From the NCBI GenBank assembly GCA_014238855.1, contig JABAAH010000011.1, positions 1 through 64,000 on the forward strand: a stretch of 64,000 bases of DNA, written 5' to 3'. Shown in pieces: positions 1-64,000 of the stretch. The notes below the pieces were generated by a model. The model was not told the DNA's origin, did not search any database, and was given only the letters and a program-made list of their open reading frames with translations. A program made the translations under genes and the position numbers. Numbering within the stretch: the first letter of the stretch is position 1; every line of letters begins with the position of its first letter. The DNA comes from Planctomycetota bacterium. GTDB lineage: Bacteria; Planctomycetota; Planctomycetia; Pirellulales; UBA1268.

Positions 1-163
1 GGTTTAATACCAGAATTGGTTGGCCGGCTTCCTGTGATTTCTTCGCTAGGGCCCTACATCGCGATAGCTTTTTCTACAAAACGAACAGAAGGCATTTTTT
101 TTTGTCGTGCCGCCGGCCCCGCGACGTCCAATTCCATTTGCATCTTTTCCGGTCGGCATCTAT

Positions 164-463
164 TTAGGTTCTCCTGTCCTCTCCTGTTGCTCGTTTTGAT
201 ATCACGGGCAACGTCTTGGATATATTCTCAGCATCCTTAGGAAAAGGATCACCAAGTGTTCTTATTCTTCGGTATTCATCTTCTTCCAGCACACCCCTAT
301 CCCGCAGTTTTTTATATTCAGCCAGCTTTTGCTCCCAAGTTTCGTCGCAATCGCCACGACCGGCACCAGTTCCATGGAGTTTTTCACGGATCAGAACGAT
401 AACAACGATCCCACTGACAACAACAGCCAGAAGGATCAACGAATTAATCAGCAACGGAACCAA
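164..463 (-). CDS. Small single-span membrane protein with SHOCT-like tail
   Basis: The product is about 99 residues. A hydrophobic helix at residues 4-25 is followed by a charged cytoplasmic tail containing a short helical motif (KLRDRGVLEEDEYRRIRTL) of the SHOCT type, in which a pair of helices ends a small membrane protein. The first codon is TTG, with a weak AAGGG-type site upstream, so the start is tentative. No enzyme motif is visible. SHOCT tails are known from many membrane-associated proteins, and their role is thought to be oligomerisation. The gene faces away from the secreted protein to its right. I assign no function. Confidence 0.55.
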   Translation of the reverse strand: MVPLLINSLILLAVVVSGIVVIVLIREKLHGTGAGRGDCDETWEQKLAEYKKLRDRGVLEEDEYRRIRTLGDPFPKDAENISKTLPVISKRATGEDRRT

Positions 464-786
464 AAAAATCTGCCCTTTTGTCGAATCACAAATGCAAGCT
501 TCAATTAGTGACTTTTACATGTTTCTTTCAGCCAAAGAACTTTATACAGGCGGCGCTCTGGTCTCGCCCTCCCAGTCCTCGCTCCCCAGTCTTTCCCAGT
601 CTTTCCCACTTCCGGCTAGCTCACTATCTTACCTAGACTCTGGGCAGCTTCTGGCTTGAGTAGCAAATCCACACAGAAGTCCATGATCACAAACCTTTGT
701 ATCGGAAAAGCACGATTTTCGGAAACAAATGGCCGATATCGATTATGAGGTCAGTGTACGGAGATTTGGAAAGATTCACGAAGTCT
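464..786. other. Intergenic region with a short tandem repeat
   Basis: No gene is recognisable here between two divergent genes. A pyrimidine-rich patch at about 566-607 contains two adjacent copies of CCCAGTCTTT (585-594 and 595-604) and a related CCCAGTCCTC just before. Promoters for both flanking genes probably lie here, but none could be placed with confidence. Confidence 0.5.
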
Positions 787-2484
787 ATGAACACATCCCG
801 GTTAAGCGTGTTGTTATTCCTCTTTTGCTGTGTGAAGGGGGGGGTTTCGGAGTCGTTTTCCGCTACAAGAGCAGAAAATACGGCCTCACTTCCGGAACTG
901 GTTCGAACAACCCAACGGCAATTTGCTATTCCGTTCCGACTTCCAACGCCGGACACTTCTGACGCCACCATACAACAGGTGGAAATGAGTGTCTCCACCG
1001 ATTTTGGCCTTTCTTGGACGTCGGCAGGCTCTACATCTCCCCCGAACTCATCGATCCCATTTGAAGCCAGTACCGATGGGGAGTATTGGTTTCGAATTCG
1101 TGCGATTGATCGTAAAAATCGATCTCGAGGCAGTGAGGGGCCGGACGCGAGAATCTTAGTTGATGCAGCAGCCCCCCGCCTGTCCGGACGTGTCTGGAAA
1201 GGATCCGATGGTGAAATTGTTTGCCGCTACGCCGCGGCAGACGACTCCATCAATCTTGATACAGTTTCATTCCAATACCGACAAACTGACGGTGATTGGA
1301 AAACAATTGCTACAGAACCAGTCCTTTCGAGACGTTCTCCAGCACATCTTGTGGGTGAAGAAATCTGGTGGGCTGGACAGGACGTTGGCAGCCTTACGGT
1401 AAAAATTTCTATGGCAGATGCTTCTGGCCATAGGACAACCCAGCAATTCTCGATGCTCCCCACCGATCCTGAAGTAACACAATCTGATCTTGCAAATGAA
1501 ATAACTACACCCGCACTCCCATCACCGCTGGCTGGATCAAGCACCGGCGATAGTCACCGAACAAAATCTGTGATGCTTCAGGACCGTCTGCCGGGCAGAA
1601 AAAATACAGACATGCGTTGGCAACCCACCCTTGGGAAGTCATGGGCCGGTGGTGAGCCTGTTGGCTTTGCTCAACCTTCTAACACGCAATCCAGCACAAT
1701 AAAAAATGACAGTGCCGTTGCTAAGAAAAAACCTCTTCTTACGATATCTTCACCAACACTTGCAGATGCTATAAAAGAAAACCTTCAGCATCCGGAGTTA
1801 TCACAAAACCAAAAAACAGGGGTTGTTGCAGAATATCGAGGCAGCCCACTTCATCTCATGCGGATACAGAACTTTAGCTGGGAGTACAGCTTCAATGTCC
1901 CCGAAGATCTACAAGGTCCTTTTCGGGTCGAGCTTTGGAGTACACGAGATGGAGGGAACTCTTGGGAACGAATCGCGGTCGATAAAGATACTACGAGCCC
2001 TATCGATGTTGAGTTCTCTGGTGAGGGTCTTTTTGGATGCCGTCTTGAAATTGTTCGAGACGTTCCTGGTACACCGATCGCTCCACGAGCGGGTGAGTCA
2101 CCATCAACTTGGATTGGGATTGATACAACACCGCCTCAAGCCACAAGCCTTGATGTGGTAACAGGTAAAAAAAGCGATTCTGACGCTTTTGAAATCCATT
2201 ATTCGTTTGAAGACCCCTTAGCGATTCCAGGCCACGTTCGTCTTTCATATTCTCCCCATCGAACTGGACCTTGGGCAACTATTGCGTCCGACCAGGCCGC
2301 CAGTGGTCATTATAAATGGAAGCCGCATCGCTCATTACCTAGCCGCGTATTTGTGCGAATTGAAATGCCTGATGCAGCGGGGAATGTGGGTGAAAGCATC
2401 ACACAAGAGCCAATCACTCTTCGAACCGCTCGATTTGTTGGCACGCTTGGAAGCCCACGGGTTACCACAGCTAAGACCCCTTAA
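787..2484 (+). CDS. Secreted protein with repeated Ig/FnIII-like modules
   Basis: The product is 565 residues from the preferred ATG at 787, which starts a clean signal peptide (hydrophobic run at residues 6-17). An in-frame start at 697 would put about 30 non-signal residues in front. The body shows repeated beta-sandwich-like modules. Phrases such as STDFGLSW, STRDGGNSW and SPHRTGPW each precede strands like YWFRIRAI and VFVRIEM, and ILVDAAAP and IGIDTTPP mark module boundaries. The middle (about residues 240-360) is low-complexity and Ser/Thr/Lys-rich. This suggests an exported structural or adhesion protein. No catalytic residues are evident and I do not recognise a named family. Confidence 0.75.
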   Translation: MNTSRLSVLLFLFCCVKGGVSESFSATRAENTASLPELVRTTQRQFAIPFRLPTPDTSDATIQQVEMSVSTDFGLSWTSAGSTSPPNSSIPFEASTDGEYWFRIRAIDRKNRSRGSEGPDARILVDAAAPRLSGRVWKGSDGEIVCRYAAADDSINLDTVSFQYRQTDGDWKTIATEPVLSRRSPAHLVGEEIWWAGQDVGSLTVKISMADASGHRTTQQFSMLPTDPEVTQSDLANEITTPALPSPLAGSSTGDSHRTKSVMLQDRLPGRKNTDMRWQPTLGKSWAGGEPVGFAQPSNTQSSTIKNDSAVAKKKPLLTISSPTLADAIKENLQHPELSQNQKTGVVAEYRGSPLHLMRIQNFSWEYSFNVPEDLQGPFRVELWSTRDGGNSWERIAVDKDTTSPIDVEFSGEGLFGCRLEIVRDVPGTPIAPRAGESPSTWIGIDTTPPQATSLDVVTGKKSDSDAFEIHYSFEDPLAIPGHVRLSYSPHRTGPWATIASDQAASGHYKWKPHRSLPSRVFVRIEMPDAAGNVGESITQEPITLRTARFVGTLGSPRVTTAKTP

Positions 2485-2611
2485 GCAAATACACGCATTC
2501 TAAGGCGGATCACTTCTCTGGAAGACTTTTAACTGCTGTCTTGGTTTTTTTTTCTAAAATCTCGCTACACTGCAGGAGTTAATATTCTGTCGATCCCTAG
2601 GAAGACCGCCA

Positions 2612-3715
2612 GTGGCAAAGAAGAATGCAGGAGTGCTGGGACTCGATCTGCTCCTCGACAAAAAGAAGCTGGAAAGCATCATCATCGAGGCAGAAAACAA
2701 GCCCTCAATGGTTGTACTGGTTGGTGATAATCAGTTTGTAAATCGGCACATTTTGTCTCGTCTGCGGAAATGTATTCATTCGGAAGAAGAGGACGACTCT
2801 TGGGCTTGGCGAGAATTTCTTGGTGAAGACCAACCCGACCCGAGAGATATTCTTGACGAAGTAGCAACCGTTCCAATGTTTAGTACGGCGGCAAGAATCG
2901 CTACCGTACGACGGGCTGATAGTTTTGTTTCATCACATCGAGAGATTCTTGAAAAGTTTGCAAGCCGACAGCCAGGAAGCAGCGGGTTTCTTGTGCTGGA
3001 GGTTCGAAGTTTTCCTTCAAACACACGATTAGCGAAGGCCGTTCACAAACACGGCTTAATAATTACAACTTCAACACCACCTCGTTTTGACCTGACCGCA
3101 TGGCTTCAGCAATGGGCAGCACAGACATATTCGATCGAATTACCTACTGTGACAGCGAGCACCATCCTTGAACGCCTCGGTGATGAACTCGGCCAGATAG
3201 ACCAGGCACTCTCAACTTTCGCTGCAGCTTTACCACAAGATGGCAAGCGATCGCTTCCTCCTGAGATGGTCGATTCACTTGAAGGAATGGGACACCAAAG
3301 AACTGTCTGGGAAATGGTTGATGCAGCAGCAGCAGGTCGAACCACAGAAGCCATCTCTCTACTCAATGGTCTTCTTGATGCGGGTGAAAGCCCGATTGGC
3401 TTAACCGCGCAGGCAGCTACGGTGCTACGACGTTACTCGACCGCGGCACGATTGCTGGGGGGACCTGATCGCCCAACGAGCCTCGGAGCAGCACTCAAGG
3501 AGGCCGGAGTCGCCAGTTGGCCAAAAGCTCTAAGCCAAGCTGAACTTGCCTTACGGAGTCTCGGCAGTCACCGATGCCGGGAACTTCCAAAGTGGCTGGA
3601 GTCTCTGGATCGATCACTGAAAGCAGAATCATCTCGGGGTCTGCGAGCGAGACTAGCTATCGAGCGTTTCTTCTGCATGATGTCGACATCGGCTAAAAAG
3701 CCACATGAAAAATGA
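2612..3715 (+). CDS. holA: DNA polymerase III subunit delta
   Basis: This 367-residue protein has the layout of HolA, the clamp-loader subunit that opens the beta sliding clamp. An N-terminal nucleotide-binding-like fold includes MVVLVGDNQF near residue 33 and FLVLEVRSF near residue 126, followed by a helical middle (LGQIDQALSTFAAAL) and a C-terminal collar domain. Delta lacks a functional Walker A motif in this family, and none is seen. The start is GTG at 2612 with AGGAAG about eight bases upstream. It lies 32 bases before purB on the same strand and may be co-transcribed with it. The length is slightly above the usual 330-350 residues. Confidence 0.88.
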   Translation: MAKKNAGVLGLDLLLDKKKLESIIIEAENKPSMVVLVGDNQFVNRHILSRLRKCIHSEEEDDSWAWREFLGEDQPDPRDILDEVATVPMFSTAARIATVRRADSFVSSHREILEKFASRQPGSSGFLVLEVRSFPSNTRLAKAVHKHGLIITTSTPPRFDLTAWLQQWAAQTYSIELPTVTASTILERLGDELGQIDQALSTFAAALPQDGKRSLPPEMVDSLEGMGHQRTVWEMVDAAAAGRTTEAISLLNGLLDAGESPIGLTAQAATVLRRYSTAARLLGGPDRPTSLGAALKEAGVASWPKALSQAELALRSLGSHRCRELPKWLESLDRSLKAESSRGLRARLAIERFFCMMSTSAKKPHEK

Positions 3716-3747
3716 ATACCTACATACATTCTAAATGAAAGTGAATA

Positions 3748-5199
3748 ATGGTTGCAGATCCAAAAAATGAGCCGACTGTCGAAGTTGAACGATGGAGTAA
3801 TCCACTTGCCGATCGTTACGCCTCAAAAGAAATGGGCTATATCTGGAGTGACCGTCATCGGTATGGCCTCTGGCGCAGAATGTGGCTAGCACTCGCTGAG
3901 GCCGAAGCTGAAATGGGTTTACCGATAACAGCTTCACAACTCCATGAGATGAGATCACACCTCGACACCATTGATTTTGTGAAAGCAGCCGCATACGAAA
4001 AGCAGACACGTCACGATGTCTTCGCTCACCTCCATACCTTCGGAGACGACTGCCCGGAAGCCAAACCGATCATGCACCTTGGAGCAACCAGTGCTTTCGT
4101 AACAGACAATACAGATCTTTGTTTAATTCGTGAATCACTCGACCTTATAGCAGGCCGCTTAGCCAGTGTTATCGAAAAACTATCAAGCAAAGCACGCGAA
4201 ACAAAGTCGATAATTTGCCTTGGACGTACACACCTACAGCCGGCCCAACCAACTACTATTGGAAAGCGAATCTGCCTCTGGATCCTCGACCTCCTGCTCG
4301 ATCTTGAAGAAATCAACCATCGACGTTTACTTCTAAGTGCCCGCGGTGTGAAAGGAACAACTGGTACTCAAGCCAGTTTTCTTGAATTATTTAATGGAGA
4401 CCATACGAAGGTACGACAACTTGATGAACTTGTTTCAAACAAAATAGGTTTTGAAAAATCATTTCCCGTCACTGGGCAAACATATCCGAGAAAAATTGAT
4501 TCTCAGGTGCTAACAATACTTGGTGGAATTTCAGAATCATCCCATAAAGCTGGAAATGACCTGAGGATTGCAGCAGCGTGGGGCGAACTTGAAGAACCTT
4601 TTGAAACTGATCAAGTTGGATCTTCCGCAATGCCCTACAAGAGAAACCCAATGAGAGCAGAGCGAATGTGCGGCTTGAGTCGCTTCGTTATGGGCCTCCA
4701 ACAGACGGCTAGCCAGACTGCTGCGGTACAGTGGTACGAACGAACGCTCGATGACTCAGCCCCCCGAAGATTAGTGCTCCCGCAGGCTTTCCTCGCAGCA
4801 GACGCTGTACTCGTAATATATTCAAACATTGCCGGCGGACTTGTTGTCCTCCCCGGATCTATCCGCCGCAACCTTGAACAGCACGTTCCTTTCCTTGCCA
4901 GTGAACGGCTCTTAATGGCTGCTACAACAGCAGGAGGTGACCGGCAGGAACTACACGAAGCCATTCGCCGCCACAGCCATGCAGCAACCGCAGGTATCCG
5001 TGATGGCCGCGATAACGATCTCGTTGAGCGACTTATCACAGACCCACTTTTCAAAGACGTTGACGTGCACGCTGCATTAACAATCGACGGTCTTGAAGGA
5101 CGAGCTAGCATGCAGGTTGATGAATTTCTTGACGGTCCTGTTGAAGAAGCGCTGAAAAAATGTCCTGAGCGAACTGGAGAGAGTGAATTACGAGTTTAA
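3748..5199 (+). CDS. purB: Adenylosuccinate lyase
   Basis: This 483-residue enzyme belongs to the fumarase/aspartase superfamily and catalyses two fumarate-releasing steps in purine synthesis: SAICAR to AICAR, and adenylosuccinate to AMP. The superfamily signature appears as GSSAMPYKRNP at about residue 291, the flexible loop carrying the catalytic serine. Upstream motifs include LGATSAFVTDNTD (about 111) and RTHLQPAQPTT (about 156), which hold the active-site histidine. The length fits the longer (eukaryote-like) PurB form of about 480 residues. The gene ends three bases from the end of the convergent flhB-like gene, leaving almost no room for a terminator. Confidence 0.93.
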   Translation: MVADPKNEPTVEVERWSNPLADRYASKEMGYIWSDRHRYGLWRRMWLALAEAEAEMGLPITASQLHEMRSHLDTIDFVKAAAYEKQTRHDVFAHLHTFGDDCPEAKPIMHLGATSAFVTDNTDLCLIRESLDLIAGRLASVIEKLSSKARETKSIICLGRTHLQPAQPTTIGKRICLWILDLLLDLEEINHRRLLLSARGVKGTTGTQASFLELFNGDHTKVRQLDELVSNKIGFEKSFPVTGQTYPRKIDSQVLTILGGISESSHKAGNDLRIAAAWGELEEPFETDQVGSSAMPYKRNPMRAERMCGLSRFVMGLQQTASQTAAVQWYERTLDDSAPRRLVLPQAFLAADAVLVIYSNIAGGLVVLPGSIRRNLEQHVPFLASERLLMAATTAGGDRQELHEAIRRHSHAATAGIRDGRDNDLVERLITDPLFKDVDVHAALTIDGLEGRASMQVDEFLDGPVEEALKKCPERTGESELRV

Positions 5200-5202
5200 C
5201 CC

Positions 5203-5916
5203 TCACTTCCCATTGCGTTGCCACCGAACCTTAGGATCAGACCGGAGACCTCGCAACTCTTCTCGCAATTCACTCGGGGTCATTCGAATTTTTCTTTCGA
5301 AACGGAATCGCTGAAGCCACCAATCTGCAGCAGCAACCACACCCGCGACCAACAGGATACCCCAAAGATAATTCACTGCTGGAGACAAGAGTTCACTGCC
5401 CTGCCCTTCATCAGCATAAGGGTGCGCTAAAAAATCACCCAACACAACAACAAGTGGGCCTACTAATAACCAAGCAGCCGATGCGAGAATTGCTAAACCA
5501 ATAAAAGAGCTCACGGCCCGAACAGCGGTCACTGTGGATACAATACGTTGCAAACCAACCTTCGGATCAATCCGTTCGAACCGGAACGCAAGACGGTCAA
5601 GCCGCCATGCAGCTCCATCAAAAATCGTCCGAACGAGTAGCAAGACTCCGAGAGCGAGTATGACCACTACAACTGTGGGGAAAATAATCGGCAATAAGAT
5701 GTACGAACTTCCACCCTTCCCAGTCATATGGATATTTTCAATTGCAGCAACGGTAGCTGAAGCCGTCGTGCGACACCAAACTGGCATCGCAACCAAGACA
5801 ACTGCTGCCATCGCAGGCCATGCCAACACAGCACCGTTTGGAGCAAGCCCCCTATTGCGAGCGTCCTCCCTTCGTCGTGGTGTGGCTGGCAGGGTTCGAT
5901 CTTGGCTTTCACTCAT
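5203..5916 (-). CDS. flhB: FlhB-like export gate protein lacking the C-terminal domain
   Basis: The 237-residue product matches the N-terminal membrane half of FlhB: an Arg-rich start (TPRRREDARNRG), four hydrophobic segments and the post-membrane linker (MTPSELREELRGLRSDPKV). FlhB and its non-flagellar homologues normally run to about 350 residues and carry an NPTH autocleavage site that switches export specificity. Here a stop codon follows the linker directly, and the next gene (purB) begins three bases later on the other strand, so that domain is absent. The ATG at 5916 has GAGGGG about seven bases upstream. The start overlaps the end of fliR by eight bases. The truncation is seen in the sequence; its functional meaning is inference. 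Confidence 0.8.
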   Translation of the reverse strand: MSESQDRTLPATPRRREDARNRGLAPNGAVLAWPAMAAVVLVAMPVWCRTTASATVAAIENIHMTGKGGSSYILLPIIFPTVVVVILALGVLLLVRTIFDGAAWRLDRLAFRFERIDPKVGLQRIVSTVTAVRAVSSFIGLAILASAAWLLVGPLVVVLGDFLAHPYADEGQGSELLSPAVNYLWGILLVAGVVAAADWWLQRFRFERKIRMTPSELREELRGLRSDPKVRWQRNGK

Positions 5917-6778
5917 TGGCCTGCCCCTCTTTCTCAAAACTGGATAGAGCGGCTTGATCGATTACAGGATCTGATAATTCAAAGGTGGCTTCAAACGGAA
6001 CACGGAGATACTCCCCTGAATTACCTGCCCACTGCTGACTTCCGACAATCAGTCCACCAAGCATTACAGCAGCAGCAATACCTTGAAGAACTCCTGGTCC
6101 AGGCGTGGTGTCAACTGAACGCATACAGATTGTTGCAGTGAGATGTGCCGTCATTACAGCAACCAGAAGTGGAGCAGCAATCATAAGTGCCATTTGCAAA
6201 CAAAGTGATGGCAACTCAATGAGCCTCATCACAATTGGCAGTCCAAACAAGTCACTTGATTGAGCAAGTGCTCCTACTGGCAGTTGGAGGAAACTATCAA
6301 TGAGCCCAGCAACTACCAACTGCTGACCACCAGCAGCAACAAATGAAGCAAGGCCTACCCATCCGCAAAGACGTGCTACGCCAGGGCCACCACTACCGCC
6401 CGGAGTAAAAACATCTGCCCAATTAAGCCCCGCAACACTCGCGAGCAAACTACCAGAAGACTCAAAGACACTGACGAAAAAACTGACCGTGATACCAAGA
6501 CAACAGCCAACGAGTAGTTCCGAAAATACCATTGGTACAAATGCTTGTTCAGTTACACCTTGCAACTGTGACACTGAAATTGCAACCGGTGCAGCAGCAA
6601 GCCCAAGGACTAAAAGGAGTGCAATCCTGAGGTGGACGGTTCCACCAGGAAACATCCGCAACCCACCACTAAACAGAACACCAGTAATGCGAGCCAGTAC
6701 ACCAACAGCGATGATCATCGATGATTGTGAAAACAAATCGAACAGTCCACCAGTGCTTAGAGTTTCAGCAACGAGCAA
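5909..6778 (-). CDS. fliR: Flagellar-type export protein FliR
   Basis: This 289-residue, very hydrophobic protein has the six-span pattern of FliR/SctT, which joins FliP and FliQ in the helical core of the type III export gate. Family-like segments include LARITGVLFSGG near residue 28 and the F-ELLVG-CLG stretch near residue 90. The best start is a TTG at 6778, six bases after GGAG; the next ATG lies 20 codons in and would cut the first helix. It overlaps flhB and lies 35 bases after fliQ, consistent with co-translation. The periplasmic or membrane assignment comes from family knowledge. Confidence 0.87.
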   Translation of the reverse strand: MLVAETLSTGGLFDLFSQSSMIIAVGVLARITGVLFSGGLRMFPGGTVHLRIALLLVLGLAAAPVAISVSQLQGVTEQAFVPMVFSELLVGCCLGITVSFFVSVFESSGSLLASVAGLNWADVFTPGGSGGPGVARLCGWVGLASFVAAGGQQLVVAGLIDSFLQLPVGALAQSSDLFGLPIVMRLIELPSLCLQMALMIAAPLLVAVMTAHLTATICMRSVDTTPGPGVLQGIAAAVMLGGLIVGSQQWAGNSGEYLRVPFEATFELSDPVIDQAALSSFEKEGQANE

Positions 6779-6813
6779 AACACACTCCGGAAGTACAGGA
6801 AACAGAAACTCAG

Positions 6814-7068
6814 CTAGGGTGAAAGAACGCTGGCCTGAAAAAGACTGACAAACCTGTCAATCATCCAACCTCCAGTCAAAAACATGACAGCCACCATGGC
6901 AACAAGCCTGGGAACCATGCCAATAAGTGGCTCGTGGATTCCTGTAGCTGACTGTAAAACGCCAACAACAAGAGCTACTAATAAGCCCGCCAAGAGGGCC
7001 GGAGCCAGCAGCAACCCGCCTTCGAGAAGTGAAGACCGAACGAGTGGAACAAGATCAAAGTCTGCCAT
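6814..7068 (-). CDS. fliQ: Flagellar-type export protein FliQ
   Basis: This 84-residue protein has two long hydrophobic hairpin helices. The first contains LLAPALLAGLLVALVVGVLQ, followed by the short polar loop SATGIHEPLI, matching FliQ/SctS (usually 86-90 residues). Several FliQ copies wrap around FliP and FliR in the export gate. The ATG at 7068 has AGGG upstream at usable spacing; an extension to 7110 has no good site. It sits 53 bases after fliP. Confidence 0.88.
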   Translation of the reverse strand: MADFDLVPLVRSSLLEGGLLLAPALLAGLLVALVVGVLQSATGIHEPLIGMVPRLVAMVAVMFLTGGWMIDRFVSLFQASVLSP

Positions 7069-7121
7069 ACAAAAATTCCCTAAAACCGCTGGCTTGCAAA
7101 GAGAACACAAAAAAACTCACA

Positions 7122-7997
7122 CTACGACGTGTTCAGGCACACCCCATCGAGCAAGCCACGAACAACCAGAGACCAACCATCTGCCATAACAAACACAAGC
7201 AGTTTCAACGGCAGAGACACAATCGTAGGAGGCAACATAACGAGGCCTGTTGAAACCACAAGAGTTGCAACAACACAGTCCAACACAAGAAAAGGAAGCA
7301 GGATTCGAAAGCCGATCATGAACGCGACCTCTAGTTCACTCACAAGAAAAGCAGGCAAAAGCACCTCTGTAGGTATTTGGTCGTAACTATCGACTTGATT
7401 TACAACACCCGGATGTCGGCGGAGAAATAATGCAACGGTGTCACGGTTACCCGCCTCCTCTATCTGATGAGACATCCATCGGCGTATAGGAAGACTCCCT
7501 CGATCAAAAGCCTCCTGCAAGGAAACCTCTCCAGCCTGGTAAGGCTCAACCCCTGCTTCATAGGCAGTTGTCCAAATCGGCCACATCACAAGAGCAGATA
7601 GAAACAATGCCAACGATGTAATAATCTGAGTGGACGGCAAATTAGCAGTACCGATGGCTTGTCGTGTAAGTGACAAAACAACCGACATTCGGACAAAGCA
7701 TGTTGTCATGAGCAGCAAAGCCGGCGCAAGACTCATCACACCGAAAGTTATTGCTGCCGGTAGCAGACGGTCAGCCCACCGCCGATCAAAAATATTAGAA
7801 AAATCCTCTGGCAACTGAACCGCCGTCGAAGTCGAAACACTTGTGTCAATGTCTTCGTAATCAGGCCTACCTTCGTCAGCACTCGGACCAACTCCATCGA
7901 CAGGTGATTGAACATCCTGACCCTGGCTCGCTGATACACTCAAGGCCAGCACAACTACCAAAATGAGTCTTTTCCACACCAACGTCGAAGTAGTCAT
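7122..7997 (-). CDS. fliP: Flagellar-type export protein FliP
   Basis: The product is 291 residues: a signal peptide, a variable acidic region (about residues 26-75), then the conserved FliP core. Diagnostic stretches are LLLMTTCFVRMSVVLSLTR near residue 94, the periplasmic segment with RRWMSHQIEE, the helix FMIGFRILLPFLVLD near residue 227, and MLPPTIVSLPLKLLVFVMAD near the C-terminus. FliP forms the pentameric core of the export channel. The ATG overlaps the fliO stop codon (TAATG), with GAGG upstream, indicating translational coupling. Confidence 0.93.
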   Translation of the reverse strand: MTTSTLVWKRLILVVVLALSVSASQGQDVQSPVDGVGPSADEGRPDYEDIDTSVSTSTAVQLPEDFSNIFDRRWADRLLPAAITFGVMSLAPALLLMTTCFVRMSVVLSLTRQAIGTANLPSTQIITSLALFLSALVMWPIWTTAYEAGVEPYQAGEVSLQEAFDRGSLPIRRWMSHQIEEAGNRDTVALFLRRHPGVVNQVDSYDQIPTEVLLPAFLVSELEVAFMIGFRILLPFLVLDCVVATLVVSTGLVMLPPTIVSLPLKLLVFVMADGWSLVVRGLLDGVCLNTS

Positions 7998-8602
7998 TAT
8001 GCCACCTCGGAATGAGTCGTGCTGACGGGCTCAAGAACTGGAGAGCCACTCACATCGTGGGAGTCATTGCCAACTGACAGGCGGCTAGCCGAAGGCCGCA
8101 AAGTCTGCTCTCCACGACAGGCAGCAGCAATCCACTCCGTAGCTAAAGGATCGTCCAACTCTGAGAGTGTCTTCGGGCCACCACTTCCAACACTCACTAG
8201 GAGAGTCTTAGGGCCAAAACGAACAATCCTCACTGCTTGACCACTGCCTAAGGTTGATTCACCAAGTAACTCGAACACATCACTCGGTATTTTGAACACG
8301 GTTCGACGACTAAATAGGCGAATACTTACCAACACGGCTCCCGCAACACCCACAATCGCCCACGCCTTCCAATCAAAAGCCATCTCATTACCAAAAGACA
8401 AGGTGTTCAATTTGCCCGAAGGCTGGGTTTCTGAAGTTTGCTCCAAAGACAGAGAAACTTCAGGGAATTCGGTAGGCAAATGAGTTTTGGCATCGAGCTC
8501 ACCTGCGTACAGCAAGGTATGAGAACAGATAAGAATTGCCAGGAAGCAGATTCCTTCGCGCAACGGCACTTTATAAAATGGAGGATTTCTCATAGGGCTC
8601 AC
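7997..8602 (-). CDS. fliO: FliO-like export assembly protein
   Basis: This protein of about 201 residues has an N-terminal signal-like helix, a low-conservation periplasmic stretch, one transmembrane helix (AWAIVGVAGAVLVSIRLF, about residues 77-94) and a cytoplasmic FliO-type beta domain (LLGESTLGSGQAVRIVRFG). FliO assists FliP assembly and is poorly conserved, so the position between fliF and fliP supports the call. The GTG at 8602 overlaps the fliF stop (TAGTG); an ATG nine bases later is an equally good start. Confidence 0.75.
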   Translation of the reverse strand: MSPMRNPPFYKVPLREGICFLAILICSHTLLYAGELDAKTHLPTEFPEVSLSLEQTSETQPSGKLNTLSFGNEMAFDWKAWAIVGVAGAVLVSIRLFSRRTVFKIPSDVFELLGESTLGSGQAVRIVRFGPKTLLVSVGSGGPKTLSELDDPLATEWIAAACRGEQTLRPSASRLSVGNDSHDVSGSPVLEPVSTTHSEVA

Positions 8603-10047
8603 TATGCCTCGGCTTGCTCTTCATGCTGGTGCGACCGACGAAGCGTGGCCCAATTAATCAAGTCGCGACTATCACCGGGCAACGTATCAGACGGCTGCTC
8701 TCGTATTCGCCACCTTGGCCACCACATGAACACTACAGAAAACCCCAACGCCAGGCACCCATAGAGCGCGATCGGTTTTCCATTCATCACAGATCGAATC
8801 ACCGACTCTGAACCGATTGGCAAAAACATTGATAATGAATACGTCGGTGCAGGAACCGGCTTACCCTCACCAGACTTCAATTGATTCGGCGTATCATCTA
8901 TGTCCAGAGTGCTGGCAGCCGTACTGAGTCCGGGGTATCGAGTTATTGTGACCACTGCCCGGCCCCACGGTTTCGTTGCAGGAACAAGCCCAACAACGAG
9001 TGTCCGAAGCCGTTTAATTTCAGCACCTGCAGGATCATCTACATCTGCATAAACCTGTTCACACAAACGGTCAATGTACGTTTCCGGAATGGCTACAGAA
9101 ACGTAGACAACTTGCCCAACATCTCGCGCACCCTGATCACTGCCCAACCCAACGCCCACAATTGCAGGCACATTAGCAGCCGCCCGTGTATCTCGAACCG
9201 CCGCCTCCTCTTTACCACCAGCCACTTGCTCAATAGCGGAGGCATTTACTTCAACAACAACTCCAGAAATAAAGGCCAATGCCTGACGGATTTTTATAGT
9301 CACATGCTGCTCGTACGCAACAGCTCGTGCTCGATCCGGATCAGTCGTGATGAACTCAGCATCTGACAACAGCGGTCCGTCATACACTTGTCCACTTTGG
9401 AGATCAGTGAGCGCCACTTGCTCCACACGAAGACCTGCAATTGAAGACGCAACAAGCACCCGAATCGCCTCAACGCGATGCCGATCAATTTCTAGTTCAG
9501 GCTGCGTACGGATACTTACGCTTGCAGTTTGCGTAGAAGCATTACCATCACGAAATAAACCACCTGCATTACTTCCTGAATAAAGCACTGCAGCCTGCTC
9601 GATACCTGGCATGGTTCGAATCACTAATGATAATTCTTCCTGAGTAGCTATTCGTACCAACTCAGCCTGCGTCTCCTTACTTCGCCAAGGGCTGTCGCTC
9701 TCAACTGCTCGCCGCAGGCTTCCTCCGAATTCTGGAGGGAGAGCGCCCGCATCAACAATCGCTCTCAAATAGCCACTCTGGCGACCACGATCCACATAAA
9801 GACGGCCTGCATCCACACGATATGACTCAAGACCGGAGCGATCGAAAACAGCCTCAATGACCGCAAGATCCGCCGGGCCAAGAACTGCCCCGACCAGCAA
9901 CTCAACCTCACCACCTGGCTGCTTTTCAGGGAACTCGATAAGCAGGCTACCTGCTACCGCGGCAACCAACAAAAGACTGAAGCCGACAACCTGAATAGGC
10001 CGGACTCCAGAATAACTCTTTGACGCATTTTCGATCGCTGCATCCAT
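8602..10047 (-). CDS. fliF: FliF-like MS-ring protein with short tail
   Basis: The 481-residue product has a first transmembrane helix at about residues 20-36, a periplasmic region with ring-building-motif-like sequence (ELSLVIRTMPGIEQAAVLYS, about 139-158), and a second transmembrane helix at about 420-437. This is the FliF/SctJ arrangement. Canonical FliF is about 550 residues and ends in a cytoplasmic tail whose last segment binds the switch protein FliG. Here only about 40 residues follow the second helix, with no obvious acidic FliG-binding end. No fliG, fliM, fliN or fliI lies in this window. It is either a divergent flagellar base or the base of a related export device. Confidence 0.78.
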   Translation of the reverse strand: MDAAIENASKSYSGVRPIQVVGFSLLLVAAVAGSLLIEFPEKQPGGEVELLVGAVLGPADLAVIEAVFDRSGLESYRVDAGRLYVDRGRQSGYLRAIVDAGALPPEFGGSLRRAVESDSPWRSKETQAELVRIATQEELSLVIRTMPGIEQAAVLYSGSNAGGLFRDGNASTQTASVSIRTQPELEIDRHRVEAIRVLVASSIAGLRVEQVALTDLQSGQVYDGPLLSDAEFITTDPDRARAVAYEQHVTIKIRQALAFISGVVVEVNASAIEQVAGGKEEAAVRDTRAAANVPAIVGVGLGSDQGARDVGQVVYVSVAIPETYIDRLCEQVYADVDDPAGAEIKRLRTLVVGLVPATKPWGRAVVTITRYPGLSTAASTLDIDDTPNQLKSGEGKPVPAPTYSLSMFLPIGSESVIRSVMNGKPIALYGCLALGFSVVFMWWPRWRIREQPSDTLPGDSRDLINWATLRRSHQHEEQAEA

Positions 10048-10074
10048 GCAGAAATCTCCATTGTAGGCATAAAA

Positions 10075-10581
10075 TTAAGCAGCCATGCGCTGCGAAACCA
10101 CTCTTGGGAAACGCAACGTCACCGCTACACCACCCTCAGCACAATCATCAAGCCGCATGTCGCCATGAACCTGATCAAGCAATTCCTGCTGAGCAACTGC
10201 ATGCACACGACCAACAACACCTCCGCCAACCTTTTGTCGCTCTGAAAGAGAGGATCCGCTGTCGGCAATTTCTATCTCAATGCAATCTGCATACTCAACA
10301 CTTGTAATAAGAACTTCTGCAGTTCTCGCCATAGCGGCACTTCCAGCAGCAGCCCGAACCGCATCACAGAGCCACACATTAAGCAACTCTTCCAAAACTA
10401 CAACATTTCCCTCAAACCTATGCGCGAGAGGAACGTCAACTGACACATGAGGCAAGGGCACACCCGAATCGGCATGCTGACGCTGTAAGCCACTCACCAC
10501 ATTTCCTACAATTCCTCGCAACGCTGGCGACTGGCCGTAATGACTTACAGTTTGTTTTGCCGAGATAGATTCTGTCATCAT
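10075..10581 (-). CDS. GHKL-type ATPase-domain protein, stand-alone
   Basis: This 168-residue protein resembles a histidine-kinase-like ATPase domain without a kinase histidine box. An N-box-like helix (VVLEELLNVWLCDAVRAA), a degenerate ATP lid motif (ADSGSSLSE in place of DxGxG) and a glycine-rich G2-like stretch (VGGGVVGRVHAVAQQ) are followed by a C-terminal strand pair (GGVAVTLRFPRV). There is no transmembrane or receiver domain. It lies 27 bases upstream of fliF and probably in the same transcript. An anti-sigma-type or regulatory ATP-binding role is possible but not demonstrated. Confidence 0.6.
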   Translation of the reverse strand: MMTESISAKQTVSHYGQSPALRGIVGNVVSGLQRQHADSGVPLPHVSVDVPLAHRFEGNVVVLEELLNVWLCDAVRAAAGSAAMARTAEVLITSVEYADCIEIEIADSGSSLSERQKVGGGVVGRVHAVAQQELLDQVHGDMRLDDCAEGGVAVTLRFPRVVSQRMAA

Positions 10582-10610
10582 AAAACCTTTGTACTTCGAG
10601 CATGCCTAAA

Positions 10611-11327
10611 CTAGACGAGAGCAGTCACCTGATCCCCTGGAACGCGGCAAACCTCATCCATAATCCACCGATCAATATCTCCGACCATATCTACCAAAGG
10701 CACCTGCTGAGTCCCATCACTTCTTTTATTTCGATAGACACGCATAGACATCAATCCTCCTGCAGCATGAAACAGTCGTAATGTTTGATTCACGTCACAA
10801 TCATTCAACAAATCACCTGTTTCTGTTTTTTCATCACAACAAAGCATCATCGGAAGTGAACGAATACGATCAAGCTGTCCCAGCAATCTCTCACGCAGAG
10901 GAAACCGGCCATTAATTGAGACCACTCCAGCAAACGACTCTGGGTTCTGACAGGCATACCGAAAGGCATTTTCTCCCCCTGCCCCAACACCAATGATATA
11001 AACCCTGCGAGAGTGAACACTGTATCGACTCATCATTCCGTCAATAGCTTGAAAACAACTCTCTGAATCGGACGGGACAGCAGGCAGCACCGCGAGGTAA
11101 TTCCTCAGACTCATTCGCATCATGGTGCGACCTAGATCAAAGTGCGTGTCACCTGATTGTGGTAGCCATACAAGCAGCGGATAATCATACCCAGACTCAT
11201 AACCTAATGGTAAAAACAGCTGTTCTGATTCACCCGAAGGCAAAGCCTCATTATTGCACGTAAAGCCACTGCTGTTTGGTGAACAAGGATTGGGTTCATA
11301 ATGGAATACCGTCGACTGTTTCACCAT
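10611..11327 (-). CDS. Alpha/beta-hydrolase-fold protein, nucleophile apparently lost
   Basis: The product is 238 residues from the ATG at 11327, which has GGAG eight bases upstream; a start at 11399 lacks such a site. It resembles the esterase/PHB-depolymerase-like hydrolases that handle a signal-less cytoplasmic domain: a strand YPLLVWLPQSG near residue 48, and helix FQAIDGMMSRYSV followed by RVYIIGVGAGGENAFRYA. In active members that elbow reads GxSxGG. Here it reads GVGAGG, with glycine where the catalytic serine should be. It may therefore be a non-catalytic binding or regulatory protein. It lies immediately upstream of the GHKL gene on the same strand. Confidence 0.6.
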   Translation of the reverse strand: MVKQSTVFHYEPNPCSPNSSGFTCNNEALPSGESEQLFLPLGYESGYDYPLLVWLPQSGDTHFDLGRTMMRMSLRNYLAVLPAVPSDSESCFQAIDGMMSRYSVHSRRVYIIGVGAGGENAFRYACQNPESFAGVVSINGRFPLRERLLGQLDRIRSLPMMLCCDEKTETGDLLNDCDVNQTLRLFHAAGGLMSMRVYRNKRSDGTQQVPLVDMVGDIDRWIMDEVCRVPGDQVTALV

Positions 11328-11530
11328 TTCAGATTCTCCATGAAACCTTTTGCACGAATACGAAGTGTGTTTACTTGCGCGTACCACAAGGCGTTCCACT
11401 CACTGCAACACACCCGAGGGTTTCTAACGCAGTCACAGACTCCGGGCAATGGCAGCATTACCGGGTGAAAACAAAGAATCTTTGGGAAATCTGGTGAATA
11501 GAGGGGAACTGGAGAAGGCAAGGCCTTCGG

Positions 11531-12496
<966 letters not shown>

Positions 12497-12580
12497 CTAG
12501 GACCTACTTGTAGTCAAAATTTTGCACCTCTGTCGACGCTGTCCATGACGAAAATCACCCAACTTTCTATGGCAATCGCG

Positions 12581-12598
12581 TTCGGTGAATTCACCGAA
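12581..12598. promoter_or_regulatory. Perfect 18-bp palindrome upstream of mdh
   Basis: TTCGGTGAATTCACCGAA reads identically on both strands. It lies in the 243-base gap between mdh and the upstream gene on the same strand. A symmetric site of this length in a short regulatory gap is consistent with a dimeric repressor or activator operator. The regulator is unknown. Confidence 0.4.
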
Positions 12599-12718
12599 GA
12601 CTTGCGAAACAGAATCTCCTGCATCGTAAGTGTTGCGAATCTTAAAGAATCAACAAGCGTGGGCCAATTCCTTCGAGAAATCACGTAATCTTGAATTGTA
12701 ATCTTTTGCCAAAAAGTA

Positions 12719-14053
12719 CTACGGCAGTTCGATCTGATCGGGGAGTTTTTCCTTCAACGGAGAGCGGTACCTGCTTTGACAAAACCCTTTCACGATCCAG
12801 CCAGCAAGAGCGACTGCCGTGAGCACAGGCAACCAGGTCATTCCACGAGGAAGTGTGGATGGCTGCTTTGCTGGCAACCACACAGGGATTTGACCGACAA
12901 GAAGCGGCGACTCTTGAGGCCTTCCTTCCTCGGCTTCCTTTCCAGAATAATTTAAACGACGCGTGATGTATCGGTATCTCTTGAACAGAAAACCTGCAAC
13001 CTTCAATCTTTCATTCACCTCTTCACCGACAGGCATTCCTTGAGGTAATTTCGTGCAACAGAAAACAACTGGGTAGGTTTCCTGGAATTCATTATGGATC
13101 TGTAAAAGAGGTGTCGGCACAAATAAGAAAATTTCCCAGTAGTGATCGCTACCAAGCATTTCCTGTTCACGCTTTGATTCCACAGTAACTTTTACAATCC
13201 GGCGAGCTGTTCCATCCAAGATTATCTGGCAGCCCCGGTGCAGCCGTAGCCAGTCACTCGCAGGATCAAGTAATGCAACCAGCGACTTGTCATTTATAGG
13301 AGGTCCGTCAGGAATTGTATTTTGTCTTGCACTTACAGAGAGACTGGAATAAAAGGCATCAGATTCTACGGTTCTTAAGGAATCACCATCAACAACTGAT
13401 TGGAACAGGCCATAGTCCATGCCTAACTTCCCAAACAATGTCTGCGGCCACCACTGAAGCCTTGCAGCTACTGCAAGAATCGGTTCCTTCCGCTTTTCCA
13501 TCGACTCCTCGCCTGGAACATGAAGGAGTATTACTGATGCGCCACCGTTTTGATGAAGAGGTCGACCAACGGGCAGACCGACTGGTATTTCAGGAACGAC
13601 CACCCATACAGTCTGCGAGTCTGCTAAAAGCAGTTGCACTGCGTAGATTTCTTCCAAGCTCGTTAACGCTGCCACATTATGTGGTGACTTAATGCAGTTG
13701 ACTCTCAAGATAGTTCCAACGATCTGAACTGAGCGGCACTCCTGCTGGTATGTCGATGCAAGACTGCTGTCAAATTCGATTGAATCGTCCGCCCACTTTT
13801 GAAACCATCGACTTGGAGCACCTTGTAGACGATCCAAGACTCGTGCCACTAATTGAAATTCGTCACTCGAAAGCGTGACCGTGTCACTCTCCACTACCTC
13901 CTCAAATTGCTTCTGTAGGTACGATGAGGAGAGGCCCCATGTCGTGAAATATTCCTCCGGGGATTGGACTGCAGATGATACGGTTGACACTATAAAAAAA
14001 AAGGCAACAAATAGTGCGTTTCCGACATGTACCAAAGCATGACGGAATTTCAT
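12719..14053 (-). CDS. Secreted, C-terminally anchored protein of unknown function
   Basis: This 444-residue protein starts at the ATG at 14053, four bases after the upstream stop; starts at 14089 or 14110 are possible. It has an N-terminal signal peptide (VGNALFVAFFFIVSTVSSA) and a C-terminal membrane helix (WLPVLTAVALAGWIVKGF, about residues 406-423) followed by a basic tail. The large extracytoplasmic part shows no recognised catalytic motif. Repeated phrases such as PVGLPVGRPL and PQGMPVGEEV suggest two related subdomains. It is coupled to the small membrane protein upstream. I do not recognise the family. Confidence 0.7.
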   Translation of the reverse strand: MKFRHALVHVGNALFVAFFFIVSTVSSAVQSPEEYFTTWGLSSSYLQKQFEEVVESDTVTLSSDEFQLVARVLDRLQGAPSRWFQKWADDSIEFDSSLASTYQQECRSVQIVGTILRVNCIKSPHNVAALTSLEEIYAVQLLLADSQTVWVVVPEIPVGLPVGRPLHQNGGASVILLHVPGEESMEKRKEPILAVAARLQWWPQTLFGKLGMDYGLFQSVVDGDSLRTVESDAFYSSLSVSARQNTIPDGPPINDKSLVALLDPASDWLRLHRGCQIILDGTARRIVKVTVESKREQEMLGSDHYWEIFLFVPTPLLQIHNEFQETYPVVFCCTKLPQGMPVGEEVNERLKVAGFLFKRYRYITRRLNYSGKEAEEGRPQESPLLVGQIPVWLPAKQPSTLPRGMTWLPVLTAVALAGWIVKGFCQSRYRSPLKEKLPDQIELP

Positions 14054-14057
14054 GCAA

Positions 14058-14423
14058 TCAGGTCGCTGCTGTTGACATAGGCGTTTCATGCGACCGTTCC
14101 AAAGACTCATCTATTGCATTTTGTGCATCAGGTATCGATGCATCTGACCCATCTGGTGCAGAACTTCCGCCCCCACTGTCACCATTATTGGCCTGCTGTT
14201 GTCGTCGCGTTTCTCGCCAGACATAAAGTCCGAATGATCCTGCAAGCGTAAACGGCATAGCCATCATTAAAAGGATACTATAAAAATATCCGCGGGCTAT
14301 GTTTGCACCTTCACTGTCGGCCGCCGCCAGCCCATCTTTACAGCCGGGGCAACCCAATGTTTCAGTGCTTATTGCAAGGCAAACAATAAGTAAAAACGAC
14401 CATACTATGATGCGGCTTCTCAT
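14058..14423 (-). CDS. Small membrane protein with CPGCKDG motif
   Basis: The product is 121 residues: a signal peptide, then the paired-cysteine motif CPGCKDGL at about residues 25-32, one transmembrane helix (YSILLMMAMPFTLAGSFGLYVW, about 48-69), and an acidic, Gln/Ser-rich cytoplasmic tail. The exported CxxC pair next to a membrane helix could bind a metal or be redox-active. Its location downstream of the oxidase cluster suggests, but does not show, a link to cytochrome oxidase assembly. Confidence 0.65.
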   Translation of the reverse strand: MRSRIIVWSFLLIVCLAISTETLGCPGCKDGLAAADSEGANIARGYFYSILLMMAMPFTLAGSFGLYVWRETRRQQQANNGDSGGGSSAPDGSDASIPDAQNAIDESLERSHETPMSTAAT

Positions 14424-14999
14424 ACATAAAGTATAGACAATTCATTGCACTGAGACACCAATAATCAGTGTCGAACAAAAGTGCACTCGAAACAGTGCTC
14501 AGATACGAATCTCCCGCATGCCTCTTCAATTCCAGTACCACATTGGGAAGAAATGCGAGCCGGCTCACTAGCCAGGCAGCCGAAACGCTTTTTAAGATTG
14601 GGTCAATGCCGCTATCCAGATGTCCAAGACAGCCGTGGGCCACATGACCGATAGCAGCCGCCTGCGACACGGAATATGAATATGGAAAACTGTTTATTTA
14701 TACGTGAACTTGCACCAGAGACATTGCATCAGCATTAAAACGCGAAAGAAACATATTGGCCGAAAACCACGAAGGCAACAACCAGCGAACCGAAAAAATC
14801 ACAGCGAAAATACGCAGTAGATTGACACTTTCGCGAAAGAGCACCTGAAGCCTGATCAAAGTCTCACTCTGACTGAAACCACTTATCCATAGGTCGACCT
14901 GCACTTCAGTAAGCATAAGCAACAACGGCTAGCCCCACGAATCCTTCAACAAACCTGATCATGCTGAGACGAACGAAACGAAGATGAAATGCAAGTAAC
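14424..14999. other. Gene-free gap downstream of the respiratory cluster
   Basis: No supported gene was found in these 576 bases. Two open frames on the minus strand (14362-14670 and 14698-14925) lack family resemblance and good ribosome sites. No GC-rich hairpin with a T-run was visible to end the long upstream operon. Confidence 0.45.
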
Positions 15000-15497
15000 T
15001 TATACCAAGGAGGGACATTGGATGTTTTCATGGGTCGCCGCTTCGGCCTGCTTGTTCGAACTGGGGAAAAAAATATAAACCATAAAGTAGATGACTACTC
15101 CGGTTACTGACACGTACAACCAGATTGGCACAGTTATTTTTCCCAACTGCCGATGACGATGCCACTTTCCACGAAACGCAAGAACAAACATGGCAATGGC
15201 TAACACTGGAACCGCAACTGCCAGCACAATATGAGAAGCTAAAATACAGAGATAGATAGTGCGTATAACACCCTGCCCACCAAACGTGACATGCCCTACA
15301 AGATAGTGATAGGTCAAATACGACACGAGAAAAATTGTTGAAACTGAAAAAGCAGCGACCATAACCGCGCGATGTGCTTTCCAATTGCCTTGGGCAATCA
15401 GCACCCATCCCGTCACAAGTAGTATCGCTGCAATTGCATTGAGTATTGCATTGAGCGTCGCAAGTGGATGAATTGCTAAGGGAAAACCGTATTCCAT
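15000..15497 (-). CDS. DUF420 family membrane protein
   Basis: This 165-residue protein has four to five transmembrane helices and matches DUF420 (YozB/CtaM-like), a family encoded beside heme-copper oxidases and implicated in their assembly. Conserved histidines are present in hydrophobic context: AIHPLATLNAILNA at the N-terminus, SYLTYHYLVGH near residue 60 and KWHRHRQLGKIT near residue 111. The ATG overlaps the stop of the SCO gene (TGATG), showing translational coupling. It is the last gene of the oxidase cluster. Confidence 0.85.
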   Translation of the reverse strand: MEYGFPLAIHPLATLNAILNAIAAILLVTGWVLIAQGNWKAHRAVMVAAFSVSTIFLVSYLTYHYLVGHVTFGGQGVIRTIYLCILASHIVLAVAVPVLAIAMFVLAFRGKWHRHRQLGKITVPIWLYVSVTGVVIYFMVYIFFPSSNKQAEAATHENIQCPSLV

Positions 15498-16174
15498 CAG
15501 TCGGCTTCCTCAACAATTACCGTTATATCTTCCTCTGCGAGGACATCACGAATCAGTTTCTTCAGCCGATCCACTCTATCTTCTTGAAGGAGATGGTAGC
15601 TACCGCGCAGCCTTCCCTGCCGATCAAAGACAGCTCCCCGTTCAGAATGCACTCCAATTTCAACGGGCAACAAAAATGTCTTCGTGCCCACTCTTTTAAT
15701 AACGTCCATGTCACCAGTAAGAAATTTCCATCGCTGCGAGTCTGCTTCAAAGCGATCTGCATAGTGAGCAAGTGCGGCAGGAGTATCATTGTCAGGATCA
15801 CAGGTCAGGCTTACCGCAATGAAATTTGGGTCATCTATTTCTCGCAAGATATCAGCAATTGCTTGATTTTCACGAAAACACGGGCCTGGACAGTTTGCAA
15901 AAAAAACACTGCCCATCCACACTTTGCCTTTCAAAGTTGCTGAATCAAACTGCTTCCCTTGTTGGTCAGTGAGTTCAAATCTTGCCGCAGGCTCACCCTT
16001 CTTAAATACTGGCAATGCAACGTCGGGTGAACTTCCAACGTCACCTGTGCCTTTCGATTTCAGCAAGGTTTCCGTATTTGTTGAATCACTCGGGCTTCCG
16101 CAACCAATAAGGCACAACATCAGGAGCGATAGTGCGATTCGTGACAGAGAATAAGTTACTTCTTTAATGTTCAT
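15497..16174 (-). CDS. SCO1/SenC-type copper chaperone lipoprotein
   Basis: The product is 225 residues from the ATG at 16174 (AAGGTGG upstream). A lipoprotein signal ends in LMLCLIGCG. The thioredoxin-like domain carries the copper-binding CxxxC as NCPGPC (about residue 100), with the third ligand, a histidine, in VEIGVHSERG near residue 175. SCO proteins deliver copper to CuA of cytochrome oxidase subunit II, which is encoded in the same cluster. The start overlaps the end of the subunit IV gene by 11 bases. Confidence 0.9.
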   Translation of the reverse strand: MNIKEVTYSLSRIALSLLMLCLIGCGSPSDSTNTETLLKSKGTGDVGSSPDVALPVFKKGEPAARFELTDQQGKQFDSATLKGKVWMGSVFFANCPGPCFRENQAIADILREIDDPNFIAVSLTCDPDNDTPAALAHYADRFEADSQRWKFLTGDMDVIKRVGTKTFLLPVEIGVHSERGAVFDRQGRLRGSYHLLQEDRVDRLKKLIRDVLAEEDITVIVEEAD

Positions 16175-16676
16175 GTTTCCCACCTTCATCAAATAAATCA
16201 GAAGATGCAGCTTTTTCTAAAAGCAAGACATCCGAATCACGAGCCATATGAAGAGCCCGTTCCTGCGAAACCATACGATTCCGAAGACCAATATCCGGTA
16301 TCAGCATGATTGCAAGAAAAATTGCCATCATCGCTGCAGGAATTGTTAAGACATATTTCCAATTGGCTTCCCAGAGAACGTGCATGAAGAAGAGAACAAC
16401 TAACAGCGCTTTGGTACATGAAACTGCCATCATGAAAGCCCAACCGACCTGCGGTTCGTCTTTCCATGGCCAATACGATGAGTATGTCAAGAAAGACATT
16501 GTCGTTAAGAAGCAAAGAGCGGCAAATACAGCCATGTATTGCATGATTCCGCCATGCCCTTCGTGCGACTGCTCACCATCTTCTCCGCCAGTTTCAATTT
16601 CTTCAGGCAACGCGCCATGCGATGTGACTGGACCATGCGCGACATTTGAACTGCTGTCAGTTTCTGAATTGTTCAT
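16164..16676 (-). CDS. ctaF: Cytochrome c oxidase subunit IV
   Basis: This 170-residue protein has an acidic, histidine-containing N-terminus (about residues 1-45) followed by three transmembrane helices. The segment CTKALLVVLFFMHVLWEANW (about 86-105) is characteristic of the bacterial subunit IV family (COX4_pro). The C-terminal 45 residues form an additional soluble tail. The position directly after subunit III and before SCO supports the call. This subunit stabilises the oxidase and has no redox centre. Confidence 0.86.
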   Translation of the reverse strand: MNNSETDSSSNVAHGPVTSHGALPEEIETGGEDGEQSHEGHGGIMQYMAVFAALCFLTTMSFLTYSSYWPWKDEPQVGWAFMMAVSCTKALLVVLFFMHVLWEANWKYVLTIPAAMMAIFLAIMLIPDIGLRNRMVSQERALHMARDSDVLLLEKAASSDLFDEGGKHEH

Positions 16677-16721
16677 AATTGCTTTCTCGCAACACTCGTA
16701 AAGTACTTTCAGGAAATAAAT

Positions 16722-17663
16722 TTAAAACAGGTAGAGGAGCGGGAAGAGAAATATCCAAACAAGATCGACAAAATGCCAATAAAGACCCGCATTCTCAATC
16801 ATGCCGGCTCTTTTCGGCCCCAATTCATATCGAAGTAAGATGCCGAATACAATTAAACCGACGATGACATGAATTGCATGGAATCCGGTGAGGAAAAAAT
16901 ATGTACTCGCCCACATATTGCCACCCGGTATGACTGCCGGTAATTGAAGCCATCCAAACGTGTCATTAAGGCCGCCGCCATGCCCATGACTATCAGCGCC
17001 CTCTCCTGGCAACGGCATAATCTGATCTGCGACCACCGCTAAGTCGAATGCCTGTTGGTCCGGATTGTTCACCATATCCCTGACTTGCTTAAGCCTCCGG
17101 CGACCTGTTAACTCGGCATCTGAAAGCTCTCCTTCGGGCCGCGCATCAAGCTCTTTCATTTTTGCGAGGATGGCTGGATCACTCAACCTTGCCCGCACAG
17201 CTGAGCCGTAATAAAGATCCGGGCGCTCATAAATTCGACCACGTGGAGCCCACGGATAAATACCGTGATCGAATTTTGATGAATACTCGTAGCCTTTGAC
17301 GCCAAGAAATAGAGACCCGAGCACAAGCGTGATGAGCATCCAAGATTTTGCGAGCGATCGCTTGTTTGCCCTCGCCGCTTCAAGCGATAGCACAACGGTG
17401 ACACTGGAACAAATAAGCACAAATGTGTTGAATGCACCAATCGGCTCACTGAGATGAACATGGTGGGGTTTCGGCCATACCGCCGCACCAAAACGCAATA
17501 CGACATAACTACCCAGCAAGGCGGCAAAAAACATGATTTCTGTTGACAGGAATAACCACATAATGAGCTTGCCACGAGAGAGTGGCAAACCGGGCTGATA
17601 CTGAAGGACTGGCCCATGATGTCCGTGACTCTCATGCCCAATCGATGCAGCTGGTGAATTCAT
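16722..17663 (-). CDS. ctaE: Cytochrome c oxidase subunit III
   Basis: The product is 313 residues. Subunit III features include [20 protein letters not shown] near the N-terminus and the C-terminal [15 protein letters not shown] with final helix [19 protein letters not shown]. The His-rich N-terminal stretch ([13 protein letters not shown]) follows the chosen ATG at 17663. About 100 hydrophilic residues are inserted between the third and fourth conserved helices (about 135-235), including a Glu/Arg-rich segment and a short GHGHGG-like patch. Usual bacterial subunit III is about 200-270 residues. Confidence 0.9.
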
Positions 17664-17719
17664 AGAACCTGTAGGATGTTGAAAGACTTGGGGGGTAAAT
17701 TCGAAACCAAAAACACACA

Positions 17720-18712
17720 CTAGCCGGACAATACTTTTGGAATGCTAAAGGCAATTGCCGACGTCATAAGGACCAAAAGTACACCAAGCGAAGCGAACAG
17801 GAGAATACGAGCGGATCGATCATCCCGCCGGAAGGCAAAGTTTACGGAAACAAGTACATAGAGGGTAGATGCCAATGCAGCAGCAAGAAACATACGAATA
17901 CTACCTGAAGGAACTGCCATCGACAGACTCACAGGGACCATAGCAAGAGATGCTGCCAATGATTGGCCTGCTGCTCGTAAACCACTAGGGTCGGTGACTG
18001 TGAGCATTTTGAGACCAGCAAGACGGTATTGATCACGATAAAGCCACGCGATTGCCATAAAGTGCGGAAATTGCCATAAGTAAAGCACCGTACCAAGAGC
18101 AGCGACTGCCAGCGTTGCTGACACATTCCCTGTGAGAAATTGCTGCTGTCCATCAACAGCAAACCAGCCAATCGCTATTGGAAGGCTTCCGGCTACCGCA
18201 CCGACCGCCGTATTGAGCGGGGTGATTCTTTTAAGCGGTGTGTAGACAGCCACATACAGTATCCACGTGACTATCGCCGCACAGGCGGCCTGCCAGTTCC
18301 CTGCCAACCACACGCACCCACTACCTCCCAAAAAACTTCCGGCAACAAGCATCCACGCGGTTCGTTGTGACAAGCGACCAGCAGCAAGAGGGCGTGACTC
18401 AGTACGGGGCATCAACCTATCTGTACGTCTCTCAAGAATCTGATTGGCAATACTGGAACTCGCTGCTACGGCAGCCGTGCCAACCAAAACTCCAACAACT
18501 GACAACCAATGTAATGCTCGTGAACCTGATGTAAGCCACATTGCAGCAAACACGGTCACGAGCACCATCATCGCGATACGCGGCCTTACAAGCTGAGAGA
18601 TATCCGCCATCACAGAGCAGTTTGCTGCAATGCGAGGCATCGCTGAGGCATCGGCCATGACCGTCACATGTCGAGATCCTTCAAGATGGTGTTGAGCAGC
18701 AAACCGATTCAT
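17720..18712 (-). CDS. ctaB: Protoheme IX farnesyltransferase (heme O synthase)
   Basis: This 330-residue UbiA-family enzyme farnesylates heme B to heme O. The first prenyl-diphosphate-binding region reads [20 protein letters not shown] (about residues 94-113), and the conserved second loop reads [19 protein letters not shown] (about 213-231). About nine transmembrane helices are predicted. The ATG at 18712 overlaps the ctaA stop as ATGA; a longer frame reaching 18781 would lie inside ctaA. Its product is the substrate of CtaA, encoded just upstream. Confidence 0.92.
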
Positions 18713-19761
18713 GCGATCACCCTTTGCCTCGAAACGAACGGAGAACCTGCAGCATTCGGTAACCCACCACTCAGAATACACAGAACAACACTTGCTCCGA
18801 GAATCATCATTCCAAGAACCACATGGCCTGTTACAACAAGCGACGACAGGCTGCTTCTAGCTACAACTACGGTCGATGTTTCCGGCACTCTATTAGCAAT
18901 AGAGTCTGGTAACAAACCAAGCGGCAAGCCCCAGCTCACAACCCAGGCGGCGAACCCAAGAAGCACTTGCATGCACACAAAAAAGAGTATTGATGATGAC
19001 AGGAACCGCTGTCCGAAGCCACGATCGCGGGCAAAAGGCAGCAAACCAAATGATTCAGCAACTGCGGCCAGACTTAACACCGCAACCGTTGCAGCGCCTA
19101 TGACATGAAATGCAACAAGCCAACGAAACGCACCCGGACCAATCGCTGGATCTAAATGCCGCAACTGTGCTCCCGCTACTAACTGCATGTATGAAGCGAA
19201 CATGAGGCCGCTAGCAAGCCAACTACCAAGGGCTATCCCTCTTTGAACTTCACCTTCCCTGAACGAATTTGTTTGAAACCGACGTGATGTCAACGTTGCT
19301 GTAGCAACTGCAACTGAAAAAAATAACGGCCCCGTACACGCATGAATCTTCGCAACGGTCTTGTCGTCGAGCAAAACGCGAAGCCCACCGAGTAATCCTT
19401 GAAGCACCACAAGAAAAACTGCCGCTACAACCAACCAGCGAACCGCAGGAGTCTGCCTTGTTTTCCAAGCAACAGCTGCGAGAACAAGCGAAATGACACC
19501 GACAGAGGCGCCAAGCAACCGGTGACCGTGCTCTAAAAAAAGATCCCACGGCCCATAGAACCACTCGGCAAAAGGAAATAGGAACATATTGTGTCCATAT
19601 GTCCCCGGCCAATCAGGCACAGCCATCGCTGCCTCATATGTCGTAACAAGTGCACCAAATGTCAGAAGAACACTGGTTACAGCAACAAGACAACAAGCGA
19701 TCCAATGAGCCACGTTAGGGCTCCTTGCTGCGACAGATTGCGAACTCGTTATTTCTTGCAT
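18709..19761 (-). CDS. ctaA: Heme A synthase
   Basis: This 350-residue COX15/CtaA-family protein converts heme O to heme A. Eight transmembrane helices are apparent. The four conserved histidine regions are present: EHGHRLLG (about residue 78), KIHACTGPLFF (about 138), AFHVIGAATV in the second half and TGHVVLGMMILG near the C-terminus. The ATG at 19761 is preferred over an in-frame TTG nine bases earlier. It lies 29 bases after the oxidase subunit I gene and overlaps ctaB. Confidence 0.92.
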   Translation of the reverse strand: MQEITSSQSVAARSPNVAHWIACCLVAVTSVLLTFGALVTTYEAAMAVPDWPGTYGHNMFLFPFAEWFYGPWDLFLEHGHRLLGASVGVISLVLAAVAWKTRQTPAVRWLVVAAVFLVVLQGLLGGLRVLLDDKTVAKIHACTGPLFFSVAVATATLTSRRFQTNSFREGEVQRGIALGSWLASGLMFASYMQLVAGAQLRHLDPAIGPGAFRWLVAFHVIGAATVAVLSLAAVAESFGLLPFARDRGFGQRFLSSSILFFVCMQVLLGFAAWVVSWGLPLGLLPDSIANRVPETSTVVVARSSLSSLVVTGHVVLGMMILGASVVLCILSGGLPNAAGSPFVSRQRVIA

Positions 19762-19790
19762 GACAAACAAATGGGCAAAGGGACAACTGC

Positions 19791-21626
19791 TCAGTGGGCA
19801 GCATCTGCTGCTGCCGTTGCTGCTGGATTAGGAGGATCCGTCTGCATGAGATGATCAGATTCGATTCCCGGAACGGAGTACTCGTACGGCCCACGATGAA
19901 CAATCGGTTGAAAGTCAAAGTTGCCATGGCCAGGAGGACTTGGCGCCGTCCATTCTAGCGTGTTTGAATTCCAAGGATTTCGACCGGCTATCGGCCCATA
20001 AAACATGCTCCAGAAAAAATTCACAGCAAAGATAATCTGAGTCGCAACCATGCCCATAGCGCAATATGTCATGAACGCATTAAGCGGCTGTAGATGATGG
20101 AACGTTTCATAGTGATACGCATCAGCGAGTCTCCGAGGGAAACCAACCGCTCCCAAAATGTGCATCGTGAAAAACGTGCCATTCAGGAAAATAAATGTGA
20201 GGAAGAAATGCACCTTTCCCCAGAACTCATTCATTGTTCGCCCAAACATTTTTGGAAACCAAAAATAGATTGCAGCCCACACACCCATTGCAGTACCTGC
20301 GAAGAGGACATAATGAAAATGAGCCACGATGAAATATGTATCGTGAATAAAAATATCTACTGGGGTGGCGGCCATAAAAATACCAGACAAACCACCAATG
20401 ATGAACATTGAAACGAACGACAATGCAAACAACATCGATGTCGTAAACTGAATCTTTCCACCCCAGATTGTCCCGAGCCAATTGAATGTTTTCACAGCAC
20501 TCGGCAACGCAATCATCATTGTGGAGACCATAAAAGTAACCCCCAGAGCCGGATTCATACCCGACATAAACATATGGTGCCCCCATACTATAAATCCTAG
20601 ACCTGCTATACCTGCTACCGAATAGACCATCGGGCGGTAGCCAAATAATGGCTTTCTAGCAAAGCACGTCAGAATGTCTGAAACCATGCCCATTGCCGGC
20701 AAGATCATGATGTACACCGCTGGGTGGCTGTAAAACCAAAACAGGTGCTGCCATAGGAGTGGTTGCCCACCTCCTGCTGTTGCAACGGCGTTATTTACAA
20801 TATTTCCCTCAGGAGTAAAAAACCCTGTTCCAATCGTTCGGTCAGCTAACTGCATAAACCCGGCAGCGGTGAGAACAGGTAGTGCAAAAGCCTGCAAAAT
20901 AGCCGTAATAAACATTGACCAAATAGTCATTGGCAGGCGGAACATCGTCATGCCTGGTGCGCGCATCAGAATTATTGTGGTCATGTAATTCACACTTCCA
21001 AGCATCGAGGACACACCAACGAAAGTAAGTCCAATGAGCCAAAGTGTTTGGCCCCACCCAGCACCGGGAGACGAATTCACGTTTGTTGAAAGCGTAGGAT
21101 AACTTGTCCAGCCACTTGAAGCCGCCCCGCCTTCAACAAAGAAACTGGCTCCGAACGCAATAAACGCTGGCCACATGAACCAATAGCTCAGCATATTGAG
21201 CGTAGGAAATGCCATGTCGTCCGCACCAATCATAAGCGGAATAAGAAAATTCCCGAACGCGCCAGCAAGTATCGGAATGATTACGAGGAAAATCATCACC
21301 GTCGCATGCATGGTAAAGAGCATCGTATAAAACTCTGGCGACATCTGGCCTCCTTGTTGAGCAAAAAGTTTGCCAACAACAGGAACATCAGACCATGGCC
21401 AAGCAACTTGCCAACGAACAGCAAGCGCAAGCAATCCGCCAATAAGAAACCACAGGAGCGTTGAAAAAAGAAACTGCAGACCAATCACTTTGTGATCTTT
21501 CGAAAAAACATAGGTCGAAAGAAAGGTTGACACCTTCCTGGCCGTAGACGGCTGGGCATGAACTATTACTTCATGCTTCTGCGGCGAATCTTGGACGCTT
21601 GTCGGTTTCGTATCTGCGGTACTCAC
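19791..21626 (-). CDS. ctaD: Cytochrome c oxidase subunit I (A2-type)
   Basis: This 611-residue heme-copper oxidase subunit has 12 or more transmembrane helices. Key residues are visible: the heme a ligand in MLFTMHATVMIF, the CuB histidine with the cross-linked tyrosine in YSHPAVYIMILP, the HH pair in WGHHMFMSGM, and the heme a/a3 ligands in HDTYFIVAHFHYVLF. The helix VI motif is YSHPAVY rather than GHPEVY, which is the A2 subfamily pattern with the proton-channel glutamate replaced. It follows subunit II with a 72-base gap. Confidence 0.96.
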   Translation of the reverse strand: MSTADTKPTSVQDSPQKHEVIVHAQPSTARKVSTFLSTYVFSKDHKVIGLQFLFSTLLWFLIGGLLALAVRWQVAWPWSDVPVVGKLFAQQGGQMSPEFYTMLFTMHATVMIFLVIIPILAGAFGNFLIPLMIGADDMAFPTLNMLSYWFMWPAFIAFGASFFVEGGAASSGWTSYPTLSTNVNSSPGAGWGQTLWLIGLTFVGVSSMLGSVNYMTTIILMRAPGMTMFRLPMTIWSMFITAILQAFALPVLTAAGFMQLADRTIGTGFFTPEGNIVNNAVATAGGGQPLLWQHLFWFYSHPAVYIMILPAMGMVSDILTCFARKPLFGYRPMVYSVAGIAGLGFIVWGHHMFMSGMNPALGVTFMVSTMMIALPSAVKTFNWLGTIWGGKIQFTTSMLFALSFVSMFIIGGLSGIFMAATPVDIFIHDTYFIVAHFHYVLFAGTAMGVWAAIYFWFPKMFGRTMNEFWGKVHFFLTFIFLNGTFFTMHILGAVGFPRRLADAYHYETFHHLQPLNAFMTYCAMGMVATQIIFAVNFFWSMFYGPIAGRNPWNSNTLEWTAPSPPGHGNFDFQPIVHRGPYEYSVPGIESDHLMQTDPPNPAATAAADAAH

Positions 21627-21698
21627 GGCTAACCTCGTTTGTGAAGCGATTTTCTACGTATGTCTGTTTCAGTGTGTAATTCTTAACTCATGCAAGAA

Positions 21699-22478
21699 CT
21701 AAGTCTTGGTGCCACTCTCCTGAGTAGCCTCTTGCTCCTGATATTTAATTTCAAGCCATTCTTCAAAACGTTCTCGTGACTCAAACGTCACCCTACCCTT
21801 CATTTTGTAGTGCCCCCAGCCGCAGAGTTCCGCACAAACGATGTCAAAAACACCTTCTTCACGCGCTTTGAACCACACTGGGATTTTCATGCCGGGGACT
21901 GCATCCTGCTTAATACGCACATTTGGAAGAAAAAAACTGTGAAGTACATCCATGCTTTTCAATTGGATCAAAATATCCTCATCGATAGGCAAATGCAGAT
22001 CATTCACGAGATGCAGATCGTCCGGAGTCCCAAGGACACCATCTCGGCCAGGATATCGAAGTCTCCACTCAAATTGCCGGCCAATAACTTCAACTGTGGG
22101 AGCCATGTTGGGCCTGCGCATTTTCACATCTGCCCAAGTATTCATCTGATAAATAGCAAGAAACAACAAAACTGCAGCAGGAATAATCGTCCACACCACT
22201 TCGAGTGCATGATTTCCATGACGATATTGAACTTCTGCCTTTGTATTATTCGCATCGTACTTCCAGATGAACCAAAACAAGGCGACTTCGGTCACTATGA
22301 ACACAGCACCAGTAAGCCAGAGAATGAAGTAAAACAAACCATCTATAGCAGCACCATGCTCTGAAACGTCTTTGGGAAGCCAGATATCATAGGCAGGCGC
22401 AACAGCAAAAGTAATGACTCCCAAAATAGGGACAGCCAGAAAAAGCAGACTCCAAAAAAGACCTGCGAAACGCTTCAT
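21699..22478 (-). CDS. ctaC: Cytochrome c oxidase subunit II with CuA
   Basis: This 259-residue protein has a signal-like first helix, two transmembrane helices and a cupredoxin domain. CuA ligands are all present: a histidine in MDVLHSFFLP (about residue 178), then CAELCGWGHYKM (about 213-224). The aromatic electron-entry region reads QFEWRLRYPG. No fused cytochrome c domain follows, so electrons must come from a separate carrier; a diheme cytochrome c and two cupredoxin-like proteins are encoded just upstream. Confidence 0.95.
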   Translation of the reverse strand: MKRFAGLFWSLLFLAVPILGVITFAVAPAYDIWLPKDVSEHGAAIDGLFYFILWLTGAVFIVTEVALFWFIWKYDANNTKAEVQYRHGNHALEVVWTIIPAAVLLFLAIYQMNTWADVKMRRPNMAPTVEVIGRQFEWRLRYPGRDGVLGTPDDLHLVNDLHLPIDEDILIQLKSMDVLHSFFLPNVRIKQDAVPGMKIPVWFKAREEGVFDIVCAELCGWGHYKMKGRVTFESRERFEEWLEIKYQEQEATQESGTKT

Positions 22479-22529
22479 TCCTTTGCCTCCAACATTATGA
22501 ACATCACTTCTCTTGGGAATTTCTGAAAC

Positions 22530-23834
22530 TCACATTCGATCCCGGGCCACCATCGGACGATCCGCTCCAAGCGTTCCGTTAAAGTCATACGGGAGCGACC
22601 GAATATAATTTACAATGTCCCAGATTTCTTCGGGTGGGACTGTGCCTTTGGCTGCCGGCATTGGGGCACCATTTATTCCTGCGTGAATTCTGTAATACAA
22701 ATCAAGCGGACGCATACCCCCGCGATAAACACCTTGCCGTAGATTTCTTGGACGGATTGTCCGGGGACGTAAGGCGTTTCCATCCAGAACTGTTTCAAAG
22801 CGATCAAGCCATGCAAGCTCTACCCGGTACTCATCTCGCTCTTCAGTAGACATCTCCCAAGTCGATGCTTTCTCTGCCTGTTCAGCAGCACCTTCTACTG
22901 TCTTATGAGCCTGAAAAACAACTTTATTCCAATCGTCATAATCATTCGCCTGACCATCACCGAGACCACTGACACCGTGACATTTCACACAATTTGCTTT
23001 GTTGCCATAGAACAACTCTTTGCCTTTTGCAATCGACGCGACCATATCAAGACCAGATGGCATATCAGGCACGTCGATGATCGCTTCATCCGCTACTGCC
23101 CACATCTCTGAAACCGGATCAATGATTTCCTCAAACAGAAACTCCCGAGACTGTGGCAAAACACCTTGATCTTCGTCATCAAGCTCAAAATAAGCTCGCA
23201 TTAACCCCAACTCAACTTCGCCTCGAATGCTTAAATATTTTACATATTCTGCAAGCGCTTCAATCTTGGCATCACTCAGCAATGCGAACGATGGCATAGA
23301 ACTACCTGCCAGCCCATTTCGCAGCACCATGACGAGATCATCGTGAGTAGGCTTATCAGCACGCTCTGTACTCTTGAATTTAAAAACACCTGGACGGTAA
23401 TCCCGCGGATATGGATTAAGGAATGCTGCGGTTGGCCCCATTCCATCACCGGTGACACCATGGCAGTGGGAACAATGCTCTCTATACAGACCATTTTTTC
23501 GACCAACGATATCACTTCGAACCGGCCCTGCAGCTAGTTTCAGTTTCGCATTATCAAGGCCGATTTCAGGTGGAGCAAGCGGTTCATCTGGAGTTCCAAA
23601 AAGCGCGGTAAGAATCGTAGCGACTTGCTGCTCTTGGGAGGAAGTAAGCCGTTGCTTGGACGACTCAACAAGATTCAAACGAAACGAAGCGGCTGGCGTC
23701 TGACCACAACCTACAGCCACGAGAGGGATGCAAATACCGCATACGACAGCCAGCAAGTTCTTGGTTCTTGCCTTGAACAATGGGGATGTCACATTACGCC
23801 ATGCAATCACGTTGTTCACAACGACTGACTCCAT
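22530..23834 (-). CDS. Diheme c-type cytochrome lipoprotein
   Basis: The product is 434 residues. After the chosen ATG at 23834 comes a lipoprotein-like signal ending LVAVGCG. Two CxxCH heme sites are seen: CSHCHGVTGDG (about residue 112) and CVKCHGVSGLGDG (about 281), each in a cytochrome c fold with downstream methionines (SSMPSF, GAPMPAAKG). Its position between the cupredoxin-like genes and oxidase subunit II fits a membrane-anchored electron donor to CuA. The long linker between the two domains is unassigned. Confidence 0.88.
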   Translation of the reverse strand: MESVVVNNVIAWRNVTSPLFKARTKNLLAVVCGICIPLVAVGCGQTPAASFRLNLVESSKQRLTSSQEQQVATILTALFGTPDEPLAPPEIGLDNAKLKLAAGPVRSDIVGRKNGLYREHCSHCHGVTGDGMGPTAAFLNPYPRDYRPGVFKFKSTERADKPTHDDLVMVLRNGLAGSSMPSFALLSDAKIEALAEYVKYLSIRGEVELGLMRAYFELDDEDQGVLPQSREFLFEEIIDPVSEMWAVADEAIIDVPDMPSGLDMVASIAKGKELFYGNKANCVKCHGVSGLGDGQANDYDDWNKVVFQAHKTVEGAAEQAEKASTWEMSTEERDEYRVELAWLDRFETVLDGNALRPRTIRPRNLRQGVYRGGMRPLDLYYRIHAGINGAPMPAAKGTVPPEEIWDIVNYIRSLPYDFNGTLGADRPMVARDRM

Positions 23835-23940
23835 TTTTAAATTAAATCTCTTTTCCACTCTAATATAAGGATAGACCTTCACCAGACCTCTGGAACCCAC
23901 CACCCTTCGGACGAGGGGATCATTCGCCTAGGCTGCCAGC

Positions 23941-24822
23941 TTACCCACTAATTGCATTCGCCGGTATTTCAAGAGTTCCAAGATCCCGCTCCTCATTTTC
24001 TTTGAGCGTGATCTTAAACCGTCCTTTTGAATTCCATTGTAGCTTCGGCTGATCAAGACTTAAGGCACCGCTTCGTCCGGTAGAGCGTTCATGCCAAACT
24101 TGAAACTCGAGTGGTTCTCCGGCAGGAAGATCTGGGATTTCGAACGTTCCAGTACCAGATGAAACAGCGACATAGCCATCCTCACGAAAAACCGCATATG
24201 CCTTCATCCATGGATGAATATTACAGGTCACTGAAACAGGCAGACCCGTTTCCCGACCGGGTGTAAAAACAGTCGAATCACCCGAAGGAATAAGTTGGTT
24301 AAAACTGCTTCCTGAGATATTTGTGTTGTGGCCAATTGGATCGCTGTTCTTCACATCAACATCCTGACCAACGCGGGCCGCAAACACAGGTGTCATAAAT
24401 TCACAATTTTTCTGATCAAAGACTACCTTTCCAGCTGCCTTTTCATTTTTTACCCGGCTCGACTTCCTCAGAAAAATTACGACATTTGCCAGCCCCTTGC
24501 TCGACTCATCAACGACCAGGCTCTGCTCGAAAAGCTTCATGCCATCCTTCGAACACACTGCCAAATCCTTATCGATAAGAAGTGCCTTCGGAGCTCCAAC
24601 AGCCCCGGTGAACACAAACTGCCCTTTCAGAGATGCCCACCCAGTTCCGACTGCTTTTTCCTCAACCTTCTCGTTTGAACTCGACTCTTTACCAAGAGTT
24701 TCTCGTAGCTCACGGACAGCCGCCATGTCCGGCCCAGGACTTGCAACTCGCTCCCTACCACATCCAAGGCACAATGTTACTGTCCCCAGCAGGAACAACA
24801 TTTCAAAACAGCGTTTCAGCAT
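23941..24822 (-). CDS. Cupredoxin-like lipoprotein with CNIHPWM site
   Basis: The product is 293 residues. A lipoprotein signal ends CLGCG, followed by a linker and a beta domain with type-1-copper-like ligands: histidine in NSDPIGHNTNI (about residue 196) and CNIHPWMKAY (about 234), giving Cys, His and Met three residues apart. The C-terminal 80 residues look like a carboxypeptidase-regulatory-type beta sandwich (GTFEIPDLPAGEPLEFQVW). It is a tandem paralogue of the next gene upstream. A role as an electron carrier in the cytochrome cluster is inferred from context. Confidence 0.75.
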   Translation of the reverse strand: MLKRCFEMLFLLGTVTLCLGCGRERVASPGPDMAAVRELRETLGKESSSNEKVEEKAVGTGWASLKGQFVFTGAVGAPKALLIDKDLAVCSKDGMKLFEQSLVVDESSKGLANVVIFLRKSSRVKNEKAAGKVVFDQKNCEFMTPVFAARVGQDVDVKNSDPIGHNTNISGSSFNQLIPSGDSTVFTPGRETGLPVSVTCNIHPWMKAYAVFREDGYVAVSSGTGTFEIPDLPAGEPLEFQVWHERSTGRSGALSLDQPKLQWNSKGRFKITLKENEERDLGTLEIPANAISG

Positions 24823-24880
24823 CTCAGTCGATTCTCATCCTCTTCAAAAACAGCCCGATCAATCAGGATTGATTATTAAA

Positions 24881-25696
24881 TTAATTAAACACCTTGCCAT
24901 CAACAACGATATCACCAAGATCAGTGCCACCCTCTTCGACAGTGAAATCTATTCGGCCTCTTTTCGCGGAAGTCTTTTTACCGTCGAGGGTGAACTCGTC
25001 GAGGTAGCCACCTTTTTCGTGCCACAGTTGAAATTCGAGTTCTTCTCCAACCGGCAGGTTTTCGATTTCAAAACTTCCGTCGGCACCAGTAACAACACCA
25101 TAGGGATTCGGACGAATCACTAAATATGCCTTCATCCAAGGGTGAATGTTACATGTTACTGATGCAGGAATCGCTTCATCACGACTAAACGTAACGTCCG
25201 ATGAGCCGTTACTCGGAACGAGACTATTACTTGGCGAATTCTTCATTGTCGCAATATTACTGTTATGGCCGACGGGGTCAGAATTTTTAATAGTCAACGT
25301 CTGTCCTGTTTGAACAAACCCTACGTGAGGTTGAAAGCGACAGTCTTTATTATCAAGAACAAGAGGATCTAATTTCGAGCCGTCCTCGAGATCTGGGTGT
25401 ACAGTAACACCTTTTGAGCGGACAAATAACACCACGTTAGCTATCCCCTTGCCGTCGGAAACAACAAGTTCTTCGTTTACGAGTTTATGTTTCCCGCACA
25501 CCTCAACATCCTTATCAGCAGTAATTTCAGTAGGGGCAGGTGGATCACCATCGAACACAAACCTACCTTTTAAACTCGCCCATTCAGCAGCATGAGATTG
25601 CCCTGCGAGTGCTACAAAGAGCAGACCGAGAAAAATGATCGTGATTGTAGGACTCAAACTTCGATTCATGCCTACGGAAATGTTGCTACGAGCCAT
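24881..25696 (-). CDS. Cupredoxin-like secreted protein, tandem paralogue
   Basis: The 271-residue product has a cleavable signal peptide ending SHA before AEWASLKGRF, rather than a lipobox. The domain order matches its downstream neighbour: EWASLKGRFVF, then NSDPVGHNSNI, then CNIHPWMKAYLV, then GSFEIENLPVGEELEFQLW. The conserved histidine, cysteine, histidine and methionine again fit a type 1 copper centre. AAAGGG lies about eight bases before the ATG. One copy is probably soluble periplasmic and the other membrane-tethered, suggesting two related carriers. Confidence 0.75.
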   Translation of the reverse strand: MARSNISVGMNRSLSPTITIIFLGLLFVALAGQSHAAEWASLKGRFVFDGDPPAPTEITADKDVEVCGKHKLVNEELVVSDGKGIANVVLFVRSKGVTVHPDLEDGSKLDPLVLDNKDCRFQPHVGFVQTGQTLTIKNSDPVGHNSNIATMKNSPSNSLVPSNGSSDVTFSRDEAIPASVTCNIHPWMKAYLVIRPNPYGVVTGADGSFEIENLPVGEELEFQLWHEKGGYLDEFTLDGKKTSAKRGRIDFTVEEGGTDLGDIVVDGKVFN

Positions 25697-25708
25697 GCTG
25701 AAACCCTT

Positions 25709-28700
25709 TCAAAGAGGAGATTGTACCTGAGGAACGCTACCGTCAGCCTGTGAGCCTCGAGATGGCTCCAGCACAACGTTCGCTTGTTTTACATACACTG
25801 CACCTGTGCCAATTGATACATCGCGACCTAGTTTTGTGACGTCGTTCGATGCCGGCCTATCTACTTTCACTTGCTCGCCAGAGGCCTCCGAGCCATCCGC
25901 TTTTGAAGGGGATGCCTCCTCAATCGCCTGGCCATCAATTGGCTGGGACACTGCCTGAGGAAGATATGGCTCAAGTGAAAATTGACGTTTTGTGAATTCA
26001 TCGTAGTGCATTAGCAGATCTGTGAGAGCACCAACCTGTTGCTCGCTATCACCGACATAAAGGTCTTGGCTCACTGGCTTATCATGGGGAATGTTTACAG
26101 GCATACCCGTGTACGGAAGAAGCCTTTTTGGATTGGCTATCCAGTCATGCACATAATCGGGACGCAGCCGCTCATGAACACGCTCAAGTTGAGGCGCAAG
26201 AGCTTTGAGGCTGCCCGGCGGCGAGTAGTCACCAACAAGGTGGCATTTCACACAGTAATTATTATTGGTTACTATTTTCATCGCTCCATCAAGATGTCCT
26301 GGATGCCGCTGCTCAGCAATATCAACCGACGATTCATCAAGACGCGAATCGTAGACATACGGATACTCGGCTCCATCTACCGAAGAGAAGTAATCAACGA
26401 GCGCTGCAGCCTGACTCGACTGAAGATTGAATTTCGGCATTCTCAGGACCGCAGAGGGACGAATCGGATGAGGGTTGAGGAAGAACTTATGGAGCCATGG
26501 AGACTGCACTTTCCTGCCTTCGCCCACAAGTGGCGGCGGGAGCCAACCCCACGCGTCACTTGGCTTCACATTTGGATTAATTTCCTTTTCATCTTCAATA
26601 ACAATTGGGAAAAGAAGCCTCGCAAGATCCCCACCCTTTGCTGGATAGTGCTTCCCTGCTTGAATGGCGTCTTCAGGAACGAATACATTCGGTCCACCAA
26701 CGAGTCTCGCTTCACCATCAATAAGAGCGTCTTCCCAAAGCATTACAGGCCGATGAAAGATAACGTCCTCTTCGTCTGGCTCAACTGGTATCCCATCTTC
26801 ATCAACAAGTTGTGGATTGCCTGTTTCAGGATCAAGAATAGGCATACCAACCAGCGACGTATGCCTTCTGCCAACAGTATCGATGTCAAGTGAATTTTTA
26901 ACCTGATCCGGCGAGAAGTGACCTTGCAGGAATGGGTAATCACGAAAAGTGGGCGGTTCCCCCATCGTCTCTGGCTCATATGCAAGGTCCCAACGATCCA
27001 TTTGCAACGCATGGCAACCGGAGCAATTAAATCGCTCTGCAACAACGAGACCATCAAGCCGTGCCTTTTCGCGAGGCGTTGCATGGTACACAAATTCGGT
27101 TGCCGGCGGTTCTGCAACAAGCCCAAGAACAAACGTCATCACCTCTTCCCGCTCTTTCGCATGAAACGGGAACTGCGGCATTCTGTAACGTTCATTGTAC
27201 GATTTATTTTCGACTTTTTTGTAATCGTAACTTCGCGGGCGTCTTAGCTTCTGCCAGAGAAAACCTTCTCGCTCGTGCGCGAGCAGTTTCTCAAGAAAGT
27301 AGCCCGTATCCGAATCAACACTCTCCGGTGAGACATGATCGTGTTCTTTATCCACACCATAGGCGAGGTCAGTCGCAAACGTATCGTCTTCTTCCTCAAA
27401 GGCAACATTGTTGCTCACCTGCTCTTTTTCACCATGGCCAGTATCACCATGGCCAGTATCACCATGACCAGTATCCGAAACGGCAGACCCTCCATGCGAA
27501 GACATCATTCCCTTGTGCGGATCATCGTGATGACCACCATGAGAAAGATCTTTCATGACGAACTGAACAACCTGCTCAAAAGCAATTCTCGAAGGGTCTT
27601 TCCTGCCCCAATCCGCGAGCGCTGCACCAGCAGGCTTCGCGTCCTCAAAACCTGGGATGTCGTGACACGAGTAGCAAGCAAGCTTCCCAATGGTTTTTTT
27701 GCCAACATAGTTGAGCAGCACTTCATCTCGCTCGGCAGTTGCCAGCCCGACAAATACATCCTCATCACCACGAATAATAGTGCCCCCAGGAAGCCCATCA
27801 CGAAGAACAGTCGCTGCTTTCCGTGATGGGAAACGACTTTCTAAATACAACATCGCGAGCTCTTCGAGCGCCGTCCTCTCATCGCCTGACATCGATGCCG
27901 AGGGGATATCCTTTGGACTCCAACCCTCAGTCGACTGCAGCAGATACGCAACAGCATCCGCTGCCGGGTCACTTACCGACCCATCACGGTGTGTAACCGG
28001 CTCGAGTAACACGTTTGGCATAATCGTTCGAGGGTGGTAAGCAGCTGGATTACGGAGCCAACTGTAAAGCCAACGAACGCCATTAGGTTGACTGGCCACC
28101 TTCGCTCCAATTCGGGATAGCTCTGGGCCATGATTGCTTTTTGCTGCAGGAAAATCTTCGTGCTGGTGGCATGCAAGACATCCTCGCACCTCAACAACCT
28201 TCTTCCCTCGGACTGGATCGGCAGTTGCAGTAATACCATCGTACGGAGCAACGTACGTAAACGGCTTGCTGCTCGAAGTGAGGTAAGCGATCATCGAGCG
28301 TATTTCAAGAGGCTCATAGCGTTCAGATTCCTCAAGCCCAGCTCCCTCAAGGTGCTCCCAGAGGCCAAAGAACCGCGGCATCTTGGTCGATGGACGAAAG
28401 TCCTGAGGATTACGAAGCCATGCATACAACCAATCAAAGCCAACTTTCGACGCCACGTGTCGAAGACTTGGCCCTACCTTTGGAAACATGCCTGGAGTCT
28501 CAGGTGTTTTCAGGAGCGTTGAAAGAACATGGGTTCGATCAGAAAGTTTTGCATCATCGCCGAGCGACGCATCGGCATCTATTGCTTCGCGAAGTCGCTG
28601 TCTGGCGTCATTGCCATCTGGGCTTGAGACGACATCTTGGACCCAGCTATTGAAGGTCCTGCCCATCTCTTGGGTGCCAGGGTCAACAGAAACCGCTTGG

Positions 28701-30409
28701 GCAACTTCATGGTAATTTGGTTCAAGACGCAGATCGGGCCCAACTCTCTGCTCGGGACCTGACCAGCCTTTGATTTCATGGCAGCCATAACATCCATATT
28801 GCCGAATTAGATGGTAGCCGGCAACAACTTTGGGCGCCGGAGGTTCTGGAAATCTATCACTTGGCTCAAGATCTACGACTTGGTGATGGCACTTCAAGCA
28901 ACTCGATTCTTCAAATCGCTCTGGCAGCATTGGGTAAATCCAGTGGTGATTATTAAACCACCCATACTCATCATGCCAGACATGAGACTGCTTTGGAGTG
29001 TTTGGCGAGTGAGAGGACCACTTAAAGCTCGTCGCGCTACCCTGCCCCTGATGGCAAATCGTGCAACCAAAAGTCTTCATCGAGTGGGGACTTGAATCGC
29101 TCACAAAAAGATCAAGCCGTGGGTGTGTCGCATAGGGCTGCGGAACACCACGCTGGACGTCTAACCTTAACGGTGAACCCCACGACACGTTCTCCAGCAA
29201 TGCGGTGACTGCTAACGCACGCACCGAAGTTCGCCCACCACCGACTGCCGTAATAACGTCACCACTCTGAAGACCTGCAATTGCTGCCGGAGATTCGGGC
29301 AAAACAACACTTACTGTCGGCGACTCCTCGTGAAAGAGCCCTTTCGATGCAAGCTGGAAGCCAAAAACGTCTTCCATTCGTCGCAGTTCGCTTTCACCAT
29401 CCTCAAATACTGGCGGCTTGTGAGGTGTTGGAATAACAACCTCCACATTTGCAATTTCCGGATACGCTGGCTCCGATGGCGATTCCGCCGCTGACTTATC
29501 CATGCCCTGATGACACGTGGTACATCTGTCAAAACGAGCGACGTCACGAAAATTATTATTGAGCGTCAACTTTGGAAGCCAAATCTGGTCGACCCGCAGC
29601 GGACCATTAAATGCATCTAGTACCGGCAGTTCAAGAACTGTCTTACCGAGACTAGGAGCCCGATCAGTGAGCGCCGTTTTCAATAGGATTAATGACTGTC
29701 GGTGAGTCGCAAGTTTTTTTGCGGCAGCGTCCTCCGTTGCGGTAATCTGCCGAAGCGTTTCGGCAAGTTGCTTTCGATGCGTATTTGCTTCCTGAAAAGC
29801 GAGCGTCGCATCCGTAACCTTTTTCCTTTGTTGTGCTGTTAGTGCTAAGAGTTCTGTTTGCTTTGCAGCATCGGCTTCACCAGACACCGCCAGTTCGTAA
29901 TCCGCACGCCGTTTATCGAGATTCGCCTTCAGCAATTTCAAACTGCCAGCACTGTTATCCTCGCGAAACCTTGATCTATCAACAATATCTTGGAACCGCT
30001 GCAATAAGTCGCCTCGCAATTGAAACCGCTCATCTGGATCCGTATCGCTCTGCAGCCGAGCAATATCCTCTCTCGCGAACACCGAAGTTTCCGAGTCCTC
30101 CTTCACCGTTTCAGCTTGGTCAAGAAATTTCATAACGAGCGATGTGTCTAAGTCGGCCCGTCGTACTTCCGCCAGCGATGCCTCGAGTTCGCCTGTCTGA
30201 GCGGCGAAAGCCCGAGAGTTTCCAGCGGACACGTTCGCTGACGCCGACCATGTCTCAAGGGCACGAAATGTTCGTTGATACTTTTTCCAAGGACGATTGT
30301 GATCCACCGACAGCATTACAACGGTCGCGATCAAGAGAACAACAGCCACCACACAAAATGAAATGTGCAGCACCTTCATGTCCCACCAAGTTTGTTCAGT
30401 TGCAGGCAT
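25709..30409 (-). CDS. Giant eight-heme cytochrome c with PDZ-like domain
   Basis: The 1566-residue protein begins with one membrane helix (about residues 13-31) and a coiled-coil-like region (about 155-265). Eight CxxCH sites follow at about residues 296, 449, 504, 540, 744, 912, 1129 and 1386 (CTTCH, CTICH, CLKCH, CYGCH, CLACH, CYSCH, CSGCH, CVKCH). A PDZ-like segment (about 355-425, AAIAGLQSGDVITAVGGG) lies between the first two hemes. A histidine-rich stretch near residue 980 contains three DTGHG repeats. It sits directly after the cytochrome b genes and presumably replaces cytochrome c1 or f as electron acceptor from Rieske. Confidence 0.9.
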   Translation of the reverse strand: MPATEQTWWDMKVLHISFCVVAVVLLIATVVMLSVDHNRPWKKYQRTFRALETWSASANVSAGNSRAFAAQTGELEASLAEVRRADLDTSLVMKFLDQAETVKEDSETSVFAREDIARLQSDTDPDERFQLRGDLLQRFQDIVDRSRFREDNSAGSLKLLKANLDKRRADYELAVSGEADAAKQTELLALTAQQRKKVTDATLAFQEANTHRKQLAETLRQITATEDAAAKKLATHRQSLILLKTALTDRAPSLGKTVLELPVLDAFNGPLRVDQIWLPKLTLNNNFRDVARFDRCTTCHQGMDKSAAESPSEPAYPEIANVEVVIPTPHKPPVFEDGESELRRMEDVFGFQLASKGLFHEESPTVSVVLPESPAAIAGLQSGDVITAVGGGRTSVRALAVTALLENVSWGSPLRLDVQRGVPQPYATHPRLDLFVSDSSPHSMKTFGCTICHQGQGSATSFKWSSHSPNTPKQSHVWHDEYGWFNNHHWIYPMLPERFEESSCLKCHHQVVDLEPSDRFPEPPAPKVVAGYHLIRQYGCYGCHEIKGWSGPEQRVGPDLRLEPNYHEVAQAVSVDPGTQEMGRTFNSWVQDVVSSPDGNDARQRLREAIDADASLGDDAKLSDRTHVLSTLLKTPETPGMFPKVGPSLRHVASKVGFDWLYAWLRNPQDFRPSTKMPRFFGLWEHLEGAGLEESERYEPLEIRSMIAYLTSSSKPFTYVAPYDGITATADPVRGKKVVEVRGCLACHQHEDFPAAKSNHGPELSRIGAKVASQPNGVRWLYSWLRNPAAYHPRTIMPNVLLEPVTHRDGSVSDPAADAVAYLLQSTEGWSPKDIPSASMSGDERTALEELAMLYLESRFPSRKAATVLRDGLPGGTIIRGDEDVFVGLATAERDEVLLNYVGKKTIGKLACYSCHDIPGFEDAKPAGAALADWGRKDPSRIAFEQVVQFVMKDLSHGGHHDDPHKGMMSSHGGSAVSDTGHGDTGHGDTGHGEKEQVSNNVAFEEEDDTFATDLAYGVDKEHDHVSPESVDSDTGYFLEKLLAHEREGFLWQKLRRPRSYDYKKVENKSYNERYRMPQFPFHAKEREEVMTFVLGLVAEPPATEFVYHATPREKARLDGLVVAERFNCSGCHALQMDRWDLAYEPETMGEPPTFRDYPFLQGHFSPDQVKNSLDIDTVGRRHTSLVGMPILDPETGNPQLVDEDGIPVEPDEEDVIFHRPVMLWEDALIDGEARLVGGPNVFVPEDAIQAGKHYPAKGGDLARLLFPIVIEDEKEINPNVKPSDAWGWLPPPLVGEGRKVQSPWLHKFFLNPHPIRPSAVLRMPKFNLQSSQAAALVDYFSSVDGAEYPYVYDSRLDESSVDIAEQRHPGHLDGAMKIVTNNNYCVKCHLVGDYSPPGSLKALAPQLERVHERLRPDYVHDWIANPKRLLPYTGMPVNIPHDKPVSQDLYVGDSEQQVGALTDLLMHYDEFTKRQFSLEPYLPQAVSQPIDGQAIEEASPSKADGSEASGEQVKVDRPASNDVTKLGRDVSIGTGAVYVKQANVVLEPSRGSQADGSVPQVQSPL
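27425..27475 (-). repeat. Three in-frame 15-bp repeats encoding DTGHG
   Basis: Three near-identical 15-base units (CCATGGCCAGTATCA on the plus strand) lie in frame inside the giant cytochrome gene and encode DTGHG three times, in a His/Ser-rich linker between hemes 6 and 7. They look like slippage-prone coding repeats, with a possible metal-binding role for the histidines. Confidence 0.8.
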
Positions 30410-30464
30410 CGACTAACTCTTACGGGTCGGGTTTACAAAAACAACTCATACGGAAACAAGAAAC

Positions 30465-31790
30465 TCAAAAATTCAGTGAAAACTCGGGAATGCTGATAAT
30501 GTATTTTAGGTTCAACGTCCAACGCAGGGCCATTTTTAAAGGCAGAGTCAACATCAGGAGCATCAAATTCGACATTACCATGTAACGGATAAAGCCCATT
30601 TTTGCGTAAAAATCACGGAAAATTGTGACCGCCAAAAGAGGGGGCAACGCAACTAGGTAGACACCCATCACCAGTAACCCCGGTGACTCTCGCATCAAAA
30701 TGTACCCAATCTGGGAAAGCAGTCCCGCATCCTGAGGCGCCCGAGGAAGCGGTTGATTCAACCATTGAACCCAAAACATTTGCGGAAGGTCGACATTGTT
30801 GAGCACTTCAACCTTGTAGGGCGTCCAATATTCAAATGGACCAAAGAAATTCCAGTTCGGTCCTCTCAGAAATGTACCGAGAATAATCAGCGTGATCCAC
30901 AATTCAAAAAAACCAAACTGCCACACCAGATAGCTGAACTTTCGTTCTTCGATCGAATAATACCCATTCCCTTTTTTATTGAAATCAAGGTACGGCATCG
31001 CCATCAAGCCAAACACAACCAAACTCGGCAGAACGACACCTGCGTACCATGGATCGAAATACACCAACATCTCTTGAAGGCCAAGAAAATACCACGGTGC
31101 TTTCGAAGGATTTGGAGTCTTTACGCTGGACGCTGGCTCTTCGAGAGGAGCAGGAAGGAAAATTGCCCAAACGAGGAGAAGCGCGGAAACTGCAATCATG
31201 CAGATCAGTTCTGTGTAAACAAGATCTGGCCACACAAGCACTTTTTCATCGTTTACTTTTTCAATAACCGGCAAACCCTGCTTAATTCGCTCGTCATTCA
31301 CAACTGCTTGCTTTGTCGCAACCCATGTGAAAAACGCCAAAAGATACACAAGCCCAACAATAGGAACATTGTCCGGCTTCATGACAATCGCTGCAAAGTT
31401 TTCATCGGCCATCGAAAGGCCGAGCAACAGCAAGGAAATATTCAGTACAGTCCAGGCAACCATCGGTTGGACAAAAAACTTCCTGAAGACGTATAAAACT
31501 ACAAGAATTGCCGTTGTCCCAAGTGTGTACAAAACCGGACCCGAAAGATTATTTACAAGCCCTCTAATCGCCTCAGGCAGAATGGGGACCATTGATTTTG
31601 AACCGGACAACGCAAGGCTGGCAAAAATCATCATGACGCCTGCAAATACAGACCACACGAATGCCCATGTAGCCGCGTCTTTCTTCCGCCACAAAACAAG
31701 AGCGGCAATACCGTTCATGATTGCGATAAAGGCGTAGTATCCGCCCAGGAATCCAGCAACGTCGTTAAGAAAAAAACCGTTTGAATGCAT
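30465..31790 (-). CDS. Cytochrome b C-terminal half (subunit IV-like), extended
   Basis: This 441-residue membrane protein has about ten helices. The middle contains a subunit-IV-like quinol-oxidation region: PDLVYTELICMIAVSALLLV followed by NPSKAPWYFLGLQEMLVYF (about residue 228). The canonical PEWY glutamate motif reads APWY here, as known from some bacterial bc-type complexes. Extra N- and C-terminal helices make it over twice the size of PetD (about 160 residues). It carries no heme-ligating histidine pairs, which are in the b6-like protein 78 bases upstream. Confidence 0.86.
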   Translation of the reverse strand: MHSNGFFLNDVAGFLGGYYAFIAIMNGIAALVLWRKKDAATWAFVWSVFAGVMMIFASLALSGSKSMVPILPEAIRGLVNNLSGPVLYTLGTTAILVVLYVFRKFFVQPMVAWTVLNISLLLLGLSMADENFAAIVMKPDNVPIVGLVYLLAFFTWVATKQAVVNDERIKQGLPVIEKVNDEKVLVWPDLVYTELICMIAVSALLLVWAIFLPAPLEEPASSVKTPNPSKAPWYFLGLQEMLVYFDPWYAGVVLPSLVVFGLMAMPYLDFNKKGNGYYSIEERKFSYLVWQFGFFELWITLIILGTFLRGPNWNFFGPFEYWTPYKVEVLNNVDLPQMFWVQWLNQPLPRAPQDAGLLSQIGYILMRESPGLLVMGVYLVALPPLLAVTIFRDFYAKMGFIRYMVMSNLMLLMLTLPLKMALRWTLNLKYIISIPEFSLNF

Positions 31791-31868
31791 TGTGAACGAT
31801 TACTTTCGATCGTGACTTTTTAACTACAAAACCCAAGCACGCCATACCAAACACAACTCATCACCCAA

Positions 31869-32642
31869 TCACAGCGGCCCACTAATACCACCGTCTTTGC
31901 GAACCCGCCAAAAGTGAATAGCCAACAAAAGCGCTGTAGCGAGTGGAATGGCAATACAGTGCAACACGTAGAATCTATTCAGTGTTTCTTCGCCAACAAA
32001 CCTCGCTCCGAGTAAACCAAAGCGAGCATCAGATCCATCTGTGATCATGTCGATGCCGCCAATCGTCAACAACTGTGAACCTGGACCTTCATATCCAAGA
32101 ATTGGTGTCGCGCGTGCCATATTCGAACCAACGGTGATCGCCCAGATAGCCAGTTGATCCCACGGAAGCAGGTACCCGGTAAAGGAAAGCAGCAGAGTGA
32201 GCAAAAGCAGGATGACTCCGATCACCCAATTGAATTCTCGCGGAGGCTTGTAACTACCCGTGAGGAATACTCGGTACATGTGAAGCCATGTCGTAATGAC
32301 CATTGCGTGGGCACCCCACCTGTGCAACTCCCGAAGAATGCCAAGACTTGTAACATCGCGTAATGCAAGAATGTCGTTGTACGCCCACTCAAGCGTTGGG
32401 CGATAATAGAACATGAGAAGCACACCAGTCACCGTTTCAACAAGAAACAGGAAAAAGGTGACTCCACCCATGCACCAGGTAAACGAAAGCGCGATACCCT
32501 GCTTTTTAATCGAAACTGGGTGAAGATGAAGGAAAAAATTCGTCAACATGACGACAATACGATTTCGACGATCTAACGGCATCGGATGCCGAAAGATACT
32601 CTTCCAAATCTGTGAGTTCCGGATTGTTTCGCCGATAGCCAT
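31869..32642 (-). CDS. Cytochrome b6-like N-terminal cytochrome b
   Basis: This 257-residue protein has four main transmembrane helices and the four heme-ligand histidines in b6 spacing: ELHRWGAH...WLHMYRVF (14 apart, about residues 106-120), then VLHCIAIP...[12 protein letters not shown] (15 apart, near residues 231-246). [16 protein letters not shown] matches the conserved b6 loop. Together with the C-terminal half and the Rieske protein it forms the quinol-oxidising core of a complex III analogue. The split-gene form is the b6f-like arrangement. Confidence 0.94.
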
Positions 32643-32700
32643 TGCTTTTAAGCCCAGTAAAAAAGATTAAACCGATCGCGTGACTGTATTGTGTTGTGCC

Positions 32701-33864
32701 TTAGGCAGTGACGTAAGATGCCGGATCATTCCACTGCCCAAGTTCTTCCTGAAATGACTTGCTTTTATCAACTTCGAGTTGTCCGTCACCGGCAATGCTT
32801 ATCGCATATCGCTCAAGTGGCCGAGGAGCAGGTCCCTCGAAGTTAATTCCATCCTTATAAAAACCACTACCATGGCACGGGCACTTAAATTTCTGTTCCG
32901 CCTCAAGCCAATTGGGAGTGCAGCCTAGGTGGGTGCAAACAGTCTTGAGGGCGTAAATCTGCTGAATGCCCTCAAAGTCAGCATTCACAACCCAGACGCC
33001 ATATTGAGCAACAAATTTGGTTTCAACGACTCCAGACGGAAAACCTTCTTTGTTACCCACCTTAAATCGACTCGGGGGTTCTGCGAGCACGTTCGGGAAG
33101 AAGAATCTTGCGATCCCAAGGCTGAACAGTCCTGTCGTAGCTGCAAGTGCAGTAAATCCGACCGCCATAAACGAACCGACTGTGTACGACAGGAACCCTC
33201 GCCTGTCGTCGGCAGCAGTTGCCTTTCCAGGTTTCTCTTGTTTTTTGCGTTCAGGCCGAGGCGGAACTGGCCGAGATGGGGCTTTGGCAACCTTCTTTGC
33301 AACGGGCTTTGCAGTTGGTTTCGAAAAGGCTGGGGCCTCCGCTTTGCTGACCGGGCCAGGTTTCGCTCCGCTCCTCGCTGCCGCCAAAATGCTCGCTGTG
33401 TCTCGCTGCACGTTCTTCTTCGCACCGTCTACAGGAGATGGCTTCGCAGTCGCCGTTTTTTTCGCGGCAGGCTGCTTAGCTGCTGGCTTCGTTGTCGCCT
33501 TCGATTCTGCAGAAGGCGTCGCTTTGTTAGCCCGTGCCATGGCGAGCATTTCCTGAACGCTTGGCCGCCCACCAGATGAGCCCGGCTTCGTTGTGGCCTT
33601 CGGTTCCGCAGAGGGCGTCGCCTTGTCAGCCCGTGCCTTGGCAAGCATTTCCTGGACGCTTGGCCGCCCAGATGGGCCCGGCTTCATTGCCGCAGGTTTT
33701 GCTGCAGACTCAGGGGCCTCGGAGGTCGGCGATTCGGCTGGACTCGCATCAGTCCCCGCAGGAGCGGACTCTACTACGGTTTCATCAGAATCCGCGACAG
33801 ACTGCTTATCAGCTCTCGCCGCAGCTAATATGTCCGCCACTGACATCTTTTTCTTTTCAGCCAT
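32701..33864 (-). CDS. Rieske iron-sulfur protein with repetitive N-terminal extension
   Basis: The product is 387 residues. The 2Fe-2S binding motifs CTHLGC (about residue 306) and CPCHGSG (about 323) follow a single membrane helix (about 230-256). The preceding about 200 residues, expected on the cytoplasmic side, are Ala/Lys/Pro-rich and contain four related short helices: SVADILAAARADK, SVQEMLAKARADK, SVQEMLAMARANK and TASILAAARSG. Typical bacterial Rieske proteins have fewer than 40 residues here. The ATG at 33864 has AAGGTG upstream. As the first gene of the respiratory cluster it may mark the operon start. Confidence 0.93.
   Translation of the reverse strand: MAEKKKMSVADILAAARADKQSVADSDETVVESAPAGTDASPAESPTSEAPESAAKPAAMKPGPSGRPSVQEMLAKARADKATPSAEPKATTKPGSSGGRPSVQEMLAMARANKATPSAESKATTKPAAKQPAAKKTATAKPSPVDGAKKNVQRDTASILAAARSGAKPGPVSKAEAPAFSKPTAKPVAKKVAKAPSRPVPPRPERKKQEKPGKATAADDRRGFLSYTVGSFMAVGFTALAATTGLFSLGIARFFFPNVLAEPPSRFKVGNKEGFPSGVVETKFVAQYGVWVVNADFEGIQQIYALKTVCTHLGCTPNWLEAEQKFKCPCHGSGFYKDGINFEGPAPRPLERYAISIAGDGQLEVDKSKSFQEELGQWNDPASYVTA
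33485..33682. repeat. Two tandem 99-bp coding repeats in the Rieske gene
   Basis: Two adjacent units of 99 bases (33485-33583 and 33584-33682) are highly similar with scattered third-position differences. Each encodes 33 residues containing the SVQEMLA-ARA-K helix and an Ala/Thr/Lys/Pro linker. This indicates recent in-frame duplication under protein-level selection. Confidence 0.85.
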
Positions 33865-34026
33865 TAAGCACCTTCGACCAACTGCAATGCGACATCCTTG
33901 AATCAGTGGCACAACACGGAGTATTTAAGAACTCAATGAACGTTTCCAACAAAACTCTCCAATCGCAAGGTTTTGCTAGACCCAGTTATTCCGTATAAAA
34001 ATCCATTTTTACGGCCATTGGGCCAC

Positions 34027-34046
34027 TTCGTGATTTTTTTCACGAA
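34027..34046. promoter_or_regulatory. Putative CRP/FNR-family operator
   Basis: A perfect inverted repeat TTCGTGA-N6-TCACGAA, whose spacer is all T, lies in the divergent gap between the Rieske gene and purD. The core GTGA-N6-TCAC is the known half-site arrangement of CRP-type regulators. It is 163 bases upstream of the Rieske start codon and 219 upstream of purD. The assignment as an operator is inferred from symmetry and context. Confidence 0.5.
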
Positions 34047-34193
34047 CTCTATCTAACTTTATCTATCACAGCGTAAGTGTCAACGTCGAATGGACGAGGA
34101 TTACCTGCCCCGACCCCTTCTTTTGAGCTGTTTTCGAAGCATTTTTAGAATCTCACGAAAACACTCGATACTTTTTCGAAAATTAGTTCAGGA

Positions 34194-34221
34194 TTGACGA
34201 ATACCATCACAGACTCACAAT
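34194..34221 (+). promoter_or_regulatory. Candidate sigma-70-type promoter for purD
   Basis: TTGACG at 34194-34199 and CACAAT at 34216-34221 are separated by 16 bases, and the pair lies about 43 bases before the purD ATG. The -35 element is good and the -10 element matches four of six consensus positions. Confidence 0.35.
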
Positions 34222-34264
34222 ACCACGAGGCGTTGATTTTCTAACCCGAGACAGACAGCTTTTC

Positions 34265-35620
34265 ATGCCAAGATCAAAAAATGTACTTATCGTAGGAAGC
34301 GGCGGACGAGAGCATGCCCTTGCTTGGAAACTAACACGCGACGGCGCCCGTGTCTTTGTCGCACCGGGAAATGCGGGCACTGCACACGAAGCAACGAATC
34401 TGCCAATTAGCCCAACGGATAGTGCTGCTGTCTTGCAGGCGGTCAAGCAACACGAGATTGACCTTGTTGTCGTTGGGCCCGAGGCGCCACTGGTCAGCGG
34501 TCTTGTTGACAAACTCACTGAAGCGGGCGTCCGAGCTTTTGGCCCAAGCGGCGAGGCAGCCCAACTTGAGGGCAGTAAAATTTTCTGCAAAAAACTGCTT
34601 CACACTAATGACATACCGACTGCAACGTACCGACAATTTAATTCCCTCGATAAAGCTCGGGAATTCCTTGAATCTCGTGAAGATGAGCCGGTTGTTGTGA
34701 AAGCCGATGGACTCGCGGCTGGAAAGGGTGTTTTTGTTTGCAGTAATCGAGAAGAAGCTCTTGATGCCATTGGCCAATTACAGCGAGATCCACAATTTCG
34801 TGACGCTGCATCTGGAGTCCTTATCGAAGAACGTCTTGATGGCGTTGAGGTGAGCGTTATCGCCATAACAGATGGTCGCACCATCGTAACACTACCACCG
34901 CTCCAAGACCACAAAGCTGCACTCGACGGTGACCGTGGACCAAACACTGGTGGCATGGGGGCTTTCTGCCCTGCTCCCTTTGTCACGCAATCACTCATGA
35001 CCGAAATCGAAGAGCAGATACTCGTTCCAACTGTTCACGGTATGCGTCGCCGCCGAACACCGTTTCATGGGATTCTTTATGCTGGTCTCATGCTCACGTC
35101 ACAAGGCCCAAAGGTTCTCGAATTTAACGTCCGTTTTGGTGACCCTGAGTGCCAGGCTCTCTGTATCCGACTGGAATCGAGCCTTCTTGAACTTCTTGAC
35201 GCCGCTGTTGATCGGCGGCTTCATGAGGTACCTCCGCCAAGCTGGAAATCTGGTGCAAGTGTCACTGTCGTCATGGCTTCGGAAGGATATCCTGGAACCG
35301 TAGAAAAGGGGCATGCTATTCGGGGACTTGAAGAGGCTCGTCAACTCGAAAATGTTGTTGTCTTTCATGCTGCAACGTCGACAAATCCCGACCAGCCAGG
35401 AGCAATTCTTGCAGCCGGTGGCCGTGTGCTGGGAGTCACAGCTCACGCAGAATCTCTGGCACGTGCCAAGCTGAAAGCGTATGAGGGCGTCAAGGAAATT
35501 CGCTGGAGAGGTGCCTGGTGCCGAAAAGACATCGCCGACAAAGGCTTACGACACGAACACGAACAAGTTGTCGCAGAATCGGCTGAATTGAGTTCGTCAC
35601 CTCCTGAAGGCACAGCATGA
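34265..35620 (+). CDS. purD: Phosphoribosylamine-glycine ligase (GAR synthetase)
   Basis: This 451-residue ATP-grasp enzyme joins phosphoribosylamine and glycine in purine synthesis. The N-terminal motif VLIVGSGGREHALAWKL is at residues 7-23, the ATP-grasp lysine and glycine loop read VVKADGLAAGKGV (about 143), and the metal-binding end reads PKVLEFNVRFGDPE (about 280). The DRGPNTGGMGAF signature is near residue 227. The C-terminal 30 residues after the usual end are Glu/Ser-rich. Its stop overlaps the next gene as ATGA. Confidence 0.95.
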   Translation: MPRSKNVLIVGSGGREHALAWKLTRDGARVFVAPGNAGTAHEATNLPISPTDSAAVLQAVKQHEIDLVVVGPEAPLVSGLVDKLTEAGVRAFGPSGEAAQLEGSKIFCKKLLHTNDIPTATYRQFNSLDKAREFLESREDEPVVVKADGLAAGKGVFVCSNREEALDAIGQLQRDPQFRDAASGVLIEERLDGVEVSVIAITDGRTIVTLPPLQDHKAALDGDRGPNTGGMGAFCPAPFVTQSLMTEIEEQILVPTVHGMRRRRTPFHGILYAGLMLTSQGPKVLEFNVRFGDPECQALCIRLESSLLELLDAAVDRRLHEVPPPSWKSGASVTVVMASEGYPGTVEKGHAIRGLEEARQLENVVVFHAATSTNPDQPGAILAAGGRVLGVTAHAESLARAKLKAYEGVKEIRWRGAWCRKDIADKGLRHEHEQVVAESAELSSSPPEGTA

Positions 35621-36633
35621 GACTAGGTGTTGCAATTGTTGGCCTTGGCGATCGCTGGGAGTCACAGCATCTTCCAGCGATTCGATCTCTTGCAGATCGA
35701 TTCGAAGTCCGGGCAATCTGCGAGCAAGTATCTCACCGAGCTTCTCGTGCAGCTTCTGAACTTCACGCCGAAGCTGTTGATGGCTTTAGGGTCATGTCAG
35801 GCCGAATGGACATTGATGCCGTTCTTTGCCTTGCAGATCAATGGTATGGGACCGCACCGATCCTCGCCGCATGTGACGCCGGAAAAGCTGTGTATTCAGC
35901 AGCCTCTCTTCCAGCATGCCGCGACCAATTAGACTATCTTTTCAGTCGGGTTGAATCCTCGGGCATCGCATTTATGGCTGAGCTATCTCGCAGGCATGCC
36001 CCCGCAACAGTTCGGTTAAAAGAACTCATTGCCACCCAACTTGGTCGACCCAAGATGCTCTTTTGTCACCATCGTCAGCCGCAACCATCTGAACACGCGA
36101 GGCGATCTGTGCGGACGGCAGGGAATGACAACTGGGATCTTCTCGAGATGGTCGATTGGTGCCGTTATGTCGTAAACAACGAGCCAACCAGTGTTGTCTC
36201 TGTACGACATGCAGGCGATTGCCCAGATGACAACTCTGACTATCAGATGATGAACCTCGCCTTCGCGGGAGATAAAGATTCTGCAACTCGAGCCTTTGCT
36301 CAGATTAGCTACGGCCAGTACATTCCTTCGTCATGGCAGGAAGCAGTTGCTTTCCGGCCCCCAGCTGCGTTACAGGTTGCATGTGAGCGAGGCATTGCAT
36401 TTATCGACCCCCCGACGAACCTTGTTTGGTTTGATGAAGCCGGAAGACATCAAGAATCATTGGAGAGCGAACGACCGGTCGATGAATCCATGCTGCTCCA
36501 GTTTCATCGATCAACAATGAGTCTCGTGCGGCGAATGGGGAGCCTTCATGACATCATGCGGGCCCTAGAGATTGTTGACGCCGCTGCCAAAAGTCAGCAA
36601 ACAGGCCAGCGAGTTGCCACAAGGAGCACTTAA
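35617..36633 (+). CDS. Gfo/Idh/MocA-family oxidoreductase
   Basis: This 338-residue protein has an N-terminal Rossmann fold (LGVAIVGLGDRWESQHLPAI at residues 2-21) and a C-terminal alpha/beta domain. The usual EKP sequence of catalytic Gfo/Idh members is not obvious; GKAVYSAASLPA appears at the position of the conserved lysine region, retaining a lysine in a changed context. The substrate is unknown. The ATG overlaps the purD stop (ATGA), so the two are translationally coupled, though no metabolic link is evident. There is no signal peptide. Confidence 0.82.
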   Translation: MRLGVAIVGLGDRWESQHLPAIRSLADRFEVRAICEQVSHRASRAASELHAEAVDGFRVMSGRMDIDAVLCLADQWYGTAPILAACDAGKAVYSAASLPACRDQLDYLFSRVESSGIAFMAELSRRHAPATVRLKELIATQLGRPKMLFCHHRQPQPSEHARRSVRTAGNDNWDLLEMVDWCRYVVNNEPTSVVSVRHAGDCPDDNSDYQMMNLAFAGDKDSATRAFAQISYGQYIPSSWQEAVAFRPPAALQVACERGIAFIDPPTNLVWFDEAGRHQESLESERPVDESMLLQFHRSTMSLVRRMGSLHDIMRALEIVDAAAKSQQTGQRVATRST

Positions 36634-36654
36634 AGCACTTTCATCGTGCGCCTT

Positions 36655-37728
36655 CTACCCGAGGGCAGCAACCACGAGATCACCGACCTCGCTTGTACCA
36701 AAACCCATACGCCCTGCAGCCTGGCTCTGCATTTTTGTGCCAGTCACAGATGCAACAGCCTGATCGATACGAGCGCCGGCCTGAGGCTGCCCCGAATGCT
36801 GCAGAAGCATTGCCATGGCATTGATGGCTGCTATCGGGTTGATCTTGTTGAGACCGGTATATTTCGGCGCGCTCCCGCCCATCGGCTCAAACATGCTCAC
36901 CCCACCAGCGTCTGGATTCAAATTACCTCCGGCTGCAACACCCATCCCGCCCTGAAGAATCCCGCCGAGGTCAGTAATGATGTCTCCGAACATATTCGTT
37001 GTCACAATCACATCATACGCCTCAGGGTTCTTCACCATCCACATGCAGCATGCATCAACATGATTGTAGTCAGTTTTGACGTCCGGATACTCCTTGGCAA
37101 CCTCTTGAAACGTTCGCCACCAAAGATCATGGCCGAACGTCAGAACATTTGTTTTCGCAACGAGCGTAAGCGTTTTCTTTGGGCTGTCTCTTCGACGCGT
37201 GTATTCGAAAGCCCAGCGAATACAGCGCTCGCACCCCTTCCGTGTGTACACGGCTTGCTGCACCGCAACCTCGTCTGCCGTACCTTTTTTTAAATACCCA
37301 CCAACACCACAATAAAGGTCTTCCGTGTTCTCTCGAACAACTACAAAGTCGATATCGTCGGGCCCACGCCCGGCAAGCGGAGTTTCAACTCCGGGCAGAA
37401 GTTTCACCGGACGAAGATTGATGTACTGATCCAATTTGAATCGTAACTCGAGCAACAAGCCTTTCTCGAGAACACCTGGCGCAACATCCGGATGACCAAT
37501 TGCCCCCAAGAAAACTGCGTCTTTTGATCGCAGTAAATCGAGGCCACCCTCCGGAATGATTTCTCCAGTCCGCAGATATCGATCACCACCCCAATCAAGC
37601 GATTCGACTGTAAATTCGAATCCTTCGAGGCGTGCAACTGCATCGAGAACCTTAATGGCTTCTGATGTTACTTCCGGTCCAGTTCCATCTCCGGCAATGG
37701 TTGCAATAGAAAGATTAGTAGTTGTCAT
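36655..37728 (-). CDS. Isopropylmalate/tartrate-type beta-decarboxylating dehydrogenase
   Basis: The 357-residue product starts at an ATG with AGGAG seven bases upstream. It belongs to the isocitrate/isopropylmalate dehydrogenase family, which oxidises and decarboxylates 2-hydroxy acids with [15 protein letters not shown] is at the N-terminus, [15 protein letters not shown] lies near residue 121, the metal-binding region reads [12 protein letters not shown] (about 239), and FEPMGGSAP is near residue 270. The RENTE loop resembles homoisocitrate or tartrate dehydrogenase forms as much as canonical LeuB, so 3-isopropylmalate dehydrogenase is likely but not certain. No other leu gene is adjacent. 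Confidence 0.82.
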
Positions 37729-37814
37729 GAGATTTCTCCTGCGAGGCGTTGAATTAATCAAAACCTACTGACCAGCCAGAGTTCCGCAAGCGTGGAGTAA
37801 ATTTCCTGCGAAAA

Positions 37815-37973
37815 ATGAATCCGTACAACCATGATTCACAATACGACAACGATCGTGAGGAAACTATGGAAACTTGCCCTGACAGCAAAGGAGACCCTGC
37901 CTTTGATCAATCCGCACACTACGCCTACGACACAAGATTCAGCTCAAGCAAGATTCAGCTCAAGGCAGGTTAG
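37815..37973 (+). other. Possible 52-codon small open frame
   Basis: An ATG at 37815 opens a 52-codon frame rich in Asp, Ser and Tyr, with no clear ribosome site. It runs through a perfect tandem 16-bp repeat and ends four bases into the end of the convergent zinc-finger-like gene. There is no family resemblance, so I regard expression as unproven. Confidence 0.15.
37933..37964. repeat. Perfect tandem 16-bp duplication
   Basis: CAAGATTCAGCTCAAG occurs twice head to tail with no mismatch, between the dehydrogenase and the small cysteine-rich gene. It looks like a recent slippage event. Confidence 0.85.
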
Positions 37974-38293
37974 TTGTCACTAAAAGTAAATGACTTATTC
38001 GGCTGAATTCCCAAAGGATTTCGGAGGAACCGTTGTCGACAGGCATCACAAAGGTCAAATCGAAGCGACCGTGTTCCATCGTCAAGAAATGCTGCCAGAT
38101 CCTGCTCTTCAAGCCGTTCCAGAAGATCGTGCATGTCGTCGAGGTGATCATCACCGAGAGTCTCACTGCCAGCAAGACTCTCCTCATCGTTCTGAGAGTC
38201 CACGGCAGGAAAAACATTGATCTTTACAACGTGGCGAATACAAACCGCCGGATCAATTGGCCTCTGACAGAGATCACAAGAATAGTGAAGCAC
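37970..38293 (-). CDS. Small zinc-finger-like protein
   Basis: The product is 107 residues. Two cysteine pairs, CDLC (residues 6-9) and CDAC (about 86-89), flank an acidic helical middle (LDDMHDLLERLEEQDLAAFLDD). The pattern suggests a single zinc ribbon formed by the two ends. The start is GTG at 38293 with GGAGG six bases upstream. No partner is evident. I infer metal binding only; the cellular role is unknown. Confidence 0.7.
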   Translation of the reverse strand: MLHYSCDLCQRPIDPAVCIRHVVKINVFPAVDSQNDEESLAGSETLGDDHLDDMHDLLERLEEQDLAAFLDDGTRSLRFDLCDACRQRFLRNPLGIQPNKSFTFSDN

Positions 38294-38602
38294 ATTTGCC
38301 TCCGGAGTCTGTCGAAATAAATAATAGTATGAATTGCAAATGTCGTCGCGAGCATTTCATGCGTTCGGGCTTTCCCGTTCTTACGCGGCATCAACCTCTC
38401 TATGAAGTGTGACGGTATCCAGCAGGAAAGGCAAGTCTTAATCCATTCCTCATTTTGTCCAACAGAATCAACGAATTCTGAACCCAGTTGAGTGATGCTG
38501 GAAAATACTAATTTGGCAGCAGTTTCAGCAAGCTAGTACACTAATGTACGGTTGTTCTGTACAGTACGTGAAGTGACCGTAGTACCAAACAAGGGCACGA
38601 GG
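38294..38602. promoter_or_regulatory. Intergenic region with candidate promoter and GTAC motifs
   Basis: TTGGCA (38513-38518) and TACACT (38537-38542), 18 bases apart, form a reasonable sigma-70-type promoter for the HNH gene. Several GTAC motifs follow, including the palindrome CTGTACAG. No gene was seen in the rest of the gap. Confidence 0.4.
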
Positions 38603-39256
38603 ATGAGCATTACGGCAACTTTTTCATCCCAAAGACATACAACACTAGGCATGAGCGTTCTCGTGCTAAATCGCTCATTCGTTGCTGTTCATGTCACCAA
38701 TGTCCGAAGGGCCCTTGCTCTCCTTTTTCGTGATGTTGCCGAAGTAGTGCATATTGAACAGGGTCATTTCTCAGCCCACTCCATTGATTCCTGGAGGGAA
38801 CTGTCTGCTCTCGAAACACTCGACCGAACCCCGGATCAAGATTGGATCAGGGGCGTTGGTTATGATTTGCAAGCTCCGCGAGTCATTCGACTCCCTAGCT
38901 GCAATCAATTACCGCGTGAAAACATGCGATTCAACCGGAAGAATGTGTTTGCCAGAGATGCAAATCGCTGCCAATACTGCAACCGAAATCAACTAACAAG
39001 TGAACTTTCTCTGGATCACGTGATTCCCAAGAGTAAAGGTGGACCGACTACGTGGGACAACATTGTTTGTGCCTGTGTAGCCTGTAACGTTCGAAAGGGC
39101 GGCAGAACGCCTCGCGAAGCAGGCATGGTGCTTACTCGGAAGCCACGAAAGCCCCGGTACAGCCCTCTTGTCACCATGAAATTACACAATCCAAAATATG
39201 CAAGCTGGAGAAGTTTTGTTGACAAGGCGTATTGGCTTGCCGATCTACAACAATAA
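38603..39256 (+). CDS. HNH endonuclease family protein
   Basis: This 217-residue protein has a C-terminal HNH fold: zinc cysteines CQYC (about residue 125) and CVAC (about 163), with the catalytic segment LDHVIPKSKGG between them and the asparagine in WDNIVCA. The N-terminal half (SVLVLNRSFVAVHVTNVRRAL) is the region found in small stand-alone HNH proteins across many bacteria. The start at 38603 follows GAGG closely; ATG at 38651 is an alternative. It is not adjacent to methylase or phage genes, so a repair-associated or unknown role is as likely as restriction. Confidence 0.87.
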   Translation: MSITATFSSQRHTTLGMSVLVLNRSFVAVHVTNVRRALALLFRDVAEVVHIEQGHFSAHSIDSWRELSALETLDRTPDQDWIRGVGYDLQAPRVIRLPSCNQLPRENMRFNRKNVFARDANRCQYCNRNQLTSELSLDHVIPKSKGGPTTWDNIVCACVACNVRKGGRTPREAGMVLTRKPRKPRYSPLVTMKLHNPKYASWRSFVDKAYWLADLQQ

Positions 39257-39257
39257 A

Positions 39258-39291
39258 TGAGGTCTCACGTTTCAAGAAACATGAGACCTCA
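39258..39291. terminator. Strong hairpin between convergent genes
   Basis: Arms TGAGGTCTCA and TGAGACCTCA are perfectly complementary and enclose a further GTTTC/GAAAC stem with a two-base loop. The structure ends two bases after the HNH stop and 51 bases after the ferredoxin stop on the other strand. On the minus strand it is followed by TTTATT. It probably terminates both transcripts. Confidence 0.7.
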
Positions 39292-39341
39292 AAGAGTCAA
39301 TCTCTCGTATCCGCTTCAGTCGGCATCTGCCGACATTTGGC

Positions 39342-39614
39342 TCAACAAAGCGGATCTTTTTTTTCTGTAATAACCGGAAGTTGCGGTGACATTTCTGCAT
39401 TCAACTCCGTAAAAGGCTTCCATTCCTCTGGCAAATTATCCTCGTGAAACACAGCTTCCACAGGACACTCTGGAACGCACGCCTCACAGTCAATGCATTC
39501 GTCTGGATGAATGTAGACCATCTGGTCGCCTTCATAGAAACACTCAACCGGACAGACTACAACGCAGTCTGTGTATTTGCAGGCGAAGCAGGGCTCAGCG
39601 ACGACATGCGTCAT
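39342..39614 (-). CDS. fdxA: 7Fe ferredoxin
   Basis: This 90-residue ferredoxin closely follows the Azotobacter FdI pattern. [17 protein letters not shown] (residues 9-25) and [12 protein letters not shown] (40-51) supply ligands for one 3Fe-4S and one 4Fe-4S cluster. The extra cysteine in CFAC and the phrase [18 protein letters not shown] are typical. AAGGAG lies nine bases before the ATG. It is a cytoplasmic electron carrier; the partner reductase is not evident from neighbours. Confidence 0.94.
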
Positions 39615-39931
39615 ATTAGGCTAACTCCTTATCAAAAGAACCAAAACCAAAACCAATGTGCGAAAACAAACTTCGGCACCACAAACGAGACATGAAGTCA
39701 AACTTCGCCGAATAGGTAAAGCTTAGCGATACCAACAAACATCTCACTAGCGGCATCGTAGGCAGCCTCAAGCCACCTGTCAACGAATTCTCCATCGGTT
39801 AGACCCGTTTCAGAACTTCAATGAGAGTCCCGCTGGACGGAAAATTACTCTCTTCGGCACTTCCAACTTGGTTGCCGGTAGAAACAAGGGGTATAGTTCA
39901 TAAACTGTTAAATATCTGCGGAGATACCGGT
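39615..39931. other. Gap upstream of ferredoxin and sigma factor genes
   Basis: There is no gene apart from a possible longer start of the sigma factor at 39821. An A/C-rich tract with ACCAAA repeated three times lies at about 39640-39656, just upstream of the ferredoxin ribosome site. Promoters for both divergent genes are expected here. Confidence 0.4.
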
Positions 39932-40573
39932 GTGACCGAGAGTACGACGAATCTGGGCAGTGAGAACCAATCTCACTGTTCGGCAATTGATCAAGCACTC
40001 GTCAAAGCATGCCTCTCAGGCGATGCTCAAGCTTGGAATATCTTCATCCAAAGGTTTGGGCGTCTTATCCAGGCAGTCGTGACAAAGACTGCACAGAGAC
40101 GTGGCTGGGCCATCACAACCGATGACCGTGATGAACTCACTGCTGAGGTGTTTGCTCAACTGATCTTACGTAACATGGCTTCTCTCAGACTATTTGCTGG
40201 CCGTTCAACGCTTCCAACGTACCTCACGGTCATTGCACGGCGGGTGACGGTTCATGCCGTGCTCAGCCAAAGTAGCCGCCCGAAAACTCTTTCTCAGAGC
40301 AGTTCTTTTCCCGATCAGCCAGATCGTGCAACCACTCCTCAGAAGCAAGTATCTCAACGAGACGAAGTTGAGCATTATCTGAAACATCTCTCAACGGAAG
40401 ACCGAGTTCTTCTTCGCATGCATGACCTTGAGGGGCATAGTTACAGTGAAATTTCCAGGGCAACTGGTATTCCTGTCAACTCAATTGGTCCTCGTTTATC
40501 GAAGGCTCGCAAGTCAATTCGAGAGAACGAAAATATCACGGATGCTAGCAACAACCCACCTGCCGCATCTTGA
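39932..40573 (+). CDS. ECF-type RNA polymerase sigma factor
   Basis: The 213-residue product has region 2 at about residues 20-100 (AWNIFIQRFGRLIQAVV, RDELTAEVFAQLIL, TLPTYLTVIARRVTVHAV) and region 4 at about 145-200 (YLKHLSTEDRVLLRMHDLEG, SYSEISRATGIPVNSIGPRL). A GTG at 39932 with GGAG eight bases before it is favoured over an ATG at 39821 with no site. No anti-sigma factor lies beside it; its end is six bases from the convergent lipoprotein gene. Confidence 0.82.
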   Translation: MTESTTNLGSENQSHCSAIDQALVKACLSGDAQAWNIFIQRFGRLIQAVVTKTAQRRGWAITTDDRDELTAEVFAQLILRNMASLRLFAGRSTLPTYLTVIARRVTVHAVLSQSSRPKTLSQSSSFPDQPDRATTPQKQVSQRDEVEHYLKHLSTEDRVLLRMHDLEGHSYSEISRATGIPVNSIGPRLSKARKSIRENENITDASNNPPAAS

Positions 40574-40579
40574 TACGGC

Positions 40580-41497
40580 TCATTGACCAATCGGGGCAGC
40601 AGCAGGGGTAATGACCACCGTCGGGTCAGCCAAGTCAACTGGCTGATAGCCATCATACGTGGGCATTTGCCAGAGTTGCCCTGGGTCAGCAGCTGGGACA
40701 TTCGTTACTAAACTTGTTACCTCAAGAGTAAACTCAACACCGGATCCAGGCCATGACACATCAATGAGCCTCGGCAAGGCTGCACCCGACCCTGGGTCCA
40801 TGCGATGTCGAGACGCACGCACGCTTGCTAAACGTTTTCCAGCGGACGTAAACAAGTGCTGCTCTTCAACAAGGCCGGTCATTGGGTGGAGGACTACTGA
40901 ACGAACAAGCGGACCATCCGGCGAATCGATTGTGCTACGTATTTCGAGGCGGCCGTCGGCAGCAACAAATGGTCCTTCATGCCGATCCTGCGGACTGAAG
41001 CGAACTAATCCCAACAGCTCCGGCATCCAGTCTGCTCGAATTGGCACCACCTGACGAGCGGAAGATTGTTCATACTGATCATGCTGACAGAACAACATGA
41101 TCGGGGGCTCGTGTCGTCGTATCCAAAGCCAAAACAGGTCATCGTTACTGCCAATATCAAGTTCATTCCCAGTAAGCGATGTTTGCGCACGCAAGCGAAA
41201 TCGTCGAGGAGGTTCACAAGCAACCTGCGCGGAAAGCCTCGGTACGCCCGGCACTGAGAGTACGGCCTGGGACGCACTGTAACTTCGTACCCGTGATGTG
41301 TTGTCCTCAATAGCAGCGATGATTTGCTCACGAGTTGGTTGAGCTGGAAGCGTCCGCGGTAAAGGCATAACCCCAACCTGATAACCACGGATGACATTGG
41401 GACAACTAGCACCACTACCAGCAACAAGAACAACAACCGTTACGAAAAGCACTAATGGCAAAGATGCATGTGACGTCGATTTATCAATGAAAGTCAT
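40580..41497 (-). CDS. LolA-like outer-membrane lipoprotein-sorting candidate
   Basis: This 305-residue protein has an N-terminal hydrophobic segment ending in the lipobox-like AGSGASC. The body resembles the LolA/LolB-type half-barrel: an N-terminal helix EQIIAAIEDNTSRVRSYSA, then strands LSAQVACEPPRRFRLRAQ and DLFWLWIRR. It overlaps the upstream 168-residue gene by four bases (ATGA). Lipoprotein or lipid carrier function is an inference from fold-like pattern only. The C-terminus is Pro/Ala-rich. Confidence 0.6.
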   Translation of the reverse strand: MTFIDKSTSHASLPLVLFVTVVVLVAGSGASCPNVIRGYQVGVMPLPRTLPAQPTREQIIAAIEDNTSRVRSYSASQAVLSVPGVPRLSAQVACEPPRRFRLRAQTSLTGNELDIGSNDDLFWLWIRRHEPPIMLFCQHDQYEQSSARQVVPIRADWMPELLGLVRFSPQDRHEGPFVAADGRLEIRSTIDSPDGPLVRSVVLHPMTGLVEEQHLFTSAGKRLASVRASRHRMDPGSGAALPRLIDVSWPGSGVEFTLEVTSLVTNVPAADPGQLWQMPTYDGYQPVDLADPTVVITPAAAPIGQ

Positions 41498-42000
41498 GCC
41501 TCACCTCCAGACCACAAGAGCGAGGCTAAGCGATCCTCTAAGACCGCATGCTCTTCGGCTTCAGGCAAGGCAGCCACGACCTGATATTCACAATCCCGAC
41601 GTCGGCAGGCGAGTAATACAACCTCTCCGGTATGACAACCGGCATCTCCTTCTCCCTCACTTCGGCTTTCAGCAAACCGAAGTACTTTTCGTCGAAGCAA
41701 CTGCAGTGCTAACAGATAGCGTAGAGAGGCTTCCTCGGGCTGATCTGCGAGTGACTCAAGGGTGTCGAGGAGCACATCTACGGGGGCAAGGGAGGCCCCT
41801 TTATCAATCTGCTCCGGAACAACACTTCTCCACCATGCGAGCGTTCCATCAGGAGGAGATGCCCAGGCCTCATGTGACCAGTCACGTCGTACAAGATTGC
41901 CTTCCTCACGAACAAGCGCAGAAAAAATGACGTCGCCAGCCTTGAATTCAGAACCGGTTTGGTTACAGGTGGGTGATGGTCGCTGAATCTTGAGGTCCAT
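41494..42000 (-). CDS. Small cytoplasmic protein of unknown function
   Basis: This 168-residue protein has the N-terminal motif PTCNQTGSEFKAGDVIFSALV, with a single cysteine and a second CHTGEVVLLACRRRDC cluster near residue 120, so four cysteines could bind a metal. The GGAAA site precedes the ATG at 42000. It is coupled by ATGA to the lipoprotein gene downstream. I do not recognise a named family, although this N-terminal pattern resembles small conserved planctomycete proteins. Confidence 0.65.
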   Translation of the reverse strand: MDLKIQRPSPTCNQTGSEFKAGDVIFSALVREEGNLVRRDWSHEAWASPPDGTLAWWRSVVPEQIDKGASLAPVDVLLDTLESLADQPEEASLRYLLALQLLRRKVLRFAESRSEGEGDAGCHTGEVVLLACRRRDCEYQVVAALPEAEEHAVLEDRLASLLWSGGEA

Positions 42001-42143
42001 AGATATTTTCCGTGTACAGATTCGGCTTTTTCTCGAATGTCGCCACAGGCTTCAATGAACTCTACCTCTAGAGAACACCTTCTTTTCGAACAAGGTGAGT
42101 CACCAAAAACGGTCTCGTTGCGGCAAACTACGAGAGATAGGCG

Positions 42144-43001
42144 CTAGTGGCTTGCGAGAATCTCGACTAATTCGAGGAGCCCACCTGATTCATGTCCACC
42201 AATAACGTGATCTGCTACTCCCTGCACCTCGTGGCGTGCATTGCCCATCGCAACACCGAGACCCGCCCCAATAATCATTGGAAGGTCATTTCTATCGTCA
42301 CCCACTGCGCAGATAGAATTCGCAGAAATCCCCCATGATTTGGCAAGTTGCAAGACACTCGACCATTTATCAATGCCAGCCGGTGCTATCTCACAAAGCC
42401 AATCAGAATATCGAGGACTGCGTATTGTGTGCACCGACAACACGTTCGAGAAACGTGCATTGAGTGCAGACTCTAGGTGCTCCATCTCAACAGCAGAACC
42501 CATGACAAAACCTGAGAATATTTCCTCCGGAAGAGATTCACAAAGTGTTGGTGTGACGCGAGCTAACGGTTTGTTCCGTCGAAGGTATTCACCAAAACCA
42601 GTCGTAGTGCCATCTTCATTACATGCGACAAGAGTCCGGCAGTAAAAGTCAAAACCTTCCTTGAAACTGTCTGCGTAGAGAACTGGCTCATGGCCAAGCC
42701 CGATGACACAATCGAGGACTTGTGAGAGCAGTTCTTCCTCGAAACAGGACCGGAAAAGAGTCTCGTGATTTGAAGGTAACTTCACGAGTGCTCCTGAGGC
42801 AGTTACAAGCGGCCCGCGGAGATCCAATTCTGTCGCAACAGGGAGGGCATCTCGGTATCGCCGGCCAGTCGCTAGAATGACACGAATGCCAGCAGACTGA
42901 GACTCATGCACCAATTTCCTAGCAGAGTCTGTCACTTCGTGTCGACTATCTGTGACGGTACCATCAATGTCTAACACAAGAAGTTTTATTGACTGAGGCA
43001 C
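42144..43001 (-). CDS. HAD-superfamily phosphatase, Cof type
   Basis: The 285-residue enzyme begins with GTG and shows all HAD motifs: LVLDIDGT (residues 8-15, nucleophile and acid aspartates), ILATGRRY near residue 40, the lysine region KWSS, and the metal site AVGDDRNDLPMI near residue 236. The large cap domain of about 110 residues places it in the Cof/IIB subgroup, which dephosphorylates sugar phosphates or related metabolites. The substrate cannot be read from the sequence. Confidence 0.9.
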   Translation of the reverse strand: MPQSIKLLVLDIDGTVTDSRHEVTDSARKLVHESQSAGIRVILATGRRYRDALPVATELDLRGPLVTASGALVKLPSNHETLFRSCFEEELLSQVLDCVIGLGHEPVLYADSFKEGFDFYCRTLVACNEDGTTTGFGEYLRRNKPLARVTPTLCESLPEEIFSGFVMGSAVEMEHLESALNARFSNVLSVHTIRSPRYSDWLCEIAPAGIDKWSSVLQLAKSWGISANSICAVGDDRNDLPMIIGAGLGVAMGNARHEVQGVADHVIGGHESGGLLELVEILASH

Positions 43002-43084
43002 GCTGTTTGCCCTTAAAGAAAACTGCTAAAAAGAAATATGGTGAGTGAACCAGATGCTCCAAATATCATATCGATGGACCAGGC

Positions 43085-43429
43085 ATGACAACCGACAATT
43101 CAGATATTCCTTTCACGCCAATATCCTCTGCTGGAGAAATACCGGCTGGAGAAGGCCGCACTTTTGAGGTTGCCGGGCGACTCGTCGCCATTTTTTTCGA
43201 TGGTGAATCGTACCATGCGATGGACGATCTCTGTCCGCATATGGGTGCGTCATTAGGCTCTGGCCCTTTTGTTGATGGCATTGTCACATGCCCCTGGCAC
43301 GCCTGGCGATTTCAAACATGTGACGGATCCTGGTGCGATAACCCAGCACTCAAGGTCGACATTTTCCCAGTCAGAGTCGCCGATAACATGGTCGAGGTGC
43401 AGGTGCCAGAAAGCACGCCAAAGGAATAA
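43085..43429 (+). CDS. Rieske-type ferredoxin
   Basis: This 114-residue soluble protein carries the Rieske 2Fe-2S motifs CPHMGA (about residue 49) and CPWHAW (about 68). The small size and lack of a membrane helix fit the NirD/dioxygenase-ferredoxin group, which passes electrons to oxygenases or reductases. No oxygenase or nitrite reductase gene is adjacent, so the partner is unknown. It stands between a HAD phosphatase and a short tandem-repeat array. Confidence 0.9.
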   Translation: MTTDNSDIPFTPISSAGEIPAGEGRTFEVAGRLVAIFFDGESYHAMDDLCPHMGASLGSGPFVDGIVTCPWHAWRFQTCDGSWCDNPALKVDIFPVRVADNMVEVQVPESTPKE

Positions 43430-43477
43430 ATCCATATATCCATTGGCTTCTATGAGTTCTAAGACCGAATAGTTCGA

Positions 43478-43524
43478 AGATCGAATAGATAGATCGAATA
43501 GATAGCTCGAATAGATAGATCGAA
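43478..43524. repeat. 13-bp tandem repeat array
   Basis: About 3.6 copies of AGATCGAATAGAT lie head to tail (43478-43490, 43491-43503, 43504-43516, then a partial copy); the third copy has one change (AGCTCG). It lies between the ends of two convergent genes and has no coding role. Confidence 0.85.
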
Positions 43525-43545
43525 ATATTCGGCGGCATTCAAGGC

Positions 43546-44247
43546 TTAGTCAAGAGTCACCGAATCTCCAGGCGCAATGACATGCGGAGAAGCGATGCCT
43601 TCCGCACGAACACGTGAGGCCCACACCTCCACGTCTTGTTCAATTGGGGGCCATGTACCGTAATGACACGGCAAAACCGAATGTGGCTTCAGAAGACGAA
43701 TTGCTTCAAGCGAGTCATCGGGGCCCATCGTAAATACATCGCCGATTGGAAGAACAGCCAAGTCGAGTCGCTTCCCTTTAGAATCTGCCTTACCAATGCG
43801 TTCCATATCGGAAAAGAGACACGTATCGCCAGACAGAAATATTCGCTTCCCCCCTACCTCAAGAAGCCAACTTGCTGGCGATCCAGCATACGTGCCATCG
43901 GGGAGACTTGACGAGTGGTGCGCCATTTCCATCTTGGCAGCACCACCAGGCACATTTGTCGTGCCTCCAAGATTCATACCAACCGCACCTTCGACGCCTT
44001 GTTTGCTCAGCCACTCGGCTATTTCGAAGGCACAAAAAACTGGGCATTTCAACCTTTTCGCAATTGCCACCACATCAGCAGTATGATCAAAGTGGCCGTG
44101 AGTGAGCAGAATAGCATCACAATCAATTTCAGATGCTTTGAGGGATGACGTCGGGCATTCATCCAGAAATGGATCGACGAGAAGAACTCCTGCGCCGGTG
44201 TCCACAAGAAACGTAGCGTGTCCTGTCCATGTAATCGTAACGGCCAT
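43546..44247 (-). CDS. Metallo-beta-lactamase-fold hydrolase (UPF0173 type)
   Basis: This 233-residue protein has the metal-binding LLTHGHFDHT motif near residue 49 and the N-terminal TWTGHATFLVDTGAGVLLVDPF. Later strands contain FLSGDTCLFSDM and VLPCHYGTWPP, which supply further histidine and aspartate ligands. The family is annotated as a metal-dependent hydrolase, related to UlaG, with no firmly known substrate. GGAG precedes the ATG at good spacing. Confidence 0.88.
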   Translation of the reverse strand: MAVTITWTGHATFLVDTGAGVLLVDPFLDECPTSSLKASEIDCDAILLTHGHFDHTADVVAIAKRLKCPVFCAFEIAEWLSKQGVEGAVGMNLGGTTNVPGGAAKMEMAHHSSSLPDGTYAGSPASWLLEVGGKRIFLSGDTCLFSDMERIGKADSKGKRLDLAVLPIGDVFTMGPDDSLEAIRLLKPHSVLPCHYGTWPPIEQDVEVWASRVRAEGIASPHVIAPGDSVTLD

Positions 44248-44305
44248 TCATTTCTCCACTCGGACGAGTTTTAGGATATCAGCACAAGCAGCAACAGACC
44301 CCCTG

Positions 44306-45754
44306 TCACTCATTCGGTCGAAGTCTTTTCATCATGAATTTTTTATATGCCTCCACACCCGGCTGGCCATAGGGGTTCGTTCCAACAAGCCTGCCTTCGA
44401 CCACTGTAGCAAGCATAAGCAGCTGCAGAAGCTGACCAACGATGAATTCATCGATTTGAGGCAAATGAATAGTCGCCGTTGGGCGTTTTGCTGAGGCATA
44501 CGCTTCGTTCGTGCCATCTGTCGCAGCTGCAAGCATGGTCGGCCATGTCGTGCCAACAAGGTCATCAAGTTGATCTTCATTGCCAGACGACCCGCTCAGC
44601 GCAGGCAGGCCGATATGATCACGTCTGGACTCCCCAACACATAGATTTGTGATGATCTTGTCTCGGCGTCCATCTTGATGCTGCTGCCCTCGTGAATGCA
44701 GGTCACGAGTGTTCACCGCAGTCACCGGCGTAGCACCCTTTTCATCTTTCCCAAGGCTTTCAGAGAGCAACTGGTCATACCAAAGACCGACCGACTCAAG
44801 CTGATTACTCCAGCTTGAAAGAACCCGAATGGTTGCTCCCATTTTCTTTTCTGCCAAATGGGAAACTGCCACATACTGCAAAACGGGATTTTCAGAAACC
44901 GGTGACTCGCGGAAGCGTTGTGTCATTGCTGCAGCGCCTTCGAGCAGGCGAACAATATCGACGCCAACGATTGAAGCAGGCAGAAGACCAACCGCAGTGA
45001 ACACGGAGAACCGTCCGCCAACACCATTGGGAATCCCAAAAACATCTGGGCATCCGATTGTTTTTGCCAAGCTCGCAAGTTTTCCACTCGCTCCTGTAAC
45101 TGGAATAACTCGCTTCGCCAGTTGCTTCGCATCACCACCAACTGACGCATGAAGCGCACTGAGAAAAAGTCGTGTCGCCGCGGCAGTCTCAAGCGTACCG
45201 CCACTTTTGCTTACTACCAGCATTGCCCATTGAGCAAGGAGATCGTCTCGATCGACTCCGTGAGGATGCGATTGCAGCACATCGAGAAGGCCCTGCGCAG
45301 AATCGTTATCGATATTGAAACCTTCGAATGACAGGCGTGGCCGTCCACCTCGTTCGGCTCGAGAGAGTTCATTGTGGAATGGATGACAGCACGACTCGAA
45401 GAGCGCGCGAGTGCCCATGTACGATCCGCCGATACCGAGCACGACGACACGATCTACTGCTTCTCGCAAACGTCGAGCTGTCTGAAGTATCGAAAACAGT
45501 TCACTTTCCGGACGGTTCGTTCCATAATCGGCGAGGAGACGTTCCGGCAAATCGATAAACGCTGGGTCAAGTGGCTCTGCTCCAGCACTCTCTGTCTTCC
45601 ATCGCTCAAGATCCTGGAGGCTTGCTTCCCTCGCGTCGACAAGCGAGCCATCAAGTGCATCCAACTCCGACTGTTGGATGCCACCCGTAGCCAGCACGGC
45701 ACTGGCATCATAAGAAATTGGATCATTGGCGGGTTTGGATCGCGCGGCGCTCAT
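44306..45754 (-). CDS. pgi: Glucose-6-phosphate isomerase
   Basis: The 482-residue enzyme interconverts glucose-6-phosphate and fructose-6-phosphate. Sugar-phosphate-binding SIS motifs read VVLGIGGSYMGTRALFE (about residue 97) and VVSKSGGTLETAAATRLF (about 176), and GGRFSVFTAVGLLPASIVG lies near residue 248. The sequence fits the bacterial PGI type rather than the shorter archaeal cupin type. It lies 58 bases upstream of the UPF0173 gene on the same strand. The C-terminal region is a little shorter than in the long forms. Confidence 0.9.
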   Translation of the reverse strand: MSAARSKPANDPISYDASAVLATGGIQQSELDALDGSLVDAREASLQDLERWKTESAGAEPLDPAFIDLPERLLADYGTNRPESELFSILQTARRLREAVDRVVVLGIGGSYMGTRALFESCCHPFHNELSRAERGGRPRLSFEGFNIDNDSAQGLLDVLQSHPHGVDRDDLLAQWAMLVVSKSGGTLETAAATRLFLSALHASVGGDAKQLAKRVIPVTGASGKLASLAKTIGCPDVFGIPNGVGGRFSVFTAVGLLPASIVGVDIVRLLEGAAAMTQRFRESPVSENPVLQYVAVSHLAEKKMGATIRVLSSWSNQLESVGLWYDQLLSESLGKDEKGATPVTAVNTRDLHSRGQQHQDGRRDKIITNLCVGESRRDHIGLPALSGSSGNEDQLDDLVGTTWPTMLAAATDGTNEAYASAKRPTATIHLPQIDEFIVGQLLQLLMLATVVEGRLVGTNPYGQPGVEAYKKFMMKRLRPNE

Positions 45755-45898
45755 ATTCAGTGGTGCTCTTTAAGGACAAAATGCTAGACACAAAAACTCT
45801 GATACTCAACTCATCCGAATGCTAGGCTTCTGATGCTAGGCTTGCATTGAACATGCACCACACATCATTGAGACCGCGAAACCTTAACGGAGAACAGG

Positions 45899-46366
45899 AT
45901 GGCTGAGCAACTCTTTCAAATAACAAACACGATTGCCCTCCTTGCGTGGATCCCGCTGATCATCTTTCCGGGGCGGATTTTTATCCGTGATACGCTCTGC
46001 AAACGGCTTATCCCCGGAATGTTAGCCATGATCTACTTCGGAGTCATCGCTTGGAGATTTACGATTCTGGGGCCCCCACCGGGTGACGTGATGACAATTT
46101 CTGGACTTCGCGATGCTTTTGGCGATGACTTTGTATTCGCAGCTGCTTGGACTCATTATCTTGTTTTCGACATGGTCGTTGGAACCGTGGTGGCGAAGGA
46201 GGCAATAGCCTGTCGCATTCCATGGCCGCTCCGAAGCCTTTCTCTGGCACTCACTTTTCTTTCAGGACCGGTTGGATATCTGACCCATCTTGGCTTCCGG
46301 CTGTGCTGGCAACACGAACGTCAGGTGCCCCCCCTTGCAGACTCTCTCTCGGCAACCGACAACTGA
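45899..46366 (+). CDS. Aba4-like membrane protein (DUF4281)
   Basis: This 155-residue protein has four transmembrane helices with the family-like pattern LLAWIPLIIFPG (about residue 15), AAAWTHYLVFDMVVGTVVAKEA (about 80) and GPVGYLTHLGFRL (about 122). The plant member is needed for neoxanthin synthesis; the bacterial members have no established role. GGAG lies close to the ATG. The gene is 42 bases before apgM on the same strand. Confidence 0.82.
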   Translation: MAEQLFQITNTIALLAWIPLIIFPGRIFIRDTLCKRLIPGMLAMIYFGVIAWRFTILGPPPGDVMTISGLRDAFGDDFVFAAAWTHYLVFDMVVGTVVAKEAIACRIPWPLRSLSLALTFLSGPVGYLTHLGFRLCWQHERQVPPLADSLSATDN

Positions 46367-46408
46367 GTTAAAAGTATTGCTTCCTTTTCTTTTCGCGGAG
46401 ATTCTGTT

Positions 46409-47614
46409 GTGACCGAGCATGAACTGATCCAAGAACTTAAAGACAAAAATAACTCGAAGATCATTATGCTTGTTGCAGATGGGCTTGGCGGGCTGCCGCT
46501 TGAGCAAGGTGGAAAAACAGAACTTGAAACTGCCGTGACACCGAACCTTGACAGACTTGCTGGAATTGGCACAAGCGGTTCAAGCGTCCCTGTACTACCT
46601 GGCATCACGCCAGGTTCAGGCCCCGGACACCTTGGTCTTTTCGGTTACGATCCGCTTCAGTTCAAGATTGGCCGAGGAGCACTTGAGGCAACTGGTATTG
46701 GCTTTGAACTCGGCCCCAACGACGTCGCGGCGCGGGGAAATTTTTGCACACTCGACAGCGATGGTCTCATCAGTGATAGACGAGCGGGTCGCATTCCTTC
46801 AGAAGAGAGCTTTCAGGTTGTTGAAAAACTCCAAGCCGTTGCAATTGATGGCTTTGAAGTGTTTGTAAAACCCGTAAAAGAGCACCGTTTTGTTGTGGTG
46901 TTTCGAGGAACTGGCCTTGATGGCAGAGTTGCTGATACGGATCCTCAGGCTGTTGGAGTACTGCCTCTGGAACCACAGCCACTTGATCCAGCAGCCGCAA
47001 AAACTGCGGACATTGCAAAAGAGTTTATTCGCCAGGCCTGCGAGATTCTTAAAGATGAGCCGAAAGCAAATGGCCTCACGTTGCGGGGCTTTGCTAGCAA
47101 GCCCGCCCTGCCAACATACGAAGAGCTTTACGGCCTACGTGCTGCTGCAATCGCGGTCTACCCCATGTACAAGGGACTCGCCAGCCTCGTCGGCATGAAA
47201 CTCGTCGGCGCACCACAGACACTCAGCGAACAGGTTGACGAATTGAAAGCCTGCTGGAATGACTATGATTTCTTCTTTCTGCATTTCAAATACACCGACT
47301 CGACTGGCGAGGACGGTAACTTTGCGAACAAAGTGAAACAAATTGAGGAACTCGACAAGATGATTCCTCGCATTGAAGAGCTCAACCCTGATGTACTCAT
47401 TGTGACCGGAGATCACTCCACTCCAAGTAAGCTCAAAAGTCACTCATGGCACCCGGTACCCACACTTTTAGTCGCCGATACCTGTCGTCCAGACGGATCG
47501 ATTGCGTTTGGCGAGCGAAACTGCCTCAGTGGCGGACTTGGACAATTTCCAGCAAAGCATCTTATGCTCCTTGCCATGGCCCATGCTGGCCGCTTCGGCA
47601 AGTTTGGTGCTTGA
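46409..47614 (+). CDS. apgM: Cofactor-independent phosphoglycerate mutase, archaeal type
   Basis: This 401-residue enzyme of the alkaline phosphatase superfamily interconverts 3- and 2-phosphoglycerate in glycolysis. The metal and nucleophile region reads IIMLVADGLGGLPLE near residue 19, and PGITPGSGPGHLGLFGYDP near residue 65 is typical of ApgM. The C-terminal metal motif appears as VTGDHSTPSKLKSHSWHP near residue 332. The start is GTG with GGAG nine bases upstream. It is distinct from the longer GpmI family. Confidence 0.93.
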   Translation: MTEHELIQELKDKNNSKIIMLVADGLGGLPLEQGGKTELETAVTPNLDRLAGIGTSGSSVPVLPGITPGSGPGHLGLFGYDPLQFKIGRGALEATGIGFELGPNDVAARGNFCTLDSDGLISDRRAGRIPSEESFQVVEKLQAVAIDGFEVFVKPVKEHRFVVVFRGTGLDGRVADTDPQAVGVLPLEPQPLDPAAAKTADIAKEFIRQACEILKDEPKANGLTLRGFASKPALPTYEELYGLRAAAIAVYPMYKGLASLVGMKLVGAPQTLSEQVDELKACWNDYDFFFLHFKYTDSTGEDGNFANKVKQIEELDKMIPRIEELNPDVLIVTGDHSTPSKLKSHSWHPVPTLLVADTCRPDGSIAFGERNCLSGGLGQFPAKHLMLLAMAHAGRFGKFGA

Positions 47615-47618
47615 GTGT

Positions 47619-47654
47619 ATTGCCCAACGCACGACACCCGTGCCACTAGGCAAT
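47619..47654. terminator. Hairpin after apgM
   Basis: An outer ATTGCC/GGCAAT stem encloses an inner GCACG/CGTGC stem. It begins four bases after the apgM stop codon, and no T-run follows. Termination or a structured 3' end is plausible. Confidence 0.4.
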
Positions 47655-47797
47655 CCCAACGAAATCAGAAATAGACGCGTGCATACGAGCAGTTTCGGAT
47701 CCACCAGCACAATAACGCTCTGAGCCGAGAGAGAAGTTGCTCAAAGAAAGCGGCCGTTGGACAGCTTCCTTAACGCCATGTCGACAACACGAAAGAT

Positions 47798-49051
47798 CTA
47801 CGACTTTTCAAATATGTACTGAGGGATTTTCATAAGTTCACCATCACGAAGAGCAGACTGATGAGCCACGATCCCCGCAACAGTCATATTGAGTGATTGC
47901 GCAACATCAATCCAAGGCTTTCTATCACGAAGTATCGCATCGATAAATTCACTTGTCAGGTGTCCATGCGAACCACCGTGTGATCCTCCACGAACCTGCG
48001 GGGGCAATGCTGGACGCACCGTAGGTACCAAAGACTTTTCATCTTTTTGGCCATACACCCTGCCCTGCTCGCCGCGCGCTGACGGCATATCCCATGACAC
48101 TGCCATGCGTGACATGCCTTCCTCGGTTGTTCGAAAAAGGCCTACCTCTGATCCGAACGGATTTTTATATCGATTGTTTTTAGCCTGGAGGTGAGGCACG
48201 ACACTTGGATTACCAAGAGCGGACACCTCCGTAAATCGCTGACCGGTCACCCCGACATAAAATGCTGTTGCATGTGTTGGATACCATTGAGGAGGCAGTC
48301 CTTTCCGCCATCCATTTTTGTCAACAGCTCTCGTTTGAGGGTTGTATCCACCAAGTGGCTGCCCAAAGTAGTGATAGTATTCTCCCTCCGAATACACAAT
48401 TTTTCCAAAATCACCGTTCTCATACTGCTGATGCCATGCATAGAGATCTTTATGAAAGCATGATGTTTCAAACATCATATAGTGCTGACCTGTTTTTTTA
48501 ACCGCCTCAAAAAGCCTATCAGCGTCTTCGAGAGAACCAAAGACTGCGGGCACAGCAGAAGCAACATGCTTGCCTCGCTGAAGAGCTTTGATTGCTAAAT
48601 TTGCATGACTCGGTGCATCTGTCGCAATATAAACTGCTTCAATCGTGTCGTCATCGAGCATTGCTTCACAGGATTCATACGTTTTTTTGCAACGACATGC
48701 CTTTGCCAGCTCTGCCCGACGATCTGGAAGTAAATCAGTCACCGCTGACACTTCGACATTTGGGTGATCCTGAAACCCGAATTGTGCACCAAACTTGCAT
48801 AAACCAAACCCTGCAATCCCGACACGTATTTGTCGATCAGAAAAAGGCCTCCAGCCGCCTTCTGCCAGTGTCTCTCGCTCATTGTTTTCAAACCCTGCAA
48901 TCACTCGACCACTTGCATCGACAGGCCTGTCATCGGCCCGAAGCACGGTGGATGTCATCACTGTGCCGGTAGTGCTGAGCATTACGGCTCCACAGCCAGT
49001 GCGCCTAAAAAAATTTCTCCGGGACATTTCTTCCGGCTTCAATCTCTGCAT
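47798..49051 (-). CDS. Tat-exported Gfo/Idh/MocA-family oxidoreductase
   Basis: The 417-residue product starts at an ATG with AAGGAG seven bases upstream. A twin-arginine signal (MSRRNFFRRTGCGAVML) shows that the folded NAD(P)-binding protein is exported. The Rossmann domain starts at IRVGIAGFGLCKFGAQFGF. The lysine-bearing GKHVASAVPA replaces the usual EKP region, and YYHYFGQPLGGY and a His-rich end (GGSHGGSHGHL) follow. This class is expanded in planctomycetes and is thought to act on sugars or their derivatives; the substrate is unknown. Confidence 0.87.
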   Translation of the reverse strand: MQRLKPEEMSRRNFFRRTGCGAVMLSTTGTVMTSTVLRADDRPVDASGRVIAGFENNERETLAEGGWRPFSDRQIRVGIAGFGLCKFGAQFGFQDHPNVEVSAVTDLLPDRRAELAKACRCKKTYESCEAMLDDDTIEAVYIATDAPSHANLAIKALQRGKHVASAVPAVFGSLEDADRLFEAVKKTGQHYMMFETSCFHKDLYAWHQQYENGDFGKIVYSEGEYYHYFGQPLGGYNPQTRAVDKNGWRKGLPPQWYPTHATAFYVGVTGQRFTEVSALGNPSVVPHLQAKNNRYKNPFGSEVGLFRTTEEGMSRMAVSWDMPSARGEQGRVYGQKDEKSLVPTVRPALPPQVRGGSHGGSHGHLTSEFIDAILRDRKPWIDVAQSLNMTVAGIVAHQSALRDGELMKIPQYIFEKS

Positions 49052-49168
49052 CACAGCACTCCTTGCATACTTAAACCCATTGAATGAGTCCGAATCAAAA
49101 ACGTTCGATATTCTAAGCGACATGCCTCCATTCTGCATATCGTGCTTTCACCTGAGACATAGGACGTT

Positions 49169-49197
49169 CTGCGGTAGCAATTCCCTGCGGTAGCAAT
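49169..49197. repeat. Two 13-bp direct repeats
   Basis: CTGCGGTAGCAAT occurs twice, three bases apart (49169-49181 and 49185-49197), in the gap between the Gfo/Idh/MocA gene and the DUF1015 gene. The function is unknown. Confidence 0.75.
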
Positions 49198-49268
49198 GCA
49201 TTGTGCAACAGTGAGCCACGCGTCTGCAACTGCGCCCCCTCGCTCAACTATTCTGTGCAATAAGCCCC

Positions 49269-50528
49269 TTAGGCTTTCGCACCTTGAATTCTTTCAAACT
49301 CATGCACAAAGAGCCCGCTACGAAGTTTGGGCTCAAACCATGTGCTTTTTGGAGGCATAATTTCATCTGCATCAGCCACCGCAAGCAGTTCATCTGCACT
49401 CGTTGCGTGCATAGAGAAAGCAACTCCATGTTGACCGGCACGCTCCTCAAGTTCACCACAGCCTCGGACACCTCCCACAAACGCGATTCTTGAATCTGTC
49501 CGCGGATCACCAATACCCAAAATCGGCGCAAGTACACGGTCCTGCAAAAGTGCAACATCAAGGCTGGCAATCGGATCATTGCGATCTATCGATAACTCCG
49601 GAAATGTAAGAAGCCACCAGTCACCGGCAACAAACACAAGAATTTGTCCAGGTTTTTCAGGAGTCCCCTTACCGGCTTTCTGGAGAGAGCCAATCTCCCG
49701 CAACTTTGCAAGAAAGTTGTGAGTTGTAAGACCATTCAGATCTGCCACAACACGGTTGTACGGCAGAATCTTTAACTGGTCATGTGGAAAGACGACTGCT
49801 AGAAAACGTCCATATTCTTTTGTATCACTGAAGTTTTGATCAACCTGCTTTGATGCTGTCGCTGCACGCTCAGCCCCAGCCGACCGATGATGACCATCGG
49901 CAATATACAACCTGTTCAACTGCCCAAATGCCGACACATACCTCGCTGGATCAGCAACACACCAACCTGTGTGTTGCACACCATCAGGAGCAACGAAATC
50001 AAACAGTGGTGACGATTGCAGATCAGCCTCCATCATTGAACAGATTGTTGCGCCCCCATCATCTGGAACATCACGGAAACATAAAAAAACGGGCTCCGCA
50101 TGGCTTGCCGTAGCTAGTAGATGCCGAGTTCGATCATCTTCTTTATCAGGCCGTGTCTTCTCATGCTTCCGAATCTCACCAGAACGGTACTGCTCCGCCT
50201 CGACGCATGCCACAACACCCACCTGAGCGACACCTTCTCGTATTTGTCGGTACAAATAGAGACTTGGTTGCGGCTCTCTCTGAAGTACTCCCTCGGCGAT
50301 CATGCCCTGCAGGTTGTTACTTGCTTTTTCATACACTTTTGATGCGTATGAGTCCGTCTGTTTTGGCAAATCGATTTCTGAGCGTACAACGTGCAGAAAT
50401 GATTTCGGATTTCCCGCGGCACGCTCCCTTGCTTCACTCGTTGAGATAACATCGTAGGGATCACTTGAGACTTCTGGGGCATCCTCAAATGAAGGTCGTA
50501 ATGCAGTGAAAGGATGTATCCGGATCAT
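49269..50528 (-). CDS. DUF1015 family protein
   Basis: This 419-residue protein matches DUF1015 (SpbR-like). The start reads IRIHPFTALRPS, with conserved SDPYDVIS near residue 21, LYLYRQIREG near residue 86, and the HRSAGAERA helix preceded by LYIADGHHR near residue 220. The function of this widespread family is not established; sugar or lipid-linked roles have been proposed. AAGGTGA precedes the ATG. It is cytoplasmic and has no membrane helix. Confidence 0.88.
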   Translation of the reverse strand: MIRIHPFTALRPSFEDAPEVSSDPYDVISTSEARERAAGNPKSFLHVVRSEIDLPKQTDSYASKVYEKASNNLQGMIAEGVLQREPQPSLYLYRQIREGVAQVGVVACVEAEQYRSGEIRKHEKTRPDKEDDRTRHLLATASHAEPVFLCFRDVPDDGGATICSMMEADLQSSPLFDFVAPDGVQHTGWCVADPARYVSAFGQLNRLYIADGHHRSAGAERAATASKQVDQNFSDTKEYGRFLAVVFPHDQLKILPYNRVVADLNGLTTHNFLAKLREIGSLQKAGKGTPEKPGQILVFVAGDWWLLTFPELSIDRNDPIASLDVALLQDRVLAPILGIGDPRTDSRIAFVGGVRGCGELEERAGQHGVAFSMHATSADELLAVADADEIMPPKSTWFEPKLRSGLFVHEFERIQGAKA

Positions 50529-50863
50529 GAAGTCACCTTGGTGGGTTTTCAGTAAAAGAATGTGAAGAATACCTCTTCTGTGTACAGGGGTGCAAACTCT
50601 GAGAATCTATGGCGGGCAAGGACACACTTCTGAGACGAGATACTAAAACAACAAATTTTTCTTGATCGAATTCAAGCATTAAAAACACCCCTGAGATACA
50701 TCCTGTAGGTTCTTTAGAATGATCAGAGCCTCCTATTTGATGCAACCTTATTAAAGAATATCTTGTAGTATTGATTACATTTTTTATAGGTGGTCTTCTG
50801 GGAATACGTATGGTTGTTTCATACGTTGATACATCTTGCTCATGTCACAATGAGGTCCATTCG
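50529..50863. other. Intergenic region with no supported gene
   Basis: This 335-base gap between divergent genes is AT-rich towards its right end (TTATAGG near 50789-50800). It holds a weak CTTGA/TCAAG stem. It probably carries promoters for the two flanking genes, but none can be placed with confidence. Confidence 0.4.
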
Positions 50864-51364
50864 ATGACTCGTTCAACAGCAACGCTTACGATCGCGAATT
50901 TCAATCGTCAGACACTTGCTGATCTTCTCAGGCCTGTTCTTGATCGTGCAATGACCCAGGGCATGGTTGGGACAAACGTGGTCCTTGAGATTGTGGCTGA
51001 GGCCCTCAGCAAGATCGGCGATAGTGAAATACGGACATTCCTAGATCCCAAAACTGGCAAACTTCGTGGTGGGCTTGAGCTCCGCATCGAAGAGACTCTC
51101 AGTATGTCAAAAAAGTGGCGCGATTGGGATGCTCAACACGGCAATGAAGACTGGATGCTCCGCAAGAGTGGACGCCATGTCAAAAAAAATGAATTTCTAA
51201 AAAGTCTTATTTTAAGTTCGTGGCGATCAATGCAGAAGCTTCATGCCCTCAACCCGCGGGATGTCAAAACACTCGTCGAAGGGGTTCGGAAAATTTATGA
51301 TGCCATGTGTGATGTGAAACCCACTGATAATCGCCCAGGTCTTGGTAACACCTACGGAAAGTAG
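50864..51364 (+). CDS. Helical protein of unknown function
   Basis: This 166-residue protein starts at an ATG preceded by GAGG at eight bases. It is mostly helical and charged: TLADLLRPVLDRAMTQGM, VVLEIVAEALSKIG, then the Lys/Trp-rich KKWRDWDAQHGNEDWML. There is no membrane segment, cysteine pair or recognised motif. A frame upstream to 50771 is open but unlikely to be translated. I do not recognise the family. Confidence 0.55.
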   Translation: MTRSTATLTIANFNRQTLADLLRPVLDRAMTQGMVGTNVVLEIVAEALSKIGDSEIRTFLDPKTGKLRGGLELRIEETLSMSKKWRDWDAQHGNEDWMLRKSGRHVKKNEFLKSLILSSWRSMQKLHALNPRDVKTLVEGVRKIYDAMCDVKPTDNRPGLGNTYGK

Positions 51365-51549
51365 ATGCCGGAAGGCTGAACCCTTTTGCTCCAAATCGTT
51401 GACGCGGTCGTAGCTAGTACACAGAAACAAGGAACAAACCGTACCAACCGCCTGTCGTGGTTGTGCCGTCTGGAATCAGGTTTGGCTGATGGAAACGGGA
51501 ATGCTCCCGTTTCTGTTCCCGATTACCACAGATTCCGGAGGGTAGAAAA

Positions 51550-51789
51550 ATGGGTTCCCGTAAACGCGGCACGCTGCCGAAACCATGATTGGACAAACGT
51601 GGACACCAAAGGTTGAGAATTGGCGGACGTGAATTCGTTCTAAGCACACCGGGCAGCCGGGAGGCTACAGAGCGATACAACGCAAGACTGGCGGCATGGG
51701 TTGAGAATGGGGAAACGTTGCCAGAAGGATTCACCCTTGAACCCAAATTAAAACCAAATCTATACAGGAAAAATTTCTGTAACCGATAA
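51550..51789 (+). pseudogene. Broken integrase-like N-terminal domain
   Basis: An ATG at 51550 follows an excellent GGAGG site by eight bases, but TGA interrupts after 12 codons. In the same frame the sequence continues as RLRIGGREFVLSTPGSREATERYNARLAAWVENGETLPEG, then TAA at 51787. The REATERYNARLAAWVENG pattern resembles the short N-terminal DNA-binding region of tyrosine recombinases found in planctomycetes. The catalytic domain is not found downstream in any frame. I infer a degraded recombinase gene. Confidence 0.45.
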
Positions 51790-51990
51790 ACGGACCCACC
51801 GACGTTGTGGCCATTGCCAATGTGCTAGCCGTAACATTGGCAGAGGTTGGTGCCGGCAAAACCAAGCAACAATTACGCACTAATTCCCGTTGGTGGCGTC
51901 TGCGAAGGATTGCTGCCGTATTAGAGCCACCCGCCATACCGGCGGGTGGTGGCAGTTGCTAAGAGTAACAACGGGAGAAAGAACGAAGCA

Positions 51991-52041
51991 CAGTCGCATC
52001 ATCTCAACAGTCGCATCATCTCAACAGGCGCATCGTCTCAA
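51991..52041. repeat. Three tandem 17-bp units
   Basis: CAGTCGCATCATCTCAA occurs twice exactly and then once with two changes, head to tail. It lies downstream of the broken integrase-like frame. No gene covers it. Confidence 0.85.
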
Positions 52042-52128
52042 CAGTACGGGAAATAATCGTGTTCGCATTGAGTGGCTGCCTGTAATCATGAATATCGACG
52101 CTGAGGAATTACTTAAGCGAAGATAGGC

Positions 52129-52392
52129 AGCAAGACAATGGCAGACGGATTACATTCAACCGTACCGGTACTGTCAACGATCTACGACAGATCATGGAAC
52201 CGGGTGTATAAGAGAGTGAGGGGATCGATCACATGATGTGTGATCGAGACCCTTGCAACCAAAAGAAGGGAAGGCACAATCACCCTTGGTCTGGTCAAGG
52301 TGCCTAGAGAACGAAATACCGAACATCACAAGTGGAAACCACCCGAGGGTCCGACAGTCGCCTCTACCTTCGATAATTGGCAGGGGTAACCC
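52129..52392. other. Gene-free stretch with two strong hairpins
   Basis: A nine-base-pair stem at 52225-52247 (arms TCGATCACA and TGTGATCGA, five-base loop) and a second structure at 52272-52305 (AGGCA/TGCCT around CCTTG/CAAGG) lie upstream of the convergent cspA stop. No open frame or known RNA family was recognised. It could be a terminator region or a small structured RNA. Confidence 0.4.
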
Positions 52393-52415
52393 TTACTCGT
52401 TGGCTAGTTGAACGT
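52371..52415. repeat. Diverged 45-bp direct repeat, copy at the cspA 3' end
   Basis: This copy begins CGATAATTGGCAGGGGTAA and covers the last codons of cspA and its 3' flank. It matches about 36 of 45 bases at 52681-52725, in the same orientation. The two copies bracket the cspA gene. Confidence 0.6.
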
Positions 52416-52596
52416 TCTCGGCACATGGACCTTTTTGTCCGCGAGCTTCGTTGAAAGTGACGCGTTGTCCTTCACGAAGTTCGTTGTAAGTTGTTCCTTC
52501 AACACTGTTGGAATGAAAAAACAAGTCCTTGTCAGATCCAACGTCGATGAACCCAAAACCTTTGTCAGTAAGTCGCTTAATTGTGCCTTCGGCCAT
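52393..52596 (-). CDS. cspA: Cold-shock domain protein
   Basis: This 67-residue protein is a single cold-shock domain. The RNA-binding motifs RNP1 (KGFGFI, about residues 12-17) and RNP2-like (DLFFHSNSV, about 24-32) are present. The length equals the bacterial CspA family. It binds single-stranded RNA or DNA. AGGAAT precedes the ATG at good spacing. A long gene-free region lies upstream, as is common for this family, whose 5' leader is often regulated by temperature. Confidence 0.94.
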   Translation of the reverse strand: MAEGTIKRLTDKGFGFIDVGSDKDLFFHSNSVEGTTYNELREGQRVTFNEARGQKGPCAENVQLANE

Positions 52597-53531
52597 TTTA
52601 ATTCCTAAAAAGTTGAGCAGGATTCGCCTGAACGGAATTGTTCAGTCCGAATCTCTGAGGAAGTATCATACCATCAAGATCGATAATTGCCAGAGGTAAT
52701 TCTTACTTGTTGCCTAATTAAAAGTACCCACCAAGTACGACTTTGAGGGGCTATTTGTTGCCTTCCTCGCGGGGATGAGAAATACCCAACAAGTAAGACT
52801 ATAAGAGCTTATATATCTTTTTTATAGGCTTATTCTTACTTATCTACTATCTTCCCCCACCTCCAAGTACGAAACCAAATGTGGTTAATAGCCCGAATAT
52901 TGGGCAGCGAAAAGACAAACAAATAAAGTCAGAATCAAAACAAAAACAGGCATTTAAACCCCCCATTTGAAGTGATGCCACCAATGGCACCGAATAAACC
53001 TATTGAACCAGAGCGGACTGAACAGGACAAGGGTGTCGGGGGTGGTCGGCTCAAAAAATGCTTCCGATGCGTAATCGGACGATGAGCGGCGTGAATTAAT
53101 TCGCAATATTTATACAGAGGTTCTGATTGACTTCGGCTCAACCAAACAACGAAACCTCTGCCTTGGCTAGCCGTGAAAAAACGTAATAAATCGTCAGGGT
53201 GTTTCCACACGTCTACCTATTCAAGATAACTTTTTTCACAGGGTATTCCATGAATCGTTTCGAGTGGCATATTCGCCTTGAAACCAAGGTTCAAGTGGAA
53301 AAGCCACCCGCAGTATGGTGATAAGAGAGCCTTGCGATTGAAACACCGACGGGAGTCAAGGGAAATCAAAACCCCACAATGGTATCAAGACCGCTCCCCG
53401 GAACGTGTTCCCGTTTCATACAACACATGAAACATTTACTCCGTTGTAGCGGTTTGGCAATCTGTACAACACGCCGGAAAATACGCCGGATTTCAGGCTA
53501 TTCGTTGTTTTGTGAAACGGGTCTACTCCCC
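52597..53531. other. Gene-poor region upstream of cspA
   Basis: No supported gene was found in these 935 bases. The left part (52681-52725) repeats the cspA 3' end. An AT-rich tract lies at about 52790-52855 with an ATAAG/CTTAT stem. A GCCC/GGGC stem lies at about 52891-52905, and a GTTTCAT/ATGAAAC stem near 53412-53432. An open frame on the minus strand at 52935-53210 lacks any support. The cspA promoter and leader are expected near 52600-52700. Confidence 0.45.
52681..52725. repeat. Diverged 45-bp direct repeat, copy upstream of cspA
   Basis: This copy begins CGATAATTGCCAGAGGTAA and is about 80 percent identical to the copy at 52371-52415. It may be the residue of a second, decayed cold-shock gene or a remnant of an insertion target. 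Confidence 0.6.
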
Positions 53532-54827
53532 TTACGGAAAGTAGATGACTTTCGGATCAAGTAACAGAAGACGATCGAGAACGAAATCACCGTCTGCTGA
53601 CTCAGCATGGAGTTGCAGTCGAGTCGAGCCCTCGAGTGAAATATCGATCACAACCGGCGCATCACCTCCGCGAAGTATCGGCGAACGAAAACACTCATTC
53701 ATTGATGAGCCCGGTGATAACATCGACCGGTGCCCCCGAGCAGAAAACGCTTCACCTACAAGCCTCTTTTGGACGTTGCAATGTAACGACACCTCGATAC
53801 TCCCCCCCTCCCCTGCAGTATCATCAATTCCAACAACCGCTACGAAGCGTGCAACTGGCTGATCAAAACAAAACTCGACACCGCTTGGTGCATGGAGTCC
53901 TAGAGCAGTCAATCCGGTCAATCCCCGTAAGCGTGGCCACTCACCTGTACACGTTGCACCGAACAACAGTGAGTTCTCAATGGGCAGCGGTCGAAGCTGA
54001 CCAGCCACTTGTTCATCCTCCAGAGCAAATACCCTGCTTGCCGTGTCACCCAGAGCAAGGACCTCACTCTGTGCAAGTGGTTCCAAAACCGCAATCTCGT
54101 CCCAAAAGCAGATGACTGTATCTTCGTCCTGATAAAAAATTGGAAGAACACCTACCTTGCTCGCAGTCACTAAAGAATACTGAAACCATTTCCCATGCCC
54201 GTTTTTTTTAACAAGAAAGCGAGAACCATCTTCAAAAGCTATCCACGCAGAGTCCTTGACGCTTTGTCGTCTTAAGGCGGATAGATTCTCTGGGGAATCG
54301 ACGAGATCAATAGCCAGAACACGATCCAGAGAAACCGCCAGGGGTTGGCCACTAGATTCTTGGTCTTCTATCTGAATACGCACATTGCCATCAGCCGCTG
54401 TCACCAAAGATCCGTCAAGCCAATCACCATTGGAAAGCGAAACGGTACTCGTCAGCCCGCTGCCCGTACCGTGACCATAGGGGCCAATGCCAGCACTCTT
54501 CCGGTAGCCACAAATTTCATCTCGAGATATAACAAGCCGACCGAACGAAATTGTTTCTACGTGCACTTCTCTCGCGGTCAAAACCGCAAGCTCTCCAGCA
54601 ACAACACCACCTTCACGAAGCATAACGAACGACCCAACAGGCCATGGTGGAACCTGTTTTGTCAGCAGCCCCCCTTCTCTTGGCACGACCACACGGCTAA
54701 GGTCAAATGAGTCGTGCGATAGTGCAACGACCTCATCAGCAACCAGCAGCCTGCTACCACAGCAAACAAGCATGCTCAGGCAAGTCAACTCAAACACGTT
54801 CACGGCGAAAGAAAAAATATACTTCAT
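53532..54827 (-). CDS. Secreted protein of unknown function, last gene of MoxR operon
   Basis: The 431-residue product starts at an ATG that overlaps the upstream stop (ATGA), and begins with a signal peptide. The mature part is beta-rich, with repeated modules of the form GGVVAGELAVLTAREVHVETI and DWLDGSLVTAADGNVRIQI in its first half and an NPCBM-like C-terminal half (GVEFCFDQPVARFVAVVGID, IEVSLHCN, TRLQLHAES). The latter pattern suggests a carbohydrate-binding-type sandwich. Its place at the end of the operon points to an extracytoplasmic partner of the membrane complex. Confidence 0.7.
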   Translation of the reverse strand: MKYIFSFAVNVFELTCLSMLVCCGSRLLVADEVVALSHDSFDLSRVVVPREGGLLTKQVPPWPVGSFVMLREGGVVAGELAVLTAREVHVETISFGRLVISRDEICGYRKSAGIGPYGHGTGSGLTSTVSLSNGDWLDGSLVTAADGNVRIQIEDQESSGQPLAVSLDRVLAIDLVDSPENLSALRRQSVKDSAWIAFEDGSRFLVKKNGHGKWFQYSLVTASKVGVLPIFYQDEDTVICFWDEIAVLEPLAQSEVLALGDTASRVFALEDEQVAGQLRPLPIENSLLFGATCTGEWPRLRGLTGLTALGLHAPSGVEFCFDQPVARFVAVVGIDDTAGEGGSIEVSLHCNVQKRLVGEAFSARGHRSMLSPGSSMNECFRSPILRGGDAPVVIDISLEGSTRLQLHAESADGDFVLDRLLLLDPKVIYFP

Positions 54828-55891
54828 GGACTCGCCTGATTTGTCATGCGACCCTGCTCTGCAACAATTGGCAGAAGTCCATCCGTTATTTGAAGAACTG
54901 AAATCGCTGCTGCAGTCCCATACTCTGAACAAGATGGATCAGACCACGAACCATCAGCTTGCTGAGCCTCCAAAAGCATCCGGGCAGCACGTCCGTACCA
55001 GTTCTCCCAAGCATTCTTTCCGTGCGTTGAAAGCAGCCTCTGGTAACGGGCAGCAGCCGAGTACGACAGACCGTACATTGCATAGCCGTCATCTGAATTC
55101 AGTCGCAGTGGATGCTGATCCAACCAACGAAATCCGTTCTTGACAACTACTCCTTCAACACCTGCTAATTGTAGTGCAAAAAGTGCTGCCGCTGTTCTTG
55201 GAGCACCGCTTGGGCCAGCCTCGAGAAGATAGCGAAAACCACCGTCTTCGTTCTGTAATCGCTCGATATAAGCGATAGCTTTTTGGGGAACTTCTTCCTG
55301 CACCTCGATACCAGCGATCGAAAGGCTTCGCAACGCAATAAGCATTGCCGAAGTGACAGATAGATCGGCATCACCGGGTATCGGCTTGTACCTCCAACCA
55401 CCAACATCATTCTGTGATTTTTGAATCAGAGCTGCTGCATTACGAAGAACACGCTGAGCTTTGTCACTCGAAACTTCACCGAACGACTCCGAAAGTACAA
55501 GTGTAGCAAATGCATGTCCGTACATAGGCCCATGAGCAGCCGCTTCATTCCTCGCAATCAGGCCGTCATCGTCACTTTGATCAAGTAACCACATCGCTGC
55601 ACGCCGAGCTGCAACTGCGTCAGGCCCAGATGCTGGCGTACTTCCAGATCCAAGAACAGTAAGCAAGCACTGAGCAGTCACAGCAACACTTCCTTCAAAA
55701 CGACCAGAACCCCACGAACCATCCTCCTGTTGAGATGCTACAAGCCAAAGAAGACCTTCACTTCTGGCTTTCATGATTCGCTCGTCATATTCAACAGTTC
55801 GTACATCTTCAATATCTTGACCCGATACAAATCCAACAACTCCACACACGACAATAAAAAAAGAAATATTTGCGAAAGAACGTGGGCTCAT
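54824..55891 (-). CDS. Exported prenyltransferase/terpene-cyclase-repeat protein
   Basis: This 355-residue protein has an N-terminal signal helix and then alpha-alpha repeats with QDGSWG-like motifs: SQQEDGSWGSG, KSQNDVGGWRYKP, RLQNEDGGFRYLL and EAQQADGSWSDPS. This is the squalene-cyclase/prenyltransferase-repeat barrel. No DxDD catalytic motif was found, so it is probably a non-enzymatic exported repeat protein. The ATG overlaps the upstream stop (ATGA), and its stop overlaps the next start. Confidence 0.85.
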   Translation of the reverse strand: MSPRSFANISFFIVVCGVVGFVSGQDIEDVRTVEYDERIMKARSEGLLWLVASQQEDGSWGSGRFEGSVAVTAQCLLTVLGSGSTPASGPDAVAARRAAMWLLDQSDDDGLIARNEAAAHGPMYGHAFATLVLSESFGEVSSDKAQRVLRNAAALIQKSQNDVGGWRYKPIPGDADLSVTSAMLIALRSLSIAGIEVQEEVPQKAIAYIERLQNEDGGFRYLLEAGPSGAPRTAAALFALQLAGVEGVVVKNGFRWLDQHPLRLNSDDGYAMYGLSYSAAARYQRLLSTHGKNAWENWYGRAARMLLEAQQADGSWSDPSCSEYGTAAAISVLQITDGLLPIVAEQGRMTNQASP

Positions 55892-57612
55892 TTCTGTTGC
55901 CTCGTTAAAGAAGGACTTCCGATTTTTGAACCTACTGTCACCTGATCAACATATCGCTGAAAGGCTTTGAATTCCCCCCCTGCTGTTGTCTGATCAACAA
56001 AACCACGACGACCTGTATCCCGCAGAGGAGACCACAACGCCCACAACCGCCCCTCGCCCAGACCACTCGTTCCAAGGCTAACTACTGGCAGTACGTTGCT
56101 AATGCCACCACTACTCCCACCCTTCGTACCACCGGAAGCCACACCGTCAGACCCAGGACGACCTGAAACACTTCGAACAGCAGGACTACTCACCACCTGC
56201 ACGCCATTAACACCAACTACGTCTCGCACTTCCGAAACATCCTGGGTCTTGGCAATATCTGCCTCGACTGTGGTGATCCCGACCATTGCCCGAGCCAGCC
56301 TAGGACTATCATCCCATTTCATCGTGATCGGAACATTTGAGACCGTAAGCCCTAACTCGTAAACAACTTTTGTGCAATCACGAATGCAAGAATCCATCTT
56401 TCCGATCGCACGACCAAGTCGATTCTGCAGTATCAACAACGAAGTCCTTTCGTCCAAAAAAGATATGGGAGCGTTGCCGACAATTCCTTCATCACATAAG
56501 ACGCGAAATGACTCATCTACAACGCTACTCACCTTCTCATCACTTTCTGCCAGTCTTTCAAGCCAAAGGATCCTTACGCTCCCTAATTCATCCGGCCGAA
56601 GACCTGCTTGTTGCGAAAAAATGTGAAACAGTTGTTCATTGAGATATATCCTCATTGCAGTTGCTTGAGAAAAACTCAAGGCAGCCTGGCCCCCTATCAC
56701 TAACCTGTTGAGAATGTCTTCGAGGTGTAGGTCTCCTGTGCTCACCGAAATCTGACTCGCAAACCATCGGAGTAGTAATGCTTCGGCTTCGGCATCAACC
56801 CTTCCAGCAAGTGACATGGTTTCCGCTACAACTGCTCGATATTCCTCATGAGACTGCCCGGCATCTCGACCAAGGTGTTCCAGAATTTCCTCATAACGTT
56901 CCAGCAGCACTCGGCTTACTACAGGAATCTCTGCTGCGGATAGAGCACTCTGCCGTCCACTTCGCTTGAAAGCGAGGTTCGGACGAAGCTTTGACCATCC
57001 CCCAACTGCTGGCGGCACCTGCCGACGCACTGCCTGTCGCCAGACCACATCTCCTAGGAAGTAGACTGAGAAGGCAACAAGACAACTCATCACGAAACAG
57101 GCCAGTGCACGAAAAAGCGACTTTAGATGCACACAAGGGACACCGGAAGACACACGAGCCGCGTATTCCAGAGCCAGTACCTTCATTTCTGAGGAAGACA
57201 CGGGTGCTGGTTCACGGGAATTGACTGCTTCACTCGATGACAACAGAGACAGACTACTCTGTGTTCTCTCCTCACAAAGGAACCCGACTGCGCTCGAAAC
57301 GGCCTCTCCTAAGAATGGGTACTCGCCCTCCCACTTTCGAGCTACATGAAAGTAGGTGGGCCACGACTGAATATAAGATACAAACCAAAATCCAGTCAGT
57401 GCGACTGAGCACCAAACAAAACTACCACCCAACCAGAAACGCTCCGTACGCGTTGAAACATCCACGAATGCCATCAAGGTCACAGAGATTGCAGCAACAC
57501 CAAGCAAGAGCGACATTCCGTACAAGGCAAGTCGAAGCCATGCCTGAATAAATAAAGAGTGAACACGATGTTTCAATACTTCGGGAGCAGTGGACGAAGA
57601 CGTAGATATCAA
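55888..57612 (-). CDS. Membrane protein of the MoxR operon, function unknown
   Basis: The 574-residue product has three membrane helices in its first 200 residues (about 27-50, 68-88 and 180-205), then a long helical soluble region (about 210-430) and a Gly/Ser-rich C-terminal region (SGRPGSDGVASGGTKGG). The start is TTG at 57612, overlapping the upstream stop as TTGA. The next ATG is 32 codons in. Its coupling to the BatA-like gene suggests a partner in the same membrane assembly. I recognise no catalytic motif. Confidence 0.65.
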   Translation of the reverse strand: MISTSSSTAPEVLKHRVHSLFIQAWLRLALYGMSLLLGVAAISVTLMAFVDVSTRTERFWLGGSFVWCSVALTGFWFVSYIQSWPTYFHVARKWEGEYPFLGEAVSSAVGFLCEERTQSSLSLLSSSEAVNSREPAPVSSSEMKVLALEYAARVSSGVPCVHLKSLFRALACFVMSCLVAFSVYFLGDVVWRQAVRRQVPPAVGGWSKLRPNLAFKRSGRQSALSAAEIPVVSRVLLERYEEILEHLGRDAGQSHEEYRAVVAETMSLAGRVDAEAEALLLRWFASQISVSTGDLHLEDILNRLVIGGQAALSFSQATAMRIYLNEQLFHIFSQQAGLRPDELGSVRILWLERLAESDEKVSSVVDESFRVLCDEGIVGNAPISFLDERTSLLILQNRLGRAIGKMDSCIRDCTKVVYELGLTVSNVPITMKWDDSPRLARAMVGITTVEADIAKTQDVSEVRDVVGVNGVQVVSSPAVRSVSGRPGSDGVASGGTKGGSSGGISNVLPVVSLGTSGLGEGRLWALWSPLRDTGRRGFVDQTTAGGEFKAFQRYVDQVTVGSKIGSPSLTRQQK

Positions 57613-60137
57613 CTGCCAGACTCCTTCCTAGAGAAACAATACGTGACGTACCAGACTCCGGCCAGCAGAGAGACATAAGTTAGCATCAGAGCATGACGAA
57701 GGAATACGTTCATTTGAATACCATCAGAAACGTACGTTTTATCTTGTCTAAAAACAGTTCCATCAGAAGAAACCCTTGTGGCAGAACGGGTTACGAGACT
57801 CGTGCTTCCCTCAATCATTGACTGTGTCGCCAAACGCGTCACGACATGCTGCCAATATGTCTGCTGCGGTTCATTCACTTCAAAACGCTGAGGCTCTCTG
57901 AATCGCCATATTTCACAAAGATGCCCGAGAACCAGACCAAGACCAGCACGACCTAATACTATTGCTGGCTCCGCTCGATCACTTGAATCTCTCGCTTCAG
58001 ATAAAACCGCCGTCATTGCCCGCAATCGGACAGGCCGCAAAAGCCTGTATGACGTACCAAGCGTAGATAGCCATCGAGGTATCCAGCCAGAATCAATACC
58101 CGCGTCGCAGGTGTACACCTCTAGTCCTTCCCGAGACACCCCCTTCAAAGCCTGTGGCTCAAGTACAACTGCGGGCAGCCAATCAACTTCTGACTTCAAT
58201 GCAAAACTGCTTCGGCGATACTGCATGCCTGGTGACCACGCCACACTCAGACGACCTGCCCGCACATGCTCACCGAGCGTTGACATCTCATCCTGATTAA
58301 GCAACCAGTGCTTCTTATCCTCACCAGTTGGCACACCAACAACATCTCCAAGCCAAACAACATCGTAGCGCGACCAATCAACATTTGAACGCGGTTCATC
58401 TTGAAAGGTGCTTAAGAGTAATTCGTCGACACGAAAACGAGGATCACTTATTACGTCCTGAAGAAAAAACCGATATTCAAAACGAGGTGTCGCATCAATT
58501 GCAAGCACCCGAACGAGACGATCTGCAATCGTTGTCGTAAGGCCAAGTTCAACAACCGCGTCACTCTTTCTGGAAAACGAACTCCCTGAGTTCTCCTCAT
58601 ACGCACGGAGTGCGAGCCGACATGCACCAGGAGACATCGATTCGTCAACTACCCAAGGAAGTATGGCGAGACCCACCCCTTCCGTAGACGCCCCACTCCC
58701 TGTACCTGCCAGCTTTTTGAGATCACAAGACACCGAAGCCTGTTGCGCGTTGTTGTCCTCAAGCACAAGTTTGACGGATTGACCACGAAGACCTCGAACT
58801 GCGACTACAACCTCGATCTCTTCTCCTGGCCAACAGAGTGGCGGCATTGATACAGAAACCGTCAATACATCCGCTGCCTTTGGATCAGTTGCGCTCAACA
58901 CGTGTGAATCACTCACATCACGACGAACCCCGGGTGCAACACCTTCAACCATCAGGAACAAAACAACCAACACCGCACACGCCCTAGCCGCCACCGACCC
59001 CCAGCCGCAGCAAGAGAGGACTTCATCTATTGCAACAGCAGACACAGCGAACCCGAATAACAATAGAACCAGCCACTTTCTCGCCAGGTACTGAGCGACT
59101 GAAGAATTTTTCATTTCCACGGGTTGATGTGCTGCCTCAGAAATCAAGCCAGTCACAAACGGCAGAAACGCCGGCCATACAGGAAGGTCACTCCAGCGAG
59201 GACGAACTGCTTCATCAACTCCGTCAACAAGAGAGAGCGGTAACGCTGAGATCACAATTTTTCCTTGGCCTACTGGTAACGCGACAGCCAGCGGAGCATC
59301 TTCTGGCCCAGCAACAGCGAGCGTCTGAAACCCTTTTTGGTCTCTCGGGAAATCGAGTTGTGCGAGACGCGAGATCGTCGGTCCAGATACCACAAAGAGA
59401 CCATTACTTCCTCTCGCACCCACATCATTCACAGAAGGCGTTGCTTTCAGGCTTGTGCATACTGAAAGCCTTCCATGCGTCAGGTCCGTTGCTCCCTGAA
59501 TGTTTACAGCAGTATGTGCTTTTAATTCTGAACGCCATCTTTGCCAGCCATCAGCATCAAAACTGTTAGGGCCCAGAAGTACAATCGCACGACCACCCTT
59601 GTGTACCCAATCCCAGAACGCGTTTGCATGGTTACGACTGGGAACAACCCCGTCGTGCACAATAAGAACATCATCCGTAGCAGCGGCCCCCAGAGCAGTC
59701 CTCATAGAGTCATTGCCATGCGCTTCAAACGAAGCTGCAGACGCTGCAACAAGCACTGCGGAAGTGTCTATACCCTGTCCACATGAAAGCAATACGTCCT
59801 GTTTCGCAGACACACCCCGCAGACGAATTGCAGATTGCATTCGTACACCATCTTCACTACCACTCTTCAGGTGAGGCAAAGCAGCGAGAAGAGTAGCAGC
59901 AACAAGTGACACAATCCGAATAAACAAAATCCACTCTTGTCTCTTCCATGGATTTATCCCTCGGGCCTTTGAAGCCACACGAAGAATTTCGATTCCAGCA
60001 AAACCAACTGACTTGAAGTCACGCTGGACCCACCACATGAAAAGAATTGGCAAGCCAGCAACTCCAAGCCACAACAAGACACTCGGTGAATCAAACACAA
60101 CCGTTGCCAGCACAATGGACACTGTATTATTTGCCAT
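57609..60137 (-). CDS. BatA-domain membrane protein
   Basis: This 842-residue protein begins with a BatA/aerotolerance-type N-terminal domain of two helices (PSVLLWLGVAGLPILFMWW and EWILFIRIVSLVAATLLAALP). A large soluble part follows, with segments of the glutamine-amidotransferase-like Rossmann fold (VRVLAIDATPRFEYRFF, RYDVVWLGDVVG). A middle helix pair (about 370-400) and a C-terminal helix complete it. Such proteins accompany MoxR ATPases in planctomycetes. It lies three bases after the MoxR gene. The substrate of the MoxR complex is unknown. Confidence 0.82.
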   Translation of the reverse strand: MANNTVSIVLATVVFDSPSVLLWLGVAGLPILFMWWVQRDFKSVGFAGIEILRVASKARGINPWKRQEWILFIRIVSLVAATLLAALPHLKSGSEDGVRMQSAIRLRGVSAKQDVLLSCGQGIDTSAVLVAASAASFEAHGNDSMRTALGAAATDDVLIVHDGVVPSRNHANAFWDWVHKGGRAIVLLGPNSFDADGWQRWRSELKAHTAVNIQGATDLTHGRLSVCTSLKATPSVNDVGARGSNGLFVVSGPTISRLAQLDFPRDQKGFQTLAVAGPEDAPLAVALPVGQGKIVISALPLSLVDGVDEAVRPRWSDLPVWPAFLPFVTGLISEAAHQPVEMKNSSVAQYLARKWLVLLLFGFAVSAVAIDEVLSCCGWGSVAARACAVLVVLFLMVEGVAPGVRRDVSDSHVLSATDPKAADVLTVSVSMPPLCWPGEEIEVVVAVRGLRGQSVKLVLEDNNAQQASVSCDLKKLAGTGSGASTEGVGLAILPWVVDESMSPGACRLALRAYEENSGSSFSRKSDAVVELGLTTTIADRLVRVLAIDATPRFEYRFFLQDVISDPRFRVDELLLSTFQDEPRSNVDWSRYDVVWLGDVVGVPTGEDKKHWLLNQDEMSTLGEHVRAGRLSVAWSPGMQYRRSSFALKSEVDWLPAVVLEPQALKGVSREGLEVYTCDAGIDSGWIPRWLSTLGTSYRLLRPVRLRAMTAVLSEARDSSDRAEPAIVLGRAGLGLVLGHLCEIWRFREPQRFEVNEPQQTYWQHVVTRLATQSMIEGSTSLVTRSATRVSSDGTVFRQDKTYVSDGIQMNVFLRHALMLTYVSLLAGVWYVTYCFSRKESGS

Positions 60138-60140
60138 TGA

Positions 60141-61148
60141 TTAATTGCTACCAGAAAGCCGCTCAGTCACTAAACGCGAGACTATGTCATCGGGAGTAAC
60201 GCCATCCGCATCTGATTCAAATGATAGGACTAATCGATGACGAAGCACGGCAACTGCTGACCGACTAAGATCGTCAAGGCTTACGCAAGGCCTTCCAGCA
60301 AGAGCGGCTCGTGCCTTTGCAGTCAGCACGAGCGACTGAGCAGCACGTGGACCTGCTCCAAATTGAACCAGTTTCCCAAGCCAATCAGGAGCGCATGCAT
60401 CTCCTGGTCGGCTTGCCCTCACAAACTCAACCGCCAACTCTAAAAGTGGTTCTGCGATTGGGACAAATCGGACAACACGTCGGGCATCATTGAGCATCTT
60501 GCGGTCAACCACAGCAGAGACTACTGCCTGCTTCGCACCTGTCGTCCGACGAACAATCTCGCACTCGTCCGCAAGTGGCGGGTAATCGACGTGTATCAAC
60601 ATCAAAAACCGATCCAACTGACTCTCAGGAAGACTATACGTTCCCTCATGTTCAATTGGATTTCGTGTTGCAAGAACAAAGAACGGGTCGGGTAGAATAT
60701 GGCGAGTCCCACCAACTGTCACCTGCCCTTCCTGCATCGCCTCAAGCAAAGCGGCCTGAGTTTTGGGTGGCCCTCTGTTTATTTCATCGGCAAGCAGAAC
60801 ATTTTTAAAAACAGGTCCTTGCAGAAACTGCAACTGCCGCCCATCAGTCGGATGGTCGACGAGAATATCACTTCCCACGATGTCCGCAGGGAGAATATCT
60901 GGTGTGAACTGAATGCGACCAAAATCAAGATTAATCGCCGCAGCAAGTGACTTCACAATCTCGGTCTTCGCAAGACCAGGAAGCCCTTCTAATAAACAGT
61001 GGCCCTCAGCAAGCACGCAGACAATAAGGTCGTCAATAACGTCTTCTTGACCAACTATTACACCTGCGAGAGCCTCCATCAGACGGCTACCGAGTTGGCA
61101 GACTGATTCGAGAGATCGTTTGGTATCAGTAGCGGTATCGTGCTGCAT
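60141..61148 (-). CDS. MoxR-family AAA+ ATPase
   Basis: This 335-residue ATPase has Walker A EGLPGLAKTE (about residue 53), Walker B VLLADEINRGPPKTQAALLE (about 115) and sensor region VLATRNPIEHEGTYSLPESQ (about 160). These match MoxR, which acts as a chaperone or remodeller of metal-dependent or membrane complexes. The ATG overlaps the upstream PQQ-propeller stop (TAATG). Neighbours are a propeller protein and a BatA-type protein, but no DUF58 or von Willebrand A gene, which usually accompany it. Confidence 0.93.
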   Translation of the reverse strand: MQHDTATDTKRSLESVCQLGSRLMEALAGVIVGQEDVIDDLIVCVLAEGHCLLEGLPGLAKTEIVKSLAAAINLDFGRIQFTPDILPADIVGSDILVDHPTDGRQLQFLQGPVFKNVLLADEINRGPPKTQAALLEAMQEGQVTVGGTRHILPDPFFVLATRNPIEHEGTYSLPESQLDRFLMLIHVDYPPLADECEIVRRTTGAKQAVVSAVVDRKMLNDARRVVRFVPIAEPLLELAVEFVRASRPGDACAPDWLGKLVQFGAGPRAAQSLVLTAKARAALAGRPCVSLDDLSRSAVAVLRHRLVLSFESDADGVTPDDIVSRLVTERLSGSN

Positions 61149-62617
61149 TATTTCCTACCAAGTGACGTTTTGGATTCTAATTCTACTCCGGAAGCGGCCT
61201 CTGGTAATGCCGCCGCAAGACACCACATTGAACCAGACGCTTGTATCACAATGCGATGATGACTTTCATCACTCTGACGTTCTACCGACTCTTGATTCAT
61301 CTGTTCCTTTTCGGGATAAATCTCCACGATGCTCACATCACGATCCCGATCAGCAATACCATGGGGCTTCGCTGAGGATTCAGTGACCGAACTCACCAGT
61401 ACATGGCTGAGCATATTTCCAGCCGCTGAAACGGCCGGCCACACAACGTGACCTGAAAAAACTGATGGAGCAAGCCATTGTTGCCCTATAAATTCTGATT
61501 GACTCTTAAGGCCAGAAGGAATGGCCCACCACGTCTTGAGACAACTGCCATTCTTGAGACTCACCGTACAGCACCCTGGCGTGCCACGTTCATCACGCCG
61601 CTGAACAAAGACCAAGAGACTGTCAGATGTACTTGCCATTCCATTCTCATACACAAGGATTTCGCGAGGGTATTCTGCCCGGACGCTTTCTCGTTTCCAA
61701 GAAATTGTGCCTGTATTTTTATCGATCGCAATCAACTTCCCACTCGGCATCATGATAACCACAAGATGTTGAACAAGATGCACTGCCGGGAATCTAAAAT
61801 GATCCGGTTGCCTTCGATTCACAGCATGATCAGATTTCGGATGCATGCCAGCAAATTGACGCTCCCAAATAATATGACCATCAGAAGCATCTCGACTACA
61901 CACGAAAAGCGTTTCTTCAGCCTCCACCATAGCCGCACTCAGACAAACCATTGCATCAGCAGCCAAGCCAATTGTGTTTCCCTGAATACTCTCAGGAAAG
62001 GCGTTCGACCACAGTAGACGACCTTGTGCATTGGACCCCACATCGAGAGCCACGAGTTCAGCATCTATACCGCCGCCTTGACTTGGAACTGAAAGGACTG
62101 TGAACAGGCGTGATGCAGCAACAGCAAGATGCCCAGATTCTTTCAGCGTGAGCCATGCATTTTCACTATACGACTCAGATGGCAGCCGAGGGAAAATACT
62201 ACAATCATTGCGTCGGCCTCCGGGCCACGGCGGACTACCATCGGCACGCGAAACAAGATGTATCCCGTACGGGCTGGACCACGACACCAATCTGCCTGAC
62301 TCTGCCATAGACGTGGCACCAATTCTTCGAGACCAACACACTGTCAACGCGTCAGTATCTTCCAGCCACGCGGACTTTGCGTGTCGCGACTGATCTGTCT
62401 TTTGAACGAGAACATCCACGGCATCGCGAGCAGCTCCCGAAGGGGCTACCGCTCGAGCCTGGGTAAACCAACCACGTTCGCCAAAATCAACCCATTCAGC
62501 CGCTGTGATCTCGAGGCCTAAGACGCCAACAACTGCCCCACACATGATCGCCAACGGCACAACGGTGCGTCTCGCAAAAAGCTTATGAAGTAATACATCG
62601 TACACGCTGATCACCAT
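61148..62617 (-). CDS. PQQ-type beta-propeller protein
   Basis: The product is 489 residues. After a hydrophobic segment near the N-terminus (VPLAIMCGAVVGVLGLEI) it shows repeated propeller blades, including ASDGHIIWERQF and LIAIDKNTGTISWKRES, typical of PQQ-dependent dehydrogenase-like repeats. No quinoprotein catalytic cysteine pair was seen, so a structural or scaffolding role is more likely. It opens the MoxR operon and is coupled to moxR by a TAATG overlap. Confidence 0.8.
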   Translation of the reverse strand: MVISVYDVLLHKLFARRTVVPLAIMCGAVVGVLGLEITAAEWVDFGERGWFTQARAVAPSGAARDAVDVLVQKTDQSRHAKSAWLEDTDALTVCWSRRIGATSMAESGRLVSWSSPYGIHLVSRADGSPPWPGGRRNDCSIFPRLPSESYSENAWLTLKESGHLAVAASRLFTVLSVPSQGGGIDAELVALDVGSNAQGRLLWSNAFPESIQGNTIGLAADAMVCLSAAMVEAEETLFVCSRDASDGHIIWERQFAGMHPKSDHAVNRRQPDHFRFPAVHLVQHLVVIMMPSGKLIAIDKNTGTISWKRESVRAEYPREILVYENGMASTSDSLLVFVQRRDERGTPGCCTVSLKNGSCLKTWWAIPSGLKSQSEFIGQQWLAPSVFSGHVVWPAVSAAGNMLSHVLVSSVTESSAKPHGIADRDRDVSIVEIYPEKEQMNQESVERQSDESHHRIVIQASGSMWCLAAALPEAASGVELESKTSLGRK

Positions 62618-62744
62618 TCACTGTGGTCGAGGAGCCTACTGCTTTGGGAAGGCCTGTTGCGAATGAAAAGATTTCCGTGCAGTATAACGTTGTCGCACAT
62701 ATTGTTCCTAGCAGAACAACGACTCTCCATAACCTGGCTCTCGC

Positions 62745-63758
62745 ATGACTACTACTCCTTCAACTGTAGACAAAGACGACCTCTTCAATAGTTCGACGAT
62801 GACATTTGGAGAGCACCTTGAAGAATTACGGGCATGCCTCATTCGTGGCGCGATCGGTCTTCTGTGTGGAGTCGTCATTGGATTCTTTATCGCGAAACCG
62901 GTTATTCACATCATTGAGTCTCCTTTGCGAAAAGCGTTGGGCGACTACTACACGGAACGTGCCATCGAGGTATTTGATGCCTGGACGCCCCGGCGGGTCG
63001 GAGGCCCGACCCTCCCATATTCACGAAAAGAAATCGTAGATGCCGTTGAACAGCACAATCTTTCTTTTGATCTCCGTGAAATTCACCCTCACCGACTACC
63101 AGGTGCCAAGCCTGACCTGAGCCAGCAAGAATCTTTTGACACGGAATCACTCGCCCCAATTCTCCTTTGGCAGCCACTTGCCAGAGACAGCCGGGTAAGC
63201 ATTACGACCCTGAGCGCTCAAGAAGCGTTTGGCATCTATGTCAAGGCGTCGTTCCTTGTTGGGCTCGTACTTGCAGGGCCTTGGATCATTTACCAGCTCT
63301 GGATTTTCGTTGCAGCAGGACTCTACCCACATGAAAAAAAAGTGGTGCATATTTTCTTACCGGCGAGTACCGGCCTCTTTGCGGCCGGCGTGCTTCTCGC
63401 GTTCTTTTTCGTTTTTGACTTCGTGCTCACGTATCTTCTCGCCTTCAACGAATGGCTCGGACTTGATCCGGACCCACGAATAAGCGAATGGCTTAGCTTC
63501 GTCTTGTTTCTTCCGGTTGGATTTGGCCTTGGGTTCCAACTTCCGTTGGTGATGGTATTCCTTGACCGGCTAGGCATTGTTGAAGTCAAAACATTTACCA
63601 GCCAGTGGCGAATGGCCTTTGTCGTGATCTTTATTGCTGCAGCCATACTGACTCCAGCCGATCCGTATAGCATGCTTCTTCTCGCAACACCGCTGGCAGC
63701 ACTTTACTTCGGTGGTATCGGTCTCTGCAGATGGCTTAATAAATCACCAGCATCATAG
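62745..63758 (+). CDS. tatC: Twin-arginine translocase subunit TatC, extended
   Basis: The 337-residue protein has the TatC pattern: FGEHLEELRACLIRG at residues 21-35, a first helix, then helix 2 (LVGLVLAGPWIIYQLWIFVA, about 174-193), FLPASTGLFAAGVLLAFFFV, and C-terminal helices with LTPADPYSMLLLATPL. TatC recognises twin-arginine signals, and at least one Tat-exported protein is encoded here. A periplasmic loop of over 100 residues between helices 1 and 2 (about 62-165) makes it longer than the usual 240-260 residues. Confidence 0.93.
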   Translation: MTTTPSTVDKDDLFNSSTMTFGEHLEELRACLIRGAIGLLCGVVIGFFIAKPVIHIIESPLRKALGDYYTERAIEVFDAWTPRRVGGPTLPYSRKEIVDAVEQHNLSFDLREIHPHRLPGAKPDLSQQESFDTESLAPILLWQPLARDSRVSITTLSAQEAFGIYVKASFLVGLVLAGPWIIYQLWIFVAAGLYPHEKKVVHIFLPASTGLFAAGVLLAFFFVFDFVLTYLLAFNEWLGLDPDPRISEWLSFVLFLPVGFGLGFQLPLVMVFLDRLGIVEVKTFTSQWRMAFVVIFIAAAILTPADPYSMLLLATPLAALYFGGIGLCRWLNKSPAS

Positions 63759-63839
63759 AGATGCATTGCTATGGGCTGTCTTGAATCAGTCCCTGTCCAC
63801 AGTCGGAAACCAGCTAGAGTCGAAAACCAGCACACCTCC

Positions 63840-64000
63840 TCAGACAGCAAAAGCCAACCAGTAGAAAAACCCTCCCGTCACAGCTGTCAGGACGAGATCA
63901 GCTGCCGCCAATCGAGCCATCCGACGATGCCTTTTGCTGTGGCTCCCAGGCACTGGTGGTTTTGGAAATTTCCAGAATGCTTCGACCAACACCCACAGAA
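63840..64000 (-). CDS. C-terminus of an unidentified minus-strand gene (partial)
   Basis: A frame reading leftward from the window edge ends at TGA (63840-63842). The 53 visible residues end in a basic linker (PGSHSKRHRRMARLAAADL) and a hydrophobic end (VLTAVTGGFFYWLAFAV), consistent with a membrane protein tail. The start and family lie outside the window. Confidence 0.5.
   Translation of the reverse strand, partial: LWVLVEAFWKFPKPPVPGSHSKRHRRMARLAAADLVLTAVTGGFFYWLAFAV

Follow-up and report, generated by a model that had tools for sequence, protein, structure and literature searches.

A putative ATPase-free type III export gate of flagellar descent retained in a family of Planctomycetes

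Introduction

Does a short run of flagellar export genes, with neither ATPase nor switch genes beside it, belong to a flagellum whose other parts lie elsewhere, or to a simpler export device? We met this question in a Planctomycete genome (Pirellulales; UBA1268; assembly GCA_014238855.1), in a stretch of 64,000 nucleotides of contig JABAAH010000011.1 that we call the window. The source assembly comprises 218 contigs and is 90.9% complete, and the family genomes used for comparison are draft metagenome bins.

Results

Six genes, in the order FliF-FliO-FliP-FliQ-FliR-FlhB, lie in series on the minus strand of the window from 5203 to 10047 (Table 1). Pfam assignments and gene calls bear out this succession as originally predicted from the letters of the window, the truncated flhB included. 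The unit reaches further upstream, to 11399, through a kinase remnant and a hydrolase-like gene that keep the same conserved order in relatives. The FliO assignment is also backed by position and by FliO-FliP fusions in several relatives, and relatives of 84 aa suggest a FliQ start about 14 codons later than called. FliG, FliH, FliJ, FliL, FliK and MotAB are missing at the locus. Since our survey of relatives recovered the same gene order in about 36 named loci, the arrangement is not a product of chance.

Table 1. Genes of the reduced export-gate unit, with positions in the window.
Feature	Position	Strand	Size and evidence
FliF, MS-ring protein	8602..10047	-	481 aa; PF01514, E 6e-14
FliO, gate assembly factor	7997..8602	-	201 aa; Pfam E 7e-4, NCBIfam FliO E 8e-5, both below cut-off
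FliP, pore subunit	7122..7997	-	291 aa; Pfam E 5e-63
FliQ, pore subunit	6814..7110	-	98 aa as called; Pfam E 1e-16
FliR, pore subunit	5909..6778	-	289 aa; Pfam E 2e-19
FlhB, membrane domain only	5203..5937	-	244 aa as called; Pfam E 1e-26
Flagellar sensor kinase remnant	10075..10581	-	related by BLAST to the full kinases that flagellated relatives encode upstream of fliF
Alpha/beta-hydrolase-like protein	10611..11399	-	AlphaFold fold match to esterases

The C-terminal domain of FlhB is required for hook/filament switching. FlhB of this locus, whose probable start is codon 8 (MSESQ...), covers positions 1-232 of the 335 in the Pfam profile, aligns to residues 4-242 of solved FlhBs (themselves 376-415 aa) and stops in the linker, with no NPT cleavage site and no FlhBc, the self-cleaving C-terminal switch domain. 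The gene stands tail to tail with a purB-like gene across a gap of 3 bases, which leaves no room for a C-terminal domain concealed by a frameshift; with a single PF01312 match in the genome as well, we rejected both a frameshifted and a separately encoded domain. The stop recurs at about the same position in relatives, and no surveyed FlhB of the family carries an NPT domain. Among flagellar FlhBs of the order, NPT was read in all but those at loci L116 and L061, where the pattern gave another match. According to a published account, no T3SS secretes without FlhB/SctU, whose C-terminal domain touches substrates just ahead of the gate (PMC7064499).

Elsewhere in the genome, another contig encodes a full-length FlhA with its cytoplasmic domain and an AIDA(D/E) stretch, and a FliA/WhiG sigma factor, reduced to a stump, lies beside flhA. 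Profile searches of the same genome returned no rod or hook proteins (Flg_bb_rod, 0 matches), no FliMN of the C ring (FliN/SctQ-type domain) and no FliI/SctN ATPase; the four FliI-like matches are AtpD, AtpA and two Rho proteins and were rejected as FliI. The flagellin match of the genome (at C152, 14.1 bits) is below cut-off, is interrupted by a stop and was likewise rejected. A sigma-28 promoter scan gave only matches with 2 mismatches, none of them upstream of the operon. Among the genes that the original prediction proposed to look for outside the cluster, flhA was found, while fliI and flagellin were not.

The same genes are missing across the family. Rod proteins were found in 0 of 72 family genomes, the 34 good ones included (0/34), flagellin exceeded the cut-off in none of the 72, and both FliMN and FliI were absent from the 41 family genomes searched for them. 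FlhA occurs in all 34 good family genomes and FlhB in 38 of 41. As positive controls, the searches recovered FliMN (166/217), FliI (162/217) and rod proteins (129/217) over the whole order. Reading frames are intact and gene order is conserved in the roughly 36 named loci and across 12 genus-level groups, and dN/dS of the remnant genes is 0.08-0.30 (FliQ, 0.08-0.11). Judged by its sequences, this family of small-genome aquatic Planctomycetes has lost its flagella and keeps the export gate under clear selection, and these data suggest that the gate by itself fulfils some function.

By profile score, all gate components are nearer to flagellar than to injectisome models; FliP, for instance, scores 214.6 bits with NCBIfam fliP and 148.7 with yscR, and FliR is nearer to fliR than to SctT. 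In the gate tree the family forms one clade (support 100), and this clade joins the flagellar sequences of Planctomycetes to the exclusion of the outgroup (97). Synteny and tree together show descent from a Planctomycete flagellar export operon, of which the locus is a stripped remnant, and so an unrelated origin falls away. The remnant has been retained family-wide after rod, hook, filament, FliMN and FliI disappeared, with a full-length FlhA encoded elsewhere. Collinear relatives retain intermediate states of reduction and suggest an order of loss in which axial, stator and regulator genes went first, then the FlhB switch, then FliG-H-I-J-N. A single origin of all the non-flagellar forms of the order was disfavoured (AU p 0.02), for a group that was named post hoc and in the presence of long branches.

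FliF has periplasmic ring-building domains, two membrane helices and, after the second (TM2), a cytoplasmic tail of 38 aa, in keeping with the predicted near-absence of such a tail; unfused FliFs of FliG-keeping relatives in which both helices were called have 68-103 residues there. The tail motif common to the FliG-keeping relatives is lost throughout the family, which fits the loss of the C ring, and the tail carries a new IDW-type motif (INW in this genome). The AlphaFold model of FliF is of low confidence (mean pLDDT 62, pTM 0.29) and has FliF MS rings as its best PDB matches; phmmer found no match for FliF among PDB sequences. The methionine gasket of FliP is altered from G-M-x-M to G-L-V-M, and the first gasket methionine is Leu in all copies read. 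This methionine is 99% conserved among FliPs, and in Salmonella FliP function dropped with the number of gasket methionines (PMC8239009). With this residue replaced and the FlhB C-terminal domain gone, efficient export of the classical kind is doubtful. Both the gasket and the FliF tail changes are clade-specific, conserved and not random, and they offer direct predictions for structural work.

The kinase remnant consists only of a degenerate ATPase-like domain without the phospho-accepting histidine; the H box is present in the full kinases of flagellated relatives but absent here. The hydrolase-like protein, whose model (pLDDT 73, pTM 0.74) matches esterases, has no serine nucleophile, and the position is not Ser among the copies listed. 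Because catalytic residues are missing, we rejected both proteins as active enzymes. They are conserved along with the gate, and the hydrolase-like protein is probably an accessory protein of it.

Discussion

What we consider reasonably likely is that the locus encodes a type III gate that derives from a flagellum, has no ATPase and runs on proton-motive force, with export as its inferred activity. A FliF ring in the inner membrane would enclose FliP, FliQ and FliR together with the membrane domain of FlhB and a ring of FlhA. The cytoplasmic domain of FlhA is the docking site for export substrates, and a substrate would be exported on proton-motive force alone, through FlhA. In Salmonella mutants, such export without the ATPase has been demonstrated (PMC4230889). 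In the absence of FlhBc, FliK and a hook, no switch between substrates is called for, and only one substrate class is therefore expected; since no rod was found, delivery would probably be to the periplasm. The hydrolase-like protein and the kinase remnant would then probably be cytoplasmic adaptors, for example in a substrate delivery that replaces FliH-I-J, and the FliA-type sigma factor adjoining flhA may control substrate expression. Finding a gate and FlhA without FliI, FliMN, rod or flagellin supports the simplified export platform of the original prediction.

Its other proposal, a divergent but real flagellum whose remaining genes are scattered or fall within the missing 9% or so of the bin, now seems most improbable. 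The fragmented assembly and the flhA and sigma factor stump on another contig would suit it, but the same genes are missing in all family genomes searched although flhA is in 34/34 good ones, FlhB has no switching domain, FliF has no tail motif of the FliG-bearing kind, and the operon runs on without a gap at the points where relatives carry the other genes; the searches of genome and family, with their positive controls, refute it as far as they reach. Nor do we give much credence to membership among classical non-flagellar type III systems. An export gate and inner ring without flagellin do look injectisome-like, and there are weak secondary matches to Sct models; flagellar models nevertheless score higher for every component, the genome has neither the ATPase nor a FliN/SctQ-type domain, and synteny and tree put the locus with Planctomycete flagella.

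That the genes are a functionless, decaying relic is improbable too. Most of the machine is lost, the kinase and hydrolase-like proteins lack catalytic residues, and, measured against a flagellum, both FlhB and the FliP gasket are degraded, yet intact frames, conserved order, low dN/dS and the clade-specific, conserved changes of FliP and the FliF tail all speak against decay. Less easily set aside, if still unlikely, is a membrane platform without a protein substrate of its own, such as a nanotube base (CORE complex) or a regulated small-molecule conduit. FliP, FliQ, FliR, FlhA and FlhB, all retained here, are the core export apparatus that has been linked to nanotubes in other bacteria, as cited in two papers (PMC9380563, PMC7064499), and the altered gasket and missing ATPase would agree with it; against it, FlhA keeps its full cytoplasmic domain, FliF is retained, and no sequence feature indicates nanotubes.

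A broader proposal that we put forward tentatively is a third type III-core machine, distinct from both flagellum and injectisome: an inner-membrane conduit without ATPase or switch, for non-axial cargo (small molecules or just one periplasmic protein), that would have arisen by graded, repeated flagellar reductions within one order. We found no published description of such a gate in the literature, which we covered in part. An apparent natural minimal type III gate, present family-wide and lacking an ATPase, a C ring, a specificity switch and any axial structure, together with relatives in intermediate states, makes it testable what an export gate can do alone, and how a flagellum yields a secretion device, possibly by a route besides that of the injectisome.

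Among the systems nearest to the remnant are flagellar ones of the same order (e.g. loci L094, L095, L111-L121), which share FliF, FliO, FliP, FliQ, FliR, the FlhB membrane domain and FlhA in identical relative gene order. In comparison, the remnant lacks FlhBc with its NPT site, FliMN, FliI, rod, hook and filament, and its locus lacks FliG, FliH, FliJ, FliL, FliK and MotAB; its FliF tail and FliP gasket are altered. The non-flagellar system of Myxococcales is also conserved, vertically inherited and flagellum-derived, without rod, hook, secretin or needle, and its functionality was argued from conservation (Abby and Rocha 2012, PMC3459982). It sits in the NF-T3SS clade, whereas the Planctomycete system scores as flagellar and branches with Planctomycete flagella; the same authors placed Planctomycetes under flagella, not NF-T3SS. 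Lysobacter enzymogenes, a non-flagellated species, has kept flagellar export genes with a reported role in twitching and antifungal toxin secretion (PMC9927559), but it has fliI and flhB, while the Planctomycete family has neither the ATPase nor the FlhB switch domain. The nanotube CORE complex shares FliP, FliQ, FliR, FlhA and FlhB with the Planctomycete gate, which differs in keeping FliF and in an FlhB without cytoplasmic domain. Finally, a hat-like inner-membrane structure has been tied to FliP/FlhA and related to the flagellar T3SS; its periplasmic part is not FliF, and all species in which it was observed carry fT3SS genes (Kaplan et al. 2022, PMC9380563). A link between this structure and the Planctomycete gate is possible.

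Retention of the gate and loss of the flagellum

The original prediction described fliF followed by fliO, fliP, fliQ, fliR and a truncated flhB, and all of these genes were read in place on the minus strand. The draft genome that carries them (3.1 Mb, 218 contigs, 90.9% complete) is close to metagenome bins labelled Pirellulales/Planctomycetaceae. Some of what the locus lacks lies elsewhere in this genome: contig C207 encodes an FlhA of 733 aa, matched end to end by the FlhA model, and family searches of the genome returned no FliMN_C or Flg_bb_rod match, no acceptable flagellin and no FliI. The four FliI-like matches are the beta and alpha proteins of F1 plus two Rho proteins. Adjoining flhA on C207 is a sigma factor stump of 104 aa, cut by the contig end, with top scores from the WhiG and FliA/WhiG models; full-length copies next to flhA in relatives score above the FliA/WhiG cut-off. 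Such a sigma factor lies beside flhA here and at loci L104, L106 and L107, though flagellin was not found, and on flhA's other side several genomes carry a small, weakly PsbP-like protein.

Coordinates of the gate operon and other features
Feature	Location	Coordinates	Strand	Remarks
fliF, fliO, fliP, fliQ, fliR, short flhB	window	10047 to 5203	minus	in that order
Kinase remnant	window	10075-10581		H box gone
Alpha/beta-hydrolase-like protein	window	10611-11399		
Cytochrome oxidase region	window	14058-21626		genes resembling CoxA, heme synthesis and SCO genes, read only by eye in the ORF list
Sigma factor stump	C207 (L002)	1-313		beside flhA

A cytochrome oxidase region is ordinary equipment of aerobic bacteria.

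We surveyed 217 genomes of the order, 41 of them from the window's family, and found FlhB in 38 of these 41, and FliMN and FliI in none (0/41 each). In a set of 72 family genomes, 34 of good quality, FlhA was present in 65, including 34/34 good-quality ones; rods were absent from all 72, as was flagellin above the cut-off, with one sub-threshold match. FliMN (166/217), FliI (162/217) and rods (129/217) are common across the order as a whole, so the searches for them work. Loss this consistent beside retention this consistent cannot be explained by incomplete assembly, and these family counts contradict the scattered flagellum offered originally. One bin of the same genus (L064, G244:C272) holds an additional FlhA of canonical type together with an FlhB that bears NPTH, most likely contamination, which is listed at 5% for this bin.

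Probable origin by stepwise reduction

In flagellated relatives the operon runs kinase, sigma54-type regulator, three small genes, FliF-FliG-FliH-FliI-FliJ, then FliK-FlgD-FlgE-MotA-MotB-FliL-FliN, then FliO-FliP-FliQ-FliR-FlhB, an order composed from L151-L160 for the upstream part and L111-L121 for FliK/FlgE to FlhB. The regulator was identified by family search at L153 and is read from position and size elsewhere; on the same two properties the three small genes are taken to be FlgB, FlgC and FliE. Some rod-less genomes of other families, those without rod matches, carry an intermediate row, [hydrolase-like]-kinase-FliF-FliG-FliH-FliI-FliJ-FliMN-FliO-P-Q-R-FlhB, itself a composite, as some loci show only part of it. 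Among these operons, FlhB is full-length without its NPT cleavage site at L122, L123, L144 and L145, and truncated at L096, L097, L100 and L101. The hydrolase-like gene is present at intermediate loci L100, L101, L145, L131, L138 and L139, falls beyond the stretch or went undetected at some others, and was not found in flagellated loci. In the window's family FliG-H-I-J-N are missing at the locus, bearing out the predicted local lack of fliG, fliH, fliI and fliN.

Each state equals the preceding one minus one block, and the best account of these gene orders is that a Planctomycete flagellar operon lost its genes step by step. The gate tree fits this account: in it the family forms one clade (branch value 100) that joins Planctomycete sequences versus the outgroup (97). 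Intermediates are scattered among flagellated forms, which suggests that reduction happened repeatedly within the order; a single origin of the non-flagellar forms was disfavored (AU p 0.02, with a quickly built tree and a group named only after seeing it). That the family branches as sister to all others may be due to its long stem. Fused frames were also seen: apparently FliF with FliG in rod-less genomes of other families (L131, 818 aa; L138, 855 aa; L139, 563 aa), and FliO with FliP in many family members (L012, L014, L017, L029-L038; about 450-560 aa).

Altered gate components

The profile match of the window's FlhB covers positions 1-232 of 335, and it aligns with solved FlhBs (376-415 residues) only up to residue 241/242, upholding the predicted truncation. 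A gap of 3 bases separates flhB from a convergent purB-like gene, so no further FlhB sequence lies beyond its end. The protein is the membrane domain plus linker, without the C-terminal domain (FlhBc). In a motif survey, NPT(E/H) was present in flagellar FlhBs of the order, missing in the listed full-length FlhBs from rod-less genomes and not found in family FlhBs; those of L116 and L061 went unread, the pattern having printed another match. Genomes of the order without Flg_bb_rod matches (L122, L123, L143-L150) have full-length FlhBs lacking the motif, and the switch seems to have been disabled earlier than its domain was lost. At L030-L032 and L034-L037, truncated FlhB shares one frame (583-687 aa) with a TPR protein in which GSGC forms a lipobox-like motif; many further members of the family have a homologous TPR gene as a separate frame, within a few kb of flhB.

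FliF ends in an ...EDPxxAxxILxxWIG-type motif, known as the FliG-binding end of the protein, in 10/10 flagellated loci by eye (7 by a stricter pattern) and in 7/7 unfused intermediates. It occurs in 0/32 family tails. Most of these carry a short W motif in its place (IDW, INW, some SWK-like), 25/32 by a loose pattern, although a few rows represent fused or misread ends. Kinase remnants of the family, the one in the window included, and many of its FliF tails end Ala-Ala (e.g. RRLAA, RMAA), which in sequence resembles a ClpXP degradation signal.

The FliP gasket is Met-x-Met in the flagellated and intermediate forms read. Its first Met, conserved in 99% of FliPs (PMC8239009), is Leu in all family copies read (LVM 24, LVT 2, LIT 1); five further family FliPs have LGM, from a group that holds five copies more than those read one by one. 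Upstream, the kinase has lost the H box that flagellated counterparts carry, and the hydrolase-like protein, modelled as an esterase fold, lacks the nucleophile serine in those family and intermediate copies that were listed.

Possible function and relation to known systems

The gate's parts list, its conservation and its descent are established here. Eight operon genes gave pairwise dN/dS of 0.08-0.30 against two relatives, above the 0.03-0.10 of three neighboring housekeeping genes, and are clearly under purifying selection; together with the conserved gene order, this argues against simple decay. A relic shares with other rivals, and with error, the probability left by two functional readings. 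We somewhat favor protein export. The export gate consists of FliPQR and the FlhB membrane domain (PMC7064499), and Salmonella can export without the ATPase when given a higher proton-motive force and more substrate (PMC4230889). FlhA would couple export to proton flow, cargo would end in the periplasm because no rod was found, and a single cargo class would be expected because FlhBc is absent. Two changes speak against classical export: the altered gasket and the loss of FlhBc, a domain described as belonging to the path of the substrate. The other functional reading, that the gate forms tubes or serves something other than protein, seems improbable.

We found no description of such a retained gate in the part of the literature that was searched. 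Flagellar loss is reported for freshwater Planctomycetes, where Nemodlikiaceae and three other bins alone have a flagellar apparatus, and the passages on flagella found in this paper are silent about a gate being kept (PMC6461901); the gate is present in three loci bearing names of its bin series (plancto2, plancto3, plancto5). Abby and Rocha list Planctomycetes under flagella, not NF-T3SS (PMC3459982), and we file the locus as a flagellum-derived type III gate.
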